Source of the DNA: Geomonas ferrireducens
Lineage (GTDB): Bacteria > Desulfobacterota > Desulfuromonadia > Geobacterales > Geobacteraceae
Assembly: GCF_004917065.1 (NCBI RefSeq)
Contig: NZ_SSYA01000002.1
Coordinates: forward strand, 349,897 to 413,896
Direction: 5' to 3'
Length of the DNA stretch: 64,000 nt
Shown one piece after another: positions 1 through 64,000 of the stretch; the stretch's first letter is position 1, and every line of letters starts with the position of its first letter. The notes below the pieces were generated by a model. The model searched no databases, was not told where the DNA came from, and worked only from the letters and a program-made list of their open reading frames with translations. The position numbers and the translations under genes were made by a program.

Positions 1-68
1 GGATAAAGGGGATCGAACCGGCGCCAGCGGGGATCATGCATAACTTCATCAAGTGGTACGTGGAATAG
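1..68 (+). CDS. C-terminal end of a peptide ABC transporter substrate-binding protein (partial)
   Basis: Only the last 21 codons and a TAG stop are in the window. The readable tail ends in NFIKWYVE. A tail of this kind is common on periplasmic oligopeptide or dipeptide binding proteins of the SBP_bac_5 family. Two matching permease genes follow on the same strand, which supports the call. The protein would deliver peptides, or possibly nickel or other substrates, to those permeases. The substrate cannot be told from this fragment. Confidence 0.5.
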   Translation, partial: IKGIEPAPAGIMHNFIKWYVE

Positions 69-90
69 GTGATTTAGGCGCCGTAGCGTC

Positions 91-181
91 CCCGCCCCCG
101 GAGGGGGAGGGACAGGGAGGGGGAACGCAGCGGCTCGATCAGGCTTCCCCCCTCCCGACCTCCCCCCTCCTGGGGGAGGGG
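91..181. repeat. GC-rich imperfect inverted repeat
   Basis: A G-rich arm at 100-123 faces a C-rich arm at 145-168, and a CCTCCTGGGGGAGG-type palindrome follows at about 166-180. The RNA would fold into a long GC hairpin between the binding-protein gene and dppB. It could damp read-through or protect a 3' end, as seen in other binding-protein transporters. It resembles the other GC-rich intergenic elements in this window at 2826, 10819, 14961 and 48684. Confidence 0.55.
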
Positions 182-236
182 CGCTTCTCACTGACAAATG
201 CAGCTGGGTGAAGAGCTTCGCTTCAACAAAAGGATT

Positions 237-1217
237 ATGGCCAACTACCTGATAAAACGTATTCTCATGCTGATCCCACTGCTTCTTGGGATCACGCTGA
301 TCACCTTCACGGTGATCCATCTCGCACCGGGCGAACCGGTGGAGATGCAGACGGCGATGAGCCCGAAAGTCTCGGCTCAGTCTCGGGCACGGCTGCGCGA
401 GTTCTACGGACTGGACAAGCCGCTGCACGTGCAGTACGGCAAGTGGCTCGGGAACCTCTCCCGGCTTGACTTCGGCCGCTCCTTCGCGCCGGACAACCGC
501 CCGGTGCTCGACAAGATCAAGGAAAGGATCCCGATCACCATCTCGCTCAACGTGATCGCGCTGATCCTCGAATTCGGCCTGGCACTTCCCATCGGCATCC
601 TGGCGGCGGTACACCGCGACACGCTGCTCGATCGCGCCATCTCGGTCTTCGTCTTCGTCGGTTTCGCCGTGCCGACCTTCTGGCTGGCGCTTCTCTGCAT
701 GTACTTCTTCGGGGTGAAGCTCTCCTGGCTCCCGATCTCCGGCATACACTCGCTCGGCAGCGAGCAACTCCCCTTTTTCGGGCGCGTTCTCGATCTCGCC
801 AAACACCTGGTGCTTCCCATCGCCATCGCCACCTTCGGGAGCCTTGCCGGGCTGTCGCGCTACATGCGCTCCACCATGATCGAGGTGCTTTCTCAGGACT
901 ACATCACCACCGCCCGCGCCAAGGGGGTGAAGGAGCGCGTGATCATCTACCGGCATGCCTTGAAGAACGCGCTTCTTCCGGTGATCACCCTGCTAGGCTT
1001 TTCGCTCCCCGCCCTGATCGGCGGCAGCGTCATCTTTGAGACGATTTTCTCCATCCCGGGGATGGGGCAGCTCTTCTACCAGGGCGTCATGGCACGCGAC
1101 TATCCGCTCGTCATGGGGATCCTGGTCATCGGCGCCTGCCTCACCCTGATCGGCAACCTCCTGGCCGACCTGAGTTACGCCTTCGCCGATCCCAGGATCA
1201 GGCACGGAAAGGGGTAG
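237..1217 (+). CDS. dppB: Peptide ABC transporter permease, DppB/OppB family
   Basis: This is an inner-membrane permease of 326 residues with about six hydrophobic segments, starting with a TM helix at residues 5-28. The EAA loop that docks the ATPase is visible at about 220-250, with ITTARAKGV followed by [10 protein letters not shown]. It would pair with the next gene to form the channel of a dipeptide/oligopeptide importer. An in-frame ATG lies 39 bases upstream at 198. The start at 237 is preferred because AAAGGA lies just before it and family members begin close to the first TM helix. The substrate is not determined, and the ATPase genes are not in the window. Confidence 0.88.
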
Positions 1218-1250
1218 GGGATGCGGATATCGTCGCTTCATGGAGGGGGC

Positions 1251-2105
1251 ATGCGAGACAAGGTGAGCAGCCCGGCCAGGGAGTTTTGGGAGCGTTTCAC
1301 GACCAACCGCTTCGCGACCGCGGGACTCGTCATCATCGCGGTGCTTTTCCTGCTGTCTTTGGCGGCGGCTCTCGTGACGCCGTACAGCCCGGACACCATC
1401 GACGCGTGGCACGTGCTCCTGCCGCCGTCCGCGGACCATTGGTTCGGCACCGACGAGTTGGGGCGCGACGTCTTCACCCGCGTCGTCTACGGCGCGCGCG
1501 TCTCACTGAAGGTCGGTTTCGTCGCGGTCGGCATCGCCGTCGTGGTCGGTACGGTGGTGGGGCTCTTCGCCGGGTTCTACGGCGGCTGGATCGATTCGGT
1601 GCTGATGCGGGTCGTCGACATCATGCTCTGCTTTCCGACCTTTTTCCTGATCCTTGCCGTGATCGCCATGCTGGAGCCTTCCATCTGGTACATCATGGTT
1701 ATCATCGGGCTTACCGGATGGATGGGGGTTGCGCGTCTGGTGCGTGCCGAGGTTCTCTCCTTGAAGAGCCGCGATTTTATCCTGGCCGCCCGCGTGTTAG
1801 GGGCGTCGGATCTGCGCATCATCTTCCGTCATGTCCTCCCCAACGCGCTCTCGCCGGTGCTGGTTTCGGCGACGCTCGGTGTGGCAGGCGCCATACTCAC
1901 CGAGTCGGCACTTTCCTTCCTCGGCATCGGGGTGCAGCCGCCGACGCCCAGTTGGGGGAACATCCTGACCTCCGGCAAGGACTACATAGAATTCGCCTGG
2001 TGGCTTTCCCTTTTCCCGGGGCTCGCCATCCTGGTAACCGTGCTCTCCTACAACCTGGTAGGGGAGGGGATCCGCGACGCACTCGACCCGAGAAGGCGAG
2101 GCTAA
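1251..2105 (+). CDS. dppC: Peptide ABC transporter permease, DppC/OppC family
   Basis: This is the second permease of the importer, 284 residues. It has the short cytoplasmic N-terminus, first TM helix and HWFGTDELGRDVF segment typical of DppC/OppC. The EAA loop lies at about 174-205 (DFILAARVLGAS, then HVLPNALSPV). The start at 1251 has GGAGGGG a few bases upstream; an in-frame ATG at 1221 would add ten residues. It follows dppB by 33 bases, so the two are surely co-transcribed. No ATP-binding subunit follows; it may lie upstream of the window. Confidence 0.88.
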   Translation: MRDKVSSPAREFWERFTTNRFATAGLVIIAVLFLLSLAAALVTPYSPDTIDAWHVLLPPSADHWFGTDELGRDVFTRVVYGARVSLKVGFVAVGIAVVVGTVVGLFAGFYGGWIDSVLMRVVDIMLCFPTFFLILAVIAMLEPSIWYIMVIIGLTGWMGVARLVRAEVLSLKSRDFILAARVLGASDLRIIFRHVLPNALSPVLVSATLGVAGAILTESALSFLGIGVQPPTPSWGNILTSGKDYIEFAWWLSLFPGLAILVTVLSYNLVGEGIRDALDPRRRG

Positions 2106-2110
2106 CGGCC

Positions 2111-2235
2111 GTTCAACGTTCCGCGTTCTGCGTTCCACAAGTTGCCGTCTCGTGGCACTGTACGATTTGACTGCCGCCACGATGCAGGGGCGGACAAGGA
2201 AAGCCGTGGCGAACGTTGAACGCTGAACGTTGAAC
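2111..2235. repeat. GTTCAACGTT-type short repeats
   Basis: GTTCAACGTT and GCGTTC units at 2111-2136 face AACGTTGAAC units at 2211-2235 in opposite orientation. More units occur after the next gene at 2771-2804, so gene 2258-2770 is flanked by the same low-complexity motif. A related GTTCTACG string sits at 16258-16292. Confidence 0.5.
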
Positions 2236-2257
2236 ATCTTTAGAGAAAGAGGTGCAC

Positions 2258-2770
2258 ATGGCAGAATTTTGCGAAGAGGCATTTGACGTATTGAAGGTCG
2301 ATAAAAGGGATTACGTTCCGACCACCCTCGAGGATGAGGTGCGGGTCGACAAACTGGTCAGCGACCTGCTGCACCGTTTTTACGAGGAGATCCAGCAGAC
2401 GGGCATGTCGCCGGAACAGGCGACGGCACTGGCCGGCGCCGCCGATTACTTCACCCGCGATTTTGTCGTCTCCATCAAGCAGCGCAGCATCTTCGACGAG
2501 CGTGCGGGGATCGTGCGTCAGTTCGCCGGCAACTGGTACATCGTCAACACCATGGAGCCGCTCATCGACGAGATCGAGGGTTACCTTGCCGGGGTCCGCG
2601 AGTTCTACCGTTTCCTTTACGGGCACCAGTTGATCTCGCTCAAGTTCCTCCAGGCCATCGAGGCTGAATGCTCGGAACTCGACTACTACGCCGGGCGCAT
2701 CGAGAGCTTCTGGGATATCGTCGGGGACGGGTATCTCACCTGGGAGAAGGAGTGCACGCTTAAGGACTAG
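2258..2770 (+). CDS. Conserved hypothetical acidic protein
   Basis: The product is a soluble acidic protein of 170 residues with no signal peptide or TM helix. It is predicted to be mostly helical. I do not recognise the family. The ATG at 2258 has AGAGG five bases upstream; an in-frame GTG at 2252 is less likely. The gene stands alone between two blocks of GTTCAACGTT repeats, so it is probably its own transcription unit. No catalytic motif or cysteine pair suggests a function. Confidence 0.6.
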   Translation: MAEFCEEAFDVLKVDKRDYVPTTLEDEVRVDKLVSDLLHRFYEEIQQTGMSPEQATALAGAADYFTRDFVVSIKQRSIFDERAGIVRQFAGNWYIVNTMEPLIDEIEGYLAGVREFYRFLYGHQLISLKFLQAIEAECSELDYYAGRIESFWDIVGDGYLTWEKECTLKD

Positions 2771-2804
2771 AACCCGTTCAACCTTCAACGTTCAACGTTG
2801 AAAC
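2771..2804. repeat. GTTCAACGTT-type short repeat
   Basis: It holds three overlapping GTTCAACNTT units followed by CAACGTTGAA, directly after the stop codon of the preceding gene. It is the partner of the block at 2111-2235. Confidence 0.5.
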
Positions 2805-2825
2805 CTTGCTCCGATTGGCAAAATC

Positions 2826-2887
2826 CTCCCCTCCCTCCGGGCCTTCGCCCACCGTAGGGCTTCGGTCCGCAGGCGGGAGAGGGGGGC
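2826..2887. repeat. Dispersed palindromic element, copy A
   Basis: It has the order CTCCCCTCCCTC, GGGCCTTCGCCCACCGTAGG, CTTCGGTCCGCAGGCGGGAG, then AGGGGGG. The outer CCCTCC and GGGAGAGGG arms pair, and GGGCCTTCGCCC forms a small inner hairpin. The element at 10819-10877 has nearly the same core, so this is a repeated element and not a simple terminator. Confidence 0.7.
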
Positions 2888-2968
2888 ACGGTGGTGACCA
2901 TAAAAACGTCCTGACCAGCCGACCTCTTCATCGCTCTCGCTACTCAACACTCACGGAGCCCATGCCGT

Positions 2969-4345
2969 TTGAAAGACCTAATCGCCAAAGTCCGCAACCA
3001 AAACCTCTTCTCCACCGGTGAAACCGTGGTGGTCGCGGTCTCGGGCGGCGCCGACTCGGTGGCTCTCCTCGATATCCTCACCCGGCTCGATACTGAACGC
3101 CTGAAACTCATCGTCGCCCACCTGAACCACTGCCTCAGAGGCGCGGAATCAAACGAAGACGAACGCTTCGTTGCCGACCTCGCCGCCCGCTACCATATCC
3201 CTTTCCTATCGATACGGGTCGATGTCGCCTCGTTCGCCGCTGCGGAAGGGCTTTCCCTTGAAGACGCCGGACGTCAGGCACGCTACGCATTTTTCCGCGA
3301 GGTCGCCCGCCGTCACGGCGCGACCAGCATCGCCTTGGCCCACCACATGGACGACCAGGCCGAGACGGTGCTGATCCGCCTCTTGCGCGGCTCCGGCGGC
3401 GCCGGGCTGAGCGCCATGGCTGCGGTCGGCGACAACATGCTGAAACGGCCGCTCCTGAAAGTAACCCGCGCCGAGCTTGAGCGTTACTTGACAGAACACG
3501 GCCTAAGCTGGCGCACCGACTCGACTAATGCGGACACCGCGATCCTGCGCAACAGCATCCGCCACGAGCTGATCCCACTGCTTAAAAAGTACAACCCCAA
3601 GGTGACCGAGCGACTCGCCGCCACTGCGGAAATCCTCGCCTCGGACGAGGAACTCCTCGAGCAGCTGACCGACGAGACCTTCGCGCGGTTGGCCCGCAGT
3701 GAGGATGAAAGCGTCCGCCTGGGGATCGCCTCCCTGCTCGGCGAACGCCGCGGCCTGCGTCTGCGCCTGTACCGTCACGCGCTGCGCGAACTGCGCGGAG
3801 ACCTCATGCGCATCGCGCTGGCGCACCTCGAGGCGATCGACCGCCTCGTCGCCTCCAGTCGCCCCAACGCGAGCTTAAACCTCCCGGACGATCTGCGTGT
3901 CGAGCGCAGCTACGACGAACTTCGCTTCACCTCGGTAACGAAGCCGATCGAGCAGAGATGGGAAGTGGCGATTTCGGGGGAGGGGAACCACCCCTTGCCG
4001 AACGGCATGACGCTCAGCGTGCAGCGGGTGCCACGGCCTGCCGACCTCGTTACCGGTTCTGAGAAGATCGCTTACGTGTCGGCGGAAGCTGCACCTTTTC
4101 CATGGCTTGTGCGCCCTTTTGCGGCCGGTGACCGCTTCACCCCAATGGGGCTGAACGGCTCACAGAAGGTGAAGGAGCTCTTCATCAACAAGAAACTCCC
4201 GCCGCACGAGCGCAGCAGGGTGCCGCTTGTTTTCAGCGCAGGGGATGTCATCTGGGTAGCCGGCGTGAGAGTTGCCGAGAAGGGACGGGTAAAACCCGCA
4301 GCTGACGCGGTTTTGCGTTTGGAAATTCTTGAAATTACACCTTAA
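2969..4345 (+). CDS. tilS: tRNA(Ile)-lysidine synthase
   Basis: TilS adds lysine to C34 of the tRNA-Ile CAU anticodon using ATP, which switches it from methionine to isoleucine decoding. It is essential in most bacteria. The PP-loop SGGADS lies at residues 25-30 near the N-terminus, followed by HLNHCLRG and an AHHMDDQAET segment. The C-terminal TilS domain carries RPFAAGDRFTPMG at about 375. At 458 residues it has the full two-domain length. The start is TTG at 2969 with GGAG ten bases upstream; the ATG at 2962 is out of frame. It is followed by ftsH, a common neighbour in many bacteria. Confidence 0.95.
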   Translation: MKDLIAKVRNQNLFSTGETVVVAVSGGADSVALLDILTRLDTERLKLIVAHLNHCLRGAESNEDERFVADLAARYHIPFLSIRVDVASFAAAEGLSLEDAGRQARYAFFREVARRHGATSIALAHHMDDQAETVLIRLLRGSGGAGLSAMAAVGDNMLKRPLLKVTRAELERYLTEHGLSWRTDSTNADTAILRNSIRHELIPLLKKYNPKVTERLAATAEILASDEELLEQLTDETFARLARSEDESVRLGIASLLGERRGLRLRLYRHALRELRGDLMRIALAHLEAIDRLVASSRPNASLNLPDDLRVERSYDELRFTSVTKPIEQRWEVAISGEGNHPLPNGMTLSVQRVPRPADLVTGSEKIAYVSAEAAPFPWLVRPFAAGDRFTPMGLNGSQKVKELFINKKLPPHERSRVPLVFSAGDVIWVAGVRVAEKGRVKPAADAVLRLEILEITP

Positions 4346-4523
4346 AGCTCTTGTCAACCTGCACCCTTTATGGTAATCCTTTTTACTCATTTGAATGCTT
4401 TTTCTTTCTTTCTCATAAATGCTTGGCATAAGACGAACTTCAACCTCGCGGCCCGTGCTATGTATCAACGGCAAACACTGACAGTACACGGGGTTGCGGC
4501 ACACCGATTAATCGGGAGGAAAC

Positions 4524-6362
<1,839 letters not shown>

Positions 6363-6364
6363 CG

Positions 6365-7198
6365 ATGCAGATTCAGAAGTGGGAACTTTCCCGACGCACC
6401 CTGTCCCTGGAGCGTCCGCAGATCATGGGCATCCTGAACGTGACTCCGGACTCCTTCTCGGACGGGGGGCGCTTCTTCTCCCTTGAGAGGGCCGTGGACC
6501 GGGCCCGCGAGATGGAGCGAGAGGGTGCCGACATCATCGATATCGGCGGCGAAAGCACCCGGCCCAATGCCCCCGCGGTAAGCCTGCAGGAGGAACTGGA
6601 CCGGGTGATTCCCGTTATAGAGGCCCTCAAAGGTAACATCTCCGTCCCCATCTCCATAGATACCTACAAGGCGGGGGTCGCGAAGGCCGCCTGTGCCGCC
6701 GGCGCCGAGATCGTTAACGACGTCACCGGCCTCATGTTCGATCCGGAGATGGCCGCCGTCGTGGCCGAATCCGACGCGGGAGTGGTGGTCATGCACACCC
6801 GCGGCATGCCCGACACCATGCAGAAGGACACGAACTACGATGACCTGATCGCCGACGTGAAGGAATACCTGGCAGGCTCCATCGACATCGCTCGACGGGC
6901 GGGGGTTGCCGCGGGGCGCATCGTCGTCGATCCGGGGCTCGGCTTCGGCAAGAGCGTCCAGGGGAACCTGGAATTGATCAAACGGCTTGAGGAATTCCAG
7001 CCGCTTGGCTGTCCGATCCTGGTCGGCCTATCCCGGAAGTCGTTCATCGGAACGGTCACGGGACGAGAGCAAGGAGAGAGGATCTTCGGCACGGCAGCCG
7101 CGGTCGTCATGTCGATCGCGCACGGAGCCGCTATCATACGGGTTCATGACGTGGCAGCCATGAGGGATGTCGCCGTCATGACGCGGGCGCTCATGTAA
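6365..7198 (+). CDS. folP: Dihydropteroate synthase
   Basis: DHPS joins p-aminobenzoate to dihydropterin pyrophosphate in folate synthesis and is the sulfonamide target. The 277-residue protein carries the signatures IMGILNVTPDSFSDGG at about 20-35 and DIGGESTRP, plus the GFGK segment late in the TIM barrel. The ATG at 6365 is two bases after the ftsH stop. It is followed by cdaA, giving an ftsH-folP-cdaA-cdaR-glmM order. Confidence 0.96.
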   Translation: MQIQKWELSRRTLSLERPQIMGILNVTPDSFSDGGRFFSLERAVDRAREMEREGADIIDIGGESTRPNAPAVSLQEELDRVIPVIEALKGNISVPISIDTYKAGVAKAACAAGAEIVNDVTGLMFDPEMAAVVAESDAGVVVMHTRGMPDTMQKDTNYDDLIADVKEYLAGSIDIARRAGVAAGRIVVDPGLGFGKSVQGNLELIKRLEEFQPLGCPILVGLSRKSFIGTVTGREQGERIFGTAAAVVMSIAHGAAIIRVHDVAAMRDVAVMTRALM

Positions 7199-7244
7199 CC
7201 CGCAGGCCCGACAAACCGGAAGCGCTGCTTCCCGACCGGTGCGG

Positions 7245-8003
7245 ATGAATTCATTCCTGCAAAACATAGGCATACTGCGGGACCTCCTGGACCTGTCGCT
7301 CGCGATACTGATCGTCTCCAGGCTGGCGCGACTCCTCAAGGGGGTGCTCGCGCTGCGCATCCTCGCCATCCTTTCGGCACTCGTGGCCCTTCATCTCCTG
7401 GCGCGCTTTTTCTCCCTGCAGACCGTCCGGCTCATCATCGACCTGATCCTGGCCTCTTCCGTTGTCGGCCTCGCGGTCATCTTCCAGACCGACATCCGCA
7501 GGGCCTTCGCAACGCTGACCAGAAGCCGCACCGAAAAGGACGTCGAGATGTCCGACGTCATCGACGAGCTCGTCTTCGCCGTGGCCGGGCTTGCGCAGAA
7601 AAAGATCGGGGCGCTCATCGTCATCGAGCGCGCCATCTCGGTGGACAGCTACCTTGCCGTCGGAACCGATATCGACGCCAAGGTGACCAGCGAGCTGATC
7701 TCCTCGATCTTCCTGCCGTATTCGCCTATTCACGACGGTGCCGTGATCATCCAGCACGGCAAGCTGACCAAGGCGGGGTGCTTCCTGCCGCTCACCCAGA
7801 ACCTTGAGGTGAACAAAGCCCTTGGGACCAGGCACCGCGCCGCCATCGGCCTCTCCGAGTTGGTCGACGCCCTTGTCGTCGTGGTATCCGAGGAGACCGG
7901 GACCGCCTCGGTGGTGGTGGGGGGAAAGAAGACCGACGTGGTAGACATGCCGTCCCTGGGCAAGACGCTTAGAAGGCTCGTCGAGCCGAGGTGGCTCAAA
8001 TGA
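7245..8003 (+). CDS. cdaA: Diadenylate cyclase CdaA (c-di-AMP synthase)
   Basis: CdaA makes c-di-AMP from two ATP at the inner membrane. The 252 residues begin with three hydrophobic segments (about 8-75), followed by the DAC domain. The two catalytic motifs are intact: DGA at about 164-166 within HDGAVII, and RHR at about 196-198 within GTRHRAAIG. The ATG at 7245 is chosen; an in-frame GTG at 7239 is possible and neither has a strong ribosome binding site. The gene overlaps cdaR by four bases. The pairing with cdaR and glmM is the same as in Firmicutes, where c-di-AMP controls osmolyte and wall homeostasis. Confidence 0.95.
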   Translation: MNSFLQNIGILRDLLDLSLAILIVSRLARLLKGVLALRILAILSALVALHLLARFFSLQTVRLIIDLILASSVVGLAVIFQTDIRRAFATLTRSRTEKDVEMSDVIDELVFAVAGLAQKKIGALIVIERAISVDSYLAVGTDIDAKVTSELISSIFLPYSPIHDGAVIIQHGKLTKAGCFLPLTQNLEVNKALGTRHRAAIGLSELVDALVVVVSEETGTASVVVGGKKTDVVDMPSLGKTLRRLVEPRWLK

Positions 8004-8395
8004 CGACCATGCACGCAAGAGGGCATGAATGGCTGAAAGGGGTCAAGGCGCTTTCCGTGCTGCTGGCCGTCCTGATCTGGCTCAGCGTGATCGTCGAGCG
8101 ACCCGGGGAGATGGTGCTCACCGTTCCCGTCGGCCTTGATCGCATGCCGCCGGGGCTGCAGCTTGACGGGGTGGCGCCAGCCGAGGCGGAGGTCGTTGTC
8201 TCCGGGCCGCGGATTCTATTGTTCCTGCTGCCATTTCACCAGACCCGTCTCAGGATCGATCTGACCGGCGCCAATGCGGGGCAGCAGCAGATCTCGCTGA
8301 AGGATGGCCTTTTCGATCTTGATCCGGAGATCAAAGTGGTTCACGTCGCCCCCGCGACGGTAACCATCGCGCTTACCAGCAGGGAACAGAAGTAG
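8000..8395 (+). CDS. cdaR: YbbR-domain protein, likely regulator of CdaA
   Basis: The protein of 131 residues has one N-terminal TM helix (about 15-32) and one YbbR-like domain facing outward. In Firmicutes, CdaR has several YbbR repeats and modulates CdaA activity; this one is short, with room for one repeat. The ATGA overlap with cdaA suggests translational coupling. The role is inferred from gene order and domain. It could instead be a YbbR protein with another partner. Confidence 0.82.
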   Translation: MTTMHARGHEWLKGVKALSVLLAVLIWLSVIVERPGEMVLTVPVGLDRMPPGLQLDGVAPAEAEVVVSGPRILLFLLPFHQTRLRIDLTGANAGQQQISLKDGLFDLDPEIKVVHVAPATVTIALTSREQK

Positions 8396-8434
8396 GGCTG
8401 TTTTTAGACTGACTATTTTTACGAGGTGAAGAGA

Positions 8435-9799
8435 ATGAAGAAACTTTTCGGTACCGACGGGGTCCGCGGTGTGGCCAACGTCTACCCGATGACGGCGGAG
8501 ATGGCGATGCAGATCGGCCGCGCCGCCGCCTACATATTCAAAAACGGCAAGAAACGCCACCGCATCGTCATCGGCAAGGACACCCGTCTTTCCGGCTACA
8601 TGCTCGAAAGCGCGCTCATGGCAGGCATCTGCTCCATGGGCGTCGACGTTCTCTTGGTCGGCCCGCTACCGACGCCGGGCATCGCCAACATCACCTCCTC
8701 GATGCGTGCCGATGCGGGTGTCGTGATCTCCGCCTCGCACAACCCGTTCGAGGACAACGGCATCAAGTTCTTCTCGAGCGACGGTTTCAAGCTGCCGGAC
8801 GAGACCGAGCTGATGATCGAGGACCTGATCTTCTCGAAACGCATCGACTCCCTGCGCCCGACCGCCAAAGAGGTCGGCAAGGCGTACCGCATCGACGACG
8901 CGCAGGGGCGCTTCGTCGTCTTCCTGAAGAGCACCTTCCCGAAGGATCTCGACCTCTCCGGGCTGAAGATCGTTCTCGACTGCGCCAACGGTGCCGCGTA
9001 CAAGGTCGCCCCGGCGGTATTCGAGGAGCTTGGCGCCGAGGTGATAACGATTGGCGTGAAGCCCAACGGCACCAACATCAACGCTGACTGCGGCTCGCTG
9101 CACCCCGAGGTGATGAGCGAGGCGGTGAAGCAGCATGGCGCAGACCTCGGCATCGCGCTCGACGGCGACGCGGACCGCGTCATCTTCGTCGACGAGTACG
9201 GCAACGTGGTGGACGGCGACAAGATCATGGCCGTCTGCGGGACTGAGATGATCCGTCAGGGGACTCTGAAGCAGAACACCCTGGTCGCAACCGTGATGAG
9301 CAACATGGGGCTCGATATCGCCATGAAGCGCGCCGGCGGTGAGGTGATCAAGACCGCAGTCGGTGACCGCTATGTCGTGGAGGAGATGCTGAAAGGTGGC
9401 TACAACCTGGGCGGCGAGCAGTCCGGCCACATGATCTTCCTCGACCACAACACGACCGGCGACGGCATCCTCTCGGCACTGCAGGTGCTCGCCATCATGC
9501 AGCGCCGCCAAAAGCGCCTCTCCGAGCTCGCCCTCGTCATGCACTCCCTGCCCCAGGTGCTCGTGAACGTGCGCCTTTCGCAGAAGACGGACGTGATGCA
9601 GGTCCCCGAGATCGCGAACCTCGTGAACGACGTAGAGGGTAGGCTGAAAGGGGAGGGTAGGGTGCTGATCCGGTGGTCCGGCACCGAGCCCCTTTTGCGC
9701 ATCATGCTCGAAGGGGACGACGAGACGAAAATTCGCAACTGGGCCAACGAGATAGCCGAAACCGCGGCGTCGGCCCTGGGAGGAGAGAACCGTGGCTAA
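8435..9799 (+). CDS. glmM: Phosphoglucosamine mutase
   Basis: GlmM converts glucosamine-6-phosphate to glucosamine-1-phosphate for UDP-GlcNAc and peptidoglycan. The 454-residue protein has the phosphoserine loop [12 protein letters not shown] with the active serine near residue 101, and the metal loop DGDADR at about 243-248. The phosphate-binding loop [10 protein letters not shown] is near the C-terminus. The ATG at 8435 has GAGGTG six bases upstream; an in-frame GTG lies at 8426. Its place next to cdaA fits known c-di-AMP control of GlmM in Gram-positive bacteria, which is only inference here. Confidence 0.97.
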
Positions 9800-10511
9800 A
9801 CTGGGCGTCAACGTCGATCATGTAGCGACTCTGAGGCAGGCAAGGGGCGGGAGTGAGCCCGATCCGGTCGCGGCCGCGGCCATTGCCGAACTGGCGGGCG
9901 CCGACGGCATCACCATCCACCTGCGCGAGGACAGACGGCACATCCAGGATCGTGATCTAAAGATCATGCGCCAGACCGTGCAGACCAAGCTGAACCTGGA
10001 AATGGCGGCAACCGACGAGATGATCGCCATCGCCCTCGCGGTGAAGCCGGAGTGCTGCACCCTGGTCCCCGAGAAGCGGGCTGAGCTTACCACCGAAGGG
10101 GGGCTCGACGTCCGGATCCACCAGGAAGCGTTGAAGGTCGCCATAGAGAAGCTGCAGGCGGGAGGCATCATCGTGAGCCTCTTCATCGATCCCGATCCCG
10201 ACCAGATCAAGGTCGCCAACAAGATCGGCGCCGATTACATCGAGATCCACACCGGTTCCTTCGCCGATGCGCCCACCTGGAAAGAAGAGGAGCAGGAGCT
10301 GATCAAGATCGAGAACGCGGTGAAGCTCGCGCGTAAGCTCGACCTCGGCGTCAACGCCGGACACGGCCTAAACTACACCAACGTGAAGAAGGTAGCCGCG
10401 ATCGGCGGCATCGAGGAATTCAACATCGGCCACTCCATCATGTCGCGCGCCATCCTGGTCGGTCTCGACCGCGCCGTGCGTGATATGTCCGAACTGGTCC
10501 GCTACTCATAA
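9792..10511 (+). CDS. pdxJ: Pyridoxine 5'-phosphate synthase
   Basis: PdxJ condenses 3-amino-2-oxopropyl phosphate with deoxyxylulose phosphate to give pyridoxine 5'-phosphate in the DXP-dependent vitamin B6 route. The 239 residues show the N-terminal [17 protein letters not shown] signature, HLREDRRHI, and GHGLNYTNV near the C-terminus. The start is GTG at 9792, overlapping the glmM end by eight bases, so the two are translationally linked. Confidence 0.97.
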
Positions 10512-10521
10512 GGAGACAGTC

Positions 10522-10803
10522 ATGGCAAGAGCAAAAGCGCGTCACATACTGGTGGAAACCGAGGCCGAGTGTCTCGCACTCAAGGAAAAGATCGAAGCGG
10601 GTGCCGACTTTGCCGAGGTCGCAAGGGCGCACTCCCTTTGCCCGTCCGGCAACCAGGGGGGACTTCTCGGAGAGTTCGGGCCCGGCCAGATGGTCGAGGA
10701 GTTCGACAAGGTGGTCTTCAGCGGCGAAGTGGGGAAGGTGCTCGGCCCGGTGCGCACGCAGTTTGGCTACCACCTGATCGAGATCACCAGCCGCACTGCG
10801 TAA
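10522..10803 (+). CDS. Parvulin-type peptidyl-prolyl isomerase, minimal form
   Basis: This 93-residue protein is a bare rotamase domain like E. coli PpiC, with no signal peptide, so it acts in the cytoplasm. The fold markers are ARHILVETEAEC at the N-terminus, GADFAEVARAHSLCPSG, GGLLGEFGPGQMVEEFD and FGYHLIEI at the end. It has a clean AAGGAGA ribosome binding site ten bases after pdxJ and is probably the last gene of that operon; a repeat element follows. Its clients are unknown. Confidence 0.9.
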   Translation: MARAKARHILVETEAECLALKEKIEAGADFAEVARAHSLCPSGNQGGLLGEFGPGQMVEEFDKVVFSGEVGKVLGPVRTQFGYHLIEITSRTA

Positions 10804-10818
10804 GGCTTTTCGCGTGCA

Positions 10819-10877
10819 CCCCTCTCCCTCAGGGCCTTCGCCCACCGTAGGCTACGGTCCGCAGGCGGGAGAGGGGG
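10819..10877. repeat. Dispersed palindromic element, copy B
   Basis: It carries the same core as copy A at 2826: CCCTCTCCCTC, then GGGCCTTCGCCCACCGTAGG, then GGTCCGCAGGCGGGAGAGGG. It differs from copy A by a few bases in the middle. It lies between two + strand genes and could act as a transcript-end hairpin. Confidence 0.7.
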
Positions 10878-10939
10878 ATAGTCATCGTTTGCGGCCTCGT
10901 TGGATGAACCCGGATCACCTGCGACACGGAGGAAATTAG

Positions 10940-11200
10940 ATGGCAGAGAAGCAATCCCTGGGAAGCCTCATCTTCAGCGCACCTTTCCTGCTCGGCCTGG
11001 TCGGGGTCGGCTGCATGATCTACGGAGTCGCCGAAGGGTTCAAGGTAATGCAGTTCTTCTTCGGGGTCTGCATCGTCCTCGGGAGTTTGGCCCTGCACTG
11101 CATCAGGAAGAAGGACTGGGACGCCCACTGGAAGGAAATGGACCAGATCCGCGAGGCCCACGAGAAGAGAATGGCCGAAGAGGCTGAGAAAAAGAAATAG
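10940..11200 (+). CDS. Small membrane protein of unknown function
   Basis: It has 86 residues with two TM helices, about 9-27 and 32-52, and a charged cytoplasmic tail (HWKEMDQIREAHEKRM) ending in EKKK. The tail may form a coiled coil. GGAGGAAATT precedes the ATG. I do not recognise a family. It could be an accessory subunit or a small scaffold; the neighbours do not decide this. Confidence 0.65.
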   Translation: MAEKQSLGSLIFSAPFLLGLVGVGCMIYGVAEGFKVMQFFFGVCIVLGSLALHCIRKKDWDAHWKEMDQIREAHEKRMAEEAEKKK

Positions 11201-11234
11201 CCGTCCCTTCCCATTTTTTGTCCGGCAGGTGAAC

Positions 11235-11684
11235 ATGAAACCCGTAACTTTGGAAACCCCGCTGCAAACCTCGTTCGACAGGGTCGCCCCGCTTCTAACC
11301 GATTTCTCGCTCTACTCGCAATGGAACCCGGTTTTCCCCAGGGTGACCCCGCTCGGTGACGATGGGCGCCACGACCTCGTCGTGCATCTGCCCGGGATGG
11401 AAATCTTCCACGTAACCGCTTCCCTCGTCACTGCCGAGCCCGGGCACGTTTCCTGGAAAAGCAGACTCTTCTTTTCCGGCCTGCTTGCCTGGACTTTCTC
11501 CTGCCGCATCGCGGTTGAGGCGCCTGACCGGCTTCTCTTCCAGCAGCGCTCCGAATTCACCGGCCTGCTAGCCCCCCTGTTTTGCCTTGCCCTGAACCGT
11601 CCCGCCGCCTCGGGGCTGGACGAGTTGTCCCGCGCCGTGCGCCGCTGGGGCGAAAAGGGGAACGTGCGCTGCCTTAAATGTTGA
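11235..11684 (+). CDS. START-like (SRPBCC) domain protein
   Basis: The 149-residue soluble protein has the pattern of a polyketide cyclase/START fold. It begins with a strand containing VTLETPLQTSFDRVAPLL, then SQWNPVFPRV (the usual W-N-P turn), DLVVHLPG, and a C-terminal helix. Such proteins bind hydrophobic ligands. It is followed by a hotdog thioesterase and an acyl-CoA ligase, so a lipid or acyl ligand is plausible. GGCAGGTG precedes the ATG at 11235. The call rests on pattern only. Confidence 0.55.
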   Translation: MKPVTLETPLQTSFDRVAPLLTDFSLYSQWNPVFPRVTPLGDDGRHDLVVHLPGMEIFHVTASLVTAEPGHVSWKSRLFFSGLLAWTFSCRIAVEAPDRLLFQQRSEFTGLLAPLFCLALNRPAASGLDELSRAVRRWGEKGNVRCLKC

Positions 11685-11722
11685 AATGAAATCGCGGCGT
11701 CAGCCGCGTTGAAGGAGGAGAG

Positions 11723-12244
11723 ATGAAAGAATCCTGCTGTCCGGACCATGCATCCGTTCTTAACCTGCCCAAGGTGCAGGGGCGCTGGCCCGGCTCCTGT
11801 TTCGTTTGTTCCGAAGGACATCCTCACGGCCTCGGCCTGCGCTTCCATCACACCACCGACGGCGTCGCCTGCGTAACGAGCATCCCCGCCACCTATTGCG
11901 GCTTTGACGGGATGGTCCACGGCGGCATCATATCCGCCCTCCTGGACGAGGCCGCCGCCTACGCGCTCTTCGCGCGCCACGGAAAGCTCGGCGTCACCCG
12001 CGACATCACGGTCCGTTTCCTGAAGCCGGTGCCGACCGGCACCGATATCCGGGTCGTTGGCGAGATCGTCAGCTTCGATCCTCCCCAGGCGGAGGTCGCC
12101 ATGGCGATCTACGACGCCGAAGGGCAGCGCCTGGCAGAGGGACGCACCAACTGGTCCTTCCCGCGCCTTTCCCGCATCGCCGCCTTGGCCGGCGTCGAGG
12201 AGGGTGTGCTCCAGGACTTCCTCGACGACTGCCGCAAGATGTAA
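11723..12244 (+). CDS. Hotdog-fold thioesterase, PaaI-like
   Basis: This 173-residue protein has a hotdog thioesterase core. The helix motif FDGMVHGGIISALLDEAAAY at about 62-81 holds the expected HGG and acidic residue, followed by DITVRFLKPVPTG. The N-terminus has a CCPDH and CFVCSEGHPHGLGL segment, common in this subfamily and possibly metal-binding. It would cleave acyl-CoA thioesters. GGAGGAG lies before the ATG, and the acyl-CoA ligase gene follows 25 bases later, suggesting a common pathway. The substrate is unknown. Confidence 0.85.
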   Translation: MKESCCPDHASVLNLPKVQGRWPGSCFVCSEGHPHGLGLRFHHTTDGVACVTSIPATYCGFDGMVHGGIISALLDEAAAYALFARHGKLGVTRDITVRFLKPVPTGTDIRVVGEIVSFDPPQAEVAMAIYDAEGQRLAEGRTNWSFPRLSRIAALAGVEEGVLQDFLDDCRKM

Positions 12245-12269
12245 TTGACAGATACAGGAGAACTCAACG

Positions 12270-13913
12270 ATGAGTGAATTGCTGATCCCCCGTACCCCGT
12301 CCGCCTACGACTACCCGCTGCTGATAAAGAACATGCTGCTCTACCCGGTGGTCGATAACCCCGAGCAGGAGATCGTCTACCGCGACCTCTACCGCGGCTC
12401 CTACCGCGATTTAAGGGACAGGGTGCGGCGTGCGGCCGGGATGCTGACCGAACTCGGCGTCCGTCCCGGGCAGACCGTGGCGGTCATGGACTGGGACAGC
12501 CATCGCTACCTGGAGCTTTTCTTCGCCGTGCCGATGATCGGGGCGGTACTGCACACGATCAACGTCCGCCTCTCGGCTGAGCAGATCCTTTACACCATCG
12601 ACCACGCCGAGGACGACGTGCTCCTCGTTAACGCCGAGTTTCTCCCGATTCTCGAGCAGATCCGCGGCAGGATCGATAACGTGCGCACCTACGTTCTCAT
12701 CCGCGACGACGCCGAACAGCACGACGGCACCGTCCCTTTCGCGGGGGAGTACGAGGAGCTTATCGCCAAGGCCGCGCCGATCTCGGAATTCCCCAACCTG
12801 GACGAGAACACGCGGGCGACCACCTTCTACACGACCGGCACTACCGGCATGCCGAAGGGGGTCTACTTCAGTCACCGGCAGCTCGTGCTGCACACCTTCG
12901 GGCTGCTCGCGACGCTGGGATCGATCACCGCGCACGGCGGGCTGCACCGTGACGACGTCTACATGCCGATCACCCCGATGTTCCACGTGCATGCCTGGGG
13001 ACTTCCTTACGTCGCCACCATGCTCGGACTGAAACAGGTCTACCCCGGCCGCTATCTCCCGGAGACCCTGCTCGAGTTGAAGGAGAAGGAAGGTGTCACC
13101 TTCTCGCACTGCGTCCCGACCATCCTGCACATGATGCTGAAGCACCCGCATGCGGAGAGGATGGATCTCAGGGGATGGAAGCTCATCATCGGGGGGGCCG
13201 CCATGTCGCGCAACCTCTGCGTCGAGGCGCTCAAAGCGGGGATCGACGTCTTTACCGGCTACGGCATGTCGGAGACCTGCCCAATCCTCACCATCTCGCA
13301 GCTCACGCCGGCCATGCTGGAGCTCTCGCACCCGGAACAGGCGGATATCCGGTGCAAGACCGGGCTCACCCTGCCGCTGGTCGACCTGCGCGTCGTGGAC
13401 AACGACCTGAAGGAGCTTCCCCGCGACGGCGTGAGCGCCGGCAACGTGGTGGTCCGCTCGCCGTGGCTCAGCCAGGGGTATCTGAAGGATCACAAGGCCT
13501 CCGAGCGCCTCTGGACCGGCGGATACCTCCACACCGGCGACGTGGCGGTGCGCGACGAGCTCGGATACCTGCGCATCACCGACCGGAGCAAGGACGTCAT
13601 CAAGGTGGCCGGTGAATGGGTCTCTTCGCTGGAACTCGAGGATATCATCACGCATCACCCGCTGGTGGCCGAGGTGGCTGTCATCGGTAAGGCGGACGAG
13701 AAGTGGGGCGAGCGCCCCCTGGCCCTGGTCGTCCCGAAGCCTTCCACCAACTTGACCGAGAAGGATATCGCTCATCACGTCCGGGCGTATGCCGACAAGG
13801 GGGTGGTGAGCAAGCAGGTGGTGCTCGTCAAGGTGAAGTTAGTCGAATCGATCGACAAGACGAGTGTCGGGAAGATCAACAAGGTTGCGCTCAGGGAGAA
13901 GTACCTCTCCTGA
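12270..13913 (+). CDS. AMP-forming acyl-CoA ligase (long-chain fatty-acid-CoA ligase family)
   Basis: The 547-residue enzyme activates a carboxylic acid to acyl-AMP and then acyl-CoA. It shows the P-loop YTTGTTGMPKGV at about 187-198, GYGMSETCP at about 329-337, LHTGDVAV, and the hinge DRSKDVIKVAGEWVSS at about 438-453. A catalytic lysine near the C-terminus lies in KTSVGKINK. Full length suggests a medium- or long-chain fatty-acyl substrate. It sits directly after the thioesterase. The exact chain length cannot be read from the sequence. Confidence 0.9.
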   Translation: MSELLIPRTPSAYDYPLLIKNMLLYPVVDNPEQEIVYRDLYRGSYRDLRDRVRRAAGMLTELGVRPGQTVAVMDWDSHRYLELFFAVPMIGAVLHTINVRLSAEQILYTIDHAEDDVLLVNAEFLPILEQIRGRIDNVRTYVLIRDDAEQHDGTVPFAGEYEELIAKAAPISEFPNLDENTRATTFYTTGTTGMPKGVYFSHRQLVLHTFGLLATLGSITAHGGLHRDDVYMPITPMFHVHAWGLPYVATMLGLKQVYPGRYLPETLLELKEKEGVTFSHCVPTILHMMLKHPHAERMDLRGWKLIIGGAAMSRNLCVEALKAGIDVFTGYGMSETCPILTISQLTPAMLELSHPEQADIRCKTGLTLPLVDLRVVDNDLKELPRDGVSAGNVVVRSPWLSQGYLKDHKASERLWTGGYLHTGDVAVRDELGYLRITDRSKDVIKVAGEWVSSLELEDIITHHPLVAEVAVIGKADEKWGERPLALVVPKPSTNLTEKDIAHHVRAYADKGVVSKQVVLVKVKLVESIDKTSVGKINKVALREKYLS

Positions 13914-13934
13914 TCGGCCGCTTTTGAGGTGATG

Positions 13935-14879
13935 ATGGCTAAGACGCCACAGAAAAAGAGGGTAGTGGAGATGAACCCGCTGGAGATCGAGATCGCCATC
14001 GCTTCGCTGCACTCCACCGGGGATTACCAAGTGCTGCGCCGCCTGAATCTGGCGCGCGACGCAAGGCTCGGGCGCCCGGGGCCGGAGCACGCGCGTGTGG
14101 CCCTTTGCCTCGATACGGAGACCACCGGGCTAGATTTTCGGCGAGACAGGATCATCGAGCTTGGTGTGGTCGCCTTCGAGTACGATGCCGAGACCGGCGA
14201 GATCTACCGCATCACGGACCGTTACTCCGGCTTCGAGGACCCCGGCTTCCCCATTCCCCCGGAGGTGCAGGAGATCACCGGGATCTCGGACGATATGGTG
14301 CGCGGTCAGGCGTTCGACGATGCGTTCATGAACGCCCTTGCCGCCAAGGCCGACCTGGTCATCGCACACAACGCCGCCTTTGACCGGAAGTTCGTCGAGT
14401 CGCGTTACCCCGCCTATGCTAAACTCCCCTGGGCCTGCACCGTGTCGCAGATCGACTGGGGTTCTGAGCGGCTTTCCTCGCGCACCCTCGAGTTTCTGCT
14501 CTTCAAGACCGGTTCGCTCACCATCAACGCGCACCGCGCGCTCGACGACGCCGAGGGGGTGCTTGGGCTCCTTCTCGAGCGGCTCCCGGTGACCGGCGCT
14601 TCCATTTTCATGACCCTTTTGAAGCGGGCCCACGAGATCACCTCGCGCATCTTCGCCGTCTCCGCCCCCTTCGACAAGAAGGACGTCTTAAAGGAACGCG
14701 GCTATCGCTGGAGCGACGGCTCGCAGGGTGGGAACAAAGCGTGGTGGCGCGACGTTCCCGCTGACGAGGAGCACGAGGAGCTAGCCTACCTCGCCCGGGA
14801 GATCTATCCCCGCGGGAACACGAGCGCCGTGCAGGTCGTACGCTGTGACGCCCTAGCACGCTTCTCCATCCGCGAGTAG
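13935..14879 (+). CDS. DEDDh 3'-5' exonuclease, DNA polymerase III epsilon-like
   Basis: The 314-residue protein has an exonuclease domain with LDTETTGLDF (acidic residues near 60 and 62), ITGISDDMV, AHNAAFDRKF and the final AHRALDDAEG near 199-208. The C-terminal 100 residues carry APFDKKDVLKERGYRW and a WWRDVP segment, as in stand-alone epsilon-like exonucleases. It probably acts in DNA repair or RNA processing and not as the replicative epsilon subunit. Starts at 13929 (GTG), 13932 and 13935 are all possible; 13935 has the best spacing from GAGG. Confidence 0.85.
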   Translation: MAKTPQKKRVVEMNPLEIEIAIASLHSTGDYQVLRRLNLARDARLGRPGPEHARVALCLDTETTGLDFRRDRIIELGVVAFEYDAETGEIYRITDRYSGFEDPGFPIPPEVQEITGISDDMVRGQAFDDAFMNALAAKADLVIAHNAAFDRKFVESRYPAYAKLPWACTVSQIDWGSERLSSRTLEFLLFKTGSLTINAHRALDDAEGVLGLLLERLPVTGASIFMTLLKRAHEITSRIFAVSAPFDKKDVLKERGYRWSDGSQGGNKAWWRDVPADEEHEELAYLAREIYPRGNTSAVQVVRCDALARFSIRE

Positions 14880-14960
14880 CGGCGAAGTCCCGGGGGATAG
14901 AGGGAAGGGGAGAGCTAAGGGGCACAGTGCGTCCACGCAGCGCTGCATGAGCGCAAGGTT

Positions 14961-14990
14961 CCCCCCTTTGCGAAGGGGGGACAGGGGGGA
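14961..14990. repeat. CCCCCC-TTTGCGAA-GGGGGG palindromic repeat
   Basis: A perfect six-base C/G stem with an eight-base self-complementary centre is followed by ACAGGGGGGA. The order CCCTTTGCGAAGGGGGGACAG is, as I recall, a widespread bacterial intergenic repeat. It sits between the exonuclease gene and lhgO; no run of T follows, so it is not a classic terminator. Confidence 0.6.
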
Positions 14991-15058
14991 TTTGCCTTGG
15001 TTAGGCCAAGCAACGGGATAGCGGCATCTTCCCCGAAAAACATCCGGAGGTGTGATAC

Positions 15059-16252
15059 ATGAGCTTCGACAAAGCCGACATCCTCATCGTCGGGGCGGGC
15101 ATCATCGGCCTCACCATAGCACGTGAGCTGGTGCGGACCGGCCACGGTGACATCGTCATCATTGAGAAGGAAGCGGAACTCGGAGTGCACGCCTCGGGAC
15201 GCAACAGCGGCGTGCTGCACGCGGGGATCTACTACTCGCCGGACAGCATGAAGGCGAAGTCCTGTCTGAACGGCAACTTCCTTATGCGGGCGTACTGCAA
15301 GGAGAAGGGGCTCCCCCTGCTGGAAAACGGCAAGGTCATCGTCACCCGCACCCCCGCCGAACTCCCCGTCCTGGACGAGCTCTTCCGCCGCGCCACCGCT
15401 AACGGCGCCAAGGTCGAGATGATTGACGAACGGCAGCTGGCTGCCATCGAGCCCAACGCACGCACCGTGGAGCGCGCCCTGTTTTCCCACTACACCGCCG
15501 TGGTCGATCCGAAGGCGGTGCTGAAGAGCCTCAGAAAAGACCTGGAGGAGAGCGGCCGGGTCACCTTCGTGATGGGGTGCCGCCTGACCGGGATCAAGGG
15601 TAGCGGTATCGCGGTGACGAGCCGTGGGGAGATCCGTTTCAACCGTTTCGTGAACGCCGCGGGGGCCTTCTGCGACAAGGTGGCTGATTTCTTTGGGGTG
15701 GGGCAGCAGTACCGTCTCATCCCCTTCAAAGGGGTGTACCGCCTGCTTAAAAAGGACGCTCCCTACACGGTCAACTCAAGCATCTACCCGGTGCCGGATA
15801 TCCGTAATCCCTTCCTCGGCGTCCATTTCACCCGCAGCGTCCACGGCGACGTCTATCTCGGTCCCACCGCCATCCCCGCTTTCGGTAGGGAGAACTACGG
15901 CATCCTTGCCGGGATCGACTCCGAAGCGATCTCCATCGCCTGGGAAGACCTCATCCTCTTCATGACCAACAAGCCGTTTCGCAACGTGGCGCTTAGCGAA
16001 CCTGCCAAGTACCTCCCATCGGTCTTCTTCAAGGACGCCGCGCGGCTCGTGAAGGAGCTCAAGCCTGAAGACGTGGTGCCCGCCTCCAAGGTGGGGATCA
16101 GACCGCAACTGGTGGATTGGGAGAAAAAGGAGCTGGTGATGGACTTCCTGGTGGTCGCCGAAGGGGAGGGGGTGCACGTGCTGAACCCCATCTCGCCCGC
16201 CTTCACCTCGTCCATGGATCTGGCGCAAGGGATCGTGACGCAATATTTCTAG
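15059..16252 (+). CDS. lhgO: L-2-hydroxyglutarate oxidase/dehydrogenase, FAD-dependent
   Basis: LhgO oxidises L-2-hydroxyglutarate to 2-oxoglutarate and passes electrons to the quinone pool. The 397-residue protein starts with the FAD fold ILIVGAGIIGLTIAREL (GxGxxG near 13-18), then HASGRNSGVLHAGIYY, which is diagnostic for the family. NAAGAFCDKVADFF and IPFKGVYRLL follow. GGAGGTGTGAT precedes the ATG. It is a single gene ended by the hairpin at 16306. Other DAO-family oxidases are possible but fit less well. Confidence 0.93.
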   Translation: MSFDKADILIVGAGIIGLTIARELVRTGHGDIVIIEKEAELGVHASGRNSGVLHAGIYYSPDSMKAKSCLNGNFLMRAYCKEKGLPLLENGKVIVTRTPAELPVLDELFRRATANGAKVEMIDERQLAAIEPNARTVERALFSHYTAVVDPKAVLKSLRKDLEESGRVTFVMGCRLTGIKGSGIAVTSRGEIRFNRFVNAAGAFCDKVADFFGVGQQYRLIPFKGVYRLLKKDAPYTVNSSIYPVPDIRNPFLGVHFTRSVHGDVYLGPTAIPAFGRENYGILAGIDSEAISIAWEDLILFMTNKPFRNVALSEPAKYLPSVFFKDAARLVKELKPEDVVPASKVGIRPQLVDWEKKELVMDFLVVAEGEGVHVLNPISPAFTSSMDLAQGIVTQYF

Positions 16253-16305
16253 AGAGCGTTCTACGCTCTATGTTCTGAGTTCTACGTTACGGATAGCAAA
16301 AAAGA

Positions 16306-16346
16306 GAAACCGCCGGGGCCTTTGGGCCTTCGGCGGTTTCGTTTTT
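16306..16346. terminator. Bidirectional intrinsic terminator
   Basis: The ten-base arms GAAACCGCCG (16306-16315) and CGGCGGTTTC (16331-16340) pair perfectly. GTTTTTT follows on the + strand and a matching A-run precedes, so it also ends - strand transcripts. It separates lhgO from the chemosensory operon that converges on it. Confidence 0.92.
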
Positions 16347-16365
16347 TAGGCGCCCTTCCTTTACT

Positions 16366-17781
16366 TCAAGCGGACTGCGACTTGAGACGCTTGTTGAGAG
16401 TCTGGCGCGCAACGCCTAGAATGTTCGCCGCCATCCCCTGGTTCCCCTTCGCCATCCGCATTGCCTCGGCGATCATCTGCTCCTCAACCTCTGCTATGGT
16501 CGGGAAACGGCCGAAAACCGCGCCAAAGGCCTGCTCCAGGCTTTCCGTCCGCGGCGCCGGGGCCTCCGGCACGCTTTGCACCTCGGACCCCATGGCGCTG
16601 CGGAAGGTCTCCATGGAGAGAACGCCTCCTTTATGCCGCAGGACCGCTTCGGAGACGAGCGCCTCCATCTCGCGCACGTTCCCCGGGAAACGGTAGAGGG
16701 CCAGCATGACGGCGAGCTCGGGGGGGGGAGTAGGCTTCTTCTTATCCAGTTGAGTCGCGGCCTTCTCGAGGAAGTGGTCGAGCAAAAGCGGGACATCGTC
16801 CAGCCTTTCGCGCAGGGGGGGGAGGTGTACCCGGTGCGCGCATAGTCTGTAGTAGAGGTCGTTTCTGAACTTTCCCTGTTTGATGAGTTCCTGCAGGTCC
16901 CGGTTCGTCGCCATGACGATGCGGGCGTCGCTCTTCTTTACGAAGTCGGAGCCGACCGGGTAGTACTCCTGCTCCTGTAAAAGGCGAAGGAGCTTGATCT
17001 GCGACATCTCGCCCAGATCTCCGATCTCGTCGAGAAAGAGCGTCCCGCCTGACGCGCGGGTGATGAGCCCGTCACGCGCCACGTCGGCACCGGTGAAGGC
17101 TCCCTTTACGTGGCCGAAAAGGGTATCGGAAAACATGTTGTCGTCCAGCCCCGCGACGTTCAGAGGAACGAAGGGACCTGTGCGCCCGCTCAGGTCGTGG
17201 ATGGCGCGGGCGGCGAGCTCCTTCCCCGTGCCGGTCTCGCCGGTGATGGTGACAGGCTGCCTGGTCCCGGCGACCACCTCGATGTACTGGAAGACGGCGC
17301 GCATCGCCTTGTTCGATGAGACGATGCTGGAAAAGGCCTCCGGGTGGTCCAGGCGGTCGGTGAACATGTACTGTTTCAAGGTGGAAAGCTCGCTGGAGAG
17401 GCTTTTCAGCTCAAGCGCCTTTCCAACCGAGGTGAGCAGGCGCTTCACGTCGATCGGCTTCACCATGTAATCGAAGGCGCCCCCCTTCATGCAGCTCACC
17501 ACCGTCTCCACCTCATTGCTGGCGGTGGAGACGATCACCTTGATCTGCGGGTACCGGTTTACGATCTGCGGCAGCAGGTCGAGGCCGGATAGGTTGGGCA
17601 TGTGCAGGTCGAGTACGATGACATCGACCTCTTCGCGCTCCAGAAGCGGCAGCACAAGGCGACTGTCGCTTTCGGTGAGGATGTCGCCGAAACCGCTGTT
17701 TTTGAGGCAGGAGCGGCAGCCGTCGAGGATGTCCGGTTCGTCGTCCACCAGCAAGATCCGTTGCGTGTTGCGTCTTTTCAC
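16366..17781 (-). CDS. Sigma-54-dependent response regulator, NtrC/AtoC family
   Basis: The 471-residue protein has three domains. A receiver (about 8-125) carries phosphoacceptor D58 in VLDLHMPNLSG. An AAA+ domain has Walker A GETGTGKE at about 180-187 and the sigma-54 contact loop GAFTGA at about 225-230. A C-terminal Fis-type helix-turn-helix carries GNQGMAANILGVARQTLNKR. It would activate RpoN promoters after phosphorylation. The GTG start at 17781 has GGAGGT nine bases upstream; upstream in-frame sequence is not coding-like. It is the last gene of the chemosensory operon and probably its transcription output. Confidence 0.93.
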   Translation of the reverse strand: MKRRNTQRILLVDDEPDILDGCRSCLKNSGFGDILTESDSRLVLPLLEREEVDVIVLDLHMPNLSGLDLLPQIVNRYPQIKVIVSTASNEVETVVSCMKGGAFDYMVKPIDVKRLLTSVGKALELKSLSSELSTLKQYMFTDRLDHPEAFSSIVSSNKAMRAVFQYIEVVAGTRQPVTITGETGTGKELAARAIHDLSGRTGPFVPLNVAGLDDNMFSDTLFGHVKGAFTGADVARDGLITRASGGTLFLDEIGDLGEMSQIKLLRLLQEQEYYPVGSDFVKKSDARIVMATNRDLQELIKQGKFRNDLYYRLCAHRVHLPPLRERLDDVPLLLDHFLEKAATQLDKKKPTPPPELAVMLALYRFPGNVREMEALVSEAVLRHKGGVLSMETFRSAMGSEVQSVPEAPAPRTESLEQAFGAVFGRFPTIAEVEEQMIAEAMRMAKGNQGMAANILGVARQTLNKRLKSQSA

Positions 17782-17882
17782 AACAGTAAAACCTCCAGCA
17801 CAATTGACTCGACAAAATTCTTCGGCAGTTCCAGGTGCGGTCTGAGCAAGCGGGAAGCTGCACCCGCCTTTCCGGGGATTTC

Positions 17883-19406
17883 CTATGAACCGGTTCCGTC
17901 CCGCCCAGGTTCGAGGGGGGGCAGGGTGAAGAAGAAACTTGCCCCTTTGTCGACTTCCCCTTCCGCCCACACCCGGCCGCCATGCCGTTGCACGATGCGC
18001 TGCACGGTGGCGAGCCCGACGCCGAAACCCTTGAACTCCCGGTCGGAGTGAAGCCGCTGGAAAGGGCTGAATAGCTTGCCGGCGCATTCCATTTTGAACC
18101 CGGCGCCGTTGTCGCGCACGACGAAGGCCTCTGTACCGTCCACTTCCGTCTTCAGGAACTCGATGCGCGCCTCATCTTTTTGAGACGAGTACTTGCATGC
18201 GTTGGAGATGAGATTTTGCAGCACCACCTTCAGGAGGTCAGGGTCGCCGTAAGCGGTCAGGTCCGGTGCGATGGAGAAGAAAAAACGTCGGCCCGGCTCG
18301 GCCAGTTGCTGAGTCGCGGTGATGAGGAGCGCCATCTCGCTCAGGTCGACCGGCTGCTTCGAGAGCTCGGAGCGCGATACGCGCGAGAACTCAAGCAGGG
18401 TGCGGATCAGCTGGTTCATGTTCACCGTCTCGTTATAGATGATGTCGATGAACTCCTTGCACCCCGGCTCGAGCTTCTCACCGTAAATTTCCAGGATCAC
18501 CTGGCAGTAGCCGTTGATGTTGGTGAGCGGGGCGCGCAGGTCGTGTGAGACCGTGTAGCTGAAGCCTTCGAGGTCTCGGTTGGCGATCTCCAGCTCTTGG
18601 GCCCGAGCGGAGAGTGAGTCGTTCAGCAGCCTGATCTCGCGCTCGTTTTGCACCCGTTCAGTGATGTCCTCCAGTACCGCCACGAAATTGCTGAGGGCGC
18701 CGGCTTCGTCGAAAACGGGAGATATGGAGGCGGCCTCGTAGAAAGGGGCGCCGTTCTTGCGCTCTCCGGTCAGCTCCCCGTGCCACTGGTTCCCGGCGGC
18801 GACCGAGGACCAGATGGCATCCCCACCTTGCAGAATGGTGGCGAGGTGGCGTCCCTTGACCTCCGACTCCTGGCGTTCGGTCAGTTCGACGAATTTCGGG
18901 TTCACGTATTCGATGAAGCCCCGTGGATCGGTGATCACGATGCTGCTCGGGCTTTGCTGCACGGCCCGGGAAAGCTTCCGTACGAAGGCCTGCTGCGCGG
19001 CGAGTTCCCTCTCGATGGTCAGGGTACCTAGGCACGCTTCGATGGCAGCGAAGAGTTTCGCGGACTCGATCGGCTTCAGAACGTAGCGCGACACGCCGAG
19101 CTCGATCGCCTCGATCAGGTATTCCATGTCGCTATGCGCGCTCGTGATGATGACCGGCAGGGATGGTTTGAGCTCGAGAAGCTGTCGTGACATCTCGATG
19201 CCGCTCATGGCGGGCATCTTAATGTCGGTGACCACGAGGTCCGGGGAGATCCTGCCGAAAAGCTCCAGCCCCTTTGCCCCGTTTTCCGCACCACGGACGG
19301 TCAGGCCGGGAAAACGGCGCGCGAGAAGGCCCAGCACCGTTTCACGCGTGACTTCCTCGTCCTCTACGTAGAGCAGGGTGAACCCCGCCCCTGGTTTCGT
19401 TGACAT
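17883..19406 (-). CDS. Soluble receiver-PAS-histidine kinase
   Basis: The 507-residue protein has no TM helix. An N-terminal receiver carries D61 in VVTDIKMPAMSG. A PAS domain follows (about 140-260, SSIVITDPRGFIEYVNPKF), then HisKA with the phospho-histidine near 288 in SHDLRAPLTNING. The HATPase ends with GFGVGLATVQRIVQRHGG. It could take phosphate from the CheA of this operon on its receiver and pass a signal to the NtrC-type regulator next door. That route is inference from gene order. It starts one base after the end of the preceding kinase gene. Confidence 0.9.
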   Translation of the reverse strand: MSTKPGAGFTLLYVEDEEVTRETVLGLLARRFPGLTVRGAENGAKGLELFGRISPDLVVTDIKMPAMSGIEMSRQLLELKPSLPVIITSAHSDMEYLIEAIELGVSRYVLKPIESAKLFAAIEACLGTLTIERELAAQQAFVRKLSRAVQQSPSSIVITDPRGFIEYVNPKFVELTERQESEVKGRHLATILQGGDAIWSSVAAGNQWHGELTGERKNGAPFYEAASISPVFDEAGALSNFVAVLEDITERVQNEREIRLLNDSLSARAQELEIANRDLEGFSYTVSHDLRAPLTNINGYCQVILEIYGEKLEPGCKEFIDIIYNETVNMNQLIRTLLEFSRVSRSELSKQPVDLSEMALLITATQQLAEPGRRFFFSIAPDLTAYGDPDLLKVVLQNLISNACKYSSQKDEARIEFLKTEVDGTEAFVVRDNGAGFKMECAGKLFSPFQRLHSDREFKGFGVGLATVQRIVQRHGGRVWAEGEVDKGASFFFTLPPLEPGRDGTGS

Positions 19407-19407
19407 G

Positions 19408-20781
19408 CTATACCTCGATTCTGAACTCGGCCCCGTTCCCGGTGTTTCGCGCCGAGAGCGAGCCGTTCATGCTTTTTTCCACGATGTTCTTGGCCATGAA
19501 CAGGCCGATGCCGGTTCCTTTTCCCTGTTCCTTGGTGGTGAAGTAGGGCTCGAAGATGCGTCCCATGATATTGACGGGGATGCCGCCAGCGTTGTCGGCG
19601 ATGGTGATGACGGATTTTTCCCCCTCGCGGGCCACCGTTACCTTGATCCTCGGTTCCGCAATCCTTTTTTCGCATAAGGCGTCTGCGGCGTTGTTGAGGA
19701 TGTTGAGCAGTACCTGGGAAAACTCGTTGGGGTGCCCTACGATGGGCGGCACGTCGCCGTCCGCGACCTCAACCTGGATGCCCTTGTCGGCGAGGCTTCC
19801 CTCCATGAGCGCCAGGGTGCGACGGACCACCTTTTTCAGTTCGAACGCGCTCTTCTCCCGGTCCGGCGTGAAGAAGTTCCTGAAATCGTCGATGGTCTGC
19901 GACATGTGCCGGACCATCTGCATGATCTTCCCGGTGCTCGTCTCCAGGTACTCGCGGCTGAAGTTGCCGTACTCGTAGGAGAGGGTGAGGTCCTGGACCA
20001 GCAGCCCCACCGCGTTCAGCGGCTGGCGCCACTGGTGCGCGATGTTGCCGATCATCTCGCCCATCGCAGCCTGGCGGCTTTGCTGCATGAGCACTTCGTC
20101 CTTCTTCCTCAGTTCGTCCATAGCCTGCAGACGTTCCGCGGTTTCCTGGGTGAGGGCTGCGGTCCGCTCCACGACGCGCTGCTCGAGCTCCCGGTTCAGG
20201 CTCGACAGGGACGCCTTCGCCCCAAGCAGTTCCTGGTTCTTTTCCGCAGCCATCTCGTAGGTGGCGAGGAGCAGTTCGATGGTGTGGGCACAGTCGGCCT
20301 GAACGCGGTAGTTTTTGCCTCGATAGGCGACGGCGACCTCTCCGTCGTTGTCACCCTGGTGGCAAACCCGTTCCCCGTTCAACACGGCGCTGATGCGGGA
20401 TAGGAGCAGTTTCTTGCTGTACGGCTTCGATACGAAGTAGTTGGCGCCCACTTCGAGGCTGTGCAGCACGTCCGCCGGATCGTTCAGGTGGGTGAGCAGG
20501 ATGATCGGTGTTTCACCCCCTGTCTTCGACTCTCTGATGCGGCGGCAGAGCTCGAAGCCGTCCATCCCCGGCATGAGAATGTCGCTGATCACCAGATCCG
20601 GCATTTGCGGGAGGGCCTCGAGCGCCTCGTCTCCGTTTCTAGCCACGACGACCCGGTACCCCTGTTCGGCGAGCATCTGCTCGAGGAGCTTCGCCTGGGT
20701 GGGGCTGTCATCTACGATGAGGATGCGGTGCGGAACCGCTGTCGAGCTGCTTTGATTCATGTTCGTTGCCAACTCCTTCAT
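19408..20781 (-). CDS. Soluble receiver-histidine kinase
   Basis: The 457-residue protein has an N-terminal receiver with D67 in VISDILMPGMDG, then a coiled-coil linker (about 160-225). A HisKA domain of the HQWRQPL type has its histidine near 249. The HATPase ends in GKGTGIGLFMAKNIVEKSM. No TM helix is present, so it must be controlled through its receiver. The ATG at 20781 overlaps the cheB stop as ATGA, suggesting translational coupling. An alternative ATG at 20760 has AAGGAG upstream at a long spacing. Confidence 0.9.
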   Translation of the reverse strand: MKELATNMNQSSSTAVPHRILIVDDSPTQAKLLEQMLAEQGYRVVVARNGDEALEALPQMPDLVISDILMPGMDGFELCRRIRESKTGGETPIILLTHLNDPADVLHSLEVGANYFVSKPYSKKLLLSRISAVLNGERVCHQGDNDGEVAVAYRGKNYRVQADCAHTIELLLATYEMAAEKNQELLGAKASLSSLNRELEQRVVERTAALTQETAERLQAMDELRKKDEVLMQQSRQAAMGEMIGNIAHQWRQPLNAVGLLVQDLTLSYEYGNFSREYLETSTGKIMQMVRHMSQTIDDFRNFFTPDREKSAFELKKVVRRTLALMEGSLADKGIQVEVADGDVPPIVGHPNEFSQVLLNILNNAADALCEKRIAEPRIKVTVAREGEKSVITIADNAGGIPVNIMGRIFEPYFTTKEQGKGTGIGLFMAKNIVEKSMNGSLSARNTGNGAEFRIEV

Positions 20782-21839
20782 TTCAAGGCGGCGGCGCCTT
20801 TAGCCGCCAGCGTGGTCAGCAGACCGATGATGCCGTCGGGGGATAGGACGAGCTGGGCCGCGTCGATCTGGATCGCTTCGCCCGGCATCCCGAAGACCAT
20901 GGACGTCTCCTTGTCCTGCGCGACGGTGACGCCTCCACTGTTGCGGAGCGTCTTGAGTTCCAGGGCCCCGTCCTTCCCCATGCCGGTCAAGAGCACCCCG
21001 ACCGCGTGCCGACCGTAGTGCTGAGCCACGGTGCGAAAAAGCGCCGACACGGCGGGACGCACGCCGTTTTCAGGGTCCGTGCTGGTGAGGCGGATGCGCC
21101 CTTGAGGGGCGACTTCCATGTGGTAGCTGTCGGGCGCCACGTAGACCCGACCCGGTTCCACGGTCATGCCGTCGGCAGCGAGGAGCACCGGCATGGTGGA
21201 GTGCTGGTTCAGCCAGTGCACGAAGTTTTCCGTGAAACCTACGGCCATGTGCTGCACCACGAGGACCGCGGCGGAAAAGGATGCCGGGAGCGCGGAGAGT
21301 ATGCGGCGCAAAAGGGGCGGACCGCCGGTCGAGGCGCCGATGGCCACCACTTTTATCGAAGCGGTGGGGGCGGTCCGGGGCGTCTGGACTGCGGCTGGCG
21401 CAGGCGCGATCTTGCCGGTCGGGAACACGCGGCGCACCACCTTGATCTCGGACATGAGCTTCACATGGCGGATGAGGTCCGCCACCGACTCGCGGTAATC
21501 GGGAGAGCCTGGCGCGGCGGGCTTGGCTAGCACCATGAGGGCTCCCGCCTCCATGACCCGGAACAGGGTGGCCGAATCCTTCGGGTTCATCTTCCCGGTG
21601 ACGATCACGATGGGGACGGGGCAGCTCGACATGATGGCGCGGGTGGCGTCGAAACCGTCCATGCCTGGGAGGTTGACGTCCATGGTGATGATGTCCGGCC
21701 TGAGGCTCTTTGCGGCCTCCACGGCGGACTCGCCGCTCTCCGCGGTGCCGATCACGGTGAGCTCGGGGTCCGCGTCGAAAGCGGCCACCAGCGCCTGCTG
21801 CACGGTTTTTGAATCTTCAACTACGAGAATTCTGATCAC
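20778..21839 (-). CDS. cheB: Chemotaxis response regulator protein-glutamate methylesterase CheB
   Basis: CheB removes methyl groups from receptors and is switched on by phosphorylation. The 353-residue protein has a receiver with D54 in TMDVNLPGMDG, a proline/alanine linker, and the esterase domain with GASTGGPPLL (serine near 170), QHMAVGFTENF and GMGKDGA. The catalytic triad residues all appear present. The start is GTG with AAGGAAG upstream. In the operon it corresponds to WspF and should act on the receptor at 24139. Confidence 0.95.
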   Translation of the reverse strand: MIRILVVEDSKTVQQALVAAFDADPELTVIGTAESGESAVEAAKSLRPDIITMDVNLPGMDGFDATRAIMSSCPVPIVIVTGKMNPKDSATLFRVMEAGALMVLAKPAAPGSPDYRESVADLIRHVKLMSEIKVVRRVFPTGKIAPAPAAVQTPRTAPTASIKVVAIGASTGGPPLLRRILSALPASFSAAVLVVQHMAVGFTENFVHWLNQHSTMPVLLAADGMTVEPGRVYVAPDSYHMEVAPQGRIRLTSTDPENGVRPAVSALFRTVAQHYGRHAVGVLLTGMGKDGALELKTLRNSGGVTVAQDKETSMVFGMPGEAIQIDAAQLVLSPDGIIGLLTTLAAKGAAALK

Positions 21840-21851
21840 GCGGCTTCCTTG

Positions 21852-24092
21852 TCAGGTGAGTTTCTGGATGACCTCGATGAGGTTGGTCTGGTCGAAGCTG
21901 CTCTTCACGAGATAGGCGCTCGCACCGACGTCGATGCCGCGCTCCCGGTCGGTACGCGACTCGAGCCCGGTGACGAGGATCACGGGGAGCGAGGCGAGCT
22001 TCGCGTCGGCGCGGATCGACCGGGTGAGCTCGAAGCCGTCCATGCGCGGCATCTCGATGTCGGAGACCACCACGTCGCAGGGGTCGGTTTTAAGTTGTGC
22101 CATGGCGTCCGCCCCGTCGACCGCGGTGCGCACGAGGAAGCCGGAGGCCTCCAGGATGTTCTTAAGCAAGGTCCGCGAGGTGATGGAATCTTCCGCCACC
22201 AGAACGGAAACCCGCGCCTGGCGAGCCGGGGCGCTTGGTACCGGCAGGGAGGTGACGTCGGCACCGCCCCCCAGGGCGGAGCGGAAGAGGTCGGCAACGT
22301 TCAAAACGGGGACCACGCGCCCCGAACCGAGCACGGTGGCACCAGCGACGTTGCGCACCCTCGAGAGCTGGCGCCCGAGCGGCTTCACCAGTATCTCCTG
22401 CACCCCGATCACCTGATCCACGGCGAAAGCGATGCGCCGGTCGGCGGCGCGCAAGAGGACGTAAGAGACCGTGGTGTCCGGCTCGACGCTCCGGCGTCCA
22501 GTTTCCAGGATGCCGGCCAGTGAGACGAGCGGGAGCACCTCGCCCGCCGCGACCACGGTGTCGCGGTTTTCCACCCGTTTCACCTCTGAGAGCGGCACGC
22601 GCGCGCTCAGCTCGACCACCGTCGCCGGGATGGCGCAGTAGCGGCCGGCGACCTGCACCAAGAGCGCGCGCATCCGGGCGAATGAGAGCGGGAAGACGAG
22701 CCGGAAGCTCGTTCCCGCGCCGGGCGTGCTTGTGACCGAGACGTGCCCCCCCAGCCGCTCCAGCGTCTCGCGTACGATGGCGAGGCCGACCCCGCGTCCG
22801 GAGATGCTGCTGATGGTGCCGCTGGTGGAAAGCCCGGACTCGAAGATGAATTGAAGCGCCTCGGCGTCGGGCATGCGCGCGATGGCCTCCTCGGTGGCGA
22901 GTTCCCGGCGCAGCGCAGAACGTTTCACCTGCTCGAGGTCGATGCCGCAGCCGTCGTCGGTTAGGATGAGTTCGGCGCGGTTCGCGTCCTGCAGCCTCAC
23001 CTCGACGCTCACCGTGCCGCGGCGCGGCTTTCCCGCGGCTTCCCTTGCCTGCGGCAGCTCGATGCCGTGATCTACCGTGTTGCGCACGAGGTGCAAAAGC
23101 GGCTCCATAAGCTCGGCCAGGATGCGGCGGTCGAACTCCAGCTCTCCTCCGGAGAGGGAGAAGTCGGCCTCCTTGCCGAGCTCGCGGGTAAGGTCGCGCA
23201 CCAGTTTCGCGAACGGGTCGAGGATCGAGGAACATGGGAGGAGCTGCAGCTTCTTCATCTCCTCGAGGAGCGGGTCGACGAGAGCCTGCAGCGAACGGGT
23301 GTGCTTTTCCGCGTTCTTCTCCAGGAGGCGCAGGCGCCCCTCCACGGTACGTTCATGCCGGCACCTCTGTTCGAGAAGTCCGGCCAGCGAGGCCTCACCG
23401 TCGGTACCCTTCTTGAGCGCGCGCCTTGCCGCCTCGAGGGAGCGGTCGCGCTCAGCGCCACGCTCGGCTACCTCGCCGGCAAGGGTGGAGAGTTCCTCCT
23501 GCAGTACCGAGGCGGCAAGTTTCGCGGAGACCAGTTCCTCGGACTGCAAAAGGAGCGTCTCGAGAAGCCGCGCGGAGACCCGCACCGTTTCGTCGGCGGC
23601 ATAGGAGGGCGGTGAAGGGCGTGGCTTTTCCGGGGTAGGCGCCTGGGTGGCCGCAACGGCAACAACAGGGGGCGTGGGCACCGTCGGAAGAGGAGAGGGG
23701 GGAACGCTTTGGGAAGCACTCTGTTGCGGCGCCGGTGCAGGTGCGGCGGTGGGGGCGCCTGCCGGGAAGATGCGGGCCGAAAGCCGGTTTATCTCGCGGT
23801 GCAGGAGATCGAAGGTTTCCATACCGAACTCGGCCTCGCCACGCTTGATCCCTGCCAGCACCTCCTCCAGCTCCTGGCAGTCATGGGCGACGTCGGCGAG
23901 GTTCACGGCGTGCGCCGCCCCTTTCAGGGTGTGCACGCGGCGGAACACCCCTTCAAGCAGGCGCTGCCGCCCTGCCTCCTCCTCTTCGCGTTCCAGGGCG
24001 AGGAGATGGGAGGAGAGGGCGTCCAGGTGTTCCTGCGCCTCTATCGCGAAGGTCGCGAGCAGTTCTTTTAACAGCGCCTCGTGGTCGCTCAT
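21852..24092 (-). CDS. cheA: Hybrid chemotaxis kinase CheA with C-terminal receiver (WspE-like)
   Basis: The 746-residue kinase has an N-terminal Hpt domain with the phospho-histidine H54 in RRVHTLKGAAHAVN. A proline/alanine linker follows (about 110-165), then a helical dimerisation region, HATPase with VDHGIELP and GRGVGLAIVRE, and a CheW-like regulatory domain. A C-terminal receiver has D678 in VVSDIEMPRMDG. No separate P2 domain is evident. This layout matches WspE-type kinases of alternative chemosensory systems. Likely targets are its own receiver, CheB and the receiver domains of the two downstream kinases. Confidence 0.94.
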   Translation of the reverse strand: MSDHEALLKELLATFAIEAQEHLDALSSHLLALEREEEEAGRQRLLEGVFRRVHTLKGAAHAVNLADVAHDCQELEEVLAGIKRGEAEFGMETFDLLHREINRLSARIFPAGAPTAAPAPAPQQSASQSVPPSPLPTVPTPPVVAVAATQAPTPEKPRPSPPSYAADETVRVSARLLETLLLQSEELVSAKLAASVLQEELSTLAGEVAERGAERDRSLEAARRALKKGTDGEASLAGLLEQRCRHERTVEGRLRLLEKNAEKHTRSLQALVDPLLEEMKKLQLLPCSSILDPFAKLVRDLTRELGKEADFSLSGGELEFDRRILAELMEPLLHLVRNTVDHGIELPQAREAAGKPRRGTVSVEVRLQDANRAELILTDDGCGIDLEQVKRSALRRELATEEAIARMPDAEALQFIFESGLSTSGTISSISGRGVGLAIVRETLERLGGHVSVTSTPGAGTSFRLVFPLSFARMRALLVQVAGRYCAIPATVVELSARVPLSEVKRVENRDTVVAAGEVLPLVSLAGILETGRRSVEPDTTVSYVLLRAADRRIAFAVDQVIGVQEILVKPLGRQLSRVRNVAGATVLGSGRVVPVLNVADLFRSALGGGADVTSLPVPSAPARQARVSVLVAEDSITSRTLLKNILEASGFLVRTAVDGADAMAQLKTDPCDVVVSDIEMPRMDGFELTRSIRADAKLASLPVILVTGLESRTDRERGIDVGASAYLVKSSFDQTNLIEVIQKLT

Positions 24093-24138
24093 GTCGTAAT
24101 AGTCACCTTAATTCGTGATCGCCCGCCGCTGAGGGGGA

Positions 24139-25995
24139 TCAGGCGAGCCGGTAGCCGCTCACCAGTTTCTGCAGCTTCTGGTTCAGCTCGTAGAGGTTTT
24201 TCGCCGCCGCTTCGATCTGGCGCGACCCCTCCACGTTCTGATCGCTTGCCTGGTTGATGCTCTGGATGGCGATGGCGATCTGGTCCATGCCGATCGCCTG
24301 CTCCTGGGTCGAGGTGACGATCTGCAGCGTCGCGTTCGAGGAGTCCTCGATGCTCGCGGCGAGCTGGCGGATCGACTCGCCCGCTTCGCTTGACTGCTTC
24401 ATGCCGGCCTCGACCGCCTTGCTCCCTTGCTCGGTGGCAAGGACGGCAGCGGTGGTGGCCTTCTGGATCTGGCCTATGATGCTGCGCACCTGGGAGGTCG
24501 CCTGCTTCGACTGGGTGGCGAGGTTCTTCACCTCCTGGGCCACCACGGCGAATCCTTTGCCGTGCTCACCCGCCTTGGCGGCCTCGATGGCGGCGTTCAC
24601 CGCGAGGAGGTTCGACTGCTCGGCGAGGTCCGCTACCGTGGCGATGATCTCGCCGATGGCCTGGCTCTGCTCGGAGAGGTTCACGATGCGTTCGGCGATG
24701 AAGCCCATGCGCTCGTCGATCCCCTGCATGCCGTCCAGGGTACTGTTCACGGAGTCACGGCCGGTCTTGGCGATCTGCGCGGAGCGGTGCGCCCCCTCAT
24801 AAACCTGGCGCGACTTCTGCGAAGTGAGGTCGGTGGTCTGGCGGATCTCCTGGACCGTGGCGTTGGTCTCGGAGATGGAGGTGGCGGTCTGGGCCGAGCT
24901 GGAGGCAAGCTCGCTCACCGTGGTCATGATTTCGGCGGCGCTCCCTGCGAGGACGCTCACCACCTCGGAGATTTCGAGGCTCAAGTCCCTGAGATTTCTG
25001 GTCATCACGCTGAAGGAATTGCCCAGGCGGTCCTTATCCGAGGCGGGGAGCACCTCGATGGTTAAATCCCCGGCTGCGATGCGGTCGGCGCTGGCGGCGA
25101 GCCTTTTCAGGGAGGCAACCATGTTGCTCATGGCGTTGCCGAAGACGTCGCGCTCGGAGAGGGGAACCACCTCGAGATCGAGGTCGCCGATGGCGATCCG
25201 GTTCGCGTTCTCTCCCATGCGGCGCAGGGAGAGCACCATCTTCCTCATCGCCCGTAAAAGCTGTCCCAGTTCGTCGGGAGAGGCGCTGTCGAGCTCGACG
25301 GAGACGTCCCCCTGGGCCAGGCGGTCGGCGGCCTGCACGGCGTCGTTTAAGGGCCTTGTGATGGATGCGGTGATGGCGAAGGCGATCATGGCGGCGATGA
25401 TGCAGGCGAGTGCCACGAGGACCGCGGTGATCGCGAAGGTGAAGCGCTGGTTCCTTGCGGATTCCGCGGCGAAATTGCTGGCCATTGCTTGGGATGCCTT
25501 CAGCACCTCTTCCACCTGGGCATCGATCTGGGCCACGGTGCGACGGGCGTAGTTCTTGTGGAAGGCGACCGCCTCCTTCACCTTACCCTGCCGGGTGAGC
25601 GCGATGGTCTTGGCGCGGACCTCCTTCCATTGATCCATCGACTCCTTGATCCGGTCGATCTTCGCCTGATCGCCGGGGAAGCGCTCGCGGGCGAGGGCTA
25701 GTCCGCGGTAAACCTCCTGCTCGTCCTTGGCTATCTCAGCAAGGGTCGCTTCCAGGTCTTCACGGTCGGCTGCATATAGGACTACGTCCTTCATACCGCG
25801 GTGCATCCGGGCGATGTTGGTGTCGACCTGCTGGATCGCATTGGTCACCGTGAAGGGGTGCTCGTAGAACTCGCTGAGCAGGCGCCCCTCGGCGGCGAGG
25901 TTCTTGAGGGAGAGCGCGCCGATCAGGACCAGGAACACGAGCAGCACTGAAAAGCCTGCGATCAGTCTGGAGCGGATTTTAAGGTTGCTGAGCAT
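24139..25995 (-). CDS. Methyl-accepting chemotaxis protein with tandem HAMP domains
   Basis: The 618-residue receptor has TM1 at about 10-30, a periplasmic four-helix-bundle sensor (about 31-190) and TM2 at about 190-212. At least two, probably three HAMP-like units follow, marked by repeated ADRLAQGDVSVE, ANRIAIGDLDLE and ADRIAAGDLTIE segments. The signalling domain carries the tip EQSNLLAVNAAIEAAKAGEHG. The C-terminus lacks an NWETF-like CheR tether. It is the only receptor in the operon and should be its input, comparable to WspA. The ligand is unknown. Confidence 0.93.
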   Translation of the reverse strand: MLSNLKIRSRLIAGFSVLLVFLVLIGALSLKNLAAEGRLLSEFYEHPFTVTNAIQQVDTNIARMHRGMKDVVLYAADREDLEATLAEIAKDEQEVYRGLALARERFPGDQAKIDRIKESMDQWKEVRAKTIALTRQGKVKEAVAFHKNYARRTVAQIDAQVEEVLKASQAMASNFAAESARNQRFTFAITAVLVALACIIAAMIAFAITASITRPLNDAVQAADRLAQGDVSVELDSASPDELGQLLRAMRKMVLSLRRMGENANRIAIGDLDLEVVPLSERDVFGNAMSNMVASLKRLAASADRIAAGDLTIEVLPASDKDRLGNSFSVMTRNLRDLSLEISEVVSVLAGSAAEIMTTVSELASSSAQTATSISETNATVQEIRQTTDLTSQKSRQVYEGAHRSAQIAKTGRDSVNSTLDGMQGIDERMGFIAERIVNLSEQSQAIGEIIATVADLAEQSNLLAVNAAIEAAKAGEHGKGFAVVAQEVKNLATQSKQATSQVRSIIGQIQKATTAAVLATEQGSKAVEAGMKQSSEAGESIRQLAASIEDSSNATLQIVTSTQEQAIGMDQIAIAIQSINQASDQNVEGSRQIEAAAKNLYELNQKLQKLVSGYRLA

Positions 25996-26053
25996 GGAAC
26001 CTCCAAAAGTCAGGTTGAGATGGCGGCATCAACCTCGATCTTGATTTCAATGT

Positions 26054-26662
26054 CTACCCGACCTCTTCGTGCACGATGAGGCGCGGGTCGGCCAGGATCC
26101 TGGCCATGTCTAGCAGGGCGAGCCGTTCGGCGGTTACCCCGGCAAGGAACTCGCCTCTCATCCCGGTAAAGGTGTCGGGTGTCGGGTGCAGTTCCGACAG
26201 GGGCAGAGAGCGCATCCCCTCGACGCGGTCGGCCAGGACGCCGAATTCCATGGTGCCGTCGCTTACAACGATCACCCGGTTCAGGTCGGAAAGTCCGGTT
26301 GCCGGGAGTTCGAAAAAGCGGCGCAGGTCGACGATGGAGATGATCTTGCCGCGCACGCTGGTGATCCCCAGGACGAAGGGAGGGGCGCAGAACAAGGGGG
26401 TGAAGTCGGCCAGGGGAAGCGTAGCCGCGATGAAGGAGAGGTCGATGGCGTAGTGCTCGCCGGAGAGGGTGAACTCCAGGCAGTCGACGCAGGCAACACT
26501 CCCGGCGTCCTCGGCAGGTTTTCGGCTCATGACCCGGGCGCGTTCCTGGAGCAGCAACTGCTCGCGCTCGTGGTCGTGCCGGTCCTGGAGAACGGCGTCG
26601 AAGGCAGCCTGCTGGCGGGTGAGCAGTGAGGCCCAGTCTATGGCGGAACTTCTCTGCGACAT
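26054..26662 (-). CDS. cheW: CheW-like coupling protein, downstream copy
   Basis: The 202-residue protein has a helical N-terminal extension of about 65 residues followed by a CheW domain (CLEFTLSGEHYAIDL to the C-terminus, with GITSVRGKIISIVDLRRFF). It would bridge the receptor and CheA. The extension is longer than in a minimal CheW, as is common for WspD-like proteins beside a CheR-TPR. It lies between the broken cheR gene and the receptor gene. Confidence 0.9.
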   Translation of the reverse strand: MSQRSSAIDWASLLTRQQAAFDAVLQDRHDHEREQLLLQERARVMSRKPAEDAGSVACVDCLEFTLSGEHYAIDLSFIAATLPLADFTPLFCAPPFVLGITSVRGKIISIVDLRRFFELPATGLSDLNRVIVVSDGTMEFGVLADRVEGMRSLPLSELHPTPDTFTGMRGEFLAGVTAERLALLDMARILADPRLIVHEEVG

Positions 26663-26695
26663 GCTTCTTCTCCTAAGCGTGAAAACCGTGCTGCC

Positions 26696-28202
26696 TTACC
26701 GCCTGCTGATGCCCTTGATCAGGTGGATCAACATGCCGGCTGTCATCCCCTCGGTGTCGGGGATGGCCTCGTTCGGGTCGAGCCGCTGCAAAAGGCGCAG
26801 GGCATTGCCGAAACTCTGTTCCGCCTCCTGCCGCTCGCCGCGCTTGCGGAATAGGTTTCCGAGCGCGAAATAGGCGAGCAGGTAGTCGTGGTCGAGGTAG
26901 AGTGCGTGCTTAAGCGAAGTGATGGCCCCTTCGTCATCCCCCGCCTGCTCGCGGATCATGGAGAGGAGGTAGTGGCTGTTCGGGTTCAGCCGCTCGAGCC
27001 GGATCGATCTTTCGCAGAGCTCGCGAGCCTCACCGTAGCGCCCGAGGTTCGCGTAGCAGCGAGCCGCGAGGGCGAGCTGCTCCGCATGCTCTCCCCCGGC
27101 AAGCGCAACTTCGGCTGCCCTTTCATAGGCTCCCGTGTCGAAGAGCGAAAGCGCCTGCTGCAGCACGTCCGGGCCCTGCGGTGTGGCTGCTATCGCCGGC
27201 GCCGCATGGAGTTCCGCCCCGCCCCTCTTTTTGTTGACCGGGGGCTGCTTCTCCGCGGCGGATGTCATGGTCCGCCCGACCACACGCCCGGGGTATGCAC
27301 CTGGCAGGGGCGCCGGCATGCCGGCAGTAACCCGAAACGCGGCTCGCGTGGCTTTCTGGCGCGGGTCGCTTCTTTTCAGCGCGAGGGCGCCATCGAAGAT
27401 GTGGCAGGTGAAACCTTCCACCTTGTGGTGGTCCACCTCGGTCGGTCCCATGAAGAGCCAGCCGCCAGGCCTCAGCGCGGCGGAACCTGGCGACGGTCTT
27501 CTCGATCTGCTCCTCGTGAAAATAGAGCATCACGTTGCGGCAGAAGATGACATCCGCACCCCCGGCAATGGGGGAAGGGGTATCGGCGTTCTCGGCGAGG
27601 TTCAGATGCCCGAAGCGGACCATCTCCCTGATGCCGTTTGCGATCTCGAAGCTGCCGTCCGGCCGCTGGGTGAAATAATTCATGAGCCACCCGGGGGCGT
27701 TCCGGAAGGACCATTTGCCGTACACCCCCAGCCGGGCCCGCTCAAGGGCGTGCTCGTTAAGGTCCGTGCCGAGGATGGTGATCTTCCAGCCGGTCGTGTC
27801 CCGGAGTACACGGCTCAGGATGATGGCGATGCTGTACGGTTCCTCACCGGTGGAGCATCCGGCGCTCCAGATCCGGATGGTGCGGTTGCCGCGCCGCCTG
27901 GCCGCGATCAGTCCCGGGAGCACCCGTTCCTCGAGCACCTGGTAGCTCTTCGGGTCGCGCAGGAAATAGGTCTCGCCGATGGTGAGGGCGCTGGCCAAAA
28001 GCCGCAGCCGCTCCTTTCCCAGGGGTGCGGACATGAGCTGCAGCAGGTAACGCTCCAGTTCCTCGACCCCTTCCTGGTGCGCAAGGGTAGCCATCTTCTG
28101 CGCCAGTTCGGCAAAGCGTTCCTTGCGGAAGTGAAGCCCAAGTTCTTTTGCTACGAACGCGGCGAACAGCTGCAGCGTCGCGCTTGTCTGCGAATCCGCC
28201 AT
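26696..28202 (-). pseudogene. cheR: CheR methyltransferase with C-terminal TPR domain, broken by a frameshift
   Basis: The first part (28202 to about 27477) encodes a CheR domain with IGETYFLRDPKSYQ, the SAM loop IWSAGCSTGEEPYSIA and DVIFCRNVMLYFHEEQ. The expected next segment, ALRPGGWLFMGPTEVD, is in the +1 frame, starting near 27476. That frame runs on through an Ala/Pro linker and three to four TPR units to a stop at 26696. Read together they make about 500 residues, the layout of WspC-type methyltransferases. As sequenced, the first frame runs into unrelated sequence and stops at 27123. An ATG at 27451 could restart the TPR half. A sequencing error in the GC-rich CGCCGCG stretch cannot be excluded. 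Confidence 0.8.
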
Positions 28203-28203
28203 G

Positions 28204-28725
28204 TCAGGTGCGTTCCAGCGCCGCGGCGATCTGCGCCTCCTCGTCAGGGAAGAGCAGGGCGTCGAGGTCGTGGATCAGTACCAGTCCGTCCGCGGTCCGC
28301 GCCACTCCGGCGACGAACCCGGCTCCCGCCACGATTTCGTCGGCGGCAAGGATGCCGGCCGCAGGCGGCTCGATGACCCCTTCGGAACCGTCCACGACCA
28401 GGGCAAGGGTGAGCCTGCCGGTGCGCGCGATGACGAACTGGTCGCTCAAGGCGACGGGGCGCTCGGGGAGCCTGAAGCGCCTCCTCAGATTGATAGCGGG
28501 AACGATCTCTCCGTGCAGGTCCAGGATGCCCATTACAACGTCCGGGGCCTTGGGGAGCTGGGTGAGGGCCGCCGCCCGGACCACCCGTTTTACGTGGTCC
28601 AGACGCAACGCGTAACGCTGGTCGTCAAGGGTGAAGATGAGCAGTTGAATCGTGTCGATCGGTCTTCTCCAATTAGCGGCGTCTATGCGGCTCTCTAATG
28701 TACCTCGTGCCGGGCTTGGATTCAA
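28204..28725 (-). CDS. cheW: CheW-like coupling protein, upstream copy
   Basis: This is a single CheW domain, with IQLLIFTLDDQRYAL, VMGILDLHGEIVPAINLR and DGSEGVIEPPA. It is the first gene of the chemosensory operon, one base before the cheR start, in the position of WspB. The start is unclear. The longest frame begins with TTG at 28725 but has no ribosome binding site and reads through non-domain sequence. A good GGAGAAG at 28664-28670 sits just before an ATC codon at 28657-28659, exactly where the domain begins. Confidence 0.85.
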   Translation of the reverse strand: MNPSPARGTLESRIDAANWRRPIDTIQLLIFTLDDQRYALRLDHVKRVVRAAALTQLPKAPDVVMGILDLHGEIVPAINLRRRFRLPERPVALSDQFVIARTGRLTLALVVDGSEGVIEPPAAGILAADEIVAGAGFVAGVARTADGLVLIHDLDALLFPDEEAQIAAALERT

Positions 28726-28777
28726 GCGTATTTGTAGGTTTTAAGGGCGAAAAAGGGGGAAGGTGCGCTTTGAGAAC

Positions 28778-28799
28778 TTGCAGTCGTTAGCGATTGCAA
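28778..28799. promoter_or_regulatory. 22-bp imperfect palindrome, candidate operator
   Basis: The two halves read TTGCA-G-TCG-T-TA and, as the reverse complement, TTGCA-A-TCG-C-TA; only 4 of 11 pairs mismatch. It lies in the 140-base gap between the leftward cheW operon and the rightward gene at 28866 and overlaps a possible -35 box. A dimeric regulator could control both directions from here. The binding protein is unknown. Confidence 0.45.
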
Positions 28800-28821
28800 A
28801 TCCGGCGGGTGCCGCTAGTAT
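28794..28821 (+). promoter_or_regulatory. Possible sigma-70 promoter for gene 28866
   Basis: TTGCAA at 28794-28799, a 16-base spacer, then TAGTAT at 28816-28821; each hexamer matches 4 of 6 consensus bases. The -35 box overlaps the palindrome at 28778-28799. Confidence 0.35.
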
Positions 28822-28865
28822 TGCAGCTGTTTTGCCAAATCGGAATGTTAGCGGGAGGTGAGCCG

Positions 28866-29144
28866 ATGCACGATATCGGCAGGCAGATCATGTTGAGACT
28901 GAGGGAGGCCCTGCCATACGCGCGCGTCTATTGGGAGCGCGAACCGGATGGCGACGGCCTGCGCGGCAGTGCGATAAGTGCGGAACTGGAAATGCGGAAG
29001 TTTACCATGCAGTTCGATGGTCCACCGAAGGAGGAGTGCCCCGAAGTACTTGAACCGGCCCTCGTGGAACAGGTGGTCGACGATTTCGTCGACTTCTTCG
29101 CACGCTCCATCTACCCGAAGGAAAAATTCACGCGCATCATCTGA
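28866..29144 (+). CDS. Small conserved hypothetical protein
   Basis: It has 92 residues, soluble and acidic, with no TM helix or signal peptide. GGGAGGTGAG before the ATG at 28866 is a strong ribosome binding site, so it is very likely translated. The order of a short helical N-terminus, strands around LEMRKFTMQFDG, then a C-terminal helix suggests a compact alpha/beta fold. I recognise no family. It is divergent from the chemosensory operon and may share the control region. Confidence 0.6.
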   Translation: MHDIGRQIMLRLREALPYARVYWEREPDGDGLRGSAISAELEMRKFTMQFDGPPKEECPEVLEPALVEQVVDDFVDFFARSIYPKEKFTRII

Positions 29145-29167
29145 AAGGTTGCCGCCCGGAAGAAAGG

Positions 29168-29746
29168 TCAGCGCCGGAGCGTTTCCTCGGCAAAACCGCG
29201 AATGTCGGGCAGGAAGGCGTGGAAATCCTCTTGCAAGAGGCGGTAGTGGCGGGTAAGCTCCAAGCCGCCCGAAGCGAGCGGGTTCGCCCTCGGCACGCGC
29301 CGCGACATGCGCCGCAGAGCATCGGTCACCCCTTCGGCGTGCAGGTAGGAAGGGATCAGCTCCTCGAAGATCACCGGCACCAGTCCCTTGAGACGCTCCG
29401 GGAGCTGGTCGCGGCGCGCCTCGACGCTTGCGCGTGCGCGCTTTAGGTAGTCCGGGAGCGCTTCAGTGCTGCATTGCCGCCATCCCACGGCGAGGAAGTG
29501 ATCATAGAAGATGTCGACCATGATGCCGCGGTACAGGCCGAAGTCGGCCCCCAGGCGCTTCCTGCTCGCGGTGAAAGCCGCATGGTTCTGGGCGAAGGAA
29601 TCGATGCGACGGTGCAGTTCTATGCCGCGTCGCAGCTTGTCCGGATAGGCGTCGGTGAGGCGCCCCTTCACGAAGTCACCCATGAAGTTGCCGGTGAGGA
29701 TGTCGGGGTCGTCGCCGGAGAGGTATAGATGGAACAGGTAGTTCAT
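29168..29746 (-). CDS. acpH: Acyl carrier protein phosphodiesterase (ACP hydrolase)
   Basis: The enzyme removes the phosphopantetheine arm from holo-ACP, acting in ACP prosthetic group turnover. The 192-residue protein has the family features MNYLFHLYLS, TGNFMGDFVKG, the metal-binding HRRIDSFAQNH and MVDIFYDHFLA. It belongs to a divergent branch of HD-type hydrolases. The ATG at 29746 has no good ribosome binding site but fits the conserved N-terminus exactly. It diverges from the ADP-ribosylglycohydrolase gene, with 51 bases between. Confidence 0.9.
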   Translation of the reverse strand: MNYLFHLYLSGDDPDILTGNFMGDFVKGRLTDAYPDKLRRGIELHRRIDSFAQNHAAFTASRKRLGADFGLYRGIMVDIFYDHFLAVGWRQCSTEALPDYLKRARASVEARRDQLPERLKGLVPVIFEELIPSYLHAEGVTDALRRMSRRVPRANPLASGGLELTRHYRLLQEDFHAFLPDIRGFAEETLRR

Positions 29747-29797
29747 GAGAAGGGATGATACCAGAACCGCTCGAAGCGGGGTAGGGGGTAAAGCGCC

Positions 29798-30592
29798 ATG
29801 CTGGGTGCTCTGACCGGAGACATAGTCGGCTCCATCTACGAGTGGAACAACATAAAGAGCACTGAATTCCCGCTCTTCCAGGATAGCTGCCGCTTTACCG
29901 ACGACTCCGTACTCACCGTGGCGCTCGCCGACGCGATCATGACCGGCGCGCCGTACGACGACACCATGAGGCATTACTACCGCAGCTACCCGGACGCGGG
30001 GTACGGCAGGGGCTTCGTTGCGTGGGCCGAGTCGGACGCCCCCAAGCCTTACAACAGCTGGGGCAATGGCGCCGCGATGCGCGTGAGCCCGGTGGGGTGG
30101 GCCTGCGACACGCTCGCCGACGCTTTGTGCATGGCGCGGAACTACACCCTCCCGACCCACGGGCACCCCGAAGGGGTAAAGGGGGCGCAGGCCGTTGCCG
30201 GTGCGGTCTTTCTGGGGCGCAGCGGCGCCTCAAAGGACGAGTTGCGCAGCTTCATCGCCGGGGAATTCGGCTACGATCTCGCGCTCAGCTGCGATGAGAT
30301 CAGGCCCTCGTACCGTTTCGATGTCTCCTGCCAGGGGACGGTTCCGCAGGCTGTCACCGCGTTTCTGGAATCAAACGATTTCGAAGGCGCCATCCGCCTC
30401 GCCGTCTCCCTGGGCGGCGACTCAGACACCCTGGCCTGCATCACCGGGGCGATTGCCGAGGCCTTCTACGGTGGGGTCCCGGCTCGCATCGCGGAGCGGA
30501 CCATGGATTTTCTGGATGATCGGTTGAGGCGGGTGACGGTCGCTTTCGAAGCGCGCTTCGTTGCGGGGCGCTTTGCTGCTGCAAAAGGGTAA
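29798..30592 (+). CDS. ADP-ribosylglycohydrolase family protein
   Basis: The 264-residue protein belongs to the DraG/ARH3 fold. The metal-binding acidic residues are visible in FTDDSVLTVALADA near 31-45 and in the late loop GGDSDTLACITGAIAEAFYG near 206-225. The first residues GALTGDIVGSIYEW are also typical. Members remove ADP-ribose from proteins or small molecules. No DraT or other ADP-ribosyltransferase gene is nearby, so the target is open. It ends just before a bidirectional terminator. Confidence 0.9.
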   Translation: MLGALTGDIVGSIYEWNNIKSTEFPLFQDSCRFTDDSVLTVALADAIMTGAPYDDTMRHYYRSYPDAGYGRGFVAWAESDAPKPYNSWGNGAAMRVSPVGWACDTLADALCMARNYTLPTHGHPEGVKGAQAVAGAVFLGRSGASKDELRSFIAGEFGYDLALSCDEIRPSYRFDVSCQGTVPQAVTAFLESNDFEGAIRLAVSLGGDSDTLACITGAIAEAFYGGVPARIAERTMDFLDDRLRRVTVAFEARFVAGRFAAAKG

Positions 30593-30605
30593 ACGCTGAA
30601 ACAGC

Positions 30606-30639
30606 AAAGGCTGGTCGACCATCGGTCAACCAGCCTTTT
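30606..30639. terminator. Bidirectional intrinsic terminator
   Basis: Arms AAAGGCTGGTCGACC (30606-30620) and GGTCAACCAGCCTTT (30624-30638) pair with one mismatch around a three-base loop, ending in TTTT. It lies between two convergent genes and works in both directions. Confidence 0.88.
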
Positions 30640-30660
30640 AAGGTGCGGGGATAAGAAGCG

Positions 30661-30888
30661 TCAGGCGCCGTGCTCACGTTGCCATTTCTCAGCGACGTAC
30701 TGGTAGTTATCCTGCATTTCCTCAAGCATCGAATAAGCTTCGTCGGCTCTGTTTCGCACCCCTATGCCCGTTGCCGCTGTTGTCTCTGCCGGCTCCTCGA
30801 TGCATGCCTCAGGCAGGATCGAGGTGAGCATCTCGATGATCTGTTGCAGCCGGTCCAGCACTTCCCTCTTGAAGGTCTCGTCGTCCAT
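30661..30888 (-). CDS. Small hypothetical helical protein
   Basis: It has 75 residues, soluble and acidic. An N-terminal helix with heptad-like hydrophobics (DRLQQIIEMLTSIL) and a C-terminal helix (ADEAYSMLEEMQDNYQYVAE) are separated by a Thr/Ala-rich turn. GGGAG precedes the ATG. I do not recognise a family; it may be a small coiled-coil adaptor. Confidence 0.55.
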   Translation of the reverse strand: MDDETFKREVLDRLQQIIEMLTSILPEACIEEPAETTAATGIGVRNRADEAYSMLEEMQDNYQYVAEKWQREHGA

Positions 30889-30952
30889 GGCACTCCCTCA
30901 GCCCAGATGGGATAACGGGAAGGAGTATACCGTATGAGCGGCGAGGCTCCAG

Positions 30953-31525
30953 TTACTTCATCAACTGTTTCCCGATGTCGAAACCCTGGCCCACTTTTTC
31001 GCCCAGTGCGTAGTAGCCGCGGTTGGTCGGGCTGTAGACGATGGGCTGCACCTTGGTCGGATCGGGGAGACCGGCTTCGTCGAGCACCGATGCTTCGGCC
31101 TTGACGTCTACGATCACGCCGATGAACTGGGTGTGCACCCCGATCTCCACGGTCTGCAGCAGCCTGCACTCGATAACGAGCGGGAACTCGGCGACGTACG
31201 GTGCGTCGACCAGATCGCTTTTCACCGGCGTGAGGCCTGAGGCGGCGAACTTGTCGGCGTTTTTGCCCGAGGCGATACCGGCGTAGTCGGCGGCGGCCAC
31301 GAAGTCGCGGGAGGGGATATTTACTGTGAACGCCTGGCGCTCCATGATGGCGTCGTAGCTGTGCCGCGACTTTCGCAACGAGACGGTTACCGCGGCCGGG
31401 TCGGAGCTGCAGACGCCCCCCCAGGCGATGGTGGCGAGGTTCGCTTTTCCTTCACTGTCGTAGGTACCGACCAGCCAGACCGGCGTCGGCATGGCATGGG
31501 TTGCCTTGCCCAGACTCTTTTTCAT
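30953..31525 (-). CDS. Flavin reductase-like FMN-binding protein
   Basis: The 190-residue protein has the FMN-binding split-barrel pattern of the flavin reductase/DIM6 family: PTPVWLVGTYDSEGKANLATIAWGG, DPAAVTVSLRKSRHSYDAI, AFTVNIPS, DAPYVAEFPLVIEC and an ending with YSPTNRGYYALGEKVG. Geobacter-type anaerobes carry several such proteins that act as flavoprotein reductases. The substrate is unknown. A tautomerase gene lies 15 bases upstream in the same direction, so the two form an operon. Confidence 0.87.
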   Translation of the reverse strand: MKKSLGKATHAMPTPVWLVGTYDSEGKANLATIAWGGVCSSDPAAVTVSLRKSRHSYDAIMERQAFTVNIPSRDFVAAADYAGIASGKNADKFAASGLTPVKSDLVDAPYVAEFPLVIECRLLQTVEIGVHTQFIGVIVDVKAEASVLDEAGLPDPTKVQPIVYSPTNRGYYALGEKVGQGFDIGKQLMK

Positions 31526-31540
31526 AGGTCCTCCGTGGAA

Positions 31541-31732
31541 TTATTTGATGATGTCGGACAGGAGCTTGCCGCCGACGCCGATGTTGTCGCGCTCCATCTC
31601 CTTGATGAAGACGATGAACTTTTCGGCCGGGATCTGTGTTACAGTGCTGGCGGCTTCTGTCAAAGCCTGAACCAGTTCGCCTTTTTTCTCTTTGTTCGCC
31701 ATGGTTCCAAGGTCGATGGTGATGACGGGCAT
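31541..31732 (-). CDS. 4-oxalocrotonate tautomerase family protein
   Basis: The 63-residue protein is the typical length of a one-domain tautomerase. Met1 is followed by Pro (MPVITIDLG), giving the N-terminal catalytic proline after methionine removal. A helix (KEKKGELVQALTEAAS) and the strand EKFIVFIKEMERDNIGVGG follow. It would catalyse keto-enol conversion of a small carbonyl compound. It is paired with the flavin reductase gene. The true substrate is not evident. Confidence 0.9.
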   Translation of the reverse strand: MPVITIDLGTMANKEKKGELVQALTEAASTVTQIPAEKFIVFIKEMERDNIGVGGKLLSDIIK

Positions 31733-31886
31733 GCAGGTGCTCCTCCTTAAGTCAGTTTTTTCCAGAAGTGTGGCACTGTAACAGATATCTCACGGCAGTT
31801 CAACACGGGCTGAATGTGCAAGCTTCACGACTGTGCGAGTATGTAATCCGGTAAACCGGTAAATATGAGTATAGGGGCGTTAGTTG

Positions 31887-31914
31887 TTGAAGTTACGATT
31901 GTTACGGCTACAGT
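31887..31914 (+). promoter_or_regulatory. Possible sigma-70 promoter for the GGQ protein
   Basis: TTGAAG, a 16-base spacer, then TACAGT, about 43 bases before the ATG at 31957. A tandem CCGGTAAA repeat lies just upstream at about 31848-31863, and GTTAC/GTAAC arms flank the -10 box. Confidence 0.35.
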
Positions 31915-31956
31915 GTAACGCGCAGCAGTGAGTAGGTTGGAAGGATTGAAGAGTAT

Positions 31957-32283
31957 ATGATCGAGATCAGGGAAGCTGACATAAAGGTGGAATTCTACCG
32001 CGCCTCCGGGCCCGGCGGCCAGCACCGCAACACGACCGACTCCGCGGTGCGCATACGCCATCTCCCGACCGGAATCGTGGCGCAGGCAAGCGAGAGCCGC
32101 TCGCAGGCCCAAAATAGGGAAAAGGCGCTGGAGCGGCTGGCCGAGTTGCTGCGCAGGCGCGAGCAAAAGGCGAAGAAGAGGGTAAAGACCAAGGTGCCGA
32201 GAAGCGCCAAGGAGAAGCGGCTTTCCGACAAGAAGGCGGTATCGGAAAGGAAGAAGGGGAGGGGGAGAAGAATTGAAGAGTAA
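31957..32283 (+). CDS. Release-factor-like peptidyl-tRNA hydrolase (GGQ domain only)
   Basis: The 108-residue protein is a bare class I release factor catalytic domain. [18 protein letters not shown] holds the GGQ at 20-22, followed by [17 protein letters not shown] and a very basic tail ending in KKGRGRR. It lacks codon-recognition domains, so it should free peptides from stalled ribosomes like ArfB or mitochondrial C12orf65, with the basic tail probing the empty mRNA channel. The GGQ context is closer to RF2 than to E. coli ArfB. GGAAGG and GAAG lie upstream. Confidence 0.88.
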
Positions 32284-32284
32284 C

Positions 32285-32416
32285 TGATTGACAATTGACA
32301 ACTAATACTGGCACAGCTTCCACCGCAATCGACAGTAATTCGTCTGCGTCTTTGACCGTTCTGCCGGAGACAGAAGGTCTTTAGTCATCAATTATCAATT
32401 GTCCATTGTCAATTGC
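32285..32416. repeat. AATTGTCAATTG-type repeat blocks
   Basis: Two blocks, 32285-32303 and 32387-32416, are built from TTGACAATTGACAA and ATCAATTATCAATTG/TCCATTGTCAATTG units in opposite orientation. They bound a 125-base gap between two convergent genes. The second block contains the last codons and stop of the lysR gene at 32409. A similar string is at 50379-50404. Confidence 0.55.
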
Positions 32417-33308
32417 CTTTATACATCTCCGTCATGATGGTCTTGAAGGCGAGGGCGGCGGGGGAGAGTTCCCTACCTCTGCGGCTCACGAGGAAAAACT
32501 GCCTCTTTATGCTGACGCCGTCGACAGGAACCTGCACAAGTGACTTCTGCTCCAGTTCGTGCTGTACCGAAACCGCCGAGACGAAGGATACCCCGATTCC
32601 GGCAATCACCGCACGCTTCACCGCCTCGTTGCTCCCAAGATGCGCCGCCACATTGAGCCGCGCGGAGTCTATCCCGGCCTCGCGCAGGGCCTGAGCGGCA
32701 GCCTTTCCGGTGCCGGAACCTGTCTCCCTAAGCACGACCTGCTCGCCCAGCAAATCCTCCTTGCTGATTCCCTTCTTGCCGCTCCAGCGATGCCCTGCGG
32801 GCGCGATCAGGACGAGTTCGTCGTCGGCAAGCGGCATGAACTCGAGGCTCTCCTCCTCGAAACGCCCGCCTACCACACCCAACTCCACTTCTTCTGAGAT
32901 CAGCTTTCCCAGCACATCGCGGCTGTCCCCCTGGCGCAGCACGATGGTGACCCCGGGGAAACGGCTGATGAGCAGCGGCAGCGCCGCCGGGATCATGTAC
33001 TCGCCGGGGATGCTGCTTCCCGCGATGTTAAGCTCGGCCTCCTCGACGCCCTTGAAACGCGCCATGGCGACCGGGATCTCTTTCGCGGAGTCTATAAGTT
33101 TGCGTGCTCGCTCGAGCAGTATCTTCCCCCCCTCGGTCGGTAGTGCCCCCTTGCCGGTGCGGTCCAGAAGCTTCATGCCGAATTCGCCTTCCAGTGCGGA
33201 TATATGCTGGCTGACCGTGGACTGCGTGATGAAGGTGGCCTCCGCTCCCTTCGAGAAACTCCCGCTTTCAGCTACCTTTATGAACACTTCGAGCTGTTTC
33301 AGGTTCAC
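32409..33308 (-). CDS. LysR-family transcriptional regulator
   Basis: The 299-residue regulator has an N-terminal winged helix with FSKGAEATFITQSTVSQHISALE at about 19-41 and a two-lobed ligand domain. It resembles the LysR regulators found near selenium-metabolism genes in anaerobes, mainly through LNIAGSSIPGEYMIPAALP and GVVGGRFEE; I hold that only as a possibility. The start is GTG with AAGGAGGGGAC upstream. It diverges from a short rhodanese gene, which it may regulate. Confidence 0.9.
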   Translation of the reverse strand: MNLKQLEVFIKVAESGSFSKGAEATFITQSTVSQHISALEGEFGMKLLDRTGKGALPTEGGKILLERARKLIDSAKEIPVAMARFKGVEEAELNIAGSSIPGEYMIPAALPLLISRFPGVTIVLRQGDSRDVLGKLISEEVELGVVGGRFEEESLEFMPLADDELVLIAPAGHRWSGKKGISKEDLLGEQVVLRETGSGTGKAAAQALREAGIDSARLNVAAHLGSNEAVKRAVIAGIGVSFVSAVSVQHELEQKSLVQVPVDGVSIKRQFFLVSRRGRELSPAALAFKTIMTEMYKGN

Positions 33309-33355
33309 CGTCCCCTCCTTATTGGTCGATACGATCCATAGTATTTATTTTATCG

Positions 33356-33384
33356 AATTTATCAATTTGACTCTTGATGGTCAA
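33356..33384 (-). promoter_or_regulatory. Possible promoter of lysR, within an AT-rich divergent control region
   Basis: On the - strand TTGACC, a 17-base spacer, then TAAATT. An overlapping TTGATA with TACTAT is an alternative. The AT-rich stretch 33350-33395 contains repeated ATCAAT/ATTGAT words and also a + strand TTGACT at 33367, so LysR autoregulation and control of the rhodanese gene from one region is plausible. Confidence 0.4.
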
Positions 33385-33450
33385 TTGGTTATTGATGTCA
33401 GGCCCTTATTCTGCTTCGGCCGCCTGAGATAACCATAAAAAGAGGCCTTC

Positions 33451-33717
33451 GTGATCGCAGCGGGAATCGACATAGGATCGCCCGAAGAGTACCAGGTAGC
33501 CCCTCTGCCTGCCGCGGTGAACATCATCGAAAAAGATTTTGAAAAGGGCGTGGCACTTCTACCCAAGGAGAAGGGAGGCATCGTCTACTGCAACGGCGGC
33601 GGTCGCAGCTACTCCGCCTATCGCAAGCTTATGAAGCTCGCCTATCCCTCCATTTACCAGGCCATCCTTTCCGAATGGAAAGAGGCTGGCCTGCCTGTGG
33701 TCAAGTCGCAGCTTTAG
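33451..33717 (+). CDS. Short rhodanese-like protein
   Basis: The 88-residue protein has a rhodanese fold pattern: DIGSPEEY in place of DxRxxxEY, then AVNI, and the active loop YCNGGGRSYSAY with the catalytic cysteine near residue 48. It is shorter than the usual 100-110 residues because the first strand and helix are missing. The GTG at 33451 has AGAGG before it, and a TGA lies in the leader, so no longer frame exists. It would handle persulfide sulfur or selenium. It diverges from the lysR gene. Confidence 0.7.
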   Translation: MIAAGIDIGSPEEYQVAPLPAAVNIIEKDFEKGVALLPKEKGGIVYCNGGGRSYSAYRKLMKLAYPSIYQAILSEWKEAGLPVVKSQL

Positions 33718-33762
33718 GCACGGCATCGTGCCGTTGAATATACGTCTGAACAAGGAGTCCGA

Positions 33763-34773
33763 ATGAAAAGGTTGTTGCTGCCGCTTTTGGCCCTATCCCT
33801 CTGCCTCGCTCCCGCCGCCTGGGGCCAGAGCCGCAGCGGTATCGTGAGCGTCGAAGTCGATCTCTCCTGCCAGGAAGCGGGTAAGGAGACGAAACTCTGG
33901 GTGCCCTACGCCGTATCCGACCGGTACCAGAACGTCACCGACGTCAAGGTTTCCGGTGATTTCTCCGCTTCTGCGGTCTACACCGACAAGGTGAACGGCA
34001 CGCCGATGCTTTTCGCCCAGTGGGACAAGGACGCGAAGAGCCGCAAGCTCACCTACACCTTCAAGGTGGAGCGCGAGGAAATCCAGATGAAGAACCTGTC
34101 GGGCAAGGAACCGGCATGGAACCCTGCTGATTACGCGGAATACCTTGCTCCGACCTCGATGGGGCCGGTGGACGGCGAGGTGAAGAAGCTCGCCCAATCG
34201 ATCGTCAAAGGCAAAAAGACCGTTCTGGAGAAGGCAAGGGCGATCTACGACTGGACCTGCGAGAACATGTACCGCGACCCGGCGACGGTCGGCTGCGGCA
34301 AGGGGGATGTCTGCGAACTCCTGAAGAAGCCGGGCGGCAAGTGCACCGACATTTCCTCGGTCTACATCGCCCTTGTCCGTGCCGCCGGGGTGCCGGCGCG
34401 CGAGGTCTTCGGCGTGCGCCTCGGCAAGAAGGCCGAGGAGGATATCACCACCTGGCAGCACTGCTGGGTCGAGTTCTTCCTCCCCGGCACCGGCTGGGTC
34501 CCGGTCGACCCCGCCGACGTGAGAAAGGCGATGCTCGTCGAGAAGCTCGAACTTGGCGACGCCAAGACACGTGCGTACCGCGAATACTTCTGGGGGGGGA
34601 TCGATCCGTACCGTTTCAAGATCGCCTCGGGTCGTGACGTTGTGTTGAACCCGCCCCAGGCCGGCGCTCCGCTCAACACCTTCGGCTATCCCTATGCCGA
34701 GGTCGGCGGCGATGTGCTCAACTGGTACGATCCGAAAGGGTTTAGCTACCGGATAAGCTACAAGGAAAAATAG
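33763..34773 (+). CDS. Exported transglutaminase-like (papain-fold) protein
   Basis: The 336-residue protein has a signal peptide (MKRLLLPLLALSLCLAPAAWG) and an N-terminal beta domain. A transglutaminase-like core carries the triad Cys in GGKCTDISSVY (near 195), His in TWQHCWVEFF (near 233) and Asp in WVPVDPADV (near 248). It should act in the periplasm as a protease, amidase or cross-linking enzyme. The substrate is unknown. A strong terminator follows, so it is probably a single-gene unit. Confidence 0.88.
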   Translation: MKRLLLPLLALSLCLAPAAWGQSRSGIVSVEVDLSCQEAGKETKLWVPYAVSDRYQNVTDVKVSGDFSASAVYTDKVNGTPMLFAQWDKDAKSRKLTYTFKVEREEIQMKNLSGKEPAWNPADYAEYLAPTSMGPVDGEVKKLAQSIVKGKKTVLEKARAIYDWTCENMYRDPATVGCGKGDVCELLKKPGGKCTDISSVYIALVRAAGVPAREVFGVRLGKKAEEDITTWQHCWVEFFLPGTGWVPVDPADVRKAMLVEKLELGDAKTRAYREYFWGGIDPYRFKIASGRDVVLNPPQAGAPLNTFGYPYAEVGGDVLNWYDPKGFSYRISYKEK

Positions 34774-34801
34774 ATAAAGAAGTTACCTCAGTCTTGAACT
34801 T

Positions 34802-34834
34802 GGGCCGCGCACTCCTCTGCGCGGCCCCTTTTTT
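34802..34834 (+). terminator. Intrinsic terminator
   Basis: Perfect ten-base arms GGGCCGCGCA (34802-34811) and TGCGCGGCCC (34818-34827) around a six-base loop, followed by CTTTTTTA. It ends the transglutaminase-like gene. Confidence 0.93.
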
Positions 34835-34904
34835 ATTTGTCTGTCCGGTGCGATTGATGTATCTTCCCATACTGTTTGTCCGATTTTGTCCAAGGAGCTT
34901 ACCC

Positions 34905-35843
34905 GTGCAAATCCGCATCGTTATCGCCGCATCCATCCTCGGCGCCGGCTTCATCGCGTCCCATGCCATGGCTTCCGAAGCCCCGGCCGCTTCCCCTGCA
35001 GCTGCAACCCCGGCCGCCGTTGTCATGCCGCAGACCGGCGACCAGGCCGCCACCATAGCCGCACTCACCCAAGAGAACGCGCTCCTTCAGGAGAAGCTCA
35101 AGGCGCTGCAAAGCTGTAGCATCACCTCGACCGATCTCGCCGCGCGCAACAGCAAGAGGCTCAAGGAAATCACCGCTGACGTGCGTGCCCAGCGTCAGTC
35201 GATGGCCGACTTCGAGAGCTACGTCAAATGGATGTCCGGACACGTTGCCGGATATTCCAAGTACATTCAGGCCGGCTCGGTCGCGGCGCGCTTCGCCAGG
35301 GTATTGCCGATTCCCTACGCGGGACAGGCCTCGCTCTTCACCAAGTTCGTCTCCGACGCTGCGGTTTCCCTCGGGGCCACATCGGTTTCCATCAACAAGT
35401 ACCTGGGGACTTCGCAGCAGTTCCTGAACCGCGCAGACGCCCTCGACCCGAACAAGCCGAACTACAACCAGGAAGTCTCCGATCTCGTCCGTTTCGCGGA
35501 CCAGGATCTTCTTAAGGGGATGGGGGACGTGCAGGAGCGCTTGGCCACCACCTCCCAGCTTTCCACTTCGTCGCTTTCGTTCCTGGAGAGCCTGAACCAC
35601 TACGTCGGCACCACGGACGAATACTGGAACAAGACGAAGGCGCTTCTTAAAAGCGACGACAAGGCGGAGAAGAGTTTCCTCGCCGAGAGCACCGCGGCCC
35701 TCAGGAACAAGGCCCAGGTGTTCAATACGAAGCTTCAGTTTTTCGACACTACGGTCAAGAAGACCTCGCCGCAGATCAAGGCGCTTGTCGCCTACGATGA
35801 CCTGGTGCGCAGCATGGAGCCGAAGCTCGCCAAGGCGAAGTAA
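34905..35843 (+). CDS. Exported coiled-coil protein of unknown function
   Basis: The 312-residue protein has an N-terminal hydrophobic signal (IRIVIAASILGAGFIASHAMA) and an Ala/Pro-rich linker. A coiled coil follows (about 45-65, AALTQENALLQEKLKAL), then a helical body with two moderately hydrophobic stretches near 125-160. The start is GTG at 34905 with AAGGAG eight bases upstream; earlier in-frame ATGs lie in terminator sequence. I recognise no family. It is probably periplasmic and between two terminators, so independently transcribed. Confidence 0.65.
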   Translation: MQIRIVIAASILGAGFIASHAMASEAPAASPAAATPAAVVMPQTGDQAATIAALTQENALLQEKLKALQSCSITSTDLAARNSKRLKEITADVRAQRQSMADFESYVKWMSGHVAGYSKYIQAGSVAARFARVLPIPYAGQASLFTKFVSDAAVSLGATSVSINKYLGTSQQFLNRADALDPNKPNYNQEVSDLVRFADQDLLKGMGDVQERLATTSQLSTSSLSFLESLNHYVGTTDEYWNKTKALLKSDDKAEKSFLAESTAALRNKAQVFNTKLQFFDTTVKKTSPQIKALVAYDDLVRSMEPKLAKAK

Positions 35844-35904
35844 CCAGGACGACGGGCACTATCCCGCCTGAGAAGGCGTCGACCGCTGGACATTTATTGA
35901 ATGC

Positions 35905-35940
35905 AAAAAGGCCTCTCCCGTCAGGGAAGAGGCCTTTTTA
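35905..35940. terminator. Bidirectional intrinsic terminator
   Basis: Arms AAAAAGGCCTCTTCCC-type pair with GGGAAGAGGCCTTTTT around a short loop, with A-run and T-run on either side. It serves both convergent genes. Confidence 0.92.
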
Positions 35941-35959
35941 CTTTCAAGCAGGTGTTTAT

Positions 35960-37183
35960 CTAGAACTTGTAGCCGACGGAGACCGCCACAAGGTGTGCGT
36001 CGTTTTCGTACTTGCCGTTGGCGGACGTTTCGTCAACTCCGTAGAGCGTGTTGTGCTTGCTCCGGTTTTCGTAGAGCTGATAGGCGTAGGAGAGGGCGAC
36101 GGTGACCGGCTTCAGGTTCAGGTCCGTGCCGACGCAGAAGACGTGGGTCTTGGCATCGGGAATGGAGGGGTCGAAGGTGCTGTCCGGTACAGCGGTGTCG
36201 CCGTACACGTAGCCGGCCAGGAGGGCGACGGTGTCGTCGTACTGGTACCTGCCGCCGAGGTTCAGCCCCCAGCTGTCCTTCCAGTTTCTTTGCGTGGTTT
36301 TCTTCTGGTCGTTCTCTAGTCGGATTGTCAGATCTTCGAACTTGGACCACCCCTCCCAGCGCATCCCTGCTTCGACTGTGAGTTTTTCGATCCCCTTGAA
36401 TGCAACGCCTGCGGTGAACTGGGGCGGCAGGGTTAGGTCGGTCTTCCCTTTCAAGGAGGGTAGGAGGGGAGTGGAGAAGGTTGCCTTGCCGGAAATGTCC
36501 ACGTGGGCTTGGCTGCGGTACGAAGCTCCGACAGTCAGGTGGTCGCAGATGTCATAGGCTGCTGCTACGTTGAAGCCGATACCCGTGCCGTCACCCTTAA
36601 ACTTTTGCCCGATATCGAAATTCGGAATCCCGCTAGGGAGCATGTTCTGCAGCGTGGCGTCGAGGTAGAAGACGTCCAAGCCTGCGGCGACGGTGAGTGA
36701 GGGGAGGACGCGGTAGGATACGACCGGGTTGAAGTCGAAGGTGGTGAGCTCCGACTTGGTCGCGATGTAGCGGCCGTCCCAGCCGTTGCCCCACTCGGTG
36801 CCGAGGCCGAAGGGGTTGAAGACGCCGAAGCCCGCGCTCAGTTTGTCGTTGAACTTGTGGGTCACGTAGAAGGTGCTCGGAAAAAACGCCGCACTGTCGG
36901 AGGCGGTGTTGCTGCCGACGGAGCTTGCGTACTCGCGGGAAGAGAATATGGCCGTGGTGCCGACCTGGAGCTGGGTCCCCTCCAGTTTGTTCATCAGTGC
37001 GGGGTTGTAGAAAATGGTGCTCGGGTCGCTCGCGTGGGCGGTGACCGCGTTCCCCTGTCCCAGCGCGGACGCGCCGTGGGTGAAGACTGCATAACCGGCG
37101 GCGTGGGCTGCGGACAAAGCACCTGCTCCGAGTGTGACCGCCGATGCAAACACGCCGGCGATCAGGCTCTTCCTGTAGTTCAT
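35960..37183 (-). CDS. Outer-membrane transport protein, FadL/TodX (OMPP1) family
   Basis: The 407-residue protein has a signal peptide (to about residue 28) and the family start AAGYAVFTHGASALGQGNAV. The mature sequence continues with DPSTIFYNPALMNKLEGTQLQVG, the NPA motif of the N-terminal hatch. It ends in alternating strands with a final HLVAVSVGYKF, a beta-barrel C-terminus with terminal Phe. Members move long-chain fatty acids or aromatic hydrocarbons across the outer membrane. GAGGAGG precedes the ATG. It ends at a bidirectional terminator. Confidence 0.93.
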   Translation of the reverse strand: MNYRKSLIAGVFASAVTLGAGALSAAHAAGYAVFTHGASALGQGNAVTAHASDPSTIFYNPALMNKLEGTQLQVGTTAIFSSREYASSVGSNTASDSAAFFPSTFYVTHKFNDKLSAGFGVFNPFGLGTEWGNGWDGRYIATKSELTTFDFNPVVSYRVLPSLTVAAGLDVFYLDATLQNMLPSGIPNFDIGQKFKGDGTGIGFNVAAAYDICDHLTVGASYRSQAHVDISGKATFSTPLLPSLKGKTDLTLPPQFTAGVAFKGIEKLTVEAGMRWEGWSKFEDLTIRLENDQKKTTQRNWKDSWGLNLGGRYQYDDTVALLAGYVYGDTAVPDSTFDPSIPDAKTHVFCVGTDLNLKPVTVALSYAYQLYENRSKHNTLYGVDETSANGKYENDAHLVAVSVGYKF

Positions 37184-37344
37184 GGATCCTCCTCAACGAT
37201 TGATTTCATTCGACGACACCTTCTGCTCCGCCCAAGGGCAGGCGGCATTCCAAATACCATAGCCTACCAATCTTGTAAAGCTTGCATGTGCCGTGCTTTA
37301 TCGGGAATGTGTGCTGAGCAGTGGGGACTTGCCCAACTGCCTGA

Positions 37345-37372
37345 TTGACGAATCAGCGGGAGATGTGATAAA
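37345..37372 (+). promoter_or_regulatory. Probable sigma-70 promoter for the methyltransferase gene
   Basis: TTGACG (5 of 6) at 37345-37350, a 16-base spacer, GATAAA (4 of 6) at 37367-37372, ending 35 bases before the ATG at 37408. Confidence 0.5.
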
Positions 37373-37407
37373 CCCTAATGATTCGAAAAGCTTAACAGGA
37401 GCGTTTG

Positions 37408-38223
37408 ATGCAGTCAGACCGGAAGTACCTGATGGAGCACGCAGAAGAATCGTTGCGGCTCGACATGAAGACCGACAACGCCGTTACCGGGGAGCAGGCA
37501 CGCTGGGCGGGGCTCGCACCGGGGATGAGCGTCGTCGATATCGGCTGCGGCCCGGGCAAGACCACGGCGATGCTCGGCGAACTGGTACAGCCCGGGGGGA
37601 GGGCGGTCGGCGTCGACTTCTCCGAGGAACGCATCGCCTACGCCCGTGAGCACTACGGCTCGGACACCGTGAGTTTCGAGCGTTGCGACCTTTACCAGCC
37701 GCTCAACTACCTGGGGCAGTTCGACTTCGCCTGGTGCCGGTTCTTCCTCGAATACCACCTCTCCAACTGCTTCCAACTGGTGCAGAACATGTCCGAGGCG
37801 GTGAAGCCTGGGGGCATCCTCTGCCTCATCGACCTTGACTACAACTGCCTCAGCCACTTCGGCCATTCACCCCGGATGGAGCGCGCCGTCGCCGCAACGA
37901 TCAGGAGCCTTGAGGTGAACGACGACTTCGACCCCTACGTCGGCCGCAAGCTCTACTCCTTCCTATACGATCTGGGCTACGAGGATATCGACGTGCAGGT
38001 CGGGGCGCATCACCAGATTTTCGGAGAGTTGAAGCAGGTCGACGAGTTCAACTGGACCAAGAAGGTCGAGGTCGCCGCCAAGAGGTCAGGATACGGTTTT
38101 GATGAGTACGCCGGGGGATACGAGGAGTTTCTCGAGGAATTCCGCAGCTTCTTTGCCAACCCGCGTCGTTTCACCTACACACCGATCATCTCCTGCCGCG
38201 GACGCAAACCTCAGGCTTCCTGA
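37408..38223 (+). CDS. SAM-dependent methyltransferase, class I
   Basis: The 271-residue protein has a Rossmann methyltransferase core: MSVVDIGCGPGKTTAML at about 47-63 (motif I), VGVDFSEERIAYAREHY (motif II), and GGILCLIDLDYNC. Methyl acceptors of such proteins include small molecules, lipids and quinones; the target is not evident. The ATG at 37408 has AGGAG before it; a TTG lies one codon earlier. Its last 13 bases overlap the end of the convergent HD-GYP gene. Confidence 0.85.
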   Translation: MQSDRKYLMEHAEESLRLDMKTDNAVTGEQARWAGLAPGMSVVDIGCGPGKTTAMLGELVQPGGRAVGVDFSEERIAYAREHYGSDTVSFERCDLYQPLNYLGQFDFAWCRFFLEYHLSNCFQLVQNMSEAVKPGGILCLIDLDYNCLSHFGHSPRMERAVAATIRSLEVNDDFDPYVGRKLYSFLYDLGYEDIDVQVGAHHQIFGELKQVDEFNWTKKVEVAAKRSGYGFDEYAGGYEEFLEEFRSFFANPRRFTYTPIISCRGRKPQAS

Positions 38224-40142
38224 GCCTCGCGCCCCTCTTCCTGCTCTGCCGCTCTCATGCGGCATGTGATGAGCGCTTCGACGATGTGTCTGTCGAAATG
38301 GCTTCCAGCCCCTTCCCGGAGCAGCCGGAAGGCGTCCTCCGTCTTCATCGGATCGCGGTAGTGGCGCTGCGAGGTGACCGCCTCGTAGAAGTCGGCGACG
38401 GCGATGATCTTCGCCCCCAGCGGTATGTCCTTTCCCCTTAATCCTTTCGGGTAGCCGGTCCCGTCGATCTTTTCGTGATGGGCGCCGGCTATCTCCGGCA
38501 CCTCGCGGTAGATCCCTTCGAAGTTGACCTGTTCCAGGATGTCGCGCGTCTTGTGGCAGTGCGTCTTGACGATCTCATACTCCATCTCCGAGAGCCGGCC
38601 GTTTTTCTTCAGTATCGCGTCGGGGACTCCGATCTTCCCGTAATCGTGCAGAAGCGCCGCCACCCTGATCATCTCCCGCTCCGCCGGCTGAAGGCCCAGT
38701 TCTTCGCAGATCTCTTCCGAGTATTCGGTGACCTTTTCGGAGTGACCGGCGGTGAGCGGGTCCCTGGCGTCGATGGATGCCGCCATGACCTTGAGAAACG
38801 AGCCGAACTGGTTGGACTTCGCCTCGTGCAGCTTTGCGTTGCGTATGCTGATGCCGATCACCGGTGCGATCCCCATCAATAGCGAGACGTCGCTTTGCAC
38901 GAGCGGCCGCTTCGACTTCAGGTTATCGACGGCGATGATCCCGAGCGACTCCCCCTCGCATATGATCGGGCAGCAGATGAAGGTCTGGGAAAGGAGCTGC
39001 TTGGCGAAGTTCTGGCTCTTGCCGGAGAGGTTCCCTTCGATCTCCTTCACGTCAGCGACCAGGAAGGGGCGCTGTTCGCGGAAGGAGATGACGAAAACCC
39101 CTTTGGAGTCGGGGCGGTCCAGATGGAAGGTGGTTTTCCCGAGGAAGGCGAGCTGTTCGTCGTGGTAGCCGAAGCCGGCCTGGAACACGAGCCGCGTCTT
39201 CTCCGGGTTGGAGAGCAGGATGAGGCCGCGGCTGTAGTCGAGGCGTTTCTCCAGGATCTGCACCACGTTCTGCAGGATGTCGTTGACCGCGGTCTGCCTG
39301 CTGATCACCTGCCCGATCTCGTTGGTGACGAGGGCGTTGGTGTAGTTGATCTCCATCTTCTTGAAGAGGTTGTCGCTCAGGTCTTTCAGGCTTTTCTGGC
39401 TGGTGAAGAGGGCGGTCTTCTCGCTGCGCAGGGAGCCGATCTTCAGGACGAGGAGCAGGGAAAGCGCCCAAGGGGCAAATAGGTAGATCGACCGAATCTG
39501 TCCGGCGCGGAAGCAAAGGCCCATCACGAGGAGGATGACGACGAAGGCGTAATTCCTCGCGTAGCGCCAGAAGTTGATGCTCGACTTCTCCCAGGTGACG
39601 ATGTAACGGCACACGGGGTCGCCGTTGAAGATGCACTCCGGGTGCTCGATGCGGGGAAGCTTTGCCTGGAACAGGCTCGCCACCGCTTCGAAAAAGCCCA
39701 TCCTGTTCTGGCACTGGAACGGCTCTTCCTGCGTGCCGGGCCTCGGGGTCACGATGATTTCATAGCTGTTGCTGCTGATCTGCCTCGAGGTGTAGGTGGA
39801 GGAGCGGACGAGGTTGCAGTTGACGGTATCCCCGATGAGGCTGAAGGCGCGCGCAAGCCCGACGAGCCCGAGGAAATAGAGCCTGAGGATCCCGATGGCG
39901 TCGGGAGACGCGGCGTAGCGTCCCGCTTCTCGGGCGATGTTTTCGTTGCCGGTAAGCTTCAGGAGGCGTTCGTAGAAGAGGTTGACCTGCTCCTGGGTGA
40001 ACCAGTGCCCCGGATCGGCCACTTCGAGCGGGGTCATCCCGGCGTAGCTCAGCAGTTCACCGACGTTGATGAAGTTGTACCGGTTCTTTATCAGCTTGAT
40101 GTATGTGTCGATGATGCTGCTGTTGTATAACGGATCGTTCAT
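38211..40142 (-). CDS. HD-GYP c-di-GMP phosphodiesterase with V4R-like sensor and GAF domains
   Basis: The 643-residue protein has an N-terminal sensory domain (about 1-195) ending in HPECIFNGDPVCRYIVTW, a V4R-like motif. Two TM helices follow (about 207-250), then a coiled coil, a GAF domain (about 280-440) and an HD-GYP domain. The HD-GYP motifs HDYGKIGVPD and HHEKIDGTGYP are intact, so it should hydrolyse c-di-GMP. The sensor, TM pair and GAF match those of the kinase at 45167. AAGGA lies seven bases before the ATG at 40142; an ATG at 40145 is equally possible. It follows the PilZ gene by ten bases. Confidence 0.92.
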   Translation of the reverse strand: MNDPLYNSSIIDTYIKLIKNRYNFINVGELLSYAGMTPLEVADPGHWFTQEQVNLFYERLLKLTGNENIAREAGRYAASPDAIGILRLYFLGLVGLARAFSLIGDTVNCNLVRSSTYTSRQISSNSYEIIVTPRPGTQEEPFQCQNRMGFFEAVASLFQAKLPRIEHPECIFNGDPVCRYIVTWEKSSINFWRYARNYAFVVILLVMGLCFRAGQIRSIYLFAPWALSLLLVLKIGSLRSEKTALFTSQKSLKDLSDNLFKKMEINYTNALVTNEIGQVISRQTAVNDILQNVVQILEKRLDYSRGLILLSNPEKTRLVFQAGFGYHDEQLAFLGKTTFHLDRPDSKGVFVISFREQRPFLVADVKEIEGNLSGKSQNFAKQLLSQTFICCPIICEGESLGIIAVDNLKSKRPLVQSDVSLLMGIAPVIGISIRNAKLHEAKSNQFGSFLKVMAASIDARDPLTAGHSEKVTEYSEEICEELGLQPAEREMIRVAALLHDYGKIGVPDAILKKNGRLSEMEYEIVKTHCHKTRDILEQVNFEGIYREVPEIAGAHHEKIDGTGYPKGLRGKDIPLGAKIIAVADFYEAVTSQRHYRDPMKTEDAFRLLREGAGSHFDRHIVEALITCRMRAAEQEEGREAQEA

Positions 40143-40152
40143 CATCTGTTCC

Positions 40153-42240
40153 TTAAGTGCCTTGAGCCGACTCTGTTCCCTGCGTCCTTCTGTGCCTGTT
40201 GCGGTTGTGGAGGTCACCTAGGTACTTGATGAACTTGGAGGTATGGGTCTGTATGTTGAATGCCCAGAGTGTGTACTTGCGTTCGAACGGGAGACCTGTG
40301 TGCTCTGCGTAGCTCGCCGGGTAAACGAGTACCGGCAGGTCGTTTTGCTGGTACTTGTGCGTGATGATCGATAGCGCGATGAGCAGGATGTCCTTCGGGA
40401 ACTGTTCCTGGTCGATGATCAATACGGTGATGCAGTTGGTCAGGTCCGACAGGTTCAGGCCGATGTCGGAGATGTTGACCATGATGACCGCCTTGGCCGT
40501 CCCGCCTCTTTTAAGCGTGTAGAGGTGCCGCTCCAGCTTGAAGCCCGCCTCCCGGTAATCCTGCGCGAGTTCGCCGCAGTCGCACCCCGGCTCCAGGTCG
40601 AAGGCGTTCAGCATGAGCCCGCCGGAGTGCTGCTCGTAGAAGGCCTCGAGGTCGAACAGATCTTCGCGGGTGGTGCGGGTGAGGCTCCACGGGCCGGAGA
40701 AGTTCCAGTTGTCCGAGAAGGTGCGGTGGTAATGGAAGTAGGCGAAGGTGTCGATGGAGCAACCCTTCTTGTCGCCCATGGCCTGCACCGCTTCGCCGAA
40801 GACCCGGTTCGGGAATTTGTTGTCCGGGCGGTAGTAGCAGATGAGGTAGTCCATCTTCGACGACTTGAGGTTGTAGGAGTCGTTGGTGGAGTGCGAGAGA
40901 TGGTTCAGCACGATGAGCCCGCCAAGGCTCGACTCCGCCTTGTTCGAGGCGTGATGGTGCACAAGCCAGCTCCCCCGGTAAAAACGGAGCATCGCCAGGT
41001 GTCCCAGGATGGTGCCGTGTTCCTGGTAGACGAAGTGGCGCGCGATGCTCGGGTTCTCCGTGTAGAGGCGGCGGTAGGTCTCCTTCAACTGGGCCTTGTT
41101 GGCCTGCACGTAGTGGTACTTCTCCGGGTAGATGAAACCGCTGTCGAAGAAGAACTGCCACAGTGCGTCGAGGTCTATCTGCGTGCTGATATAGGAGTGC
41201 TTGTCCTTGGCGAGGTAAAGGATGGAGAGCAGGCTCACATGGTCGCGGATGTCCATGTCGAGAAAGCAGAGCCCGCACTTCACCAGGGAGGACTTTTCCT
41301 TTAACGGCTTGTCCTCGCGGTAGATCACCTGCGCGGAGCACCTCGTTGCGAAGCCGTTGCCGATGCGCAGTTCCAGGTCCGGGATGATCATCCCAGGCAA
41401 AAGGACGCTCGACTCGAAATCCTCGCAGACGGAAAAGCCCGACCCGGAGATGTCCAGCACCTTAAGGTCGATGTTTTTGTGACTGAAGGGGTGTCTGAAA
41501 ACGGCATTGGGCAAGGGGAGCAGTTCGTGGCGGAGGCTGCGGACCTCCTTCGCCTTGAAGCGCCGCATGTGGGCCTGCAGCGGCTCCAGGACGTAGATCC
41601 TGCGGCTGTGCCCGAGCGTCTGCGTTGCGATGCGGCACTCAGCCGAGTAGAGGGTGGTGTGATCGTCGCTGAAGATGACCTGCACCGCCGCTTCGTCGTT
41701 GATCCAGTTGAAGTTCCTGCTGCCGTCTCCCGTTGCCTCTACCCGGAAGGTGAGAGCGCTGAAATCGAGCAGGGTCCCGTTGAGACGCGCACCGTTTTGA
41801 AACAGTTCGACGGCGATCCCCTGGCAGGGGTGCCGGCGCGACTTCCGGTAGTTTACCTCGATGCACTTGTCGGGAAGGAGAAAGGTGGCGCCTTCCTCGT
41901 CGATGCTGATCAGCTCGGGCTCGGCCATGATAAGCCGGTGGCCGCTCACCACGAATATGTTGTCGAAAATACAGCCGACCGTCGATGTGTTCATGGCGTC
42001 GGTCGCGATCCAGCGGCATTCGAGCTTGTTGTTGAGACAGGGGAGGGGAGCCGCCTCGAGCGTTACGGTGCGGGGATATTTGGAGTGTCTGAAGTTGACA
42101 AGGATGGATTCTTCCTGGAAGTTGATGAAGTTCAGTTTGTTGATCAGTTTGTTTAGACCAACTTCCTTTTCTGAACCGGGTGCAAACTCTATTACTGTAT
42201 CTGGCCGGGCAAATTGAAGAATCTTGCTGGCGTCTTTCAT
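40153..42240 (-). CDS. PilZ-domain protein with a large C-terminal domain, possibly acyltransferase-like
   Basis: The 695-residue protein has two PilZ-like segments in its N-terminal half. The first has the arginine motif RKSRR near 130 but DFSALT instead of DxSxxG. The second has an intact DISGSG near 260 but a weak arginine motif (RSLRH). Residues from about 345 to 695 form a large mixed alpha/beta domain with HFVYQEHGTILGHLAML and VHHHASN segments that resemble a GNAT-type acyltransferase; this is only inference. It should read c-di-GMP. The ATG at 42240 has GAGG upstream, and the HD-GYP gene follows directly. Confidence 0.75.
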   Translation of the reverse strand: MKDASKILQFARPDTVIEFAPGSEKEVGLNKLINKLNFINFQEESILVNFRHSKYPRTVTLEAAPLPCLNNKLECRWIATDAMNTSTVGCIFDNIFVVSGHRLIMAEPELISIDEEGATFLLPDKCIEVNYRKSRRHPCQGIAVELFQNGARLNGTLLDFSALTFRVEATGDGSRNFNWINDEAAVQVIFSDDHTTLYSAECRIATQTLGHSRRIYVLEPLQAHMRRFKAKEVRSLRHELLPLPNAVFRHPFSHKNIDLKVLDISGSGFSVCEDFESSVLLPGMIIPDLELRIGNGFATRCSAQVIYREDKPLKEKSSLVKCGLCFLDMDIRDHVSLLSILYLAKDKHSYISTQIDLDALWQFFFDSGFIYPEKYHYVQANKAQLKETYRRLYTENPSIARHFVYQEHGTILGHLAMLRFYRGSWLVHHHASNKAESSLGGLIVLNHLSHSTNDSYNLKSSKMDYLICYYRPDNKFPNRVFGEAVQAMGDKKGCSIDTFAYFHYHRTFSDNWNFSGPWSLTRTTREDLFDLEAFYEQHSGGLMLNAFDLEPGCDCGELAQDYREAGFKLERHLYTLKRGGTAKAVIMVNISDIGLNLSDLTNCITVLIIDQEQFPKDILLIALSIITHKYQQNDLPVLVYPASYAEHTGLPFERKYTLWAFNIQTHTSKFIKYLGDLHNRNRHRRTQGTESAQGT

Positions 42241-42466
42241 CAGGACCTCACATGGCGACAGGAGAAAGCAAAGGCTGTGCTGCCGAAATAACCGTGACCG
42301 GCGGCTGTCAGCAGAGCGCAAAGCATGCTTCCGAAGCGCGATGTGATTATTAGCACGATTCGTACACATTTTCACTAATAAAACGCCGTGTGAAGCAACA
42401 AAAATACAGCAGTAGCCGAGGTTCTATCAGGAGGGAACGTCATGTTGGGGTGGGCTGAAGGTGGCG

Positions 42467-44608
42467 TCATCCTTTGGACTGCAGCGATGCCTCCAGGTAG
42501 GCGTTGAAATCGAGGGTTTTCGCGAGGGGAGACGCGGCCTGTAGCGGCTCCACATCGACGCTTTTCTCTTGCTGGGGCGCGGAGCTTCGCGCGGCGACGG
42601 TGCGGTTTCTGCCCCGGGCCTTCGCCTCGTACAGCGCGACGTCAGAGGCGTGCACGAGATCGTGGAAAGTCCGGCCGTCCTCGGGGAAGGAGGCGACGCC
42701 GAGGCTTGCCGTCAGGCGCCGCAACGGAATGTCGCTCTCGCCTGGGAAGCGCTTGTTTTCGATCTCGGTCCGGATCCTCTCGGCGACGATGAGTGCCTCG
42801 CTCTTCGAGGTCCCCGGAAGAACCGCGCAGAACTCCTCGCCGCCGTAACGCGCGACGATATCCATCTCGCGCAGCGATTCCTTGATGATGTCCGCGGTAA
42901 TCTTGAGCGCCTCGTCCCCTGCGAGGTGCCCGCAGAGGTCGTTGTAGCTCTTGAAGAAGTCGAGGTCGATGAAGATGATGGTGAGGTTCAGGCTGTGGCG
43001 CGTGCTGCGGTTCAATTCCTCTTCGAGCCTGCTCTTCAGGAAGCGGCGGTTGTAAAGTCCGGTGAGGGCGTCGGTGACCGAGAGCTGTTCGAAACGTTCG
43101 GATTCCTCGAGCACCTCGGTACGCTCGATCATGAGCGAGGCCAGGTTCGCGAACGAGGTAAGGAGCTGCAGGTCCGCGTTGGTGAAGGGGCGGAGGTCCT
43201 TCTTGTCCGAGAGGTTCAAGACCCCGATTACCTTGTCTTTAAGCTTTAGCGGGATGCAGATGAGCGATTTGGACTTGAAGCGGAGCCGGTTGGCCATGGC
43301 GACGCGGCTGTCCTTCTCCACGTCGTTCACCAGGAGGGGCTGCCCGGTCTTCGCCACCATGCCGGCGATCCCCTTGCCCACCTTCAACTGCAGACAGCGG
43401 GCGATGTTGAGCGTCATGCCGAGCGTGAAGACGATGTGCATCCCCTCGCCGTCCTTGTCGATCAGCATGATGGATCCCTGGGTTGCCTCGATCAGGTCGG
43501 ACGCGATCTTCATGATCGCCTCGTACAGCTGCTCCTTGCTGTCGATCTGCAGCAGCGTGTCGGTGAGCGACATGAGGCGCTCGGAGAGGGCGTTCTCCTT
43601 GGAGCGCTCCGCGTCCCTCACGATCCAGCTCATTTTGGCGGCCATGGCGCCGGTCAGCATGTTGATGAGCAGGGCCGAGTTCTGCGGGATATCGCTCTCC
43701 GGCAGCGCCAAAAAGCCCAGCCGCTCCCCTTGAGACTTGAGAGGGAAGAAGGCGCACATGGCGGTGTTGAGCCCGGGGAGGACGGCGCGCATCTTGGCGT
43801 CGTAGGGAACCGCTTTACCCCCTTTGGCCGGCGCCAGGAACAGGTGCAGCGCGTCGGACGGAACGACCCCGATCTCGTCGGGCATCCCCCACACCCCGGT
43901 CACCGGATAGGACTTACCCTCGGCGTCGGGGAGCGCCACGGCGATGCGCGGGACCTCGAACTCGGTGGCTATGGTCTCGCAACCGATGGCGACGCAGGCG
44001 GTGACCGAGGTACATCGGTCGATACGCTCGAGCGCCTGGGAAACGGCCTGCAGGTGCTGGTCGGTGACCGACTCGCAGGGAGCGGCGGCGTTCTGGGGGA
44101 GGGGAGTGCTTACCGTCGGGAAACGGTATTGCTCGATGGCGCGTCCCACCTCCTGGGCTACTTCCTCCACCTCTTCGTAGCGTGCAGTGTGAAGCGATTC
44201 CACGTAAGGGAGCAGCGAAAAGGCATCTCCGCCGCCTTCGGTGCGGGAAAGGGCGGCAAGCTGCCACAGGTCGATGGACTCGTCGCGCACCCCGTCGCCC
44301 ACGAGGCAGCAATCGTCGCCGCCCACGCCGAAGGGGATGAGGAATCCGAGGAATCCGCCGCCGTAGCGGCACACCGACGGAGTTCCCTCCTCGAAGAAGA
44401 CGTCCATGTTTTCTTCGAAAAACTGGCGGGATACGTCGCGGCAGAGAGGGTCTTCGACGATGGTGGAGCAGGTTTCGAACTGGTGACAGGACGCGACGGC
44501 GCCGTTACGCCTGCGGTACAGGGTAAGGCTGTAGTGCGCGAGGGAGGGAAGCTCCTTCAGCTGCACCAGCAGGTCGTGAAGTGGTATGTCAGCCGTTTGC
44601 TGCGCCAC
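42467..44608 (-). CDS. GAF-domain diguanylate cyclase
   Basis: The 713-residue protein has an N-terminal region rich in Cys (SCHQFETCSTIVEDPLC), a first GAF-like region (about 170-340), a clear second GAF domain (about 345-500) and a C-terminal GGDEF domain. The active loop is YGGEEF, with an inhibitory site REMD five residues before it. The residue in GHLAGDEAL that selects the second base is Asp, which predicts c-di-GMP and not cGAMP. No TM helix is seen. The start is GTG with GGAGTGA upstream. It is in line with the PilZ and HD-GYP genes, though 226 bases separate it from the PilZ gene. Confidence 0.9.
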   Translation of the reverse strand: MAQQTADIPLHDLLVQLKELPSLAHYSLTLYRRRNGAVASCHQFETCSTIVEDPLCRDVSRQFFEENMDVFFEEGTPSVCRYGGGFLGFLIPFGVGGDDCCLVGDGVRDESIDLWQLAALSRTEGGGDAFSLLPYVESLHTARYEEVEEVAQEVGRAIEQYRFPTVSTPLPQNAAAPCESVTDQHLQAVSQALERIDRCTSVTACVAIGCETIATEFEVPRIAVALPDAEGKSYPVTGVWGMPDEIGVVPSDALHLFLAPAKGGKAVPYDAKMRAVLPGLNTAMCAFFPLKSQGERLGFLALPESDIPQNSALLINMLTGAMAAKMSWIVRDAERSKENALSERLMSLTDTLLQIDSKEQLYEAIMKIASDLIEATQGSIMLIDKDGEGMHIVFTLGMTLNIARCLQLKVGKGIAGMVAKTGQPLLVNDVEKDSRVAMANRLRFKSKSLICIPLKLKDKVIGVLNLSDKKDLRPFTNADLQLLTSFANLASLMIERTEVLEESERFEQLSVTDALTGLYNRRFLKSRLEEELNRSTRHSLNLTIIFIDLDFFKSYNDLCGHLAGDEALKITADIIKESLREMDIVARYGGEEFCAVLPGTSKSEALIVAERIRTEIENKRFPGESDIPLRRLTASLGVASFPEDGRTFHDLVHASDVALYEAKARGRNRTVAARSSAPQQEKSVDVEPLQAASPLAKTLDFNAYLEASLQSKG

Positions 44609-45166
44609 GTTTCAGTCACTCCGGTTTCAAAGTTGCTTTTCACAGGCGGCAGGCATATCGGCCGCGCCCGGAATCGCATCAAAAATGCACGTTCTGCGCC
44701 AAGGTCCGCACGCTGTTTTTCTATCAAAAGGGCACAAGCGCCCCATCAGCGAAGGACATTACATCTAGATAATTACCGGTTTCTTCGACTTCACTCAACA
44801 CTGCCAGACGGTATACTCACTGGCGAAGGTTGTTAGGGCTTGCTGCATTTTGGGCTATGTTAATATTATGGACCTCATGCATAAAGTCAGTATTTTAAAT
44901 CACACATATCATAGTTTTATGTGCTTGATTCCAGGAAGGATTGGGCAACATCACTGTATCGTCCTTGCAAGGGCTCACAAAAGACGAATTTGTCACGCCT
45001 GAGCCTTGACTGATTAAAAGAACCTTTGTCTCAAGGCGACCCACGGCGCCGCTGACAGTGCAATGTTCGTCATGAGCCTCGTGAGAAATAATTTGATTGA
45101 TTCCCGCGCATTTAGCCGGTAAACTCCACGCTCCGTTGAAGCGTTACAAGGGCATGGAATCCAACG
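44609..45166. other. Long divergent intergenic region without a gene
   Basis: It separates the leftward GGDEF gene from the rightward kinase gene. No coding frame with a ribosome binding site was found. The middle part (44850-44940) is strongly AT-rich and holds an inverted repeat, CACATA (44903-44908) and TATGTG (44918-44923), nine bases apart. A likely promoter for the kinase is at 45097. I searched it by eye for a c-di-GMP riboswitch and saw none. Confidence 0.6.
45097..45125 (+). promoter_or_regulatory. Probable sigma-70 promoter for the sensor kinase gene
   Basis: TTGATT at 45097-45102, a 17-base spacer, TAAACT at 45120-45125. Both hexamers match 4 of 6 and the spacing is ideal; the leader to the TTG start at 45167 would be about 35 bases. 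Confidence 0.45.
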
Positions 45167-47242
45167 TTGCACGATACTCCGCTATACAACAGTCGCATCT
45201 TCGACTCCTACCTGAAGCTCCTCAGGCAGAAATACCCCCATATCGACACGGCGGCGCTACTGGCTCACGCCGGGATGAATCCCCACGAGGTGGCCGACCC
45301 GGGACATTGGTTCACGCAGCGGCAGGTGGACCGGTTTCACGACAGGCTGGTGCAACTGACCGGCGGGCGCGGCATCGCCCGCGAGGCCGGCCGCTACGCC
45401 GCATCTCCGGAGGCCCTTGGGCCGCTTCGCTCCTTCATGCTAGGCATGGTGGGGCCCGAGTACATCTTTCATTTCATCAGCAAGGTCGCCCCGAGGTTCA
45501 CCCGCTCTTCCCGCTGTACACACCGCAGGACCGGTTCCCGTGAGATCGAGGTCACCGTCGCCTTCAACGAGGGAGTGCGGGAGAATCCGAATCAGTGCGA
45601 GAACAGGATGGGTTTCTTCGAGGCTGCCTTCCTCGTCTTCGGTCATGACTTCCCTGAGATCGAGCATACCGAATGCGTCTTCGACGGCGGCGAGGTCTGC
45701 CGGTACCTGATCCGTTGGCGCCCCGCACTGACTGCGCGCCTGTTGCTCGCACGGCGCATAACCTTCATTGTTCTGCTCGTTCTCTGCGTCTCCACCTTCT
45801 TTCTGAGCCATTTCCTGCTGGAGCCGGTCCTCATCTGCAGTCTGGTTTTTTACCTGCTGCTCGCCTTGCTCGGCAACCGTGTCGAGCGCAAGGACCTTCT
45901 TGCCTCGCTCACCAGCATGCGTAATTCCAGCGAAAGGCTGCTTGCCCAGGTTCAGGAGAACTGCGACAGCGCTCTCACCATCAACGAGATCGGCAAGGTG
46001 ATTTCGACCCGGACGGAGTTGGAGGACATCCTCGCCAGTGTGAACCAGGTGCTGCACAAACGGCTCGGCTACGGGCGCGGCATCATGATGCTTGCGGACC
46101 CGGAAAAAAACGCGCTTTTGCTGCGCGGCTGTTTCGGGCTCTCCCCCGAGGACGAGGAGAAGATCCGACGCATCGAGCTTCCGCTCGACGACTCCGTCGC
46201 GCCTGGGGTCATCGTCAGCTGTTTCCGTGCCCAGAAGTCGATGCTTGTCGACAACATAGACGACGTAAGGGACCAGGCGATTCCCGAGAATTTCTCCCTC
46301 TTCGTGGCCCTCGGGGTGCGCTCCTTCATCTGCGCGCCCATCGTCTGCGAAGGCGAAGCCCTTGGTATCCTTGCCGTTGACGACGCGAATCGTGACGGAG
46401 GGCTGCTGCAAAGTGACCTGAACCTGATCCAGGGGGTCGCACCGGTGATCGGGGTAGCGATCCGCAACGCCATGCGCCTTGCCAACGAGCGCAAACTCTC
46501 CGATCAGCTCAGAAAGGCCTCCGAACAGTTGGAGCGGCGGGTCTCCGAGAGAACCGCGGAGCTGAGTCAGGCCTACGCTGAACTCGAGTTCCTTTACGAC
46601 TCGGTGTCGCACGACCTGCGCACCCCGCTCCGGGTGATCTACGGGTACGGGGAACTGCTCCTCGACGGTTACGGGGAGCGACTGGACGCGACGGCGCGCG
46701 AGTACCTGTCGAACATCATCGGCGGCGGCGAGCGGATGGAGGCGACGCTCGACCGGATGCTCGACATATCAGAGGCGCGTATTGCTCCCATCAAAGAGAT
46801 CGGCGTCGATCTGAGTGCGATGGCGCAGCGTATCTTGGCCGAACTGAGGGTTACCGACGTGAAACGAGCCGTGCGCGTCGAGATCGAGGAAGGGGTGCAG
46901 GTGAACGGCGACGAGAAGCTTCTCGCCAGCGTGATGGAGAACCTCCTGGGGAACGCCTGGAAGTACAGCGCGGGAAAGCCGGAAACGGTCATCTGCTTCG
47001 GCAGGCGCGACGGGATCTGCTACGTGAAGGACAACGGCGTAGGGTTCGACATGTCGCAGGCGAACAAGCTCTTCCTCCCTTTCCAGCGGCTGCACCACGG
47101 CTCCGACTTCGCCGGGCACGGCCTCGGGCTCTCCATGGTGCGGCGCATGATCGAGCGTATGGGGGGGACGGTATGGGGCGAGGGGAAGCCCGGCGAGGGC
47201 GCCACCTTCTACTTCACCATCCCGCCGGGTGACGCCTCTTAG
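45167..47242 (+). CDS. Sensor histidine kinase with V4R-like sensor and GAF domains
   Basis: The 691-residue protein starts with the same type of sensory domain as the HD-GYP protein at 38211 (shared DPGHWFTQ, EAGRYAASPEA, QCENRMGFFEA and ECVFDGGEVCRYLI). Two TM helices (about 195-240), a coiled coil, a GAF domain and a second coiled coil follow. HisKA has SVSHDLRTPLRVIYGYGEL, and the HATPase ends GHGLGLSMVRRMIERMGG. No response regulator gene is adjacent. The start is TTG at 45167 by alignment with the paralogue (HDTPLYNS against NDPLYNSS). It overlaps the convergent TatD gene by four bases. Confidence 0.9.
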   Translation: MHDTPLYNSRIFDSYLKLLRQKYPHIDTAALLAHAGMNPHEVADPGHWFTQRQVDRFHDRLVQLTGGRGIAREAGRYAASPEALGPLRSFMLGMVGPEYIFHFISKVAPRFTRSSRCTHRRTGSREIEVTVAFNEGVRENPNQCENRMGFFEAAFLVFGHDFPEIEHTECVFDGGEVCRYLIRWRPALTARLLLARRITFIVLLVLCVSTFFLSHFLLEPVLICSLVFYLLLALLGNRVERKDLLASLTSMRNSSERLLAQVQENCDSALTINEIGKVISTRTELEDILASVNQVLHKRLGYGRGIMMLADPEKNALLLRGCFGLSPEDEEKIRRIELPLDDSVAPGVIVSCFRAQKSMLVDNIDDVRDQAIPENFSLFVALGVRSFICAPIVCEGEALGILAVDDANRDGGLLQSDLNLIQGVAPVIGVAIRNAMRLANERKLSDQLRKASEQLERRVSERTAELSQAYAELEFLYDSVSHDLRTPLRVIYGYGELLLDGYGERLDATAREYLSNIIGGGERMEATLDRMLDISEARIAPIKEIGVDLSAMAQRILAELRVTDVKRAVRVEIEEGVQVNGDEKLLASVMENLLGNAWKYSAGKPETVICFGRRDGICYVKDNGVGFDMSQANKLFLPFQRLHHGSDFAGHGLGLSMVRRMIERMGGTVWGEGKPGEGATFYFTIPPGDAS

Positions 47243-48615
47243 CCTACCTCTTCGTACTCGCGTTCGCGGAACTCGACCCCGAGTGACATCGCGAGCTTAC
47301 GTACCTTGTCCACGTCTACCCCGGGTACTGTGACCACGCTCGCCGTCACCTGCGGCACGTGCCGCGGCGCCTCGCGCAGAAACTCGCACACCCCCGCAAA
47401 ACCGCCCTCTCCGAAAGGGGTATTGCAGAGCCTCTCGTACTCCACGGCGTCGGAAGCGTTCAGGCTTACCGAAAGCGCGTCGACGAGCCCGGAGAGCTCT
47501 GGCAGCACGTTTCTGCCATGCACGAGATTTGCCTGCCCGTCCGTGTTGATCCTCACCTTCAGCCCGCGCCTCTTCAGCTCGGCCGCCACTTCCTTCACCA
47601 GATCCAGCCTGATGAGCGGCTCGCCGAAGCCGCAGAACACCACCTCGTTAAAATCCGAAGCGGCGTCGACAGCCGCGATCACCTCGGCGTAATTCGGCTC
47701 GTGGGAGAGTTTCAGCTCGTGCCCCTTGACCGCGAGCTCCTCGAATTTGGGGCAGAAGGTGCAGCGGTTCGAGCAGCGGTTGGTGATGTTCAGGTAAAGC
47801 GAATTGCGTATCTTGTAGGCGATGGTGTCTTCCTGCGCCGCCTGCTCGATGCGGAAGAGCCTGCGCGTGTTGAAGGAGGTGATGCGCCCGACGTCGTCCG
47901 GCGAGAGCCCCTTCAGTTCTGCGACTTTCTCGGCCGCGTAGCGCACGAAGGCGGGCTCGTTGCGCTTGCCGCGGTGCGGCACCGGCGTCAGGTACGGCGC
48001 GTCCGTCTCCACCATGAGCTTTTCGATCTTCACGCCGCGCACCACTTCCCTGAGCGACTCGTTGGAGGGGTAGGTGATGGTACCTGGGATGGAGATCATG
48101 AAGTTCAGGTCGATGCAGGTCCGGGCCATCTCCAGGTCGCCGGAGAAGCAGTGCAGCACGCCGCCGACCTCCTCCGCCTTTTCCTCCTTGAGGATGGCGA
48201 GGATCCGGTCGTGGGCGTCCCGGTCGTGGATGATGAGCGGCAGCGAGAGTTCGCGGGCCATCCTGATGAAGCGGCGGAACACCTCTTCCTGGGCGGGGCG
48301 GGGGGAGCGGTCGCGGAAGAAGTCGAGCCCAACCTCGCCGATGGCGACCACCTTTGGGTTGTTGAGGGCGAGCTCGCGAACCGTCTGGTAGTCCGCCTCG
48401 GTCACCCCCTCGGCGTCGTGGGGATGGATGCCGACCGAGCAGTAGATGTTATCGCGTGTCCTGGCGAGTCCGCAGGCGGCGATGCTCGACTCGAGGTCGG
48501 CGCCGACCGCCATGATGGTGCCGACACCCGCCTCTTTGGCGCGCGCCATCATCTCCTCGAAATCTTCCGTGTACTCGCTGCCGTATATGTGCGAATGGCT
48601 GTCGATCAGTTCCAT
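47239..48615 (-). CDS. TatD-family hydrolase fused to a radical SAM domain
   Basis: The 458-residue protein has a TatD metallohydrolase domain (about 1-258). It carries DSHSHIYG, GEVGLDFF, LIIHDRDAH, HCFSG and the final VETDAPYLTPVPHRGKRNEP, so all metal ligands look present. From about 270 a radical SAM domain follows with the cluster motif CSNRCTFC and the GFGEPL glycine-rich strand. TatD proteins are 3'-5' DNA exonucleases; TatD-associated radical SAM proteins are known as separate genes of unknown function. Here they are one chain. The ATG at 48615 has AAGGAGC upstream. Confidence 0.92.
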   Translation of the reverse strand: MELIDSHSHIYGSEYTEDFEEMMARAKEAGVGTIMAVGADLESSIAACGLARTRDNIYCSVGIHPHDAEGVTEADYQTVRELALNNPKVVAIGEVGLDFFRDRSPRPAQEEVFRRFIRMARELSLPLIIHDRDAHDRILAILKEEKAEEVGGVLHCFSGDLEMARTCIDLNFMISIPGTITYPSNESLREVVRGVKIEKLMVETDAPYLTPVPHRGKRNEPAFVRYAAEKVAELKGLSPDDVGRITSFNTRRLFRIEQAAQEDTIAYKIRNSLYLNITNRCSNRCTFCPKFEELAVKGHELKLSHEPNYAEVIAAVDAASDFNEVVFCGFGEPLIRLDLVKEVAAELKRRGLKVRINTDGQANLVHGRNVLPELSGLVDALSVSLNASDAVEYERLCNTPFGEGGFAGVCEFLREAPRHVPQVTASVVTVPGVDVDKVRKLAMSLGVEFREREYEEVG

Positions 48616-48683
48616 GAAGTGCTCCTTCGGCGTTGATCTGGTAACTTCTGTATCCCATTGATGTTTGCATCGGTGCATGCATG

Positions 48684-48846
48684 ACCATTCCCTCTCCCCT
48701 TGGGCCTGCGCGCCGTAGCGCTTCGGGCTGCAAAGACGGGAGAGGAGTGCCGCAGGCCGGGTGAGGGCGTGGCCGACGGCAACATGTCGCCAATTGCTAC
48801 GCCCTCACCCCCGCCCCTCTCCCGGAAGAGAGGGGGGAGGGCGAAG
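48684..48846. repeat. Composite of GC-rich palindromic elements, copy C
   Basis: The left part (48684-48742) is a diverged copy of the 2826/10819 element: CCCTCTCCCC, GGGCC, CCGTAG, CTTCGG, then GGGAGAGG. GGGTGAGGGCGT then faces ACGCCCTCACCC across about 30 bases. The right part has CCCCTCTC facing GAGAGGGG at 48816-48835. It fills most of the 335-base gap between the TatD fusion and bioA; nothing else was seen there. Confidence 0.65.
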
Positions 48847-48950
48847 CACCATATATTACTGGAAGATATTGCGAGATGCCAGAGCTTTCTGGATTGCCTT
48901 CCCGGTAGAAAACTACCTGTTAAGCAGCAAACCTGCTCTGCTTCGGGAGG

Positions 48951-50318
48951 CTATTCGGTCACGCTGCGGATCGAGGCCTCGATGCCGTCCATGAGGATGG
49001 TGAGCTCGTTCATGGAGATTGAGAGGGGCGGGAACACGACGATCACGTTGCCCAAGGGACGCAGGAAGAGGCCGTGCTTTCTCGCCTCCATGATGACTCT
49101 CACGCCGACGCGCTCCTCCCAGGGATACGGCTCGCGCGTGTGACGGTCCCGCACCAGCTCGATTCCGCCGATCATCCCTTCCTGGCGCACGTCTCCCACG
49201 TTGGGGAGCTCCATGAGCCGCTGCAGACGGTCCTGGATGTAATCGATCTTCTCCGGAAGCTGCTCCAGGAGCCGCTCCTTTTCGAAGATATCGAGGCTTG
49301 CGAGGGCCGCAGCGCAGGCGATCGGGTTGCCGGTGAAGGTGTGCCCGTGGAAGAAGGTCTTGAGCGCGCTGTACTCCCCCCAGAAGGCGTCGTAGACCTT
49401 GCGGGTGGTGAGCGTCGCGGCAAGCGGCAGGTAACCGGCCGAGATCCCCTTCGATATCGCCATGATGTCCGGCGTCACCCCTTCCTTGCCGCAGGCGAAC
49501 ATGGCGCCGGTGCGCCCGAAGCCGACGGCGACCTCGTCCGCGATCATGAGGACGTTGAAGCGGTCGCAAAGCTCGCGTACCCCTTTCACGAACCCGGGAG
49601 GCTGCACGATCATCCCGCCTGCGCCCTGAACCGACGGCTCGATCACGAGTCCCGCCAGCTCGTGCGCGTGCTCTTCCATGAGGCGCTCCAGCTCCTTAAG
49701 GCAGAGAAGGCCGCACTTCGTGCAGTCCCCCTCCGGCGAGAGCGGGCAGCGGTAGCAGTAAGGGGAGGGGGCCATGATGGTCGGGAAGAGTAGCGGCGCG
49801 TAGACCTCGTGGTAGATGGCGATGCCGCCTACGCTCATGGAGCCGACGGTGTCGCCGTGGTAGGCGTTGTCGAAGCGGATGAACTTCGTCTTTTCCTTGT
49901 TGCCGGTCTGCTGCTGGTACTGGAAGGCCATCTTGACGCCGATCTCCACCGCGGTGGAGCCGTTATCGGAATAGAACACCTTGGCGAGTCCCGGAGGAGC
50001 AATATCTATCAGGCGTTTGGCAAGTAGCGCCGCGCGGTCGTTGGAGAGGCCTAAGAGCGTTGCGTGCTCGAGCCGGTCCACCTGCTCCTTGATCGCGTCG
50101 TTGATCTCTTTTTTGCAGTGGCCGTGCACGTTGGTCCAGATGGCCGCGACGCCGTCCAGGTAGCGGTTGCCGTCCGAGTCGATGATGTAGGACCCCTCGC
50201 CCCTGGTGATGATGATGTTTTCCGCTCCCTCCCACTCGCTCATCTGGGTGAAGGGGTGCCAAAGGTAATCGCTGTCGTAGCGCCTTAGAGTTTCCGTATC
50301 CAGTTCGATCACGTTCAT
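48951..50318 (-). CDS. bioA: Adenosylmethionine-8-amino-7-oxononanoate aminotransferase
   Basis: BioA transfers the amino group of SAM to KAPA, forming DAPA in biotin synthesis, with PLP. The 455-residue protein shows WHPFTQMSEW at the N-terminus, DGVAAIWTNVHGH, YSDNGSTAVEIGVKMA, the PLP acidic residue in LMIADEVAVGFGRTG, and the lysine in MAISKGISAGYLPL. It is the last of three biotin genes in the order bioB, bioD, bioA. AGGAGG precedes the ATG, right after a terminator-like hairpin. Confidence 0.97.
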   Translation of the reverse strand: MNVIELDTETLRRYDSDYLWHPFTQMSEWEGAENIIITRGEGSYIIDSDGNRYLDGVAAIWTNVHGHCKKEINDAIKEQVDRLEHATLLGLSNDRAALLAKRLIDIAPPGLAKVFYSDNGSTAVEIGVKMAFQYQQQTGNKEKTKFIRFDNAYHGDTVGSMSVGGIAIYHEVYAPLLFPTIMAPSPYCYRCPLSPEGDCTKCGLLCLKELERLMEEHAHELAGLVIEPSVQGAGGMIVQPPGFVKGVRELCDRFNVLMIADEVAVGFGRTGAMFACGKEGVTPDIMAISKGISAGYLPLAATLTTRKVYDAFWGEYSALKTFFHGHTFTGNPIACAAALASLDIFEKERLLEQLPEKIDYIQDRLQRLMELPNVGDVRQEGMIGGIELVRDRHTREPYPWEERVGVRVIMEARKHGLFLRPLGNVIVVFPPLSISMNELTILMDGIEASIRSVTE

Positions 50319-50324
50319 CCTCCT

Positions 50325-50371
50325 GAAAAAGGCTCTGCCGCCGCACCGTTCAAGGTATCGGCGGCAGAGCC
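50325..50371 (-). terminator. Terminator-like hairpin between bioD and bioA, possible attenuator
   Basis: On the - strand a perfect 13-base stem (GGCTCTGCCGCCG at 50359-50371 with CGGCGGCAGAGCC at 50331-50343) and a 15-base loop are followed by TTTTT. The bioA ribosome binding site AGGAGG and ATG come directly after. The structure meets all criteria for an intrinsic terminator but lies inside an apparent operon. Confidence 0.8.
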
Positions 50372-50399
50372 GGCGTTGTCAATCGTCGATTGTCAATTG

Positions 50400-51119
50400 T
50401 TAGTCAAACATCTCGCGCAGCATGATCCCGGTTGCCGGTTGCTGCAGCAGGTGATCGGTGACGCGGGTCACCGTCTCGCGCTCGTCGGCTCCCTGGATGT
50501 CCGGGAAGAGGCCGAGGAGTTGCGAGCCGGAAAGGGAATCGATCATGTGCGGCGCGTAGGACTCGGCCTGGTCGGGGGTGTCCGGGTAGCGGTTCACGAT
50601 GACCCCCTTCACATTCAGCCCCATGGTGCGTGCGGTGAAGGTGGTGAGCAGGGTGTGGTTGATGGTGCCGAGATTCGGGCGCGCCACCACCGCGATGGGA
50701 AGCCCCAGGTGCAGGGCGAGGTCGGCGACAAGAAGCCCGCCTGCAAGGGGTACCATGAGCCCGCCGGCCCCTTCGACAATGACGAACTCGTGCTTCTGGG
50801 CGAGCCGGTCGTAGGCCTCCTTGATCACCTGGAAGTTGATGCGGACGCCGTCCTGGCTGGCCGAGACCGAAGGGGCGAGGGGCGCTCTGAGTAGGTAAGG
50901 GGTGCAGTCGGGCGTCAACGGCACGCCGGCTCCGAAGCAGAGGAGCTCGGCGTCCTCGGAGATTAGCTTTCCGTCCCGCTCGATGCAGCCGCTCGTTACC
51001 GGCTTCATGACGCCGACGCTGTGTCCCAGCCTCCTGAGCAGCATGGCGATGGTCGCCGACGCGATGGTTTTTCCCACACCGGTATCGGTGCCGGTGATGA
51101 AGATGCTTTTTGCTGACAT
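50400..51119 (-). CDS. bioD: Dethiobiotin synthetase
   Basis: BioD carboxylates DAPA to dethiobiotin using ATP and CO2. The 239-residue protein has the P-loop ITGTDTGVGKTIASA at about 7-21, the switch-like MKPVTSGC, and VIVEGAGGLMVPLAGG. It lies between bioB and bioA with 22 bases to bioB. Its stop codon lies in an AATTGTCAATTG-type repeat string at 50379-50404. Confidence 0.97.
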   Translation of the reverse strand: MSAKSIFITGTDTGVGKTIASATIAMLLRRLGHSVGVMKPVTSGCIERDGKLISEDAELLCFGAGVPLTPDCTPYLLRAPLAPSVSASQDGVRINFQVIKEAYDRLAQKHEFVIVEGAGGLMVPLAGGLLVADLALHLGLPIAVVARPNLGTINHTLLTTFTARTMGLNVKGVIVNRYPDTPDQAESYAPHMIDSLSGSQLLGLFPDIQGADERETVTRVTDHLLQQPATGIMLREMFD

Positions 51120-51141
51120 GTAGGTTCCTTTCCGCTTCGTG

Positions 51142-52128
51142 CTAGTGCGCGCACATCACCGTGGTGAGGCCGAGATCGCTGAACATGGTCAGGTCGGTAT
51201 CGACGTTGCGCCCGAGCGTGGTGAGGTAGTTGCCGATCATGGTGCCGTTGGCGCCGGCGAAGAAAATCCAGGACTGCAGGTCGCGCAGGTTCTTCTCCCT
51301 GCCTCCACAGATGGTGATGCGCTTCTCCGGCAGGATCAGGCGGTACACGGCGATGGTCTTCAGACACTCCATGGCGCTGATGAGGGCGGCCCCCTCGAGA
51401 CGGGTCCCATCGATCGGGTTCAGGAAGTTCATCGGCACCGAGTCGACGTCGAGCTCCTTCAGCGTGAAGGCCATCTCGACGCGCTGTGCCGCGCTTTCAC
51501 CCATGCCGAAGATCCCACCCGAGCAGACCGTGACGCCAGCCTTTTTCACGGCGCGAACCGTTTCCACGTCCTCGCGGTACTCGTGCGTGGTGCAGATATT
51601 TGGGAAAAAGCTCTCTGCGGTCTCGAGGTTGTGATGGTAGGTATCCATCCCGGCATCCTTCAGCTTGAGCGCGGTCTCCTCGTCGATGATCCCGAGCGAG
51701 CAGGAGGGGAGGATGGTGGTTTCCTTGCGGATGCGGCGCAGCGCGGCGAGGATCTGCTCCAGTTCCTGCCCTTTCACCGTGGTGCCGCTCGTGATGATGC
51801 CGAAACAGGCGGAGCCGTTGGTCTCTGCCGTCTTGGCGCATTCAACGATCTGATCCTCCTGTACCAGCGGGTAGACCGGCGCGTCGGTTGAGTGGTGCGA
51901 GGACTGGGCGCAGAAGGCGCAGTTCTCGGCGCAGCGTCCGGACTTCGCGTTGATGATGGAACAAAGATGTATTTCGTTGCCGACGAAGTGTTCCTTGACG
52001 CGGGTGGCGGCGCGGAACAGGTCGTATATTGCCGAGCCCTCGACCTCGGTGAGGCGGACGGCCTCCTCGGGTGTGATGGAGCCACCGGCGATGATCCTTT
52101 GTGCAATTTCAGCGATTAATTTTTCCAT
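51142..52128 (-). CDS. bioB: Biotin synthase
   Basis: BioB is a radical SAM enzyme that inserts sulfur into dethiobiotin. The 328-residue protein has the cluster motif GRCAENCAFCAQSSH at about 49-63, CSGGIFGMGES, and the C-terminal NYLTT segment. It is the first gene of the bio operon and is preceded by a BirA operator at 52171-52202. The ATG at 52128 follows GGAGGATC. No bioF gene is in the window. Confidence 0.97.
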   Translation of the reverse strand: MEKLIAEIAQRIIAGGSITPEEAVRLTEVEGSAIYDLFRAATRVKEHFVGNEIHLCSIINAKSGRCAENCAFCAQSSHHSTDAPVYPLVQEDQIVECAKTAETNGSACFGIITSGTTVKGQELEQILAALRRIRKETTILPSCSLGIIDEETALKLKDAGMDTYHHNLETAESFFPNICTTHEYREDVETVRAVKKAGVTVCSGGIFGMGESAAQRVEMAFTLKELDVDSVPMNFLNPIDGTRLEGAALISAMECLKTIAVYRLILPEKRITICGGREKNLRDLQSWIFFAGANGTMIGNYLTTLGRNVDTDLTMFSDLGLTTVMCAH

Positions 52129-52170
52129 GAACGATCCTCCAGCCGGTCATGTAGCACGCGGGGGAGCTGG

Positions 52171-52202
52171 TTGTCAACCTCTTCCGGAAAACTGGTTGAC
52201 GA
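52171..52202 (-). promoter_or_regulatory. BirA operator with overlapping promoter upstream of bioB
   Basis: TTGTCAACC at 52171-52179, a 14-base spacer, then GGTTGACGA at 52194-52202 match the known BirA box (TTGTNAACC, about 15 bases, GGTTNACAA). On the - strand the bioB-proximal half-site contains a perfect -35 TTGACA, so bound BirA would block RNA polymerase. A weak -10 lies about 17 bases on. Confidence 0.9.
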
Positions 52203-52268
52203 TTTACCTCCGCCCGGTCTCAGGGGCGAACACTATTAGCCTGACTGTGAACGGGGGGTAGGGCGGGG

Positions 52269-53180
52269 CTAGAGTTCTTCCGTGGTGAAGGCGACGACGT
52301 CGTCGATGCTGTCGGCGTTAATGAGCACCATGACCAGGCGGTCGAGCCCGAGGGCGATGCCGGCGGCCTCAGGCATCCCGGACAGTGCGGCGAGAAACTT
52401 CTCAGGCATCGGGTAGGTCCGCTTCCCCTGCGCTGCACGCTCGGCTGCTTCCGCCTCGAAACGGGTACGCTGCTCGATGGGGTCGATCAGTTCGGAGAAG
52501 GCGTTCGCGATCTCGAGCCCGCCGATGTAGAGCTCGAAGCGCTCCGCCACCGTGGGGTCGGACGCCTTGAGCCTCGCGAGGGCCGAGCAAATGGCGGGGT
52601 AGTCGTAGATGAAGGTGGGACGCGTGAGGCCCAGGTGCGGTTCGATGCGCTCCACCATGAGCTCGTCGAAGCTCCCGTCGGCAAGAGCCGCTTCCGCAGT
52701 GGTGTCGGTGTAGCGCCGGAAGGCGTCGCGGACCGTGATCCGCTCCCATGGAGGCGAGAGGTCGATCTTGTGGCCGCGGTAGTCGGTGCTTTCGCTCCCG
52801 GCGGCGGCACGGACCAGTTCCTCGGTCTCGGCCATGAGGACCTGGTAGTCCGCCTGTGCGCGGTACCACTCGAGCATGGTGAATTCGCTTAAGTGGCGCG
52901 AGCCACGCTCGCCATCCCGCCAGCAGCGGCAGATCTGGAAGATGCGCGGATACCCCGCGGCCAGAAGGCGCTTCATGCAGAGTTCCGGGGAGGTCTGCAG
53001 GAACCAGCCGTCGCTGGGGATGGCGTCGATCTGTGCCTCGGGGGCGGGAGCAGGTATGCGAAAAGGGGTCTCGACCTCGAGATACCCCTTTTCATGGAAA
53101 AACATCCTGATCCTGTTGAAGATCGCGCCACGCTGGGCCAGGGCCTGTGAGCGCCTGGCCAGTGGCCAACTTCCCGGCAT
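52269..53180 (-). CDS. epmA: EF-P--(R)-beta-lysine ligase
   Basis: EpmA (PoxA/GenX) attaches (R)-beta-lysine to the conserved lysine of EF-P. The 303-residue protein is a truncated class II lysyl-tRNA synthetase core without anticodon-binding domain. It has FHEKGYLEVETP, motif 2 FQICRCWRDGERG with HLSEFTMLEWYRA, and motif 3 GIALGLDRLVMVL. It sits four bases after efp, its substrate gene, which supports the call. The aminomutase EpmB is not in the window. Confidence 0.95.
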   Translation of the reverse strand: MPGSWPLARRSQALAQRGAIFNRIRMFFHEKGYLEVETPFRIPAPAPEAQIDAIPSDGWFLQTSPELCMKRLLAAGYPRIFQICRCWRDGERGSRHLSEFTMLEWYRAQADYQVLMAETEELVRAAAGSESTDYRGHKIDLSPPWERITVRDAFRRYTDTTAEAALADGSFDELMVERIEPHLGLTRPTFIYDYPAICSALARLKASDPTVAERFELYIGGLEIANAFSELIDPIEQRTRFEAEAAERAAQGKRTYPMPEKFLAALSGMPEAAGIALGLDRLVMVLINADSIDDVVAFTTEEL

Positions 53181-53184
53181 CTTT

Positions 53185-53748
53185 TTACCCCTTCACCCTG
53201 GTGGAGTACTCGCCGGTACGGGTGTCGATGGTGATCAGCTCGCCTTCTTCGATGAACGGCGGTACGCGCAGGACGTAGCCGGTCTCGACGGTGGCGGGCT
53301 TGGAGTCGCTGCCGGAGGTGTCGCCTTTGACCCACGGGTCGGTCTGCACGACGCGGAGGTTGACGAAGTTGGGAACCTCGACGCCGATCGCCTTCTCCCT
53401 GAAGAGGAGCACGTCAACTGGGAGGTTGTCGATCAGGTAGTTTTTGGCGTCGCCCATGGCGTCTTCGCTGATGTGGATCTGCTCGTAGGTGGTGTTGTCC
53501 ATGAAGCAGTAGTGGTCGTCTTCCTTGTAGAGGTACTGCATCTTGCGATCCTCGAGCTGCGCGGGCTCGAAGGTCTCGCCGGAGCGGTAGGTGCGGTCCA
53601 GGGTAGAGCCGGTGATCATGTTCTTCAGCTTGGTGCGGTAGAGCGCCTGACCCTTGCCCGGCTTCGCGAAGTCGAAGTGGGTGATGATGTACGGCTCGTT
53701 GTCGATGGCGATCTTCAGGCCTTTTCTCAGATCGGCTGCAGTGTACAT
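53185..53748 (-). CDS. efp: Translation elongation factor P
   Basis: EF-P rescues ribosomes stalled at polyproline stretches. The 187-residue protein has three beta-barrel domains. The modified lysine is K32 in the loop PGKGQA, the form that takes beta-lysine and not rhamnose. Its C-terminus ends in the IDTRTGEYSTRVKG segment. It is followed directly by the ligase gene epmA. The 155-base leader holds a GCGTGC/GCACGC hairpin without a T-run. Confidence 0.97.
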   Translation of the reverse strand: MYTAADLRKGLKIAIDNEPYIITHFDFAKPGKGQALYRTKLKNMITGSTLDRTYRSGETFEPAQLEDRKMQYLYKEDDHYCFMDNTTYEQIHISEDAMGDAKNYLIDNLPVDVLLFREKAIGVEVPNFVNLRVVQTDPWVKGDTSGSDSKPATVETGYVLRVPPFIEEGELITIDTRTGEYSTRVKG

Positions 53749-53903
53749 AGGTTCTTCCTCGTTCTTGATTGATATTTGGATAGGGCTCTAGCGTGCGGCG
53801 TGGGCGGCACGCGCTAAACCGTTATCGGGTCTATGTTATCCGTATTGCCTTGCAGCGATGCTGAATGTGGCTGGGACAGACGCCGGTGACGTACGGGGGA
53901 GGG

Positions 53904-54122
53904 CTACTTGGCGCGATAGGTGATGCGGCCGCGGCTCAGGTCGTAGGGGGAAAGCTCTACGGTGACCTTGTCGCCCGGCAGGATCTTGATGAAGAACTTC
54001 CTCATCTTGCCGGAGATGTGTGCCAGCACGATGTGGTCGTTTTCCAGCTTCACCTTAAACATAGCGTTGGGAAGCGGCTCTATGACCGTCCCTTCGACTT
54101 CAATTGCTTCTTCCTTGCTCAT
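53904..54122 (-). CDS. infA: Translation initiation factor IF-1
   Basis: IF-1 binds the ribosomal A site during initiation. The 72-residue length is exact for the family, and the S1-like OB-fold residues are clear: [38 protein letters not shown] and [19 protein letters not shown] precedes the ATG. It stands alone near efp and not in a ribosomal-protein operon. Confidence 0.98.
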
Positions 54123-54165
54123 TTTCGCTCCTGGCGGTATGTGTGGCTTGTTTTAACAACAGGCG

Positions 54166-54194
54166 AGTCTACAAATATTTACTTAAAAAAGCAA
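54166..54194 (-). promoter_or_regulatory. Possible sigma-70 promoter for infA
   Basis: On the - strand TTGCTT, a 17-base AT-rich spacer, then TAGACT, ending about 44 bases before the infA ATG. The AT-rich context in a GC-rich genome adds weight. Confidence 0.4.
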
Positions 54195-54303
54195 GCTGGT
54201 TTTCGCCGTCTGCTCCATTTTCCTCACGGTATCATCGCTATTTACAGAACATCCATAACATGCTAAAAAAATGACGAGATTTCAGCCAGAGGTGTCCTTT
54301 TAC

Positions 54304-54696
54304 ATGTCAAAACTGATCAGGGAGATCCCGCTCTCCAACGGGCTCACCGTTCGTTTCTTCGATGCATCCCGCCGCTACTTCGGCGACTACCACCAAGTAA
54401 GGGTGAAGATAAGCTGCGACGTGCCTCTTACTCCGGACCTCTTCCAGGACGAGGCGTCCTATGAGGCAGCCACAAAGCTTCTCGGCGCCTGTGTCAGTTA
54501 CCAGAAAGAGATCGAGCACCAAGGCGTTGCCGGCGCCTCGGTCGAGGAGACCGTCGACCGGGTGATCGCCCATTTCGTAGAGCACTCCCTTGATTATTTC
54601 AGTGGTCCCGGTTTCCCTAAAAAACTTGCGCAGGCCGAGCTCGTCAAGGCCCAGGGGCGCAGAAGAGGGTTCATCCCGCGGGGCGTCCATGACTGA
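54304..54696 (+). CDS. Conserved hypothetical protein upstream of the rRNA methyltransferase
   Basis: The 130-residue soluble protein has an N-terminal beta half (IPLSNGLTVRFFDASRRYFGDYHQVRVKISCDVPL) and a helical C-terminal half (VEETVDRVIAHFVEHSLDYF). I recognise no family. AGAGGTG lies ten bases before the ATG at 54304. Its last eight bases overlap the start of the methyltransferase gene, so the two are translationally coupled and may work together. Confidence 0.6.
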   Translation: MSKLIREIPLSNGLTVRFFDASRRYFGDYHQVRVKISCDVPLTPDLFQDEASYEAATKLLGACVSYQKEIEHQGVAGASVEETVDRVIAHFVEHSLDYFSGPGFPKKLAQAELVKAQGRRRGFIPRGVHD

Positions 54697-56005
54697 GCAC
54701 GAGGTCTCCATAGAGAGCCTTTGCTACGGCGGTGCCGGGTTTGCACGCCTAGACGGCAAGGCCTGTTTCGTACCTTTCACCGCGCCTGGGGACATCGCCC
54801 GCGTCCGCGTCGTGAAGGAGAAGCGCTCCTTCGTGGAGGCCGAGCTGCTCGAACTGGTGACGGCCTCCCCGTTGCGTATCGAGCCGTCCTGCCCGGTGTT
54901 TGGCGCCTGCGGCGGCTGCGACTGGCAGTTCCTCTCCTACGCCGAGCAGTTGGCGACAAAGGGGACTATCTTCACCGACACCTTGAGCCGCATCGGCAAG
55001 GTGCCGCGCGAGGTGGTCCTCCCGGTTTCCCCCTCGCCGGAGTGCTACGGCTACCGCTCGAGGGTCCAGTTGAAGGTCTCCCGGCACAAGGGCGCATTGA
55101 GGCTTGGTTTCTTCCGCACCGGTTCCCACGACATCGTCGACTTCGGCGCCGGGTGCCCCCTGGCTCACGAGCTTTTGAACCGGATGGCGGATGAGTTCCG
55201 CTCTCTCTTGTCGCGGCTGCCCCGCGGCGAGGCGGTACAGCAACTCGATCTCGCCATGGGCGACGACGGGGAGGGGATCGCCATCCTGCACTGCCGCGAG
55301 GCGCGGCCGGAACAGGTGGCTGTGGAGCTTGCCGCCGCACGCGACCTTATCCCATCCGTATCGGGAGCGTACGTGAAGGGGGGGGCGAAGGGCGAGCTCA
55401 TCCGCGCCTTCGGCATCGATTCCCTGAGCTACCGTATACCCGCCGACCTGTTTCCGGGATCACGGGAGCTGCGCCTTCGTTTCAGTCGCGGCGGCTTCTC
55501 CCAGGTTAACTACCGGCAGAACCTAGAGCTCATCCGCACCGTCTGGGAGTGGGCGGCCCTCACCGGCAAGGAACGGGTGCTCGATCTTTACTGTGGCAAC
55601 GGCAACATCTCCATCCCGCTGGCCCCTCACGCCGCCGAGGTCTTCGGGGTGGAGGGATTCGCTCCCTCGATCCAGGATGCGGTGGCCAACGCAGAGGCGA
55701 ACGGCGTCGAGAACGTCTCGTTCCAGGTGAGCGACGCATCACTCGCGGTCCGTCGTCTGGCGAAGCGCAAGGAGAGGTTCGACGTAGTTGTGCTCGACCC
55801 GCCGCGCGCTGGGGCCGAAGCCGCCGCCGAACTGGCTCAGCTCGAACCGGAACGGATCATCTACGTCTCCTGCGACCCGACGACCCTCGCGCGCGATCTC
55901 GCGCAGCTGCAGGGCGCCGCATACCGGGTCACGCGGTCCAAGCCGGTCGACATGTTTCCGCAGACGTATCACCTAGAAAGCGTTACCGAACTCATTCGGA
56001 TGTGA
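54689..56005 (+). CDS. rlmD: 23S rRNA (uracil-5-)-methyltransferase, RlmD/RumA family
   Basis: The enzyme makes 5-methyluridine in rRNA or tRNA. The 438-residue protein has an N-terminal TRAM domain (about 1-60) and a 4Fe-4S site with CPVFGACGGC near 63-72 plus a fourth Cys in GAGCPLAH. The SAM domain carries VLDLYCGNGNISIPLA and LDPPRAGAE, and the catalytic Cys is in IYVSCDPTTLARDL. Members differ in target (U747, U1939 or tRNA U54), which cannot be told from this sequence. The ATG at 54689 overlaps the preceding gene. Confidence 0.9.
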   Translation: MTEHEVSIESLCYGGAGFARLDGKACFVPFTAPGDIARVRVVKEKRSFVEAELLELVTASPLRIEPSCPVFGACGGCDWQFLSYAEQLATKGTIFTDTLSRIGKVPREVVLPVSPSPECYGYRSRVQLKVSRHKGALRLGFFRTGSHDIVDFGAGCPLAHELLNRMADEFRSLLSRLPRGEAVQQLDLAMGDDGEGIAILHCREARPEQVAVELAAARDLIPSVSGAYVKGGAKGELIRAFGIDSLSYRIPADLFPGSRELRLRFSRGGFSQVNYRQNLELIRTVWEWAALTGKERVLDLYCGNGNISIPLAPHAAEVFGVEGFAPSIQDAVANAEANGVENVSFQVSDASLAVRRLAKRKERFDVVVLDPPRAGAEAAAELAQLEPERIIYVSCDPTTLARDLAQLQGAAYRVTRSKPVDMFPQTYHLESVTELIRM

Positions 56006-56041
56006 TGTGAGTTTGTTATTTCCACCATTATCGGAGGCTGC

Positions 56042-57130
56042 ATGTTTTTCGGACTGTTCGGCAAGAAGGATTTTCGTCACTACCAGAACCAGGGTGCCAA
56101 GCACCTCGCGGCGGAGCGTTTCGCCGATGCGCGCGTCGATTTTCAGGAAGCGCTGAGGCTTTGCCCTGCTGATGCCGCTCAGGAGGCTGCCGCGATCCAG
56201 GAAGGTCTCGACCATGCTTGCGATCGTCTGGGCGAGTTGAACCTCCAGGAAGGGGAGCACGCGCTCAGGGCGGGCGAGGCGCAGAAAGCGTACGACCACT
56301 TCCGCCTTGCCGCCGATCTCGCCGTCGACCGCGGCCTCAAGTCGCGCGCCGAGGCCGAGGCCCTGAAACTGGAGCAGCCTGCTCCCGCCGCCGCTCCCGC
56401 GGCCGGTGCTGCTGCCGGTGCCGGTGCCGGTGCCGGTGCTGCTGCGGCTCCGGCCGGCGTCGGCAACTACAAGCCGCACAGCGGCGGTTCCTGCACGAGC
56501 TGCAAGGGGCACGGCGGGCACCACCACGAGGAGCCGGCCCCCATGGAAATGAGCCTCTCCGAGGAGGACCAGTTCTACCTCATGGTCCAGCCGCTCCCCG
56601 GCGACCTCCCGGGACGCTACGCCGCCATGGGTCCGAAATTTGCCCGTGCCTACCTTCTGATTCATGAGGGTAACGACCGCGACGCTTTCACAATTTTGCA
56701 GGAAATGTTGTTATCTGGTGAAAATGACATTGTATTATACGAAGTGGCACTTATAATGTTCAGGGGCGGCCAAATTCATGAGAGCGAAAAGCTCCTGAAT
56801 CGTGCTCTCGCCCTCAACCCGCAGAACGCTGCGGTGTACCTCGCGCTGGTCCAGCTTTACGCAGGCGGCGGGGCTTATCCGCAGGCCATGGCGGTCGTGG
56901 AAAAGATGCTCGAGCTTGACATCCTCGCCGACCAGGCCCAGTTCATGCTGGGCGAGTTGCACGAAACAACGGGCAACACCGAGCGCGCCATGGAGCTTTG
57001 GACCAAGTCGCTCGAGTATCCGAGCGTGGCGCGTTCCGCCGCTGAAAGGCTCATTCCGATTCTCAACGGGCAGGGACGCACCGACGACGTGAAGTTCCTG
57101 ACCAAAAAATATTTAAAGGGTTGTTGTTAA
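56042..57130 (+). CDS. TPR protein with Ala/Gly/Pro hinge and Cys/His cluster
   Basis: The 362-residue cytoplasmic protein starts with TPR-like helices (about 12-112). A low-complexity hinge of Pro, Ala and Gly (about 115-142) is encoded by tandem GGTGCC hexamers at about 56403-56442. A CTSCKGHGGHHHEE cluster could bind zinc or iron. The second half has three to four further TPR units (about 200-345), and the chain ends in GCC. It probably scaffolds a complex. I recognise no named family. An HU-type gene follows 26 bases later. Confidence 0.75.
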   Translation: MFFGLFGKKDFRHYQNQGAKHLAAERFADARVDFQEALRLCPADAAQEAAAIQEGLDHACDRLGELNLQEGEHALRAGEAQKAYDHFRLAADLAVDRGLKSRAEAEALKLEQPAPAAAPAAGAAAGAGAGAGAAAAPAGVGNYKPHSGGSCTSCKGHGGHHHEEPAPMEMSLSEEDQFYLMVQPLPGDLPGRYAAMGPKFARAYLLIHEGNDRDAFTILQEMLLSGENDIVLYEVALIMFRGGQIHESEKLLNRALALNPQNAAVYLALVQLYAGGGAYPQAMAVVEKMLELDILADQAQFMLGELHETTGNTERAMELWTKSLEYPSVARSAAERLIPILNGQGRTDDVKFLTKKYLKGCC

Positions 57131-57156
57131 AGCAAGTGGTTCCCCGGAGGTGGACA

Positions 57157-57432
57157 ATGAACAAATCAGAACTCATTGAATCTCTCGCTGCCAGAAAGAC
57201 CCTCTCCTTCAAGAAAGCCGAGGAGGTGGTCAACGCGGTCTTCGCTTCGATGACCGAAGCCCTGCTATCCGGTGACCGGATCGAGATCAGGGGCTTTGGA
57301 AGCTTCGTGGTGAAAGAGTACGACGCCTATACCGGAAGGAACCCCAAGACAGGCGAATCCATTGCAGTAAAGGCCAAGAAGCTTCCTTTCTTCAAGGTCG
57401 GCAAGGAACTGAAGGAAAAGGTCTCCGGTTAG
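57157..57432 (+). CDS. HU/IHF-family DNA-binding protein
   Basis: The 91-residue protein is a full-length histone-like protein. It has the N-terminal helices MNKSELIESLAARKTLS and the beta-arm segment GFGSFVVKEYDAYTGRNPKT, whose tip carries the conserved proline. It bends DNA as a dimer. Whether it is HU or an IHF beta subunit is not certain; GRNPKTGE and the ERR-less N-terminus lean towards IHF-beta-like. GGAGG precedes the ATG. A terminator follows. Confidence 0.93.
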   Translation: MNKSELIESLAARKTLSFKKAEEVVNAVFASMTEALLSGDRIEIRGFGSFVVKEYDAYTGRNPKTGESIAVKAKKLPFFKVGKELKEKVSG

Positions 57433-57484
57433 CTGAACTTTCCGTCAACGTTCGCGGGATCCGAAGATCTTCGTAGTCACCATT

Positions 57485-57520
57485 GCGCCCGCCGGCCTCC
57501 CGCCGGCGGGCGCCCATTGT
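57485..57520 (+). terminator. Intrinsic terminator
   Basis: Eleven-base arms GCGCCCGCCGG (57485-57495) and CCGGCGGGCGC (57503-57513) around a seven-base loop, followed by CCATTGTTTTTG. It ends the HU-type gene. Confidence 0.85.
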
Positions 57521-57567
57521 TTTTGTAGCTGTAGTACAGCTTTTACAGAGCCAGAACCGGCCTTGCC

Positions 57568-59238
57568 ATGTTTCCCACCTTTTGGTCGTATATCGTAGAG
57601 GCCCTCGGCGGGCTCGCGCTCTTCATCCTCGGCATGCGGACCATGTCGGAGGGGCTGCAAAAGGTCACCGGAGAGCGCCTGCGCCGCATCCTCGAGCGCA
57701 CCACCGGAAACCGCCTCACCGCCCCTTTGCTCGGCAGTTGTCTCGCATCGCTGCTCCAGTCCGGCCCGGCTGCGTCCGTGCTCGTGGTCGGCTTCGTGAA
57801 CGCAGGTCTTCTCTCGCTCTACCAGGCCCTGGGCGTACTGCTCGGCACCGGTATCGGCACCACGCTCGCCATCCAGTTCATCGCCTTCCGGGTCTCCGCA
57901 CTCGGGCTGCCGGCCATCGCCCTCGGCGTCTTCTTCAGCTTCTTTTCGCGCAGCAGGAGACTCTCCAATCTCGGCCGGATGCTCCTCGGCATCGGTCTCG
58001 TCTTCTTCGGTCTTTCCATCCTGGAGGGGGCCTGCCTGCCGCTCAGCGAGAGCGCCATCATCGCGGGGCTGCACCAGACGCTTCCTTCGCTTCGCCTGGT
58101 GGCGGTCCTTATCGGCGCGCTCCTCACCTTCGTGGTGCAGTCCGGCAGCGCCACCCTCGGTATCGTAATAGCACTCGCCTCGGCCGGCGTTCTCTCCTAT
58201 GATTCCGCCATCGCCATGGTGATAGGCGAAGTGGCTGGCGCCGCGCTCATTCCGCTCATCGCCTCGATCGGCGGCAGCCAGACCGCGAAACGGGCGGTGA
58301 TCATCTACCTCGGCATCAGTTGGGGCGCCATCGCCCTCGCGCTCATCTTTTTCCCGCTTTTTCTGCGCCTGGTCGCCCAGGTCTCGCCCGGTGATCTGAC
58401 CCTTTTGCACCAGGGCGCTCCGCCCGAGGCCGTGGTGCAGGCCATGCGCCCGCACATAGCCCGGCACCTGGCCAACGCGCATACCATTTTCACCGTCGCG
58501 TCGCTTCTCGTGTTTCTCCCCACCATCGGCTTTTTCGCCCGCTCCGCCGAGACGCTGCTCCCGACCAGACGCTCCGAGAGCGAGCCGAGGCCCCGCTTCA
58601 TCGACGTCCGGGTGATCAAGACGCCGACCATCGCCCTCGTGCAGGCCTGGAACGAACTGGCCCGCATGGGGAGCATCGCCGCCTCGATGTACGCCGACCT
58701 CGTTTCCGAGTTCGACGGCTTCAACCCCAAGGTCGCCGCCGCGGTACGCAACAAGGAAGTGGTTCTCGACGTCCTGCACCGCGACATGTCCCAGTTCCTG
58801 GTGGCCCTCTCGCGCGAGACCCTCTCGCTTGAGCGCGCCATGGAAATCCCGGCCATGCTGGAGCTCGTGAACGAGATCGAACAGGTGGGGGACCATATCG
58901 AAGCGGTGCTCAACTACCTGATGCGCAAGAAGGAAGAGCGGCTTCGTTTTTCGTCAAGCGCGATGGACGAGTTGAAGCGTTTCGCGGCGCGGGTGGGCGC
59001 CGTGGTCCAACTCTGCGAGGCGGTCCTGAAGGGAGAGGACGCCCCCGACGTGACCCCACTCAAACTCGAGATCGCTTCGCTGGAAAGCGAGCTGCAGACA
59101 AGTCACCTGCGCCGTCTGAAAAGCGGCAAGTGCAGCATTGTCTCCGGGCTTTTGTACGGCGACATGATCGCCTCGTTCTCCAAGATCGCCCAACTCGGAT
59201 TCTCCATGATCAACGAAAAGAAAGGAATAACCCCATGA
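57568..59238 (+). CDS. Na/phosphate cotransporter with PhoU-like C-terminal domain
   Basis: The 556-residue protein has about eight to nine TM helices in its first 340 residues with the two inverted repeat signatures LLQSGPAASVLVVGF and FVVQSGSATLGIV of NptA/NaPi-II transporters. The last 200 residues are helical and resemble PhoU, as in many bacterial YjbB-like members. It should move phosphate coupled to sodium, in or out. It overlaps the ppx/gppA gene by four bases, which links it to polyphosphate or phosphate balance. Confidence 0.92.
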   Translation: MFPTFWSYIVEALGGLALFILGMRTMSEGLQKVTGERLRRILERTTGNRLTAPLLGSCLASLLQSGPAASVLVVGFVNAGLLSLYQALGVLLGTGIGTTLAIQFIAFRVSALGLPAIALGVFFSFFSRSRRLSNLGRMLLGIGLVFFGLSILEGACLPLSESAIIAGLHQTLPSLRLVAVLIGALLTFVVQSGSATLGIVIALASAGVLSYDSAIAMVIGEVAGAALIPLIASIGGSQTAKRAVIIYLGISWGAIALALIFFPLFLRLVAQVSPGDLTLLHQGAPPEAVVQAMRPHIARHLANAHTIFTVASLLVFLPTIGFFARSAETLLPTRRSESEPRPRFIDVRVIKTPTIALVQAWNELARMGSIAASMYADLVSEFDGFNPKVAAAVRNKEVVLDVLHRDMSQFLVALSRETLSLERAMEIPAMLELVNEIEQVGDHIEAVLNYLMRKKEERLRFSSSAMDELKRFAARVGAVVQLCEAVLKGEDAPDVTPLKLEIASLESELQTSHLRRLKSGKCSIVSGLLYGDMIASFSKIAQLGFSMINEKKGITP

Positions 59239-60137
59239 CCGACAAAGTAGCCTCCATCGACCTCGGCACCAACACCGCGCGCCTCCTGATCGCCAGCCGG
59301 GATCCCTACCGCCAGATCCTGCTCAAGAGGATCATCACCAGGCTCGGGGGGGGCTTCACCAGGGAGTTCGGGCTCTCGGAAGAGGCGCAATTGCGCTCGC
59401 TTGCAGCACTCAAGGAATTTGCCGCCGACATGGCGGCGCACGGCGTCCGTCGCGTGAGAGCCGTGGCGACTTCCGCGGTCCGCGACGCCAAAAACGGCGC
59501 GGAGTTCTGTCGTCGTGTGCAGGAAGAAACCGGCATCACCCTCGAGGTGATCGATGGCAACGAGGAGGCCATCCTCACCCTCAGGGGGGTCGCATCCATC
59601 CTCGACAACAAGGACGAGGATCTCGCCGTTTTCGACGTTGGAGGGGGGAGTACCGAGTACACGCTGGCGGCGCTGCAGCAGCCGCTGTTCTCGCGCAGCC
59701 TCCCGATCGGGGTGGTGCGTCTAACGGAAGGGAAGGGGAGCGTCGCCGCCATGGAGGAGAAGGTCAGACGCGAGCTTGAAGGGCTCAAAAGGGAACTTCA
59801 GGGGGAGGGGCACCTGGAGCGTTTTGCCGCCGCAACCCTGGTCGGCACCGCCGGCACCGCTACAACCTTGGCCGCCATCGACCTCGGTATGACCGACTAC
59901 GATTACCGCCGGGTGAACAACTACACCCTGCCGCTTGCGAAGGTCGAGGCGATGTTCGAGCGGCTGCTTCCCCTGACGCCTCAGGAGCGCCTCCGGGTGC
60001 CGGGCCTTGAGCCGGGCAGGGAGGATCTCATCGTCGCCGGTATGCTGGTGGTGCTGACCACCATGCGCGTCTTCGGTTTCGGTAGCTTCAAGGTGAGCGA
60101 TTCCGGACTGCTGGAAGGGGCGATCCTCGGGGTCTAG
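59235..60137 (+). CDS. Ppx/GppA phosphatase (exopolyphosphatase or pppGpp phosphatase)
   Basis: The 300-residue protein has the ASKHA fold with SIDLGTNTARLLIA at about 6-19 and the second phosphate loop AVFDVGGGSTEYTLA at about 130-144. GTAGTATTLAAIDLG follows. It lacks the long C-terminal domains of E. coli Ppx and is the short form. It would cut terminal phosphate from polyphosphate or convert pppGpp to ppGpp. The ATG at 59235 overlaps the stop of the phosphate transporter as ATGA. Confidence 0.92.
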   Translation: MTDKVASIDLGTNTARLLIASRDPYRQILLKRIITRLGGGFTREFGLSEEAQLRSLAALKEFAADMAAHGVRRVRAVATSAVRDAKNGAEFCRRVQEETGITLEVIDGNEEAILTLRGVASILDNKDEDLAVFDVGGGSTEYTLAALQQPLFSRSLPIGVVRLTEGKGSVAAMEEKVRRELEGLKRELQGEGHLERFAAATLVGTAGTATTLAAIDLGMTDYDYRRVNNYTLPLAKVEAMFERLLPLTPQERLRVPGLEPGREDLIVAGMLVVLTTMRVFGFGSFKVSDSGLLEGAILGV

Positions 60138-60152
60138 CTGCGGCGGGCTTTT

Positions 60153-60181
60153 TTGACAACGCTCAGGGCCGCGACTATACT
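60153..60181 (+). promoter_or_regulatory. Strong sigma-70 promoter for the PAS-GGDEF gene
   Basis: Perfect -35 TTGACA at 60153-60158, a 17-base spacer, and TATACT (5 of 6) at 60176-60181. The leader to the ATG at 60280 would be about 92 bases. Confidence 0.8.
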
Positions 60182-60279
60182 CATTAACACTTCGGCCACA
60201 TCTTGCTCATTATTCGCTGTCTGGCCGCGCATCCTTCGGATACCGGTTCAGTCTTCTCCGCCCTGAAGGAGCACGTGTC

Positions 60280-61182
60280 ATGCATCTCAGCAGCGCTTCA
60301 TACTTAAAAATCATCGAAGAGCTGCGGGACGGACTGTACATCGTCGACATGAACCGGAGGATCGTCTTCTGGAACCATGCCGCGGAAAGGATCTCCGGCT
60401 ACGGCGCGGATGAGGTAGTCGGGAAGCCGTGTGCAGACAACATTCTCTGCCACGTCGACGATATAGGCCTAAACCTCTGCTGCAGTGAATGTCCCCTCGC
60501 GACCACCATAGAATCCGGCACTCCGCACGAAGCGCGCGTCTTTCTGCACCACAAAAACGGTCACCGGCTGCCGGTCTTGGTCCGGGTCGTGCCGCTCACC
60601 GACGACGACGGCAAGGTAATCGGCGGCGTCGAGATGTTCTCCGACGACAGCTTTACCGCGGCCAACGAGATGCGGCTGCAGGAGCTGGAAAAACTGGCCC
60701 TCTTGGATGGACTCACCCAGCTTGCCAACCGCCGTTACCTGGACCGTGAGCTCGAGGCCCGCCTTGAGGAACTTAACCGCTACGACATCCCCTTCGGCGT
60801 CCTGTTCATGGACCTGGACGACTTCAAGTGCATCAACGACCGCTACGGGCACGATACCGGCGACCGGGTACTGCAGTTCGTCGCCGGTACGCTGAGCGCC
60901 AACTCCCGCCCCTTCGACCTTTACGGGCGTTGGGGAGGCGAGGAGTTCGTCGGCATCGTACGAAACGTCACCGCCGCGAACCTCAAACACATGGGGCAGC
61001 GCCTGCGCAAGCTCGTCGAGAAGTCCTTTCTCCTGGTAGATGACGTGCATCTGCGCGTCACCATCTCCATCGGCGCCACCATGGCGCTCAAAACCGACAC
61101 GCTGCAAACCCTCCTGCAGCGCTCAGATTCCCTAATGTACCAGAGCAAGACGTCCGGCAAAAACCGGCTCAGCATCGGGTAG
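60280..61182 (+). CDS. PAS-domain diguanylate cyclase
   Basis: The 300-residue protein has a PAS domain (about 5-128) with DGLYIVDMNRRIVFWNHAAE and a cysteine group in LCHVDDIGLNLCCSECPLA. A GGDEF domain follows with DGLTQLANRRYLDRELE, DLDDFKCINDRYGHDTGDRV and the active loop RWGGEEF. An inhibitory RPFD lies five residues before the loop. The selectivity residue in GHDTGDRV is Asp, so c-di-GMP is predicted. AAGGAG precedes the ATG, and a strong promoter lies upstream. The cysteines might bind a metal or sense redox. Confidence 0.93.
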   Translation: MHLSSASYLKIIEELRDGLYIVDMNRRIVFWNHAAERISGYGADEVVGKPCADNILCHVDDIGLNLCCSECPLATTIESGTPHEARVFLHHKNGHRLPVLVRVVPLTDDDGKVIGGVEMFSDDSFTAANEMRLQELEKLALLDGLTQLANRRYLDRELEARLEELNRYDIPFGVLFMDLDDFKCINDRYGHDTGDRVLQFVAGTLSANSRPFDLYGRWGGEEFVGIVRNVTAANLKHMGQRLRKLVEKSFLLVDDVHLRVTISIGATMALKTDTLQTLLQRSDSLMYQSKTSGKNRLSIG

Positions 61183-61543
61183 TCCCGCCGCGATACTGTT
61201 TTCAGCCGCGGCGCGGCAACGCCATACTCCTTCTCTCCCCGAATAACCTCTCTGTGTTTAAAAAAGCATGCCGGTGTAAGGCCTAGCTGCCGCGAACTTT
61301 GCGGTATGCACTGTCGCGCCGCATGCGCTGACTAAGAAAACCCAGCGCTGAGGTTCGGCCTGCCTCTTCACGGGCATCTTGTTTCCTACTCTGTGACAAG
61401 GAAAACGTCTATCACGAAAGGAGAGGTCTTTGTGTCGCAAAAGTCTTTCCTTTAGCGAGCTGCCGCATCGTGGGGACAATGTCAGAATTGGTGGTACACT
61501 GAGGGGCGTTTTCCAATCAAACCATGAGCAAAAGGAGGCACAA
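61183..61543 (+). promoter_or_regulatory. nrfA leader with a possible promoter and an imperfect hairpin
   Basis: No gene is seen in these 361 bases. A possible promoter has GGGACA at 61473-61478, a 16-base spacer and TACACT at 61495-61500, about 43 bases before the nrfA ATG. Upstream, 61417-61453 is a 37-base imperfect palindrome with AAAGGA and TCCTTT outer arms and a TTTG/CAAA core. No full FNR-type TTGAT/ATCAA pair was found, only an ATCAA half at about 61516. Confidence 0.35.
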
Positions 61544-63019
61544 ATGCGGAGCAGGAAAGCAAGGTACCTTTCAGTTTTCGCTTTTATGACTGCGGTTTTG
61601 ATCTGGAGTGCGTGCGTGCAGAAAAGAATGGATCCCGTAACCAGCGAAATGGCCCCGGAAGGCAAGGTAGATCCAGCCGATGCCGCCATAGATCCGGCGC
61701 ACTGGGGCAGGCTTTATCCCATTCACTACCAGCAGTGGAAGCTGACCAGCGAGCCGACCCCCGCAGGTCTCAGCAAGTACAAGAGGGGGTACGACGTCGG
61801 TGAGGAGCGACGCGACAAGCTGGACGAATACCCCTTCCTTGCGCTTTTATACAACGGCTGGGGCTTCGGGGCTGAGTACAATGAGCCGCGCGGCCACTAT
61901 TACATGGTGCAGGACCAGCTCGAGGTCGATCCGGGGAGGATCAAGGCGGGGGGCGCCTGTCTCACCTGCAAGACACCTTACGCGCCGAAGCTTGCCAAGG
62001 ACATGGGGGCGGCATATTTCCCGACCCCGTACAAGGAGGTCCTGGCGAGGCTTCCCAAGGATAAGCAGACCTTGGGTGTTGCCTGCGTCGATTGCCACGA
62101 CAACAAGGGGATGGCCCTGAAGATCTCCCGCGGCTTCACGCTCGGAAAGGCGCTCAAGGAGATCGGTCTCGATGAGACGAAACTGACCAGGGAACAAAAA
62201 CGTAATTTCGTCTGTGCCCAGTGTCACGTGACCTATATGATCCCGAAGGACAAGGACATGCATTCCACCAACGTGATCTTCCCCTGGGCGGGGAGCCAGG
62301 AAGGGCACATCACCATCGAGAACATCATCAAGCAGATCAAGAGTTCACCCGCGAACGGTGAGTGGGTGCAGGCGGTTACCGGCTTCAAGCTCGGCTTCGT
62401 CCGCCACCCCGAGTACGAGTTCTACTCGAATCAGAGCCCGCACTACATGGCAGGCGTCACCTGTGCCGACTGCCACATGCCTGTGATGACGGTGGATGGC
62501 GAGGACCTGACCGATCACAGGATCATGAGTCCGCTCAAGGGGAGCATGTCCGCCTGCGCCGCCTGCCACGGCGAGACCCCTGCGCAGCTAAGGCAGAAGG
62601 TCATCGACATCCAGGACCGTTTCACCGATCGCTATCTCAAAGCCGGATACGCCGTGGCGACCGATGCGAAACTGTTCGAGATGGCAAACCGGGCGAAGAG
62701 TGCGGGCAAGCAGATCGACCAGGAACTGTACGGGATGGCGCGCGAGCATTATGAGCAGGCCTTCTACCGGCTCGTGTTCGTGGGGGCCGAGAACTCCACC
62801 GGTTTCCACAACCCCGCAGAGGGGATGCGCGTTCTGGAGGATGCGGTAAATCATGCCTCCGCAGCCGACATGCACCTGCGCCAGCTCCTCGCCCAGGCCG
62901 GCGAGAAGGTGCCCGAGAAGGTCGACCTCGAGCTTCCGAAGTACCTCAACAACCGCGGCACGAAGAAGCTCCAGTTCAGGCCGGAATTCGAGGTGAAGCC
63001 GCCGACCATAGTGCGGTAG
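61544..63019 (+). CDS. nrfA: Cytochrome c nitrite reductase, pentaheme, calcium-free type
   Basis: NrfA reduces nitrite to ammonium with six electrons in the periplasm. The 491-residue protein has the lysine-ligated active heme site CLTCK at 139-143 and four CxxCH sites: CVDCH (181), CAQCH (224), CADCH (307) and CAACH (338). The segment FVRHPE replaces the KxQHPE of calcium-binding NrfA, with Arg at the Gln position, as described for Geobacter-type NrfA. The N-terminus is a signal with a Cys at residue 24 (VLIWSAC), so it may be a lipoprotein. AAGGAGG precedes the ATG. No nrfH gene is adjacent. Confidence 0.96.
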   Translation: MRSRKARYLSVFAFMTAVLIWSACVQKRMDPVTSEMAPEGKVDPADAAIDPAHWGRLYPIHYQQWKLTSEPTPAGLSKYKRGYDVGEERRDKLDEYPFLALLYNGWGFGAEYNEPRGHYYMVQDQLEVDPGRIKAGGACLTCKTPYAPKLAKDMGAAYFPTPYKEVLARLPKDKQTLGVACVDCHDNKGMALKISRGFTLGKALKEIGLDETKLTREQKRNFVCAQCHVTYMIPKDKDMHSTNVIFPWAGSQEGHITIENIIKQIKSSPANGEWVQAVTGFKLGFVRHPEYEFYSNQSPHYMAGVTCADCHMPVMTVDGEDLTDHRIMSPLKGSMSACAACHGETPAQLRQKVIDIQDRFTDRYLKAGYAVATDAKLFEMANRAKSAGKQIDQELYGMAREHYEQAFYRLVFVGAENSTGFHNPAEGMRVLEDAVNHASAADMHLRQLLAQAGEKVPEKVDLELPKYLNNRGTKKLQFRPEFEVKPPTIVR

Positions 63020-63089
63020 ATCGCAACCTAGGCGGGAGGAGCCGTCCCCCTCCGGGTGGACGGTACGCGGCAACACCTGTGAGGCATAG

Positions 63090-63141
63090 AAAAAGGGCAA
63101 CGGGTCGTGGGGAAAGTATCCCCAGCTCCGTTGCCCTTTTT
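63090..63141. terminator. Bidirectional intrinsic terminator
   Basis: Arms AAAAAGGGCAACGG (63090-63103) and CCGTTGCCCTTTTT (63128-63141) pair perfectly, with an inner GGGGA/TCCCC stem in the loop. It serves nrfA and the convergent dehydrogenase gene. Confidence 0.93.
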
Positions 63142-63168
63142 GTTGTCCTCGCGTATCGGCGCGTTATC

Positions 63169-63771
63169 TCAGGCGAAGTCCTTGGCGTTGATCACGGTGC
63201 CGCTACGCATGCCGTGAATGCTCGACCAGTACGCCTGGGCCACCTGCTCGGCGGGCATCCCACCGGTCGCGTCCATCCCGAGCGCTTCGAGCGTTTCCTT
63301 CACCCACGGCGGGCTCACCACGTTGATACGTATGCCGCGCGGCATCTCGAGCGCCGCGGCGCGTACGAAACCTTCCAGCCCGGCATTGACCATGCTGATC
63401 GAGGCGCTCCCCGGCATCGGACTGTGGCTCAGGACACCGCTGGTCAGGGTAAAGCAGCCGTTGTCGCTTATGTAGTTCATCCCCACCCGCACCAGGTTCA
63501 CCTGGCCCATCAGCTTGCCGGCCAGCCCGGTCTGAAAGTCCTCGTCGGAAAGTTCCGCCAACGCCCCGAAGCGGGCGACCCCGGCGGCACAGGCGAGGGC
63601 GTCGAAGTGGCCCACCTCCTGGAACATCCGCTCGATGGACTCCTTGTTCGACATGTCCACCCTGTGGTCGCCGCTTCTGAAGGCGACCTTGACGACGTCG
63701 TGCTCGGTCGCCAGGAGTTTCGCCACTGCCTTCCCTATGGTTCCCGTCGCTCCCACCACGATAATCCGCAT
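63169..63771 (-). CDS. Short-chain dehydrogenase/reductase
   Basis: The 200-residue protein is a short SDR. The nucleotide site is IIVVGATGTIGKAVAKLL at about 3-20, an R in VAFRSGDHRVDMS suggests NADP, and CAAGVARFG stands in place of NNAG. The catalytic residues are atypical: Ser in TSGVLSHSPMPG is present, but the YxxxK motif reads SISMVNAG, so the tyrosine and lysine are missing. It may be a non-classical SDR or have another role. It ends at a bidirectional terminator. Confidence 0.85.
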   Translation of the reverse strand: MRIIVVGATGTIGKAVAKLLATEHDVVKVAFRSGDHRVDMSNKESIERMFQEVGHFDALACAAGVARFGALAELSDEDFQTGLAGKLMGQVNLVRVGMNYISDNGCFTLTSGVLSHSPMPGSASISMVNAGLEGFVRAAALEMPRGIRINVVSPPWVKETLEALGMDATGGMPAEQVAQAYWSSIHGMRSGTVINAKDFA

Positions 63772-63820
63772 ATGCTCCTCCTGTTAAGCGGTTATGGTTT
63801 GAGGGGCCCGGTGTCTCTCT

Positions 63821-64000
63821 TTAGAGCCCCAAGTACAGCGCGAAGTATATCTGATCTTCGCCGTTCTTGTTGAACCCGTGAGCGAATCCTATCGCAGGGG
63901 TGACCTTGGCCCAGTAGCCGATAGTCAGATCGGCGCGCAACTCGACACCGGCGCCGACTCTGGTTTCGTCTGCTGCGAAGGGGCGCAGGCCGCCCCAAAC
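63821..64000 (-). CDS. C-terminal part of a probable outer-membrane beta-barrel protein (partial)
   Basis: The last 59 codons and TAA stop are in the window. The chain ends in alternating polar/hydrophobic strands: GVELRADLTIGYWAKVTPAI, FAHGFNKNGEDQ and IYFALYLGL. Such an ending fits an outer-membrane barrel or the surface-associated end of a large exported beta protein. The rest of the gene lies beyond the window. Confidence 0.5.
   Translation of the reverse strand, partial: VWGGLRPFAADETRVGAGVELRADLTIGYWAKVTPAIGFAHGFNKNGEDQIYFALYLGL

Follow-up and report, generated by a model that had tools for sequence, protein, structure and literature searches.

A Wsp-like chemosensory operon of Geomonas with two receiver-kinases and an NtrC-type activator as candidate output chain

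Adaptation and high gain are well-known properties of chemosensory arrays, and to our knowledge there are few cases in which the passage of a signal from arrays of alternative cellular function (ACF) to gene expression is clear. In the Wsp system of Pseudomonas, WspA to WspF are encoded together with WspR, the receptor comes first, and the REC-GGDEF output protein WspR lies behind CheB.

In the Che3 system of Rhodospirillum centenum, the receiver-bearing CheA3 phosphorylates CheS3 at its N-terminal receiver, and CheS3 acts on a further regulator (PMC3868531, in the sections consulted). In the published model for Myxococcus xanthus, Che3 and the kinase CrdS jointly set the NtrC-type regulator CrdA, and Che3 is a phosphatase without stimulus (PMC3510030). 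Histidine-kinase modules have been reported in about 40% of response regulators from ACF clusters with CheR-TPR (Munoz-Martinez 2012, PMC3447774). In addition, clusters with a CheA-receiver fusion ("Frz-like" CheA/Y) have been described in Geobacter metallireducens and G. uraniireducens and compared with Frz, with P. aeruginosa cluster 3 and with R. centenum cluster 3; NtrC is not mentioned in the main text of that paper (Tran 2008, PMC2577667). An account of D. vulgaris CheA3 (PMC3944678) was considered and, in the part consulted, has no bearing on the present operon.

Operon layout and comparison with described systems

The operon lies on the minus strand of a 64,000-nucleotide stretch of the Geomonas ferrireducens genome (the whole stretch analysed, hereafter the window). 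Its nine genes, each confirmed by Pfam, are transcribed in the order cheW, cheR-TPR, cheW, receptor, cheA-REC, cheB, HK1, HK2 and ntrC, where HK1 and HK2 denote the two receiver-kinases. Their features are as follows (coordinates are window positions).

28204..28725, minus strand: first cheW (WspB-like); Pfam CheW, 93 bits
27123..28202, minus strand: methyltransferase half of cheR (WspC-like); Pfam CheR, 154 bits, profile positions 2-163 of 195
26696..27451, minus strand: TPR half of cheR-TPR, in a different frame; TPR matches; fused with cheR as a single ORF in relatives
26054..26662, minus strand: second cheW (WspD-like); Pfam CheW
24139..25995, minus strand: receptor (WspA-like) with 4HB_MCP, HAMP and MCPsignal; Pfam; two hydrophobic segments
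21852..24092, minus strand: cheA-REC (WspE-like), Hpt H54, receiver D678; Pfam Hpt, HATPase, CheW and REC
20778..21839, minus strand: cheB (WspF-like), receiver D54 read in the sequence; Pfam REC and CheB_methylest
19408..20781, minus strand: HK1, with receiver (D67), adaptor, HisKA-like domain with HQWRQP box (H249) and ATPase; Pfam REC and HATPase, alignment, receiver-adaptor profile, AlphaFold2
20077..20340, minus strand: HK1 adaptor and start of helix (residues about 148-235), a beta-hairpin and then a helix into the HisKA region
17883..19406, minus strand: HK2, with receiver (D61), PAS, HisKA (SHDLRAPL) and ATPase; Pfam REC, PAS, HisKA and HATPase
16366..17781, minus strand: NtrC-type activator, with receiver (D58), sigma-54 AAA+ domain with GAFTGA and Fis-type HTH; Pfam REC, Sigma54_activat and HTH_8

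The order is kept in 17 of 19 Geomonas genomes (the window, 15 loci and G005), so the arrangement goes beyond chance. H54 and D678 of CheA-REC are invariant across seven aligned rows, and the activator shows the features of the NtrC family (REC, AAA+ with GAFTGA, Fis-type HTH). Hydropathy scans found two membrane segments in the receptor and none in HK1 or HK2. Although the genome holds 27 GGDEF matches, none is inside the operon, the nearest being about 14 kb away; a REC-GGDEF output of the Wsp type is thus not present. The sequence-only reading had proposed this gene order, a Wsp-like set of six genes without WspR, and two soluble kinases with intact receiver aspartates, all of which was borne out apart from two gene models. 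In this assembly, the two ORFs of cheR-TPR sit in different frames: 2 nt are missing compared with the close relatives L039 and L040, the frame is lost at about 27480, and the gene is a single ORF in all 16 same-genus relatives that have it complete. The ntrC ORF extends to 18087, and since homology with relatives begins only at about 17781 (GTG), the gene was set to 16366-17781.

Like Wsp, the operon holds six chemosensory parts (MCP, two CheW, CheR-TPR, CheA-REC and CheB), though with the cheR frame broken here, and an output receiver behind CheB. Unlike Wsp, this output is a histidine kinase instead of a GGDEF protein, a second receiver-kinase and ntrC follow, and the receptor gene is fourth. 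In topology the operon resembles R. centenum Che3 (PMC3868531), which likewise combines a CheA-receiver, a receiver-kinase and a downstream regulator, with phosphotransfer being predicted here; however, one such kinase and CheY3 are reported there, whereas two tandem kinases and an NtrC-type regulator are present here. The gene content is also similar to that of M. xanthus Che3/CrdSA, in which an NtrC-type regulator and a HisKA kinase are tied to a che cluster, but there Che3 and CrdS converge on CrdA in the published model (PMC3510030), whereas two receiver-kinases would intervene here. The Geobacter CheA/Y clusters share the CheA-receiver fusion, a comparison by text that does not imply identity with the Geomonas operon. 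Features of the ACF class as given in PMC3447774 are found, namely multidomain response regulators within the cluster (HK1 and HK2) and CheR with TPR; the text consulted in that paper gives no account of a tandem HK1-HK2 chain or of NtrC as a third output. A search of the literature at the level of text passages found no description of a che operon with tandem HK1-HK2 and NtrC, and we do not claim absence from print.

The receiver-adaptor behind CheB

We analyzed the gene behind CheB in Desulfobacterota loci found via CheA similarity. Twenty wide loci were collected, and 18 were counted after removal of L220 (unparsed) and L225 (other layout). In 15 of these 18, the post-CheB gene encodes an HK1-type receiver followed by a beta-hairpin/helix adaptor, whose output is a kinase in ten cases, GGDEF in two, HD-GYP in two (motif assigned by eye) and none in one. 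The other three (G172, G285 and G288) have a REC-GGDEF protein without adaptor. In a quick tree of 22 rows, the adaptor-bearing receivers, that of HK1 among them, form one group whatever their output (SH-aLRT 96). The receivers of G172, G285 and G288 fall outside this group, indicating that the receiver is not common to every output in the post-CheB slot. Within an order-level set, 14 of 18 loci have a receiver-adaptor-kinase, located directly after CheA in G095; the other four are G022 (ends at CheB), G020 (unparsed), G018b (no output gene) and G004b (a receiverless kinase). CheA adjoins 24 of 35 receiver-adaptor loci, and the remaining 11 are without adjacent CheA.

In the window genome, HK1 alone among 137 receiver matches follows the receiver-adaptor profile all the way to the end (267.3 bits; next 124.6), and the longest other match (profile 6-186) is without the adaptor motif. 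The two next-best matches, by score or by length, are receiver proteins in which the match stops before the profile end. These results support the location of the HK1 receiver-adaptor in the WspR position of a Wsp-like operon. A kinase in this position is ordinary and already reported (PMC3447774, in the part consulted), and the Geomonas operon is a variant thereof. The earlier description of a diguanylate cyclase that had been replaced is thus right in that REC-GGDEF is missing, but overstates the novelty, because kinases behind CheB are common both in that report and in the Desulfobacterota loci.

D67 of HK1 is invariant in all ten aligned orthologues. The AlphaFold2 model of HK1 is of medium confidence (mean pLDDT 75, pTM 0.45) and was used solely for the secondary structure of the adaptor. 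Signals from the receptor would pass to CheA, which would phosphorylate D67, and the adaptor helix might then relay the state of the receiver to the HK1 kinase. We consider phosphotransfer from CheA to HK1 likely; this and every further transfer discussed here is deduced from observed genes, domains, residues, conservation and neighbourhoods.

Each step may have either sign: receiver phosphorylation may shut a kinase off, as for CheS3 of R. centenum. It is conceivable, if quite improbable, that CheA acts via HK1 with inverted sign or as a phosphate sink, so that phosphorylated CheA turns the HK1 or HK2 kinase off. Such switching-off has been proposed for CheS3, in a like topology (PMC3868531, in the sections consulted), and HK1 has an unusual HQWRQP box. 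On the other hand, the ATP-binding motifs of HK1 look complete by eye, which argues against such an inversion. The Q that adjoins the histidine of HK1 also counts against the series route proposed here, in that tested HisKA kinases need E/D at this place (PMC3510030, in the part consulted). The HisKA match of HK1 is below the Pfam cut-off.

Pairing of the two kinases

The HK1, HK2 and receiver trees were quick ones without bootstrap. G018 (L058; a MAG that is 85% complete and contains runs of N) was left out of all trees; G005, fetched later, out of the NtrC, HK1 and HK2 trees and the column tests; G094 out of the HK2 tree and the HK1/HK2 column tests; and the unpaired rows L167 and L169 out of the HK2 kinase tree. 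Genes were called by a simple codon-GC scheme, which missed HK2 in L170 (placed separately) and cheA in L244 (recovered with tblastn).

The sequence-only reading proposed that CheA could feed both kinases. Parallel branches of this kind, in which CheA phosphorylates each of the two receivers separately and HK1 and HK2 both act on NtrC, would agree with the intact residues of both receivers, with genes that are close and in the same direction, and with the phosphorylation of the receiver of the hybrid kinase CheS3 by CheA3 in R. centenum (PMC3868531, in the sections consulted). However, the HK2 receiver, in which D61 is present, is of another type: it scores 60.8 bits on the receiver-adaptor profile, versus 267.3 for HK1, and is separate from the post-CheB receivers in the tree. 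Moreover, of 20 fetched HK2 loci that lack CheA, 14 have an HK1-type kinase immediately upstream of HK2 (six lack such a neighbor), and the ten HK1-type kinases of these pairs that were scanned carry PAS/GAF sensors and in no case a receiver. The different receiver type and the frequent position of HK2 directly behind sensor-bearing HK1-type kinases make HK1 a likelier donor than CheA, and parallel branches appear improbable to us. Support thus goes to HK1 as a receiver-kinase in the WspR-like slot, and not to CheA feeding both kinases alike.

HK2 therefore looks like a partner of HK1, not of CheA. The che-linked HK2 proteins nest within the paired HK2 proteins of non-che loci in the quick tree, and HK1 and HK2 are separated by 1-2 nt in 15 of 20 che loci. 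Between che-linked and sensor-paired forms, groups that differ in depth, 2 of 118 columns of the HK2 receiver are changed. In the HK1 core, 10 of 262 columns differ between the same kinds of loci, again with unequal depth, and two of these columns lie 8 and 9 residues past the histidine; the partner choice of HK1 may thus have shifted. Given transfer from CheA to HK1, phosphorylation of HK2 D61 by HK1 is plausible, and we favor it somewhat. A scan of genome contigs with HK1 was dominated by the kinase core and yielded few extra che loci.

The NtrC-type activator and the proposed route

The ntrC gene adjoins HK2 in 18 of 19 genus genomes. G023 and G024 have che-HK1-HK2 without ntrC behind, so the HK1-HK2 part can do without NtrC. 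Of the gene separation in relatives that would speak against the sequence-only reading, half is seen: the nine-gene block is widely kept within the genus, but ntrC can be missing and the HK1-HK2 pair also exists without CheA. None of 38 loci in which HK1-type kinases have a co-directional next gene showed an NtrC gene there (drawn from 79 loci, after setting aside 34 without a co-directional gene within 150 bp, four at a contig end and three without a gene found).

Comparison of 17 che-linked NtrC proteins with 15 relatives, groups of different depth, gave distinguishing columns at 9 of 122 positions in the receiver and 4 of 342 elsewhere (Fisher p 0.0012). Among the receiver columns, C22 belongs to helix 1, and I110, V112 and K113 belong to the loop that follows KP. 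Eleven of the 15 relatives, all outside che loci, adjoin a kinase of another type, resembling the PAS kinase of G016. NtrC seems to have joined the operon within Geomonas, from a family whose members often have PAS kinases as partners, and its receiver surface is altered.

The same observations bear on the possibility that NtrC is a passenger responding to a kinase from outside the operon, with che-HK1-HK2 serving a different target. The PAS-kinase neighbors of its relatives agree with this, as do the PAS kinase 3 nt behind ntrC in G016, the relative of that kinase behind HK2 in G023, and the missing ntrC in G023 and G024. However, the window genome lacks a full-length relative of the G016 PAS kinase (its best match reaches 39-44% across the C-terminal part), che-linked NtrC has an altered receiver surface, and ntrC is beside HK2 in nearly all genus genomes; we regard a passenger role as possible but rather unlikely. 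If both earlier steps hold, control of NtrC by the kinase chain is a reasonable expectation that we hold with modest confidence: HK2, tuned by PAS where present, would set NtrC phosphorylation, and the phosphorylated activator would turn on sigma-54 promoters.

For the predicted sigma-54 output of the operon, the scans yielded no target. With up to two mismatches, three -24/-12 matches were found in the window versus 9.25 expected, none of them in the operon, and a looser scan of 19 loci gave scattered weak matches, none common to relatives before cheW or ntrC; autoregulation by NtrC is thus not indicated.

Comparison with relatives points to a route in which the sensor kinase governs the first receiver-kinase and this one governs the other, which in turn perhaps controls the gene activator, i.e., a Wsp-type ACF operon whose output would be kinases in series. 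The whole chain from CheA through HK1 and HK2 to NtrC is offered tentatively, and we would not rate its probability high. A still more speculative scenario, improbable as a whole, concerns the origin of this linear three-kinase cascade ending in a sigma-54 activator: a portable CheA-output receiver-adaptor, elsewhere driving GGDEF or HD-GYP, might have displaced the sensor of an existing HK1-HK2 module, after which a local NtrC was re-aimed to this module in Geomonas; at the G094 locus, the adaptor would have been joined to an HK1-type kinase once more and independently.

The output domain is exchanged from locus to locus while the receiver-adaptor stays constant, and in this operon an already existing two-kinase module seems to have been connected to it; thus, kinases wired in series by receivers could be tested directly. 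Geomonas suits such a test, with named, isolated strains and three natural variants without PAS input: the PAS stretch of HK2 is absent by alignment in the congeners G004, G008 and G015, leaving the receiver as the sole recognized input of HK2 there.

Gene order and conservation of the operon

The genome carrying the operon is Geomonas-like (4.8 Mb, 14 contigs), and G001 and G010 are closely related to it. The gene order claimed by the sequence-only reading was borne out, all nine genes being present in that order on one strand:

28725 down to 16366, minus strand: whole operon, comprising cheW, cheR-TPR, cheW, 4HB-HAMP receptor, cheA-REC, cheB, HK1 (REC-kinase), HK2 (REC-PAS-kinase) and NtrC-type activator

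Intergenic gaps are short, with a 4-nt overlap between cheB and HK1 and a 1-nt spacing between HK1 and HK2. A hydropathy scan found two hydrophobic segments in the receptor and none in HK1 or HK2, in agreement with the claim that both kinases are soluble. A 2-nt frameshift near 27480, overlooked earlier, splits cheR of cheR-TPR in this assembly and may be a sequencing error or a real loss; each of the 16 relatives from the same genus that have the complete gene carries it as a single ORF. The ntrC start lies near 17781, not at 18087. An ORF at 29798-30592, presumably encoding an ADP-ribosylglycohydrolase, is conserved adjoining the operon across the genus.

Of the 19 genomes of the genus, 17 keep the nine-gene order: that of the window, G005 and those with the 15 loci L039-L050 and L052-L054. 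In G016, unrelated sequence (L051, 2600-3800) replaces cheW and half of cheR, the rest through HK1-HK2-ntrC being retained, and in G018, a MAG that is 85% complete and contains runs of N, HK1 and HK2 alone are visible. In G004, G008 and G015, HK2 lacks the PAS stretch and consists of a receiver and kinase alone, at 383-384 residues. G023 and G024, from two other genera of the same family, have che-HK1-HK2 with no ntrC behind, and a genome from another family (G094) has che-HK1 plus a receiver-kinase that shares 44% identity with HK2 in the receiver but has a different kinase core.

HK1 and the WspR slot

Searching a CheA profile across 297 genomes of the phylum, including that of the window, gave a match at 1e-150 in 33. 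Twenty of these loci were fetched, and in 18 a receiver gene could be read downstream of CheB (G285 has it between CheA and CheB). In 15 of the 18, this gene encodes an HK1-type receiver and a conserved adaptor, joined to differing outputs: ten kinases of several families, two GGDEF proteins, two HD-GYP proteins (assigned by motif, not Pfam) and one with no output domain. The remaining three (G172, G285, G288) encode REC-GGDEF without the adaptor.

In HK1, the adaptor is predicted to form a beta-hairpin (residues 148-161), then one helix (residues 164-270) that extends into the HisKA domain (AlphaFold2, block pLDDT 50-87). In a quick tree without bootstrap, adaptor-bearing receivers of kinase, GGDEF and HD-GYP proteins formed one group (22 rows, SH-aLRT 96), separate from the receivers of HK2, CheA, CheB and NtrC, and the three adaptor-less GGDEF receivers were placed outside it. 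A receiver-adaptor profile matched 137 places in the window genome at 1e-10, and HK1 alone reached the profile end, scoring 267.3 bits (next best 124.6; CheA 107.8; HK2 60.8; CheB 49.5); the longest of the remaining matches belongs to a receiver-kinase that lacks the adaptor motif. Applied to the phylum set, the same profile found 35 loci at 1e-45, with CheA adjoining in 24 and absent alongside in 11. Among 18 additional loci from the order, 14 have a receiver-adaptor-kinase output, and none of the readable output genes contains a GGDEF motif.

The occurrence of HK1-type receiver-adaptors with kinase outputs across CheA loci indicates that HK1 occupies the slot of WspR, the REC-GGDEF output of the Pseudomonas Wsp system, and that kinases are normal there. 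Judged from sequence, HK1 is the predicted output of the chemosensory system. This pattern agrees with a 2012 finding of kinase modules in about 40% of the response regulators from CheR-TPR clusters (PMC3447774); the exchange of a WspR output for a kinase is already known in kind.

Two Wsp-like operons (L209 in G256 and L222 in G131) have an output receiver with an HD-GYP motif read by eye, which might possibly mean c-di-GMP breakdown in place of synthesis. In L243 (G004), the kinase behind CheB is HK1-type, with 628 residues and no receiver detected.

The HK1-HK2 pair and the possible recruitment of NtrC

Many genomes encode full-length relatives of HK2. An HK1-type kinase lies immediately upstream in 14 of 20 fetched HK2 loci without CheA (L156-L166, L168, L170 and L172, HK2 of L170 being placed from the HK2-relative search) and not in the other six. 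All ten upstream kinases that were scanned contain PAS or GAF sensors, and none has a receiver. The pair is followed by REC-GGDEF in L161, L163 and L164, a second HK2-like gene intervening in two of them, and by REC-PAS-GGDEF-EAL in L156, where a CheB-CheR-like gene is also nearby. Phylogenetic analysis placed che-linked HK2s (those within chemosensory operons) in one clade nested inside the sensor-paired HK2s. Che-linked HK1 cores also form one clade, G094 excepted, in which che seems to have joined an HK1-type kinase separately. In a second set, selected purely by HK1 similarity, 38 HK1-type kinases had a co-directional next gene; it encodes a receiver protein in 20, six of these being HK2-like, including three Geomonas che operons. 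The plain reading is that HK2 belongs with HK1 in a sensor-kinase and receiver-kinase module, whose sensor would have been swapped for the chemosensory receiver-adaptor.

L161 (G048) and L163 (G051) have an HK1-type kinase, two tandem HK2-like receiver-kinases and then REC-GGDEF, with an MCP next in L161, a putative even longer chain. In L159 (G065) and L166 (G082), from one genus, a divergent NtrC-type gene lies directly upstream of the pair, possibly an independent link to NtrC.

Relatives of the NtrC elsewhere share 58-68% identity and in 11 of 15 rows adjoin a kinase resembling the PAS kinase of G016; both such neighboring kinases checked have membrane segments. G016 retains its PAS kinase 3 nt behind ntrC, G023 has a relative of it behind HK2, and no full-length relative was found in the window genome. 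The 17 che-linked NtrCs form one clade (100/100). Compared with 15 others, they differ in 9 of 122 receiver columns versus 4 of 342 elsewhere (Fisher P-value = 0.0012), including C22 (helix 1), N89 (following strand 4) and I110, V112 and K113 (following the conserved KP). Kinase contacts of receivers are located at such positions. The equivalent test, in which the compared groups are of unequal depth, singled out 2 of 118 columns in the HK2 receiver; in the HK1 core it was 10 of 262, including two close to the histidine. The data fit an NtrC that would have lost its own kinase and been re-aimed at the che module.

Proposed signal route

Related arrangements have been described. CheA of the R. 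centenum Che3 system phosphorylates a kinase receiver, which the authors concluded inhibits the kinase (PMC3868531), and in M. xanthus, Che3 and the kinase CrdS converge on the NtrC-type regulator CrdA (PMC3510030). What is new here, as a variant, is the putative tandem kinase chain with an apparently recruited NtrC.

We favor a route in series, in which CheA would phosphorylate HK1, HK1 would pass the signal to HK2, and HK2 would act on NtrC, all by putative phosphotransfer; a parallel route instead is possible. The sequence-only reading, by which CheA could feed both kinase receivers and thus NtrC and sigma-54 transcription, was sound in its observation and half right in its interpretation.

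HK1 has an uncommon phosphorylation box, HQWRQP (H249, window 20035-20037), with a Q beside the phosphohistidine and a further Q at the phosphatase position. Tested HisKA kinases require an acidic residue (E/D) beside the histidine, as stated in PMC3510030. HQWRQP is invariant in ten of ten aligned HK1 orthologues and recurs in 33 of the 34 HK1-type cores aligned, with HQWLQP in the remaining one. Its conservation despite the E/D rule implies that this subfamily follows a different rule or that HK1 activity is unusual.
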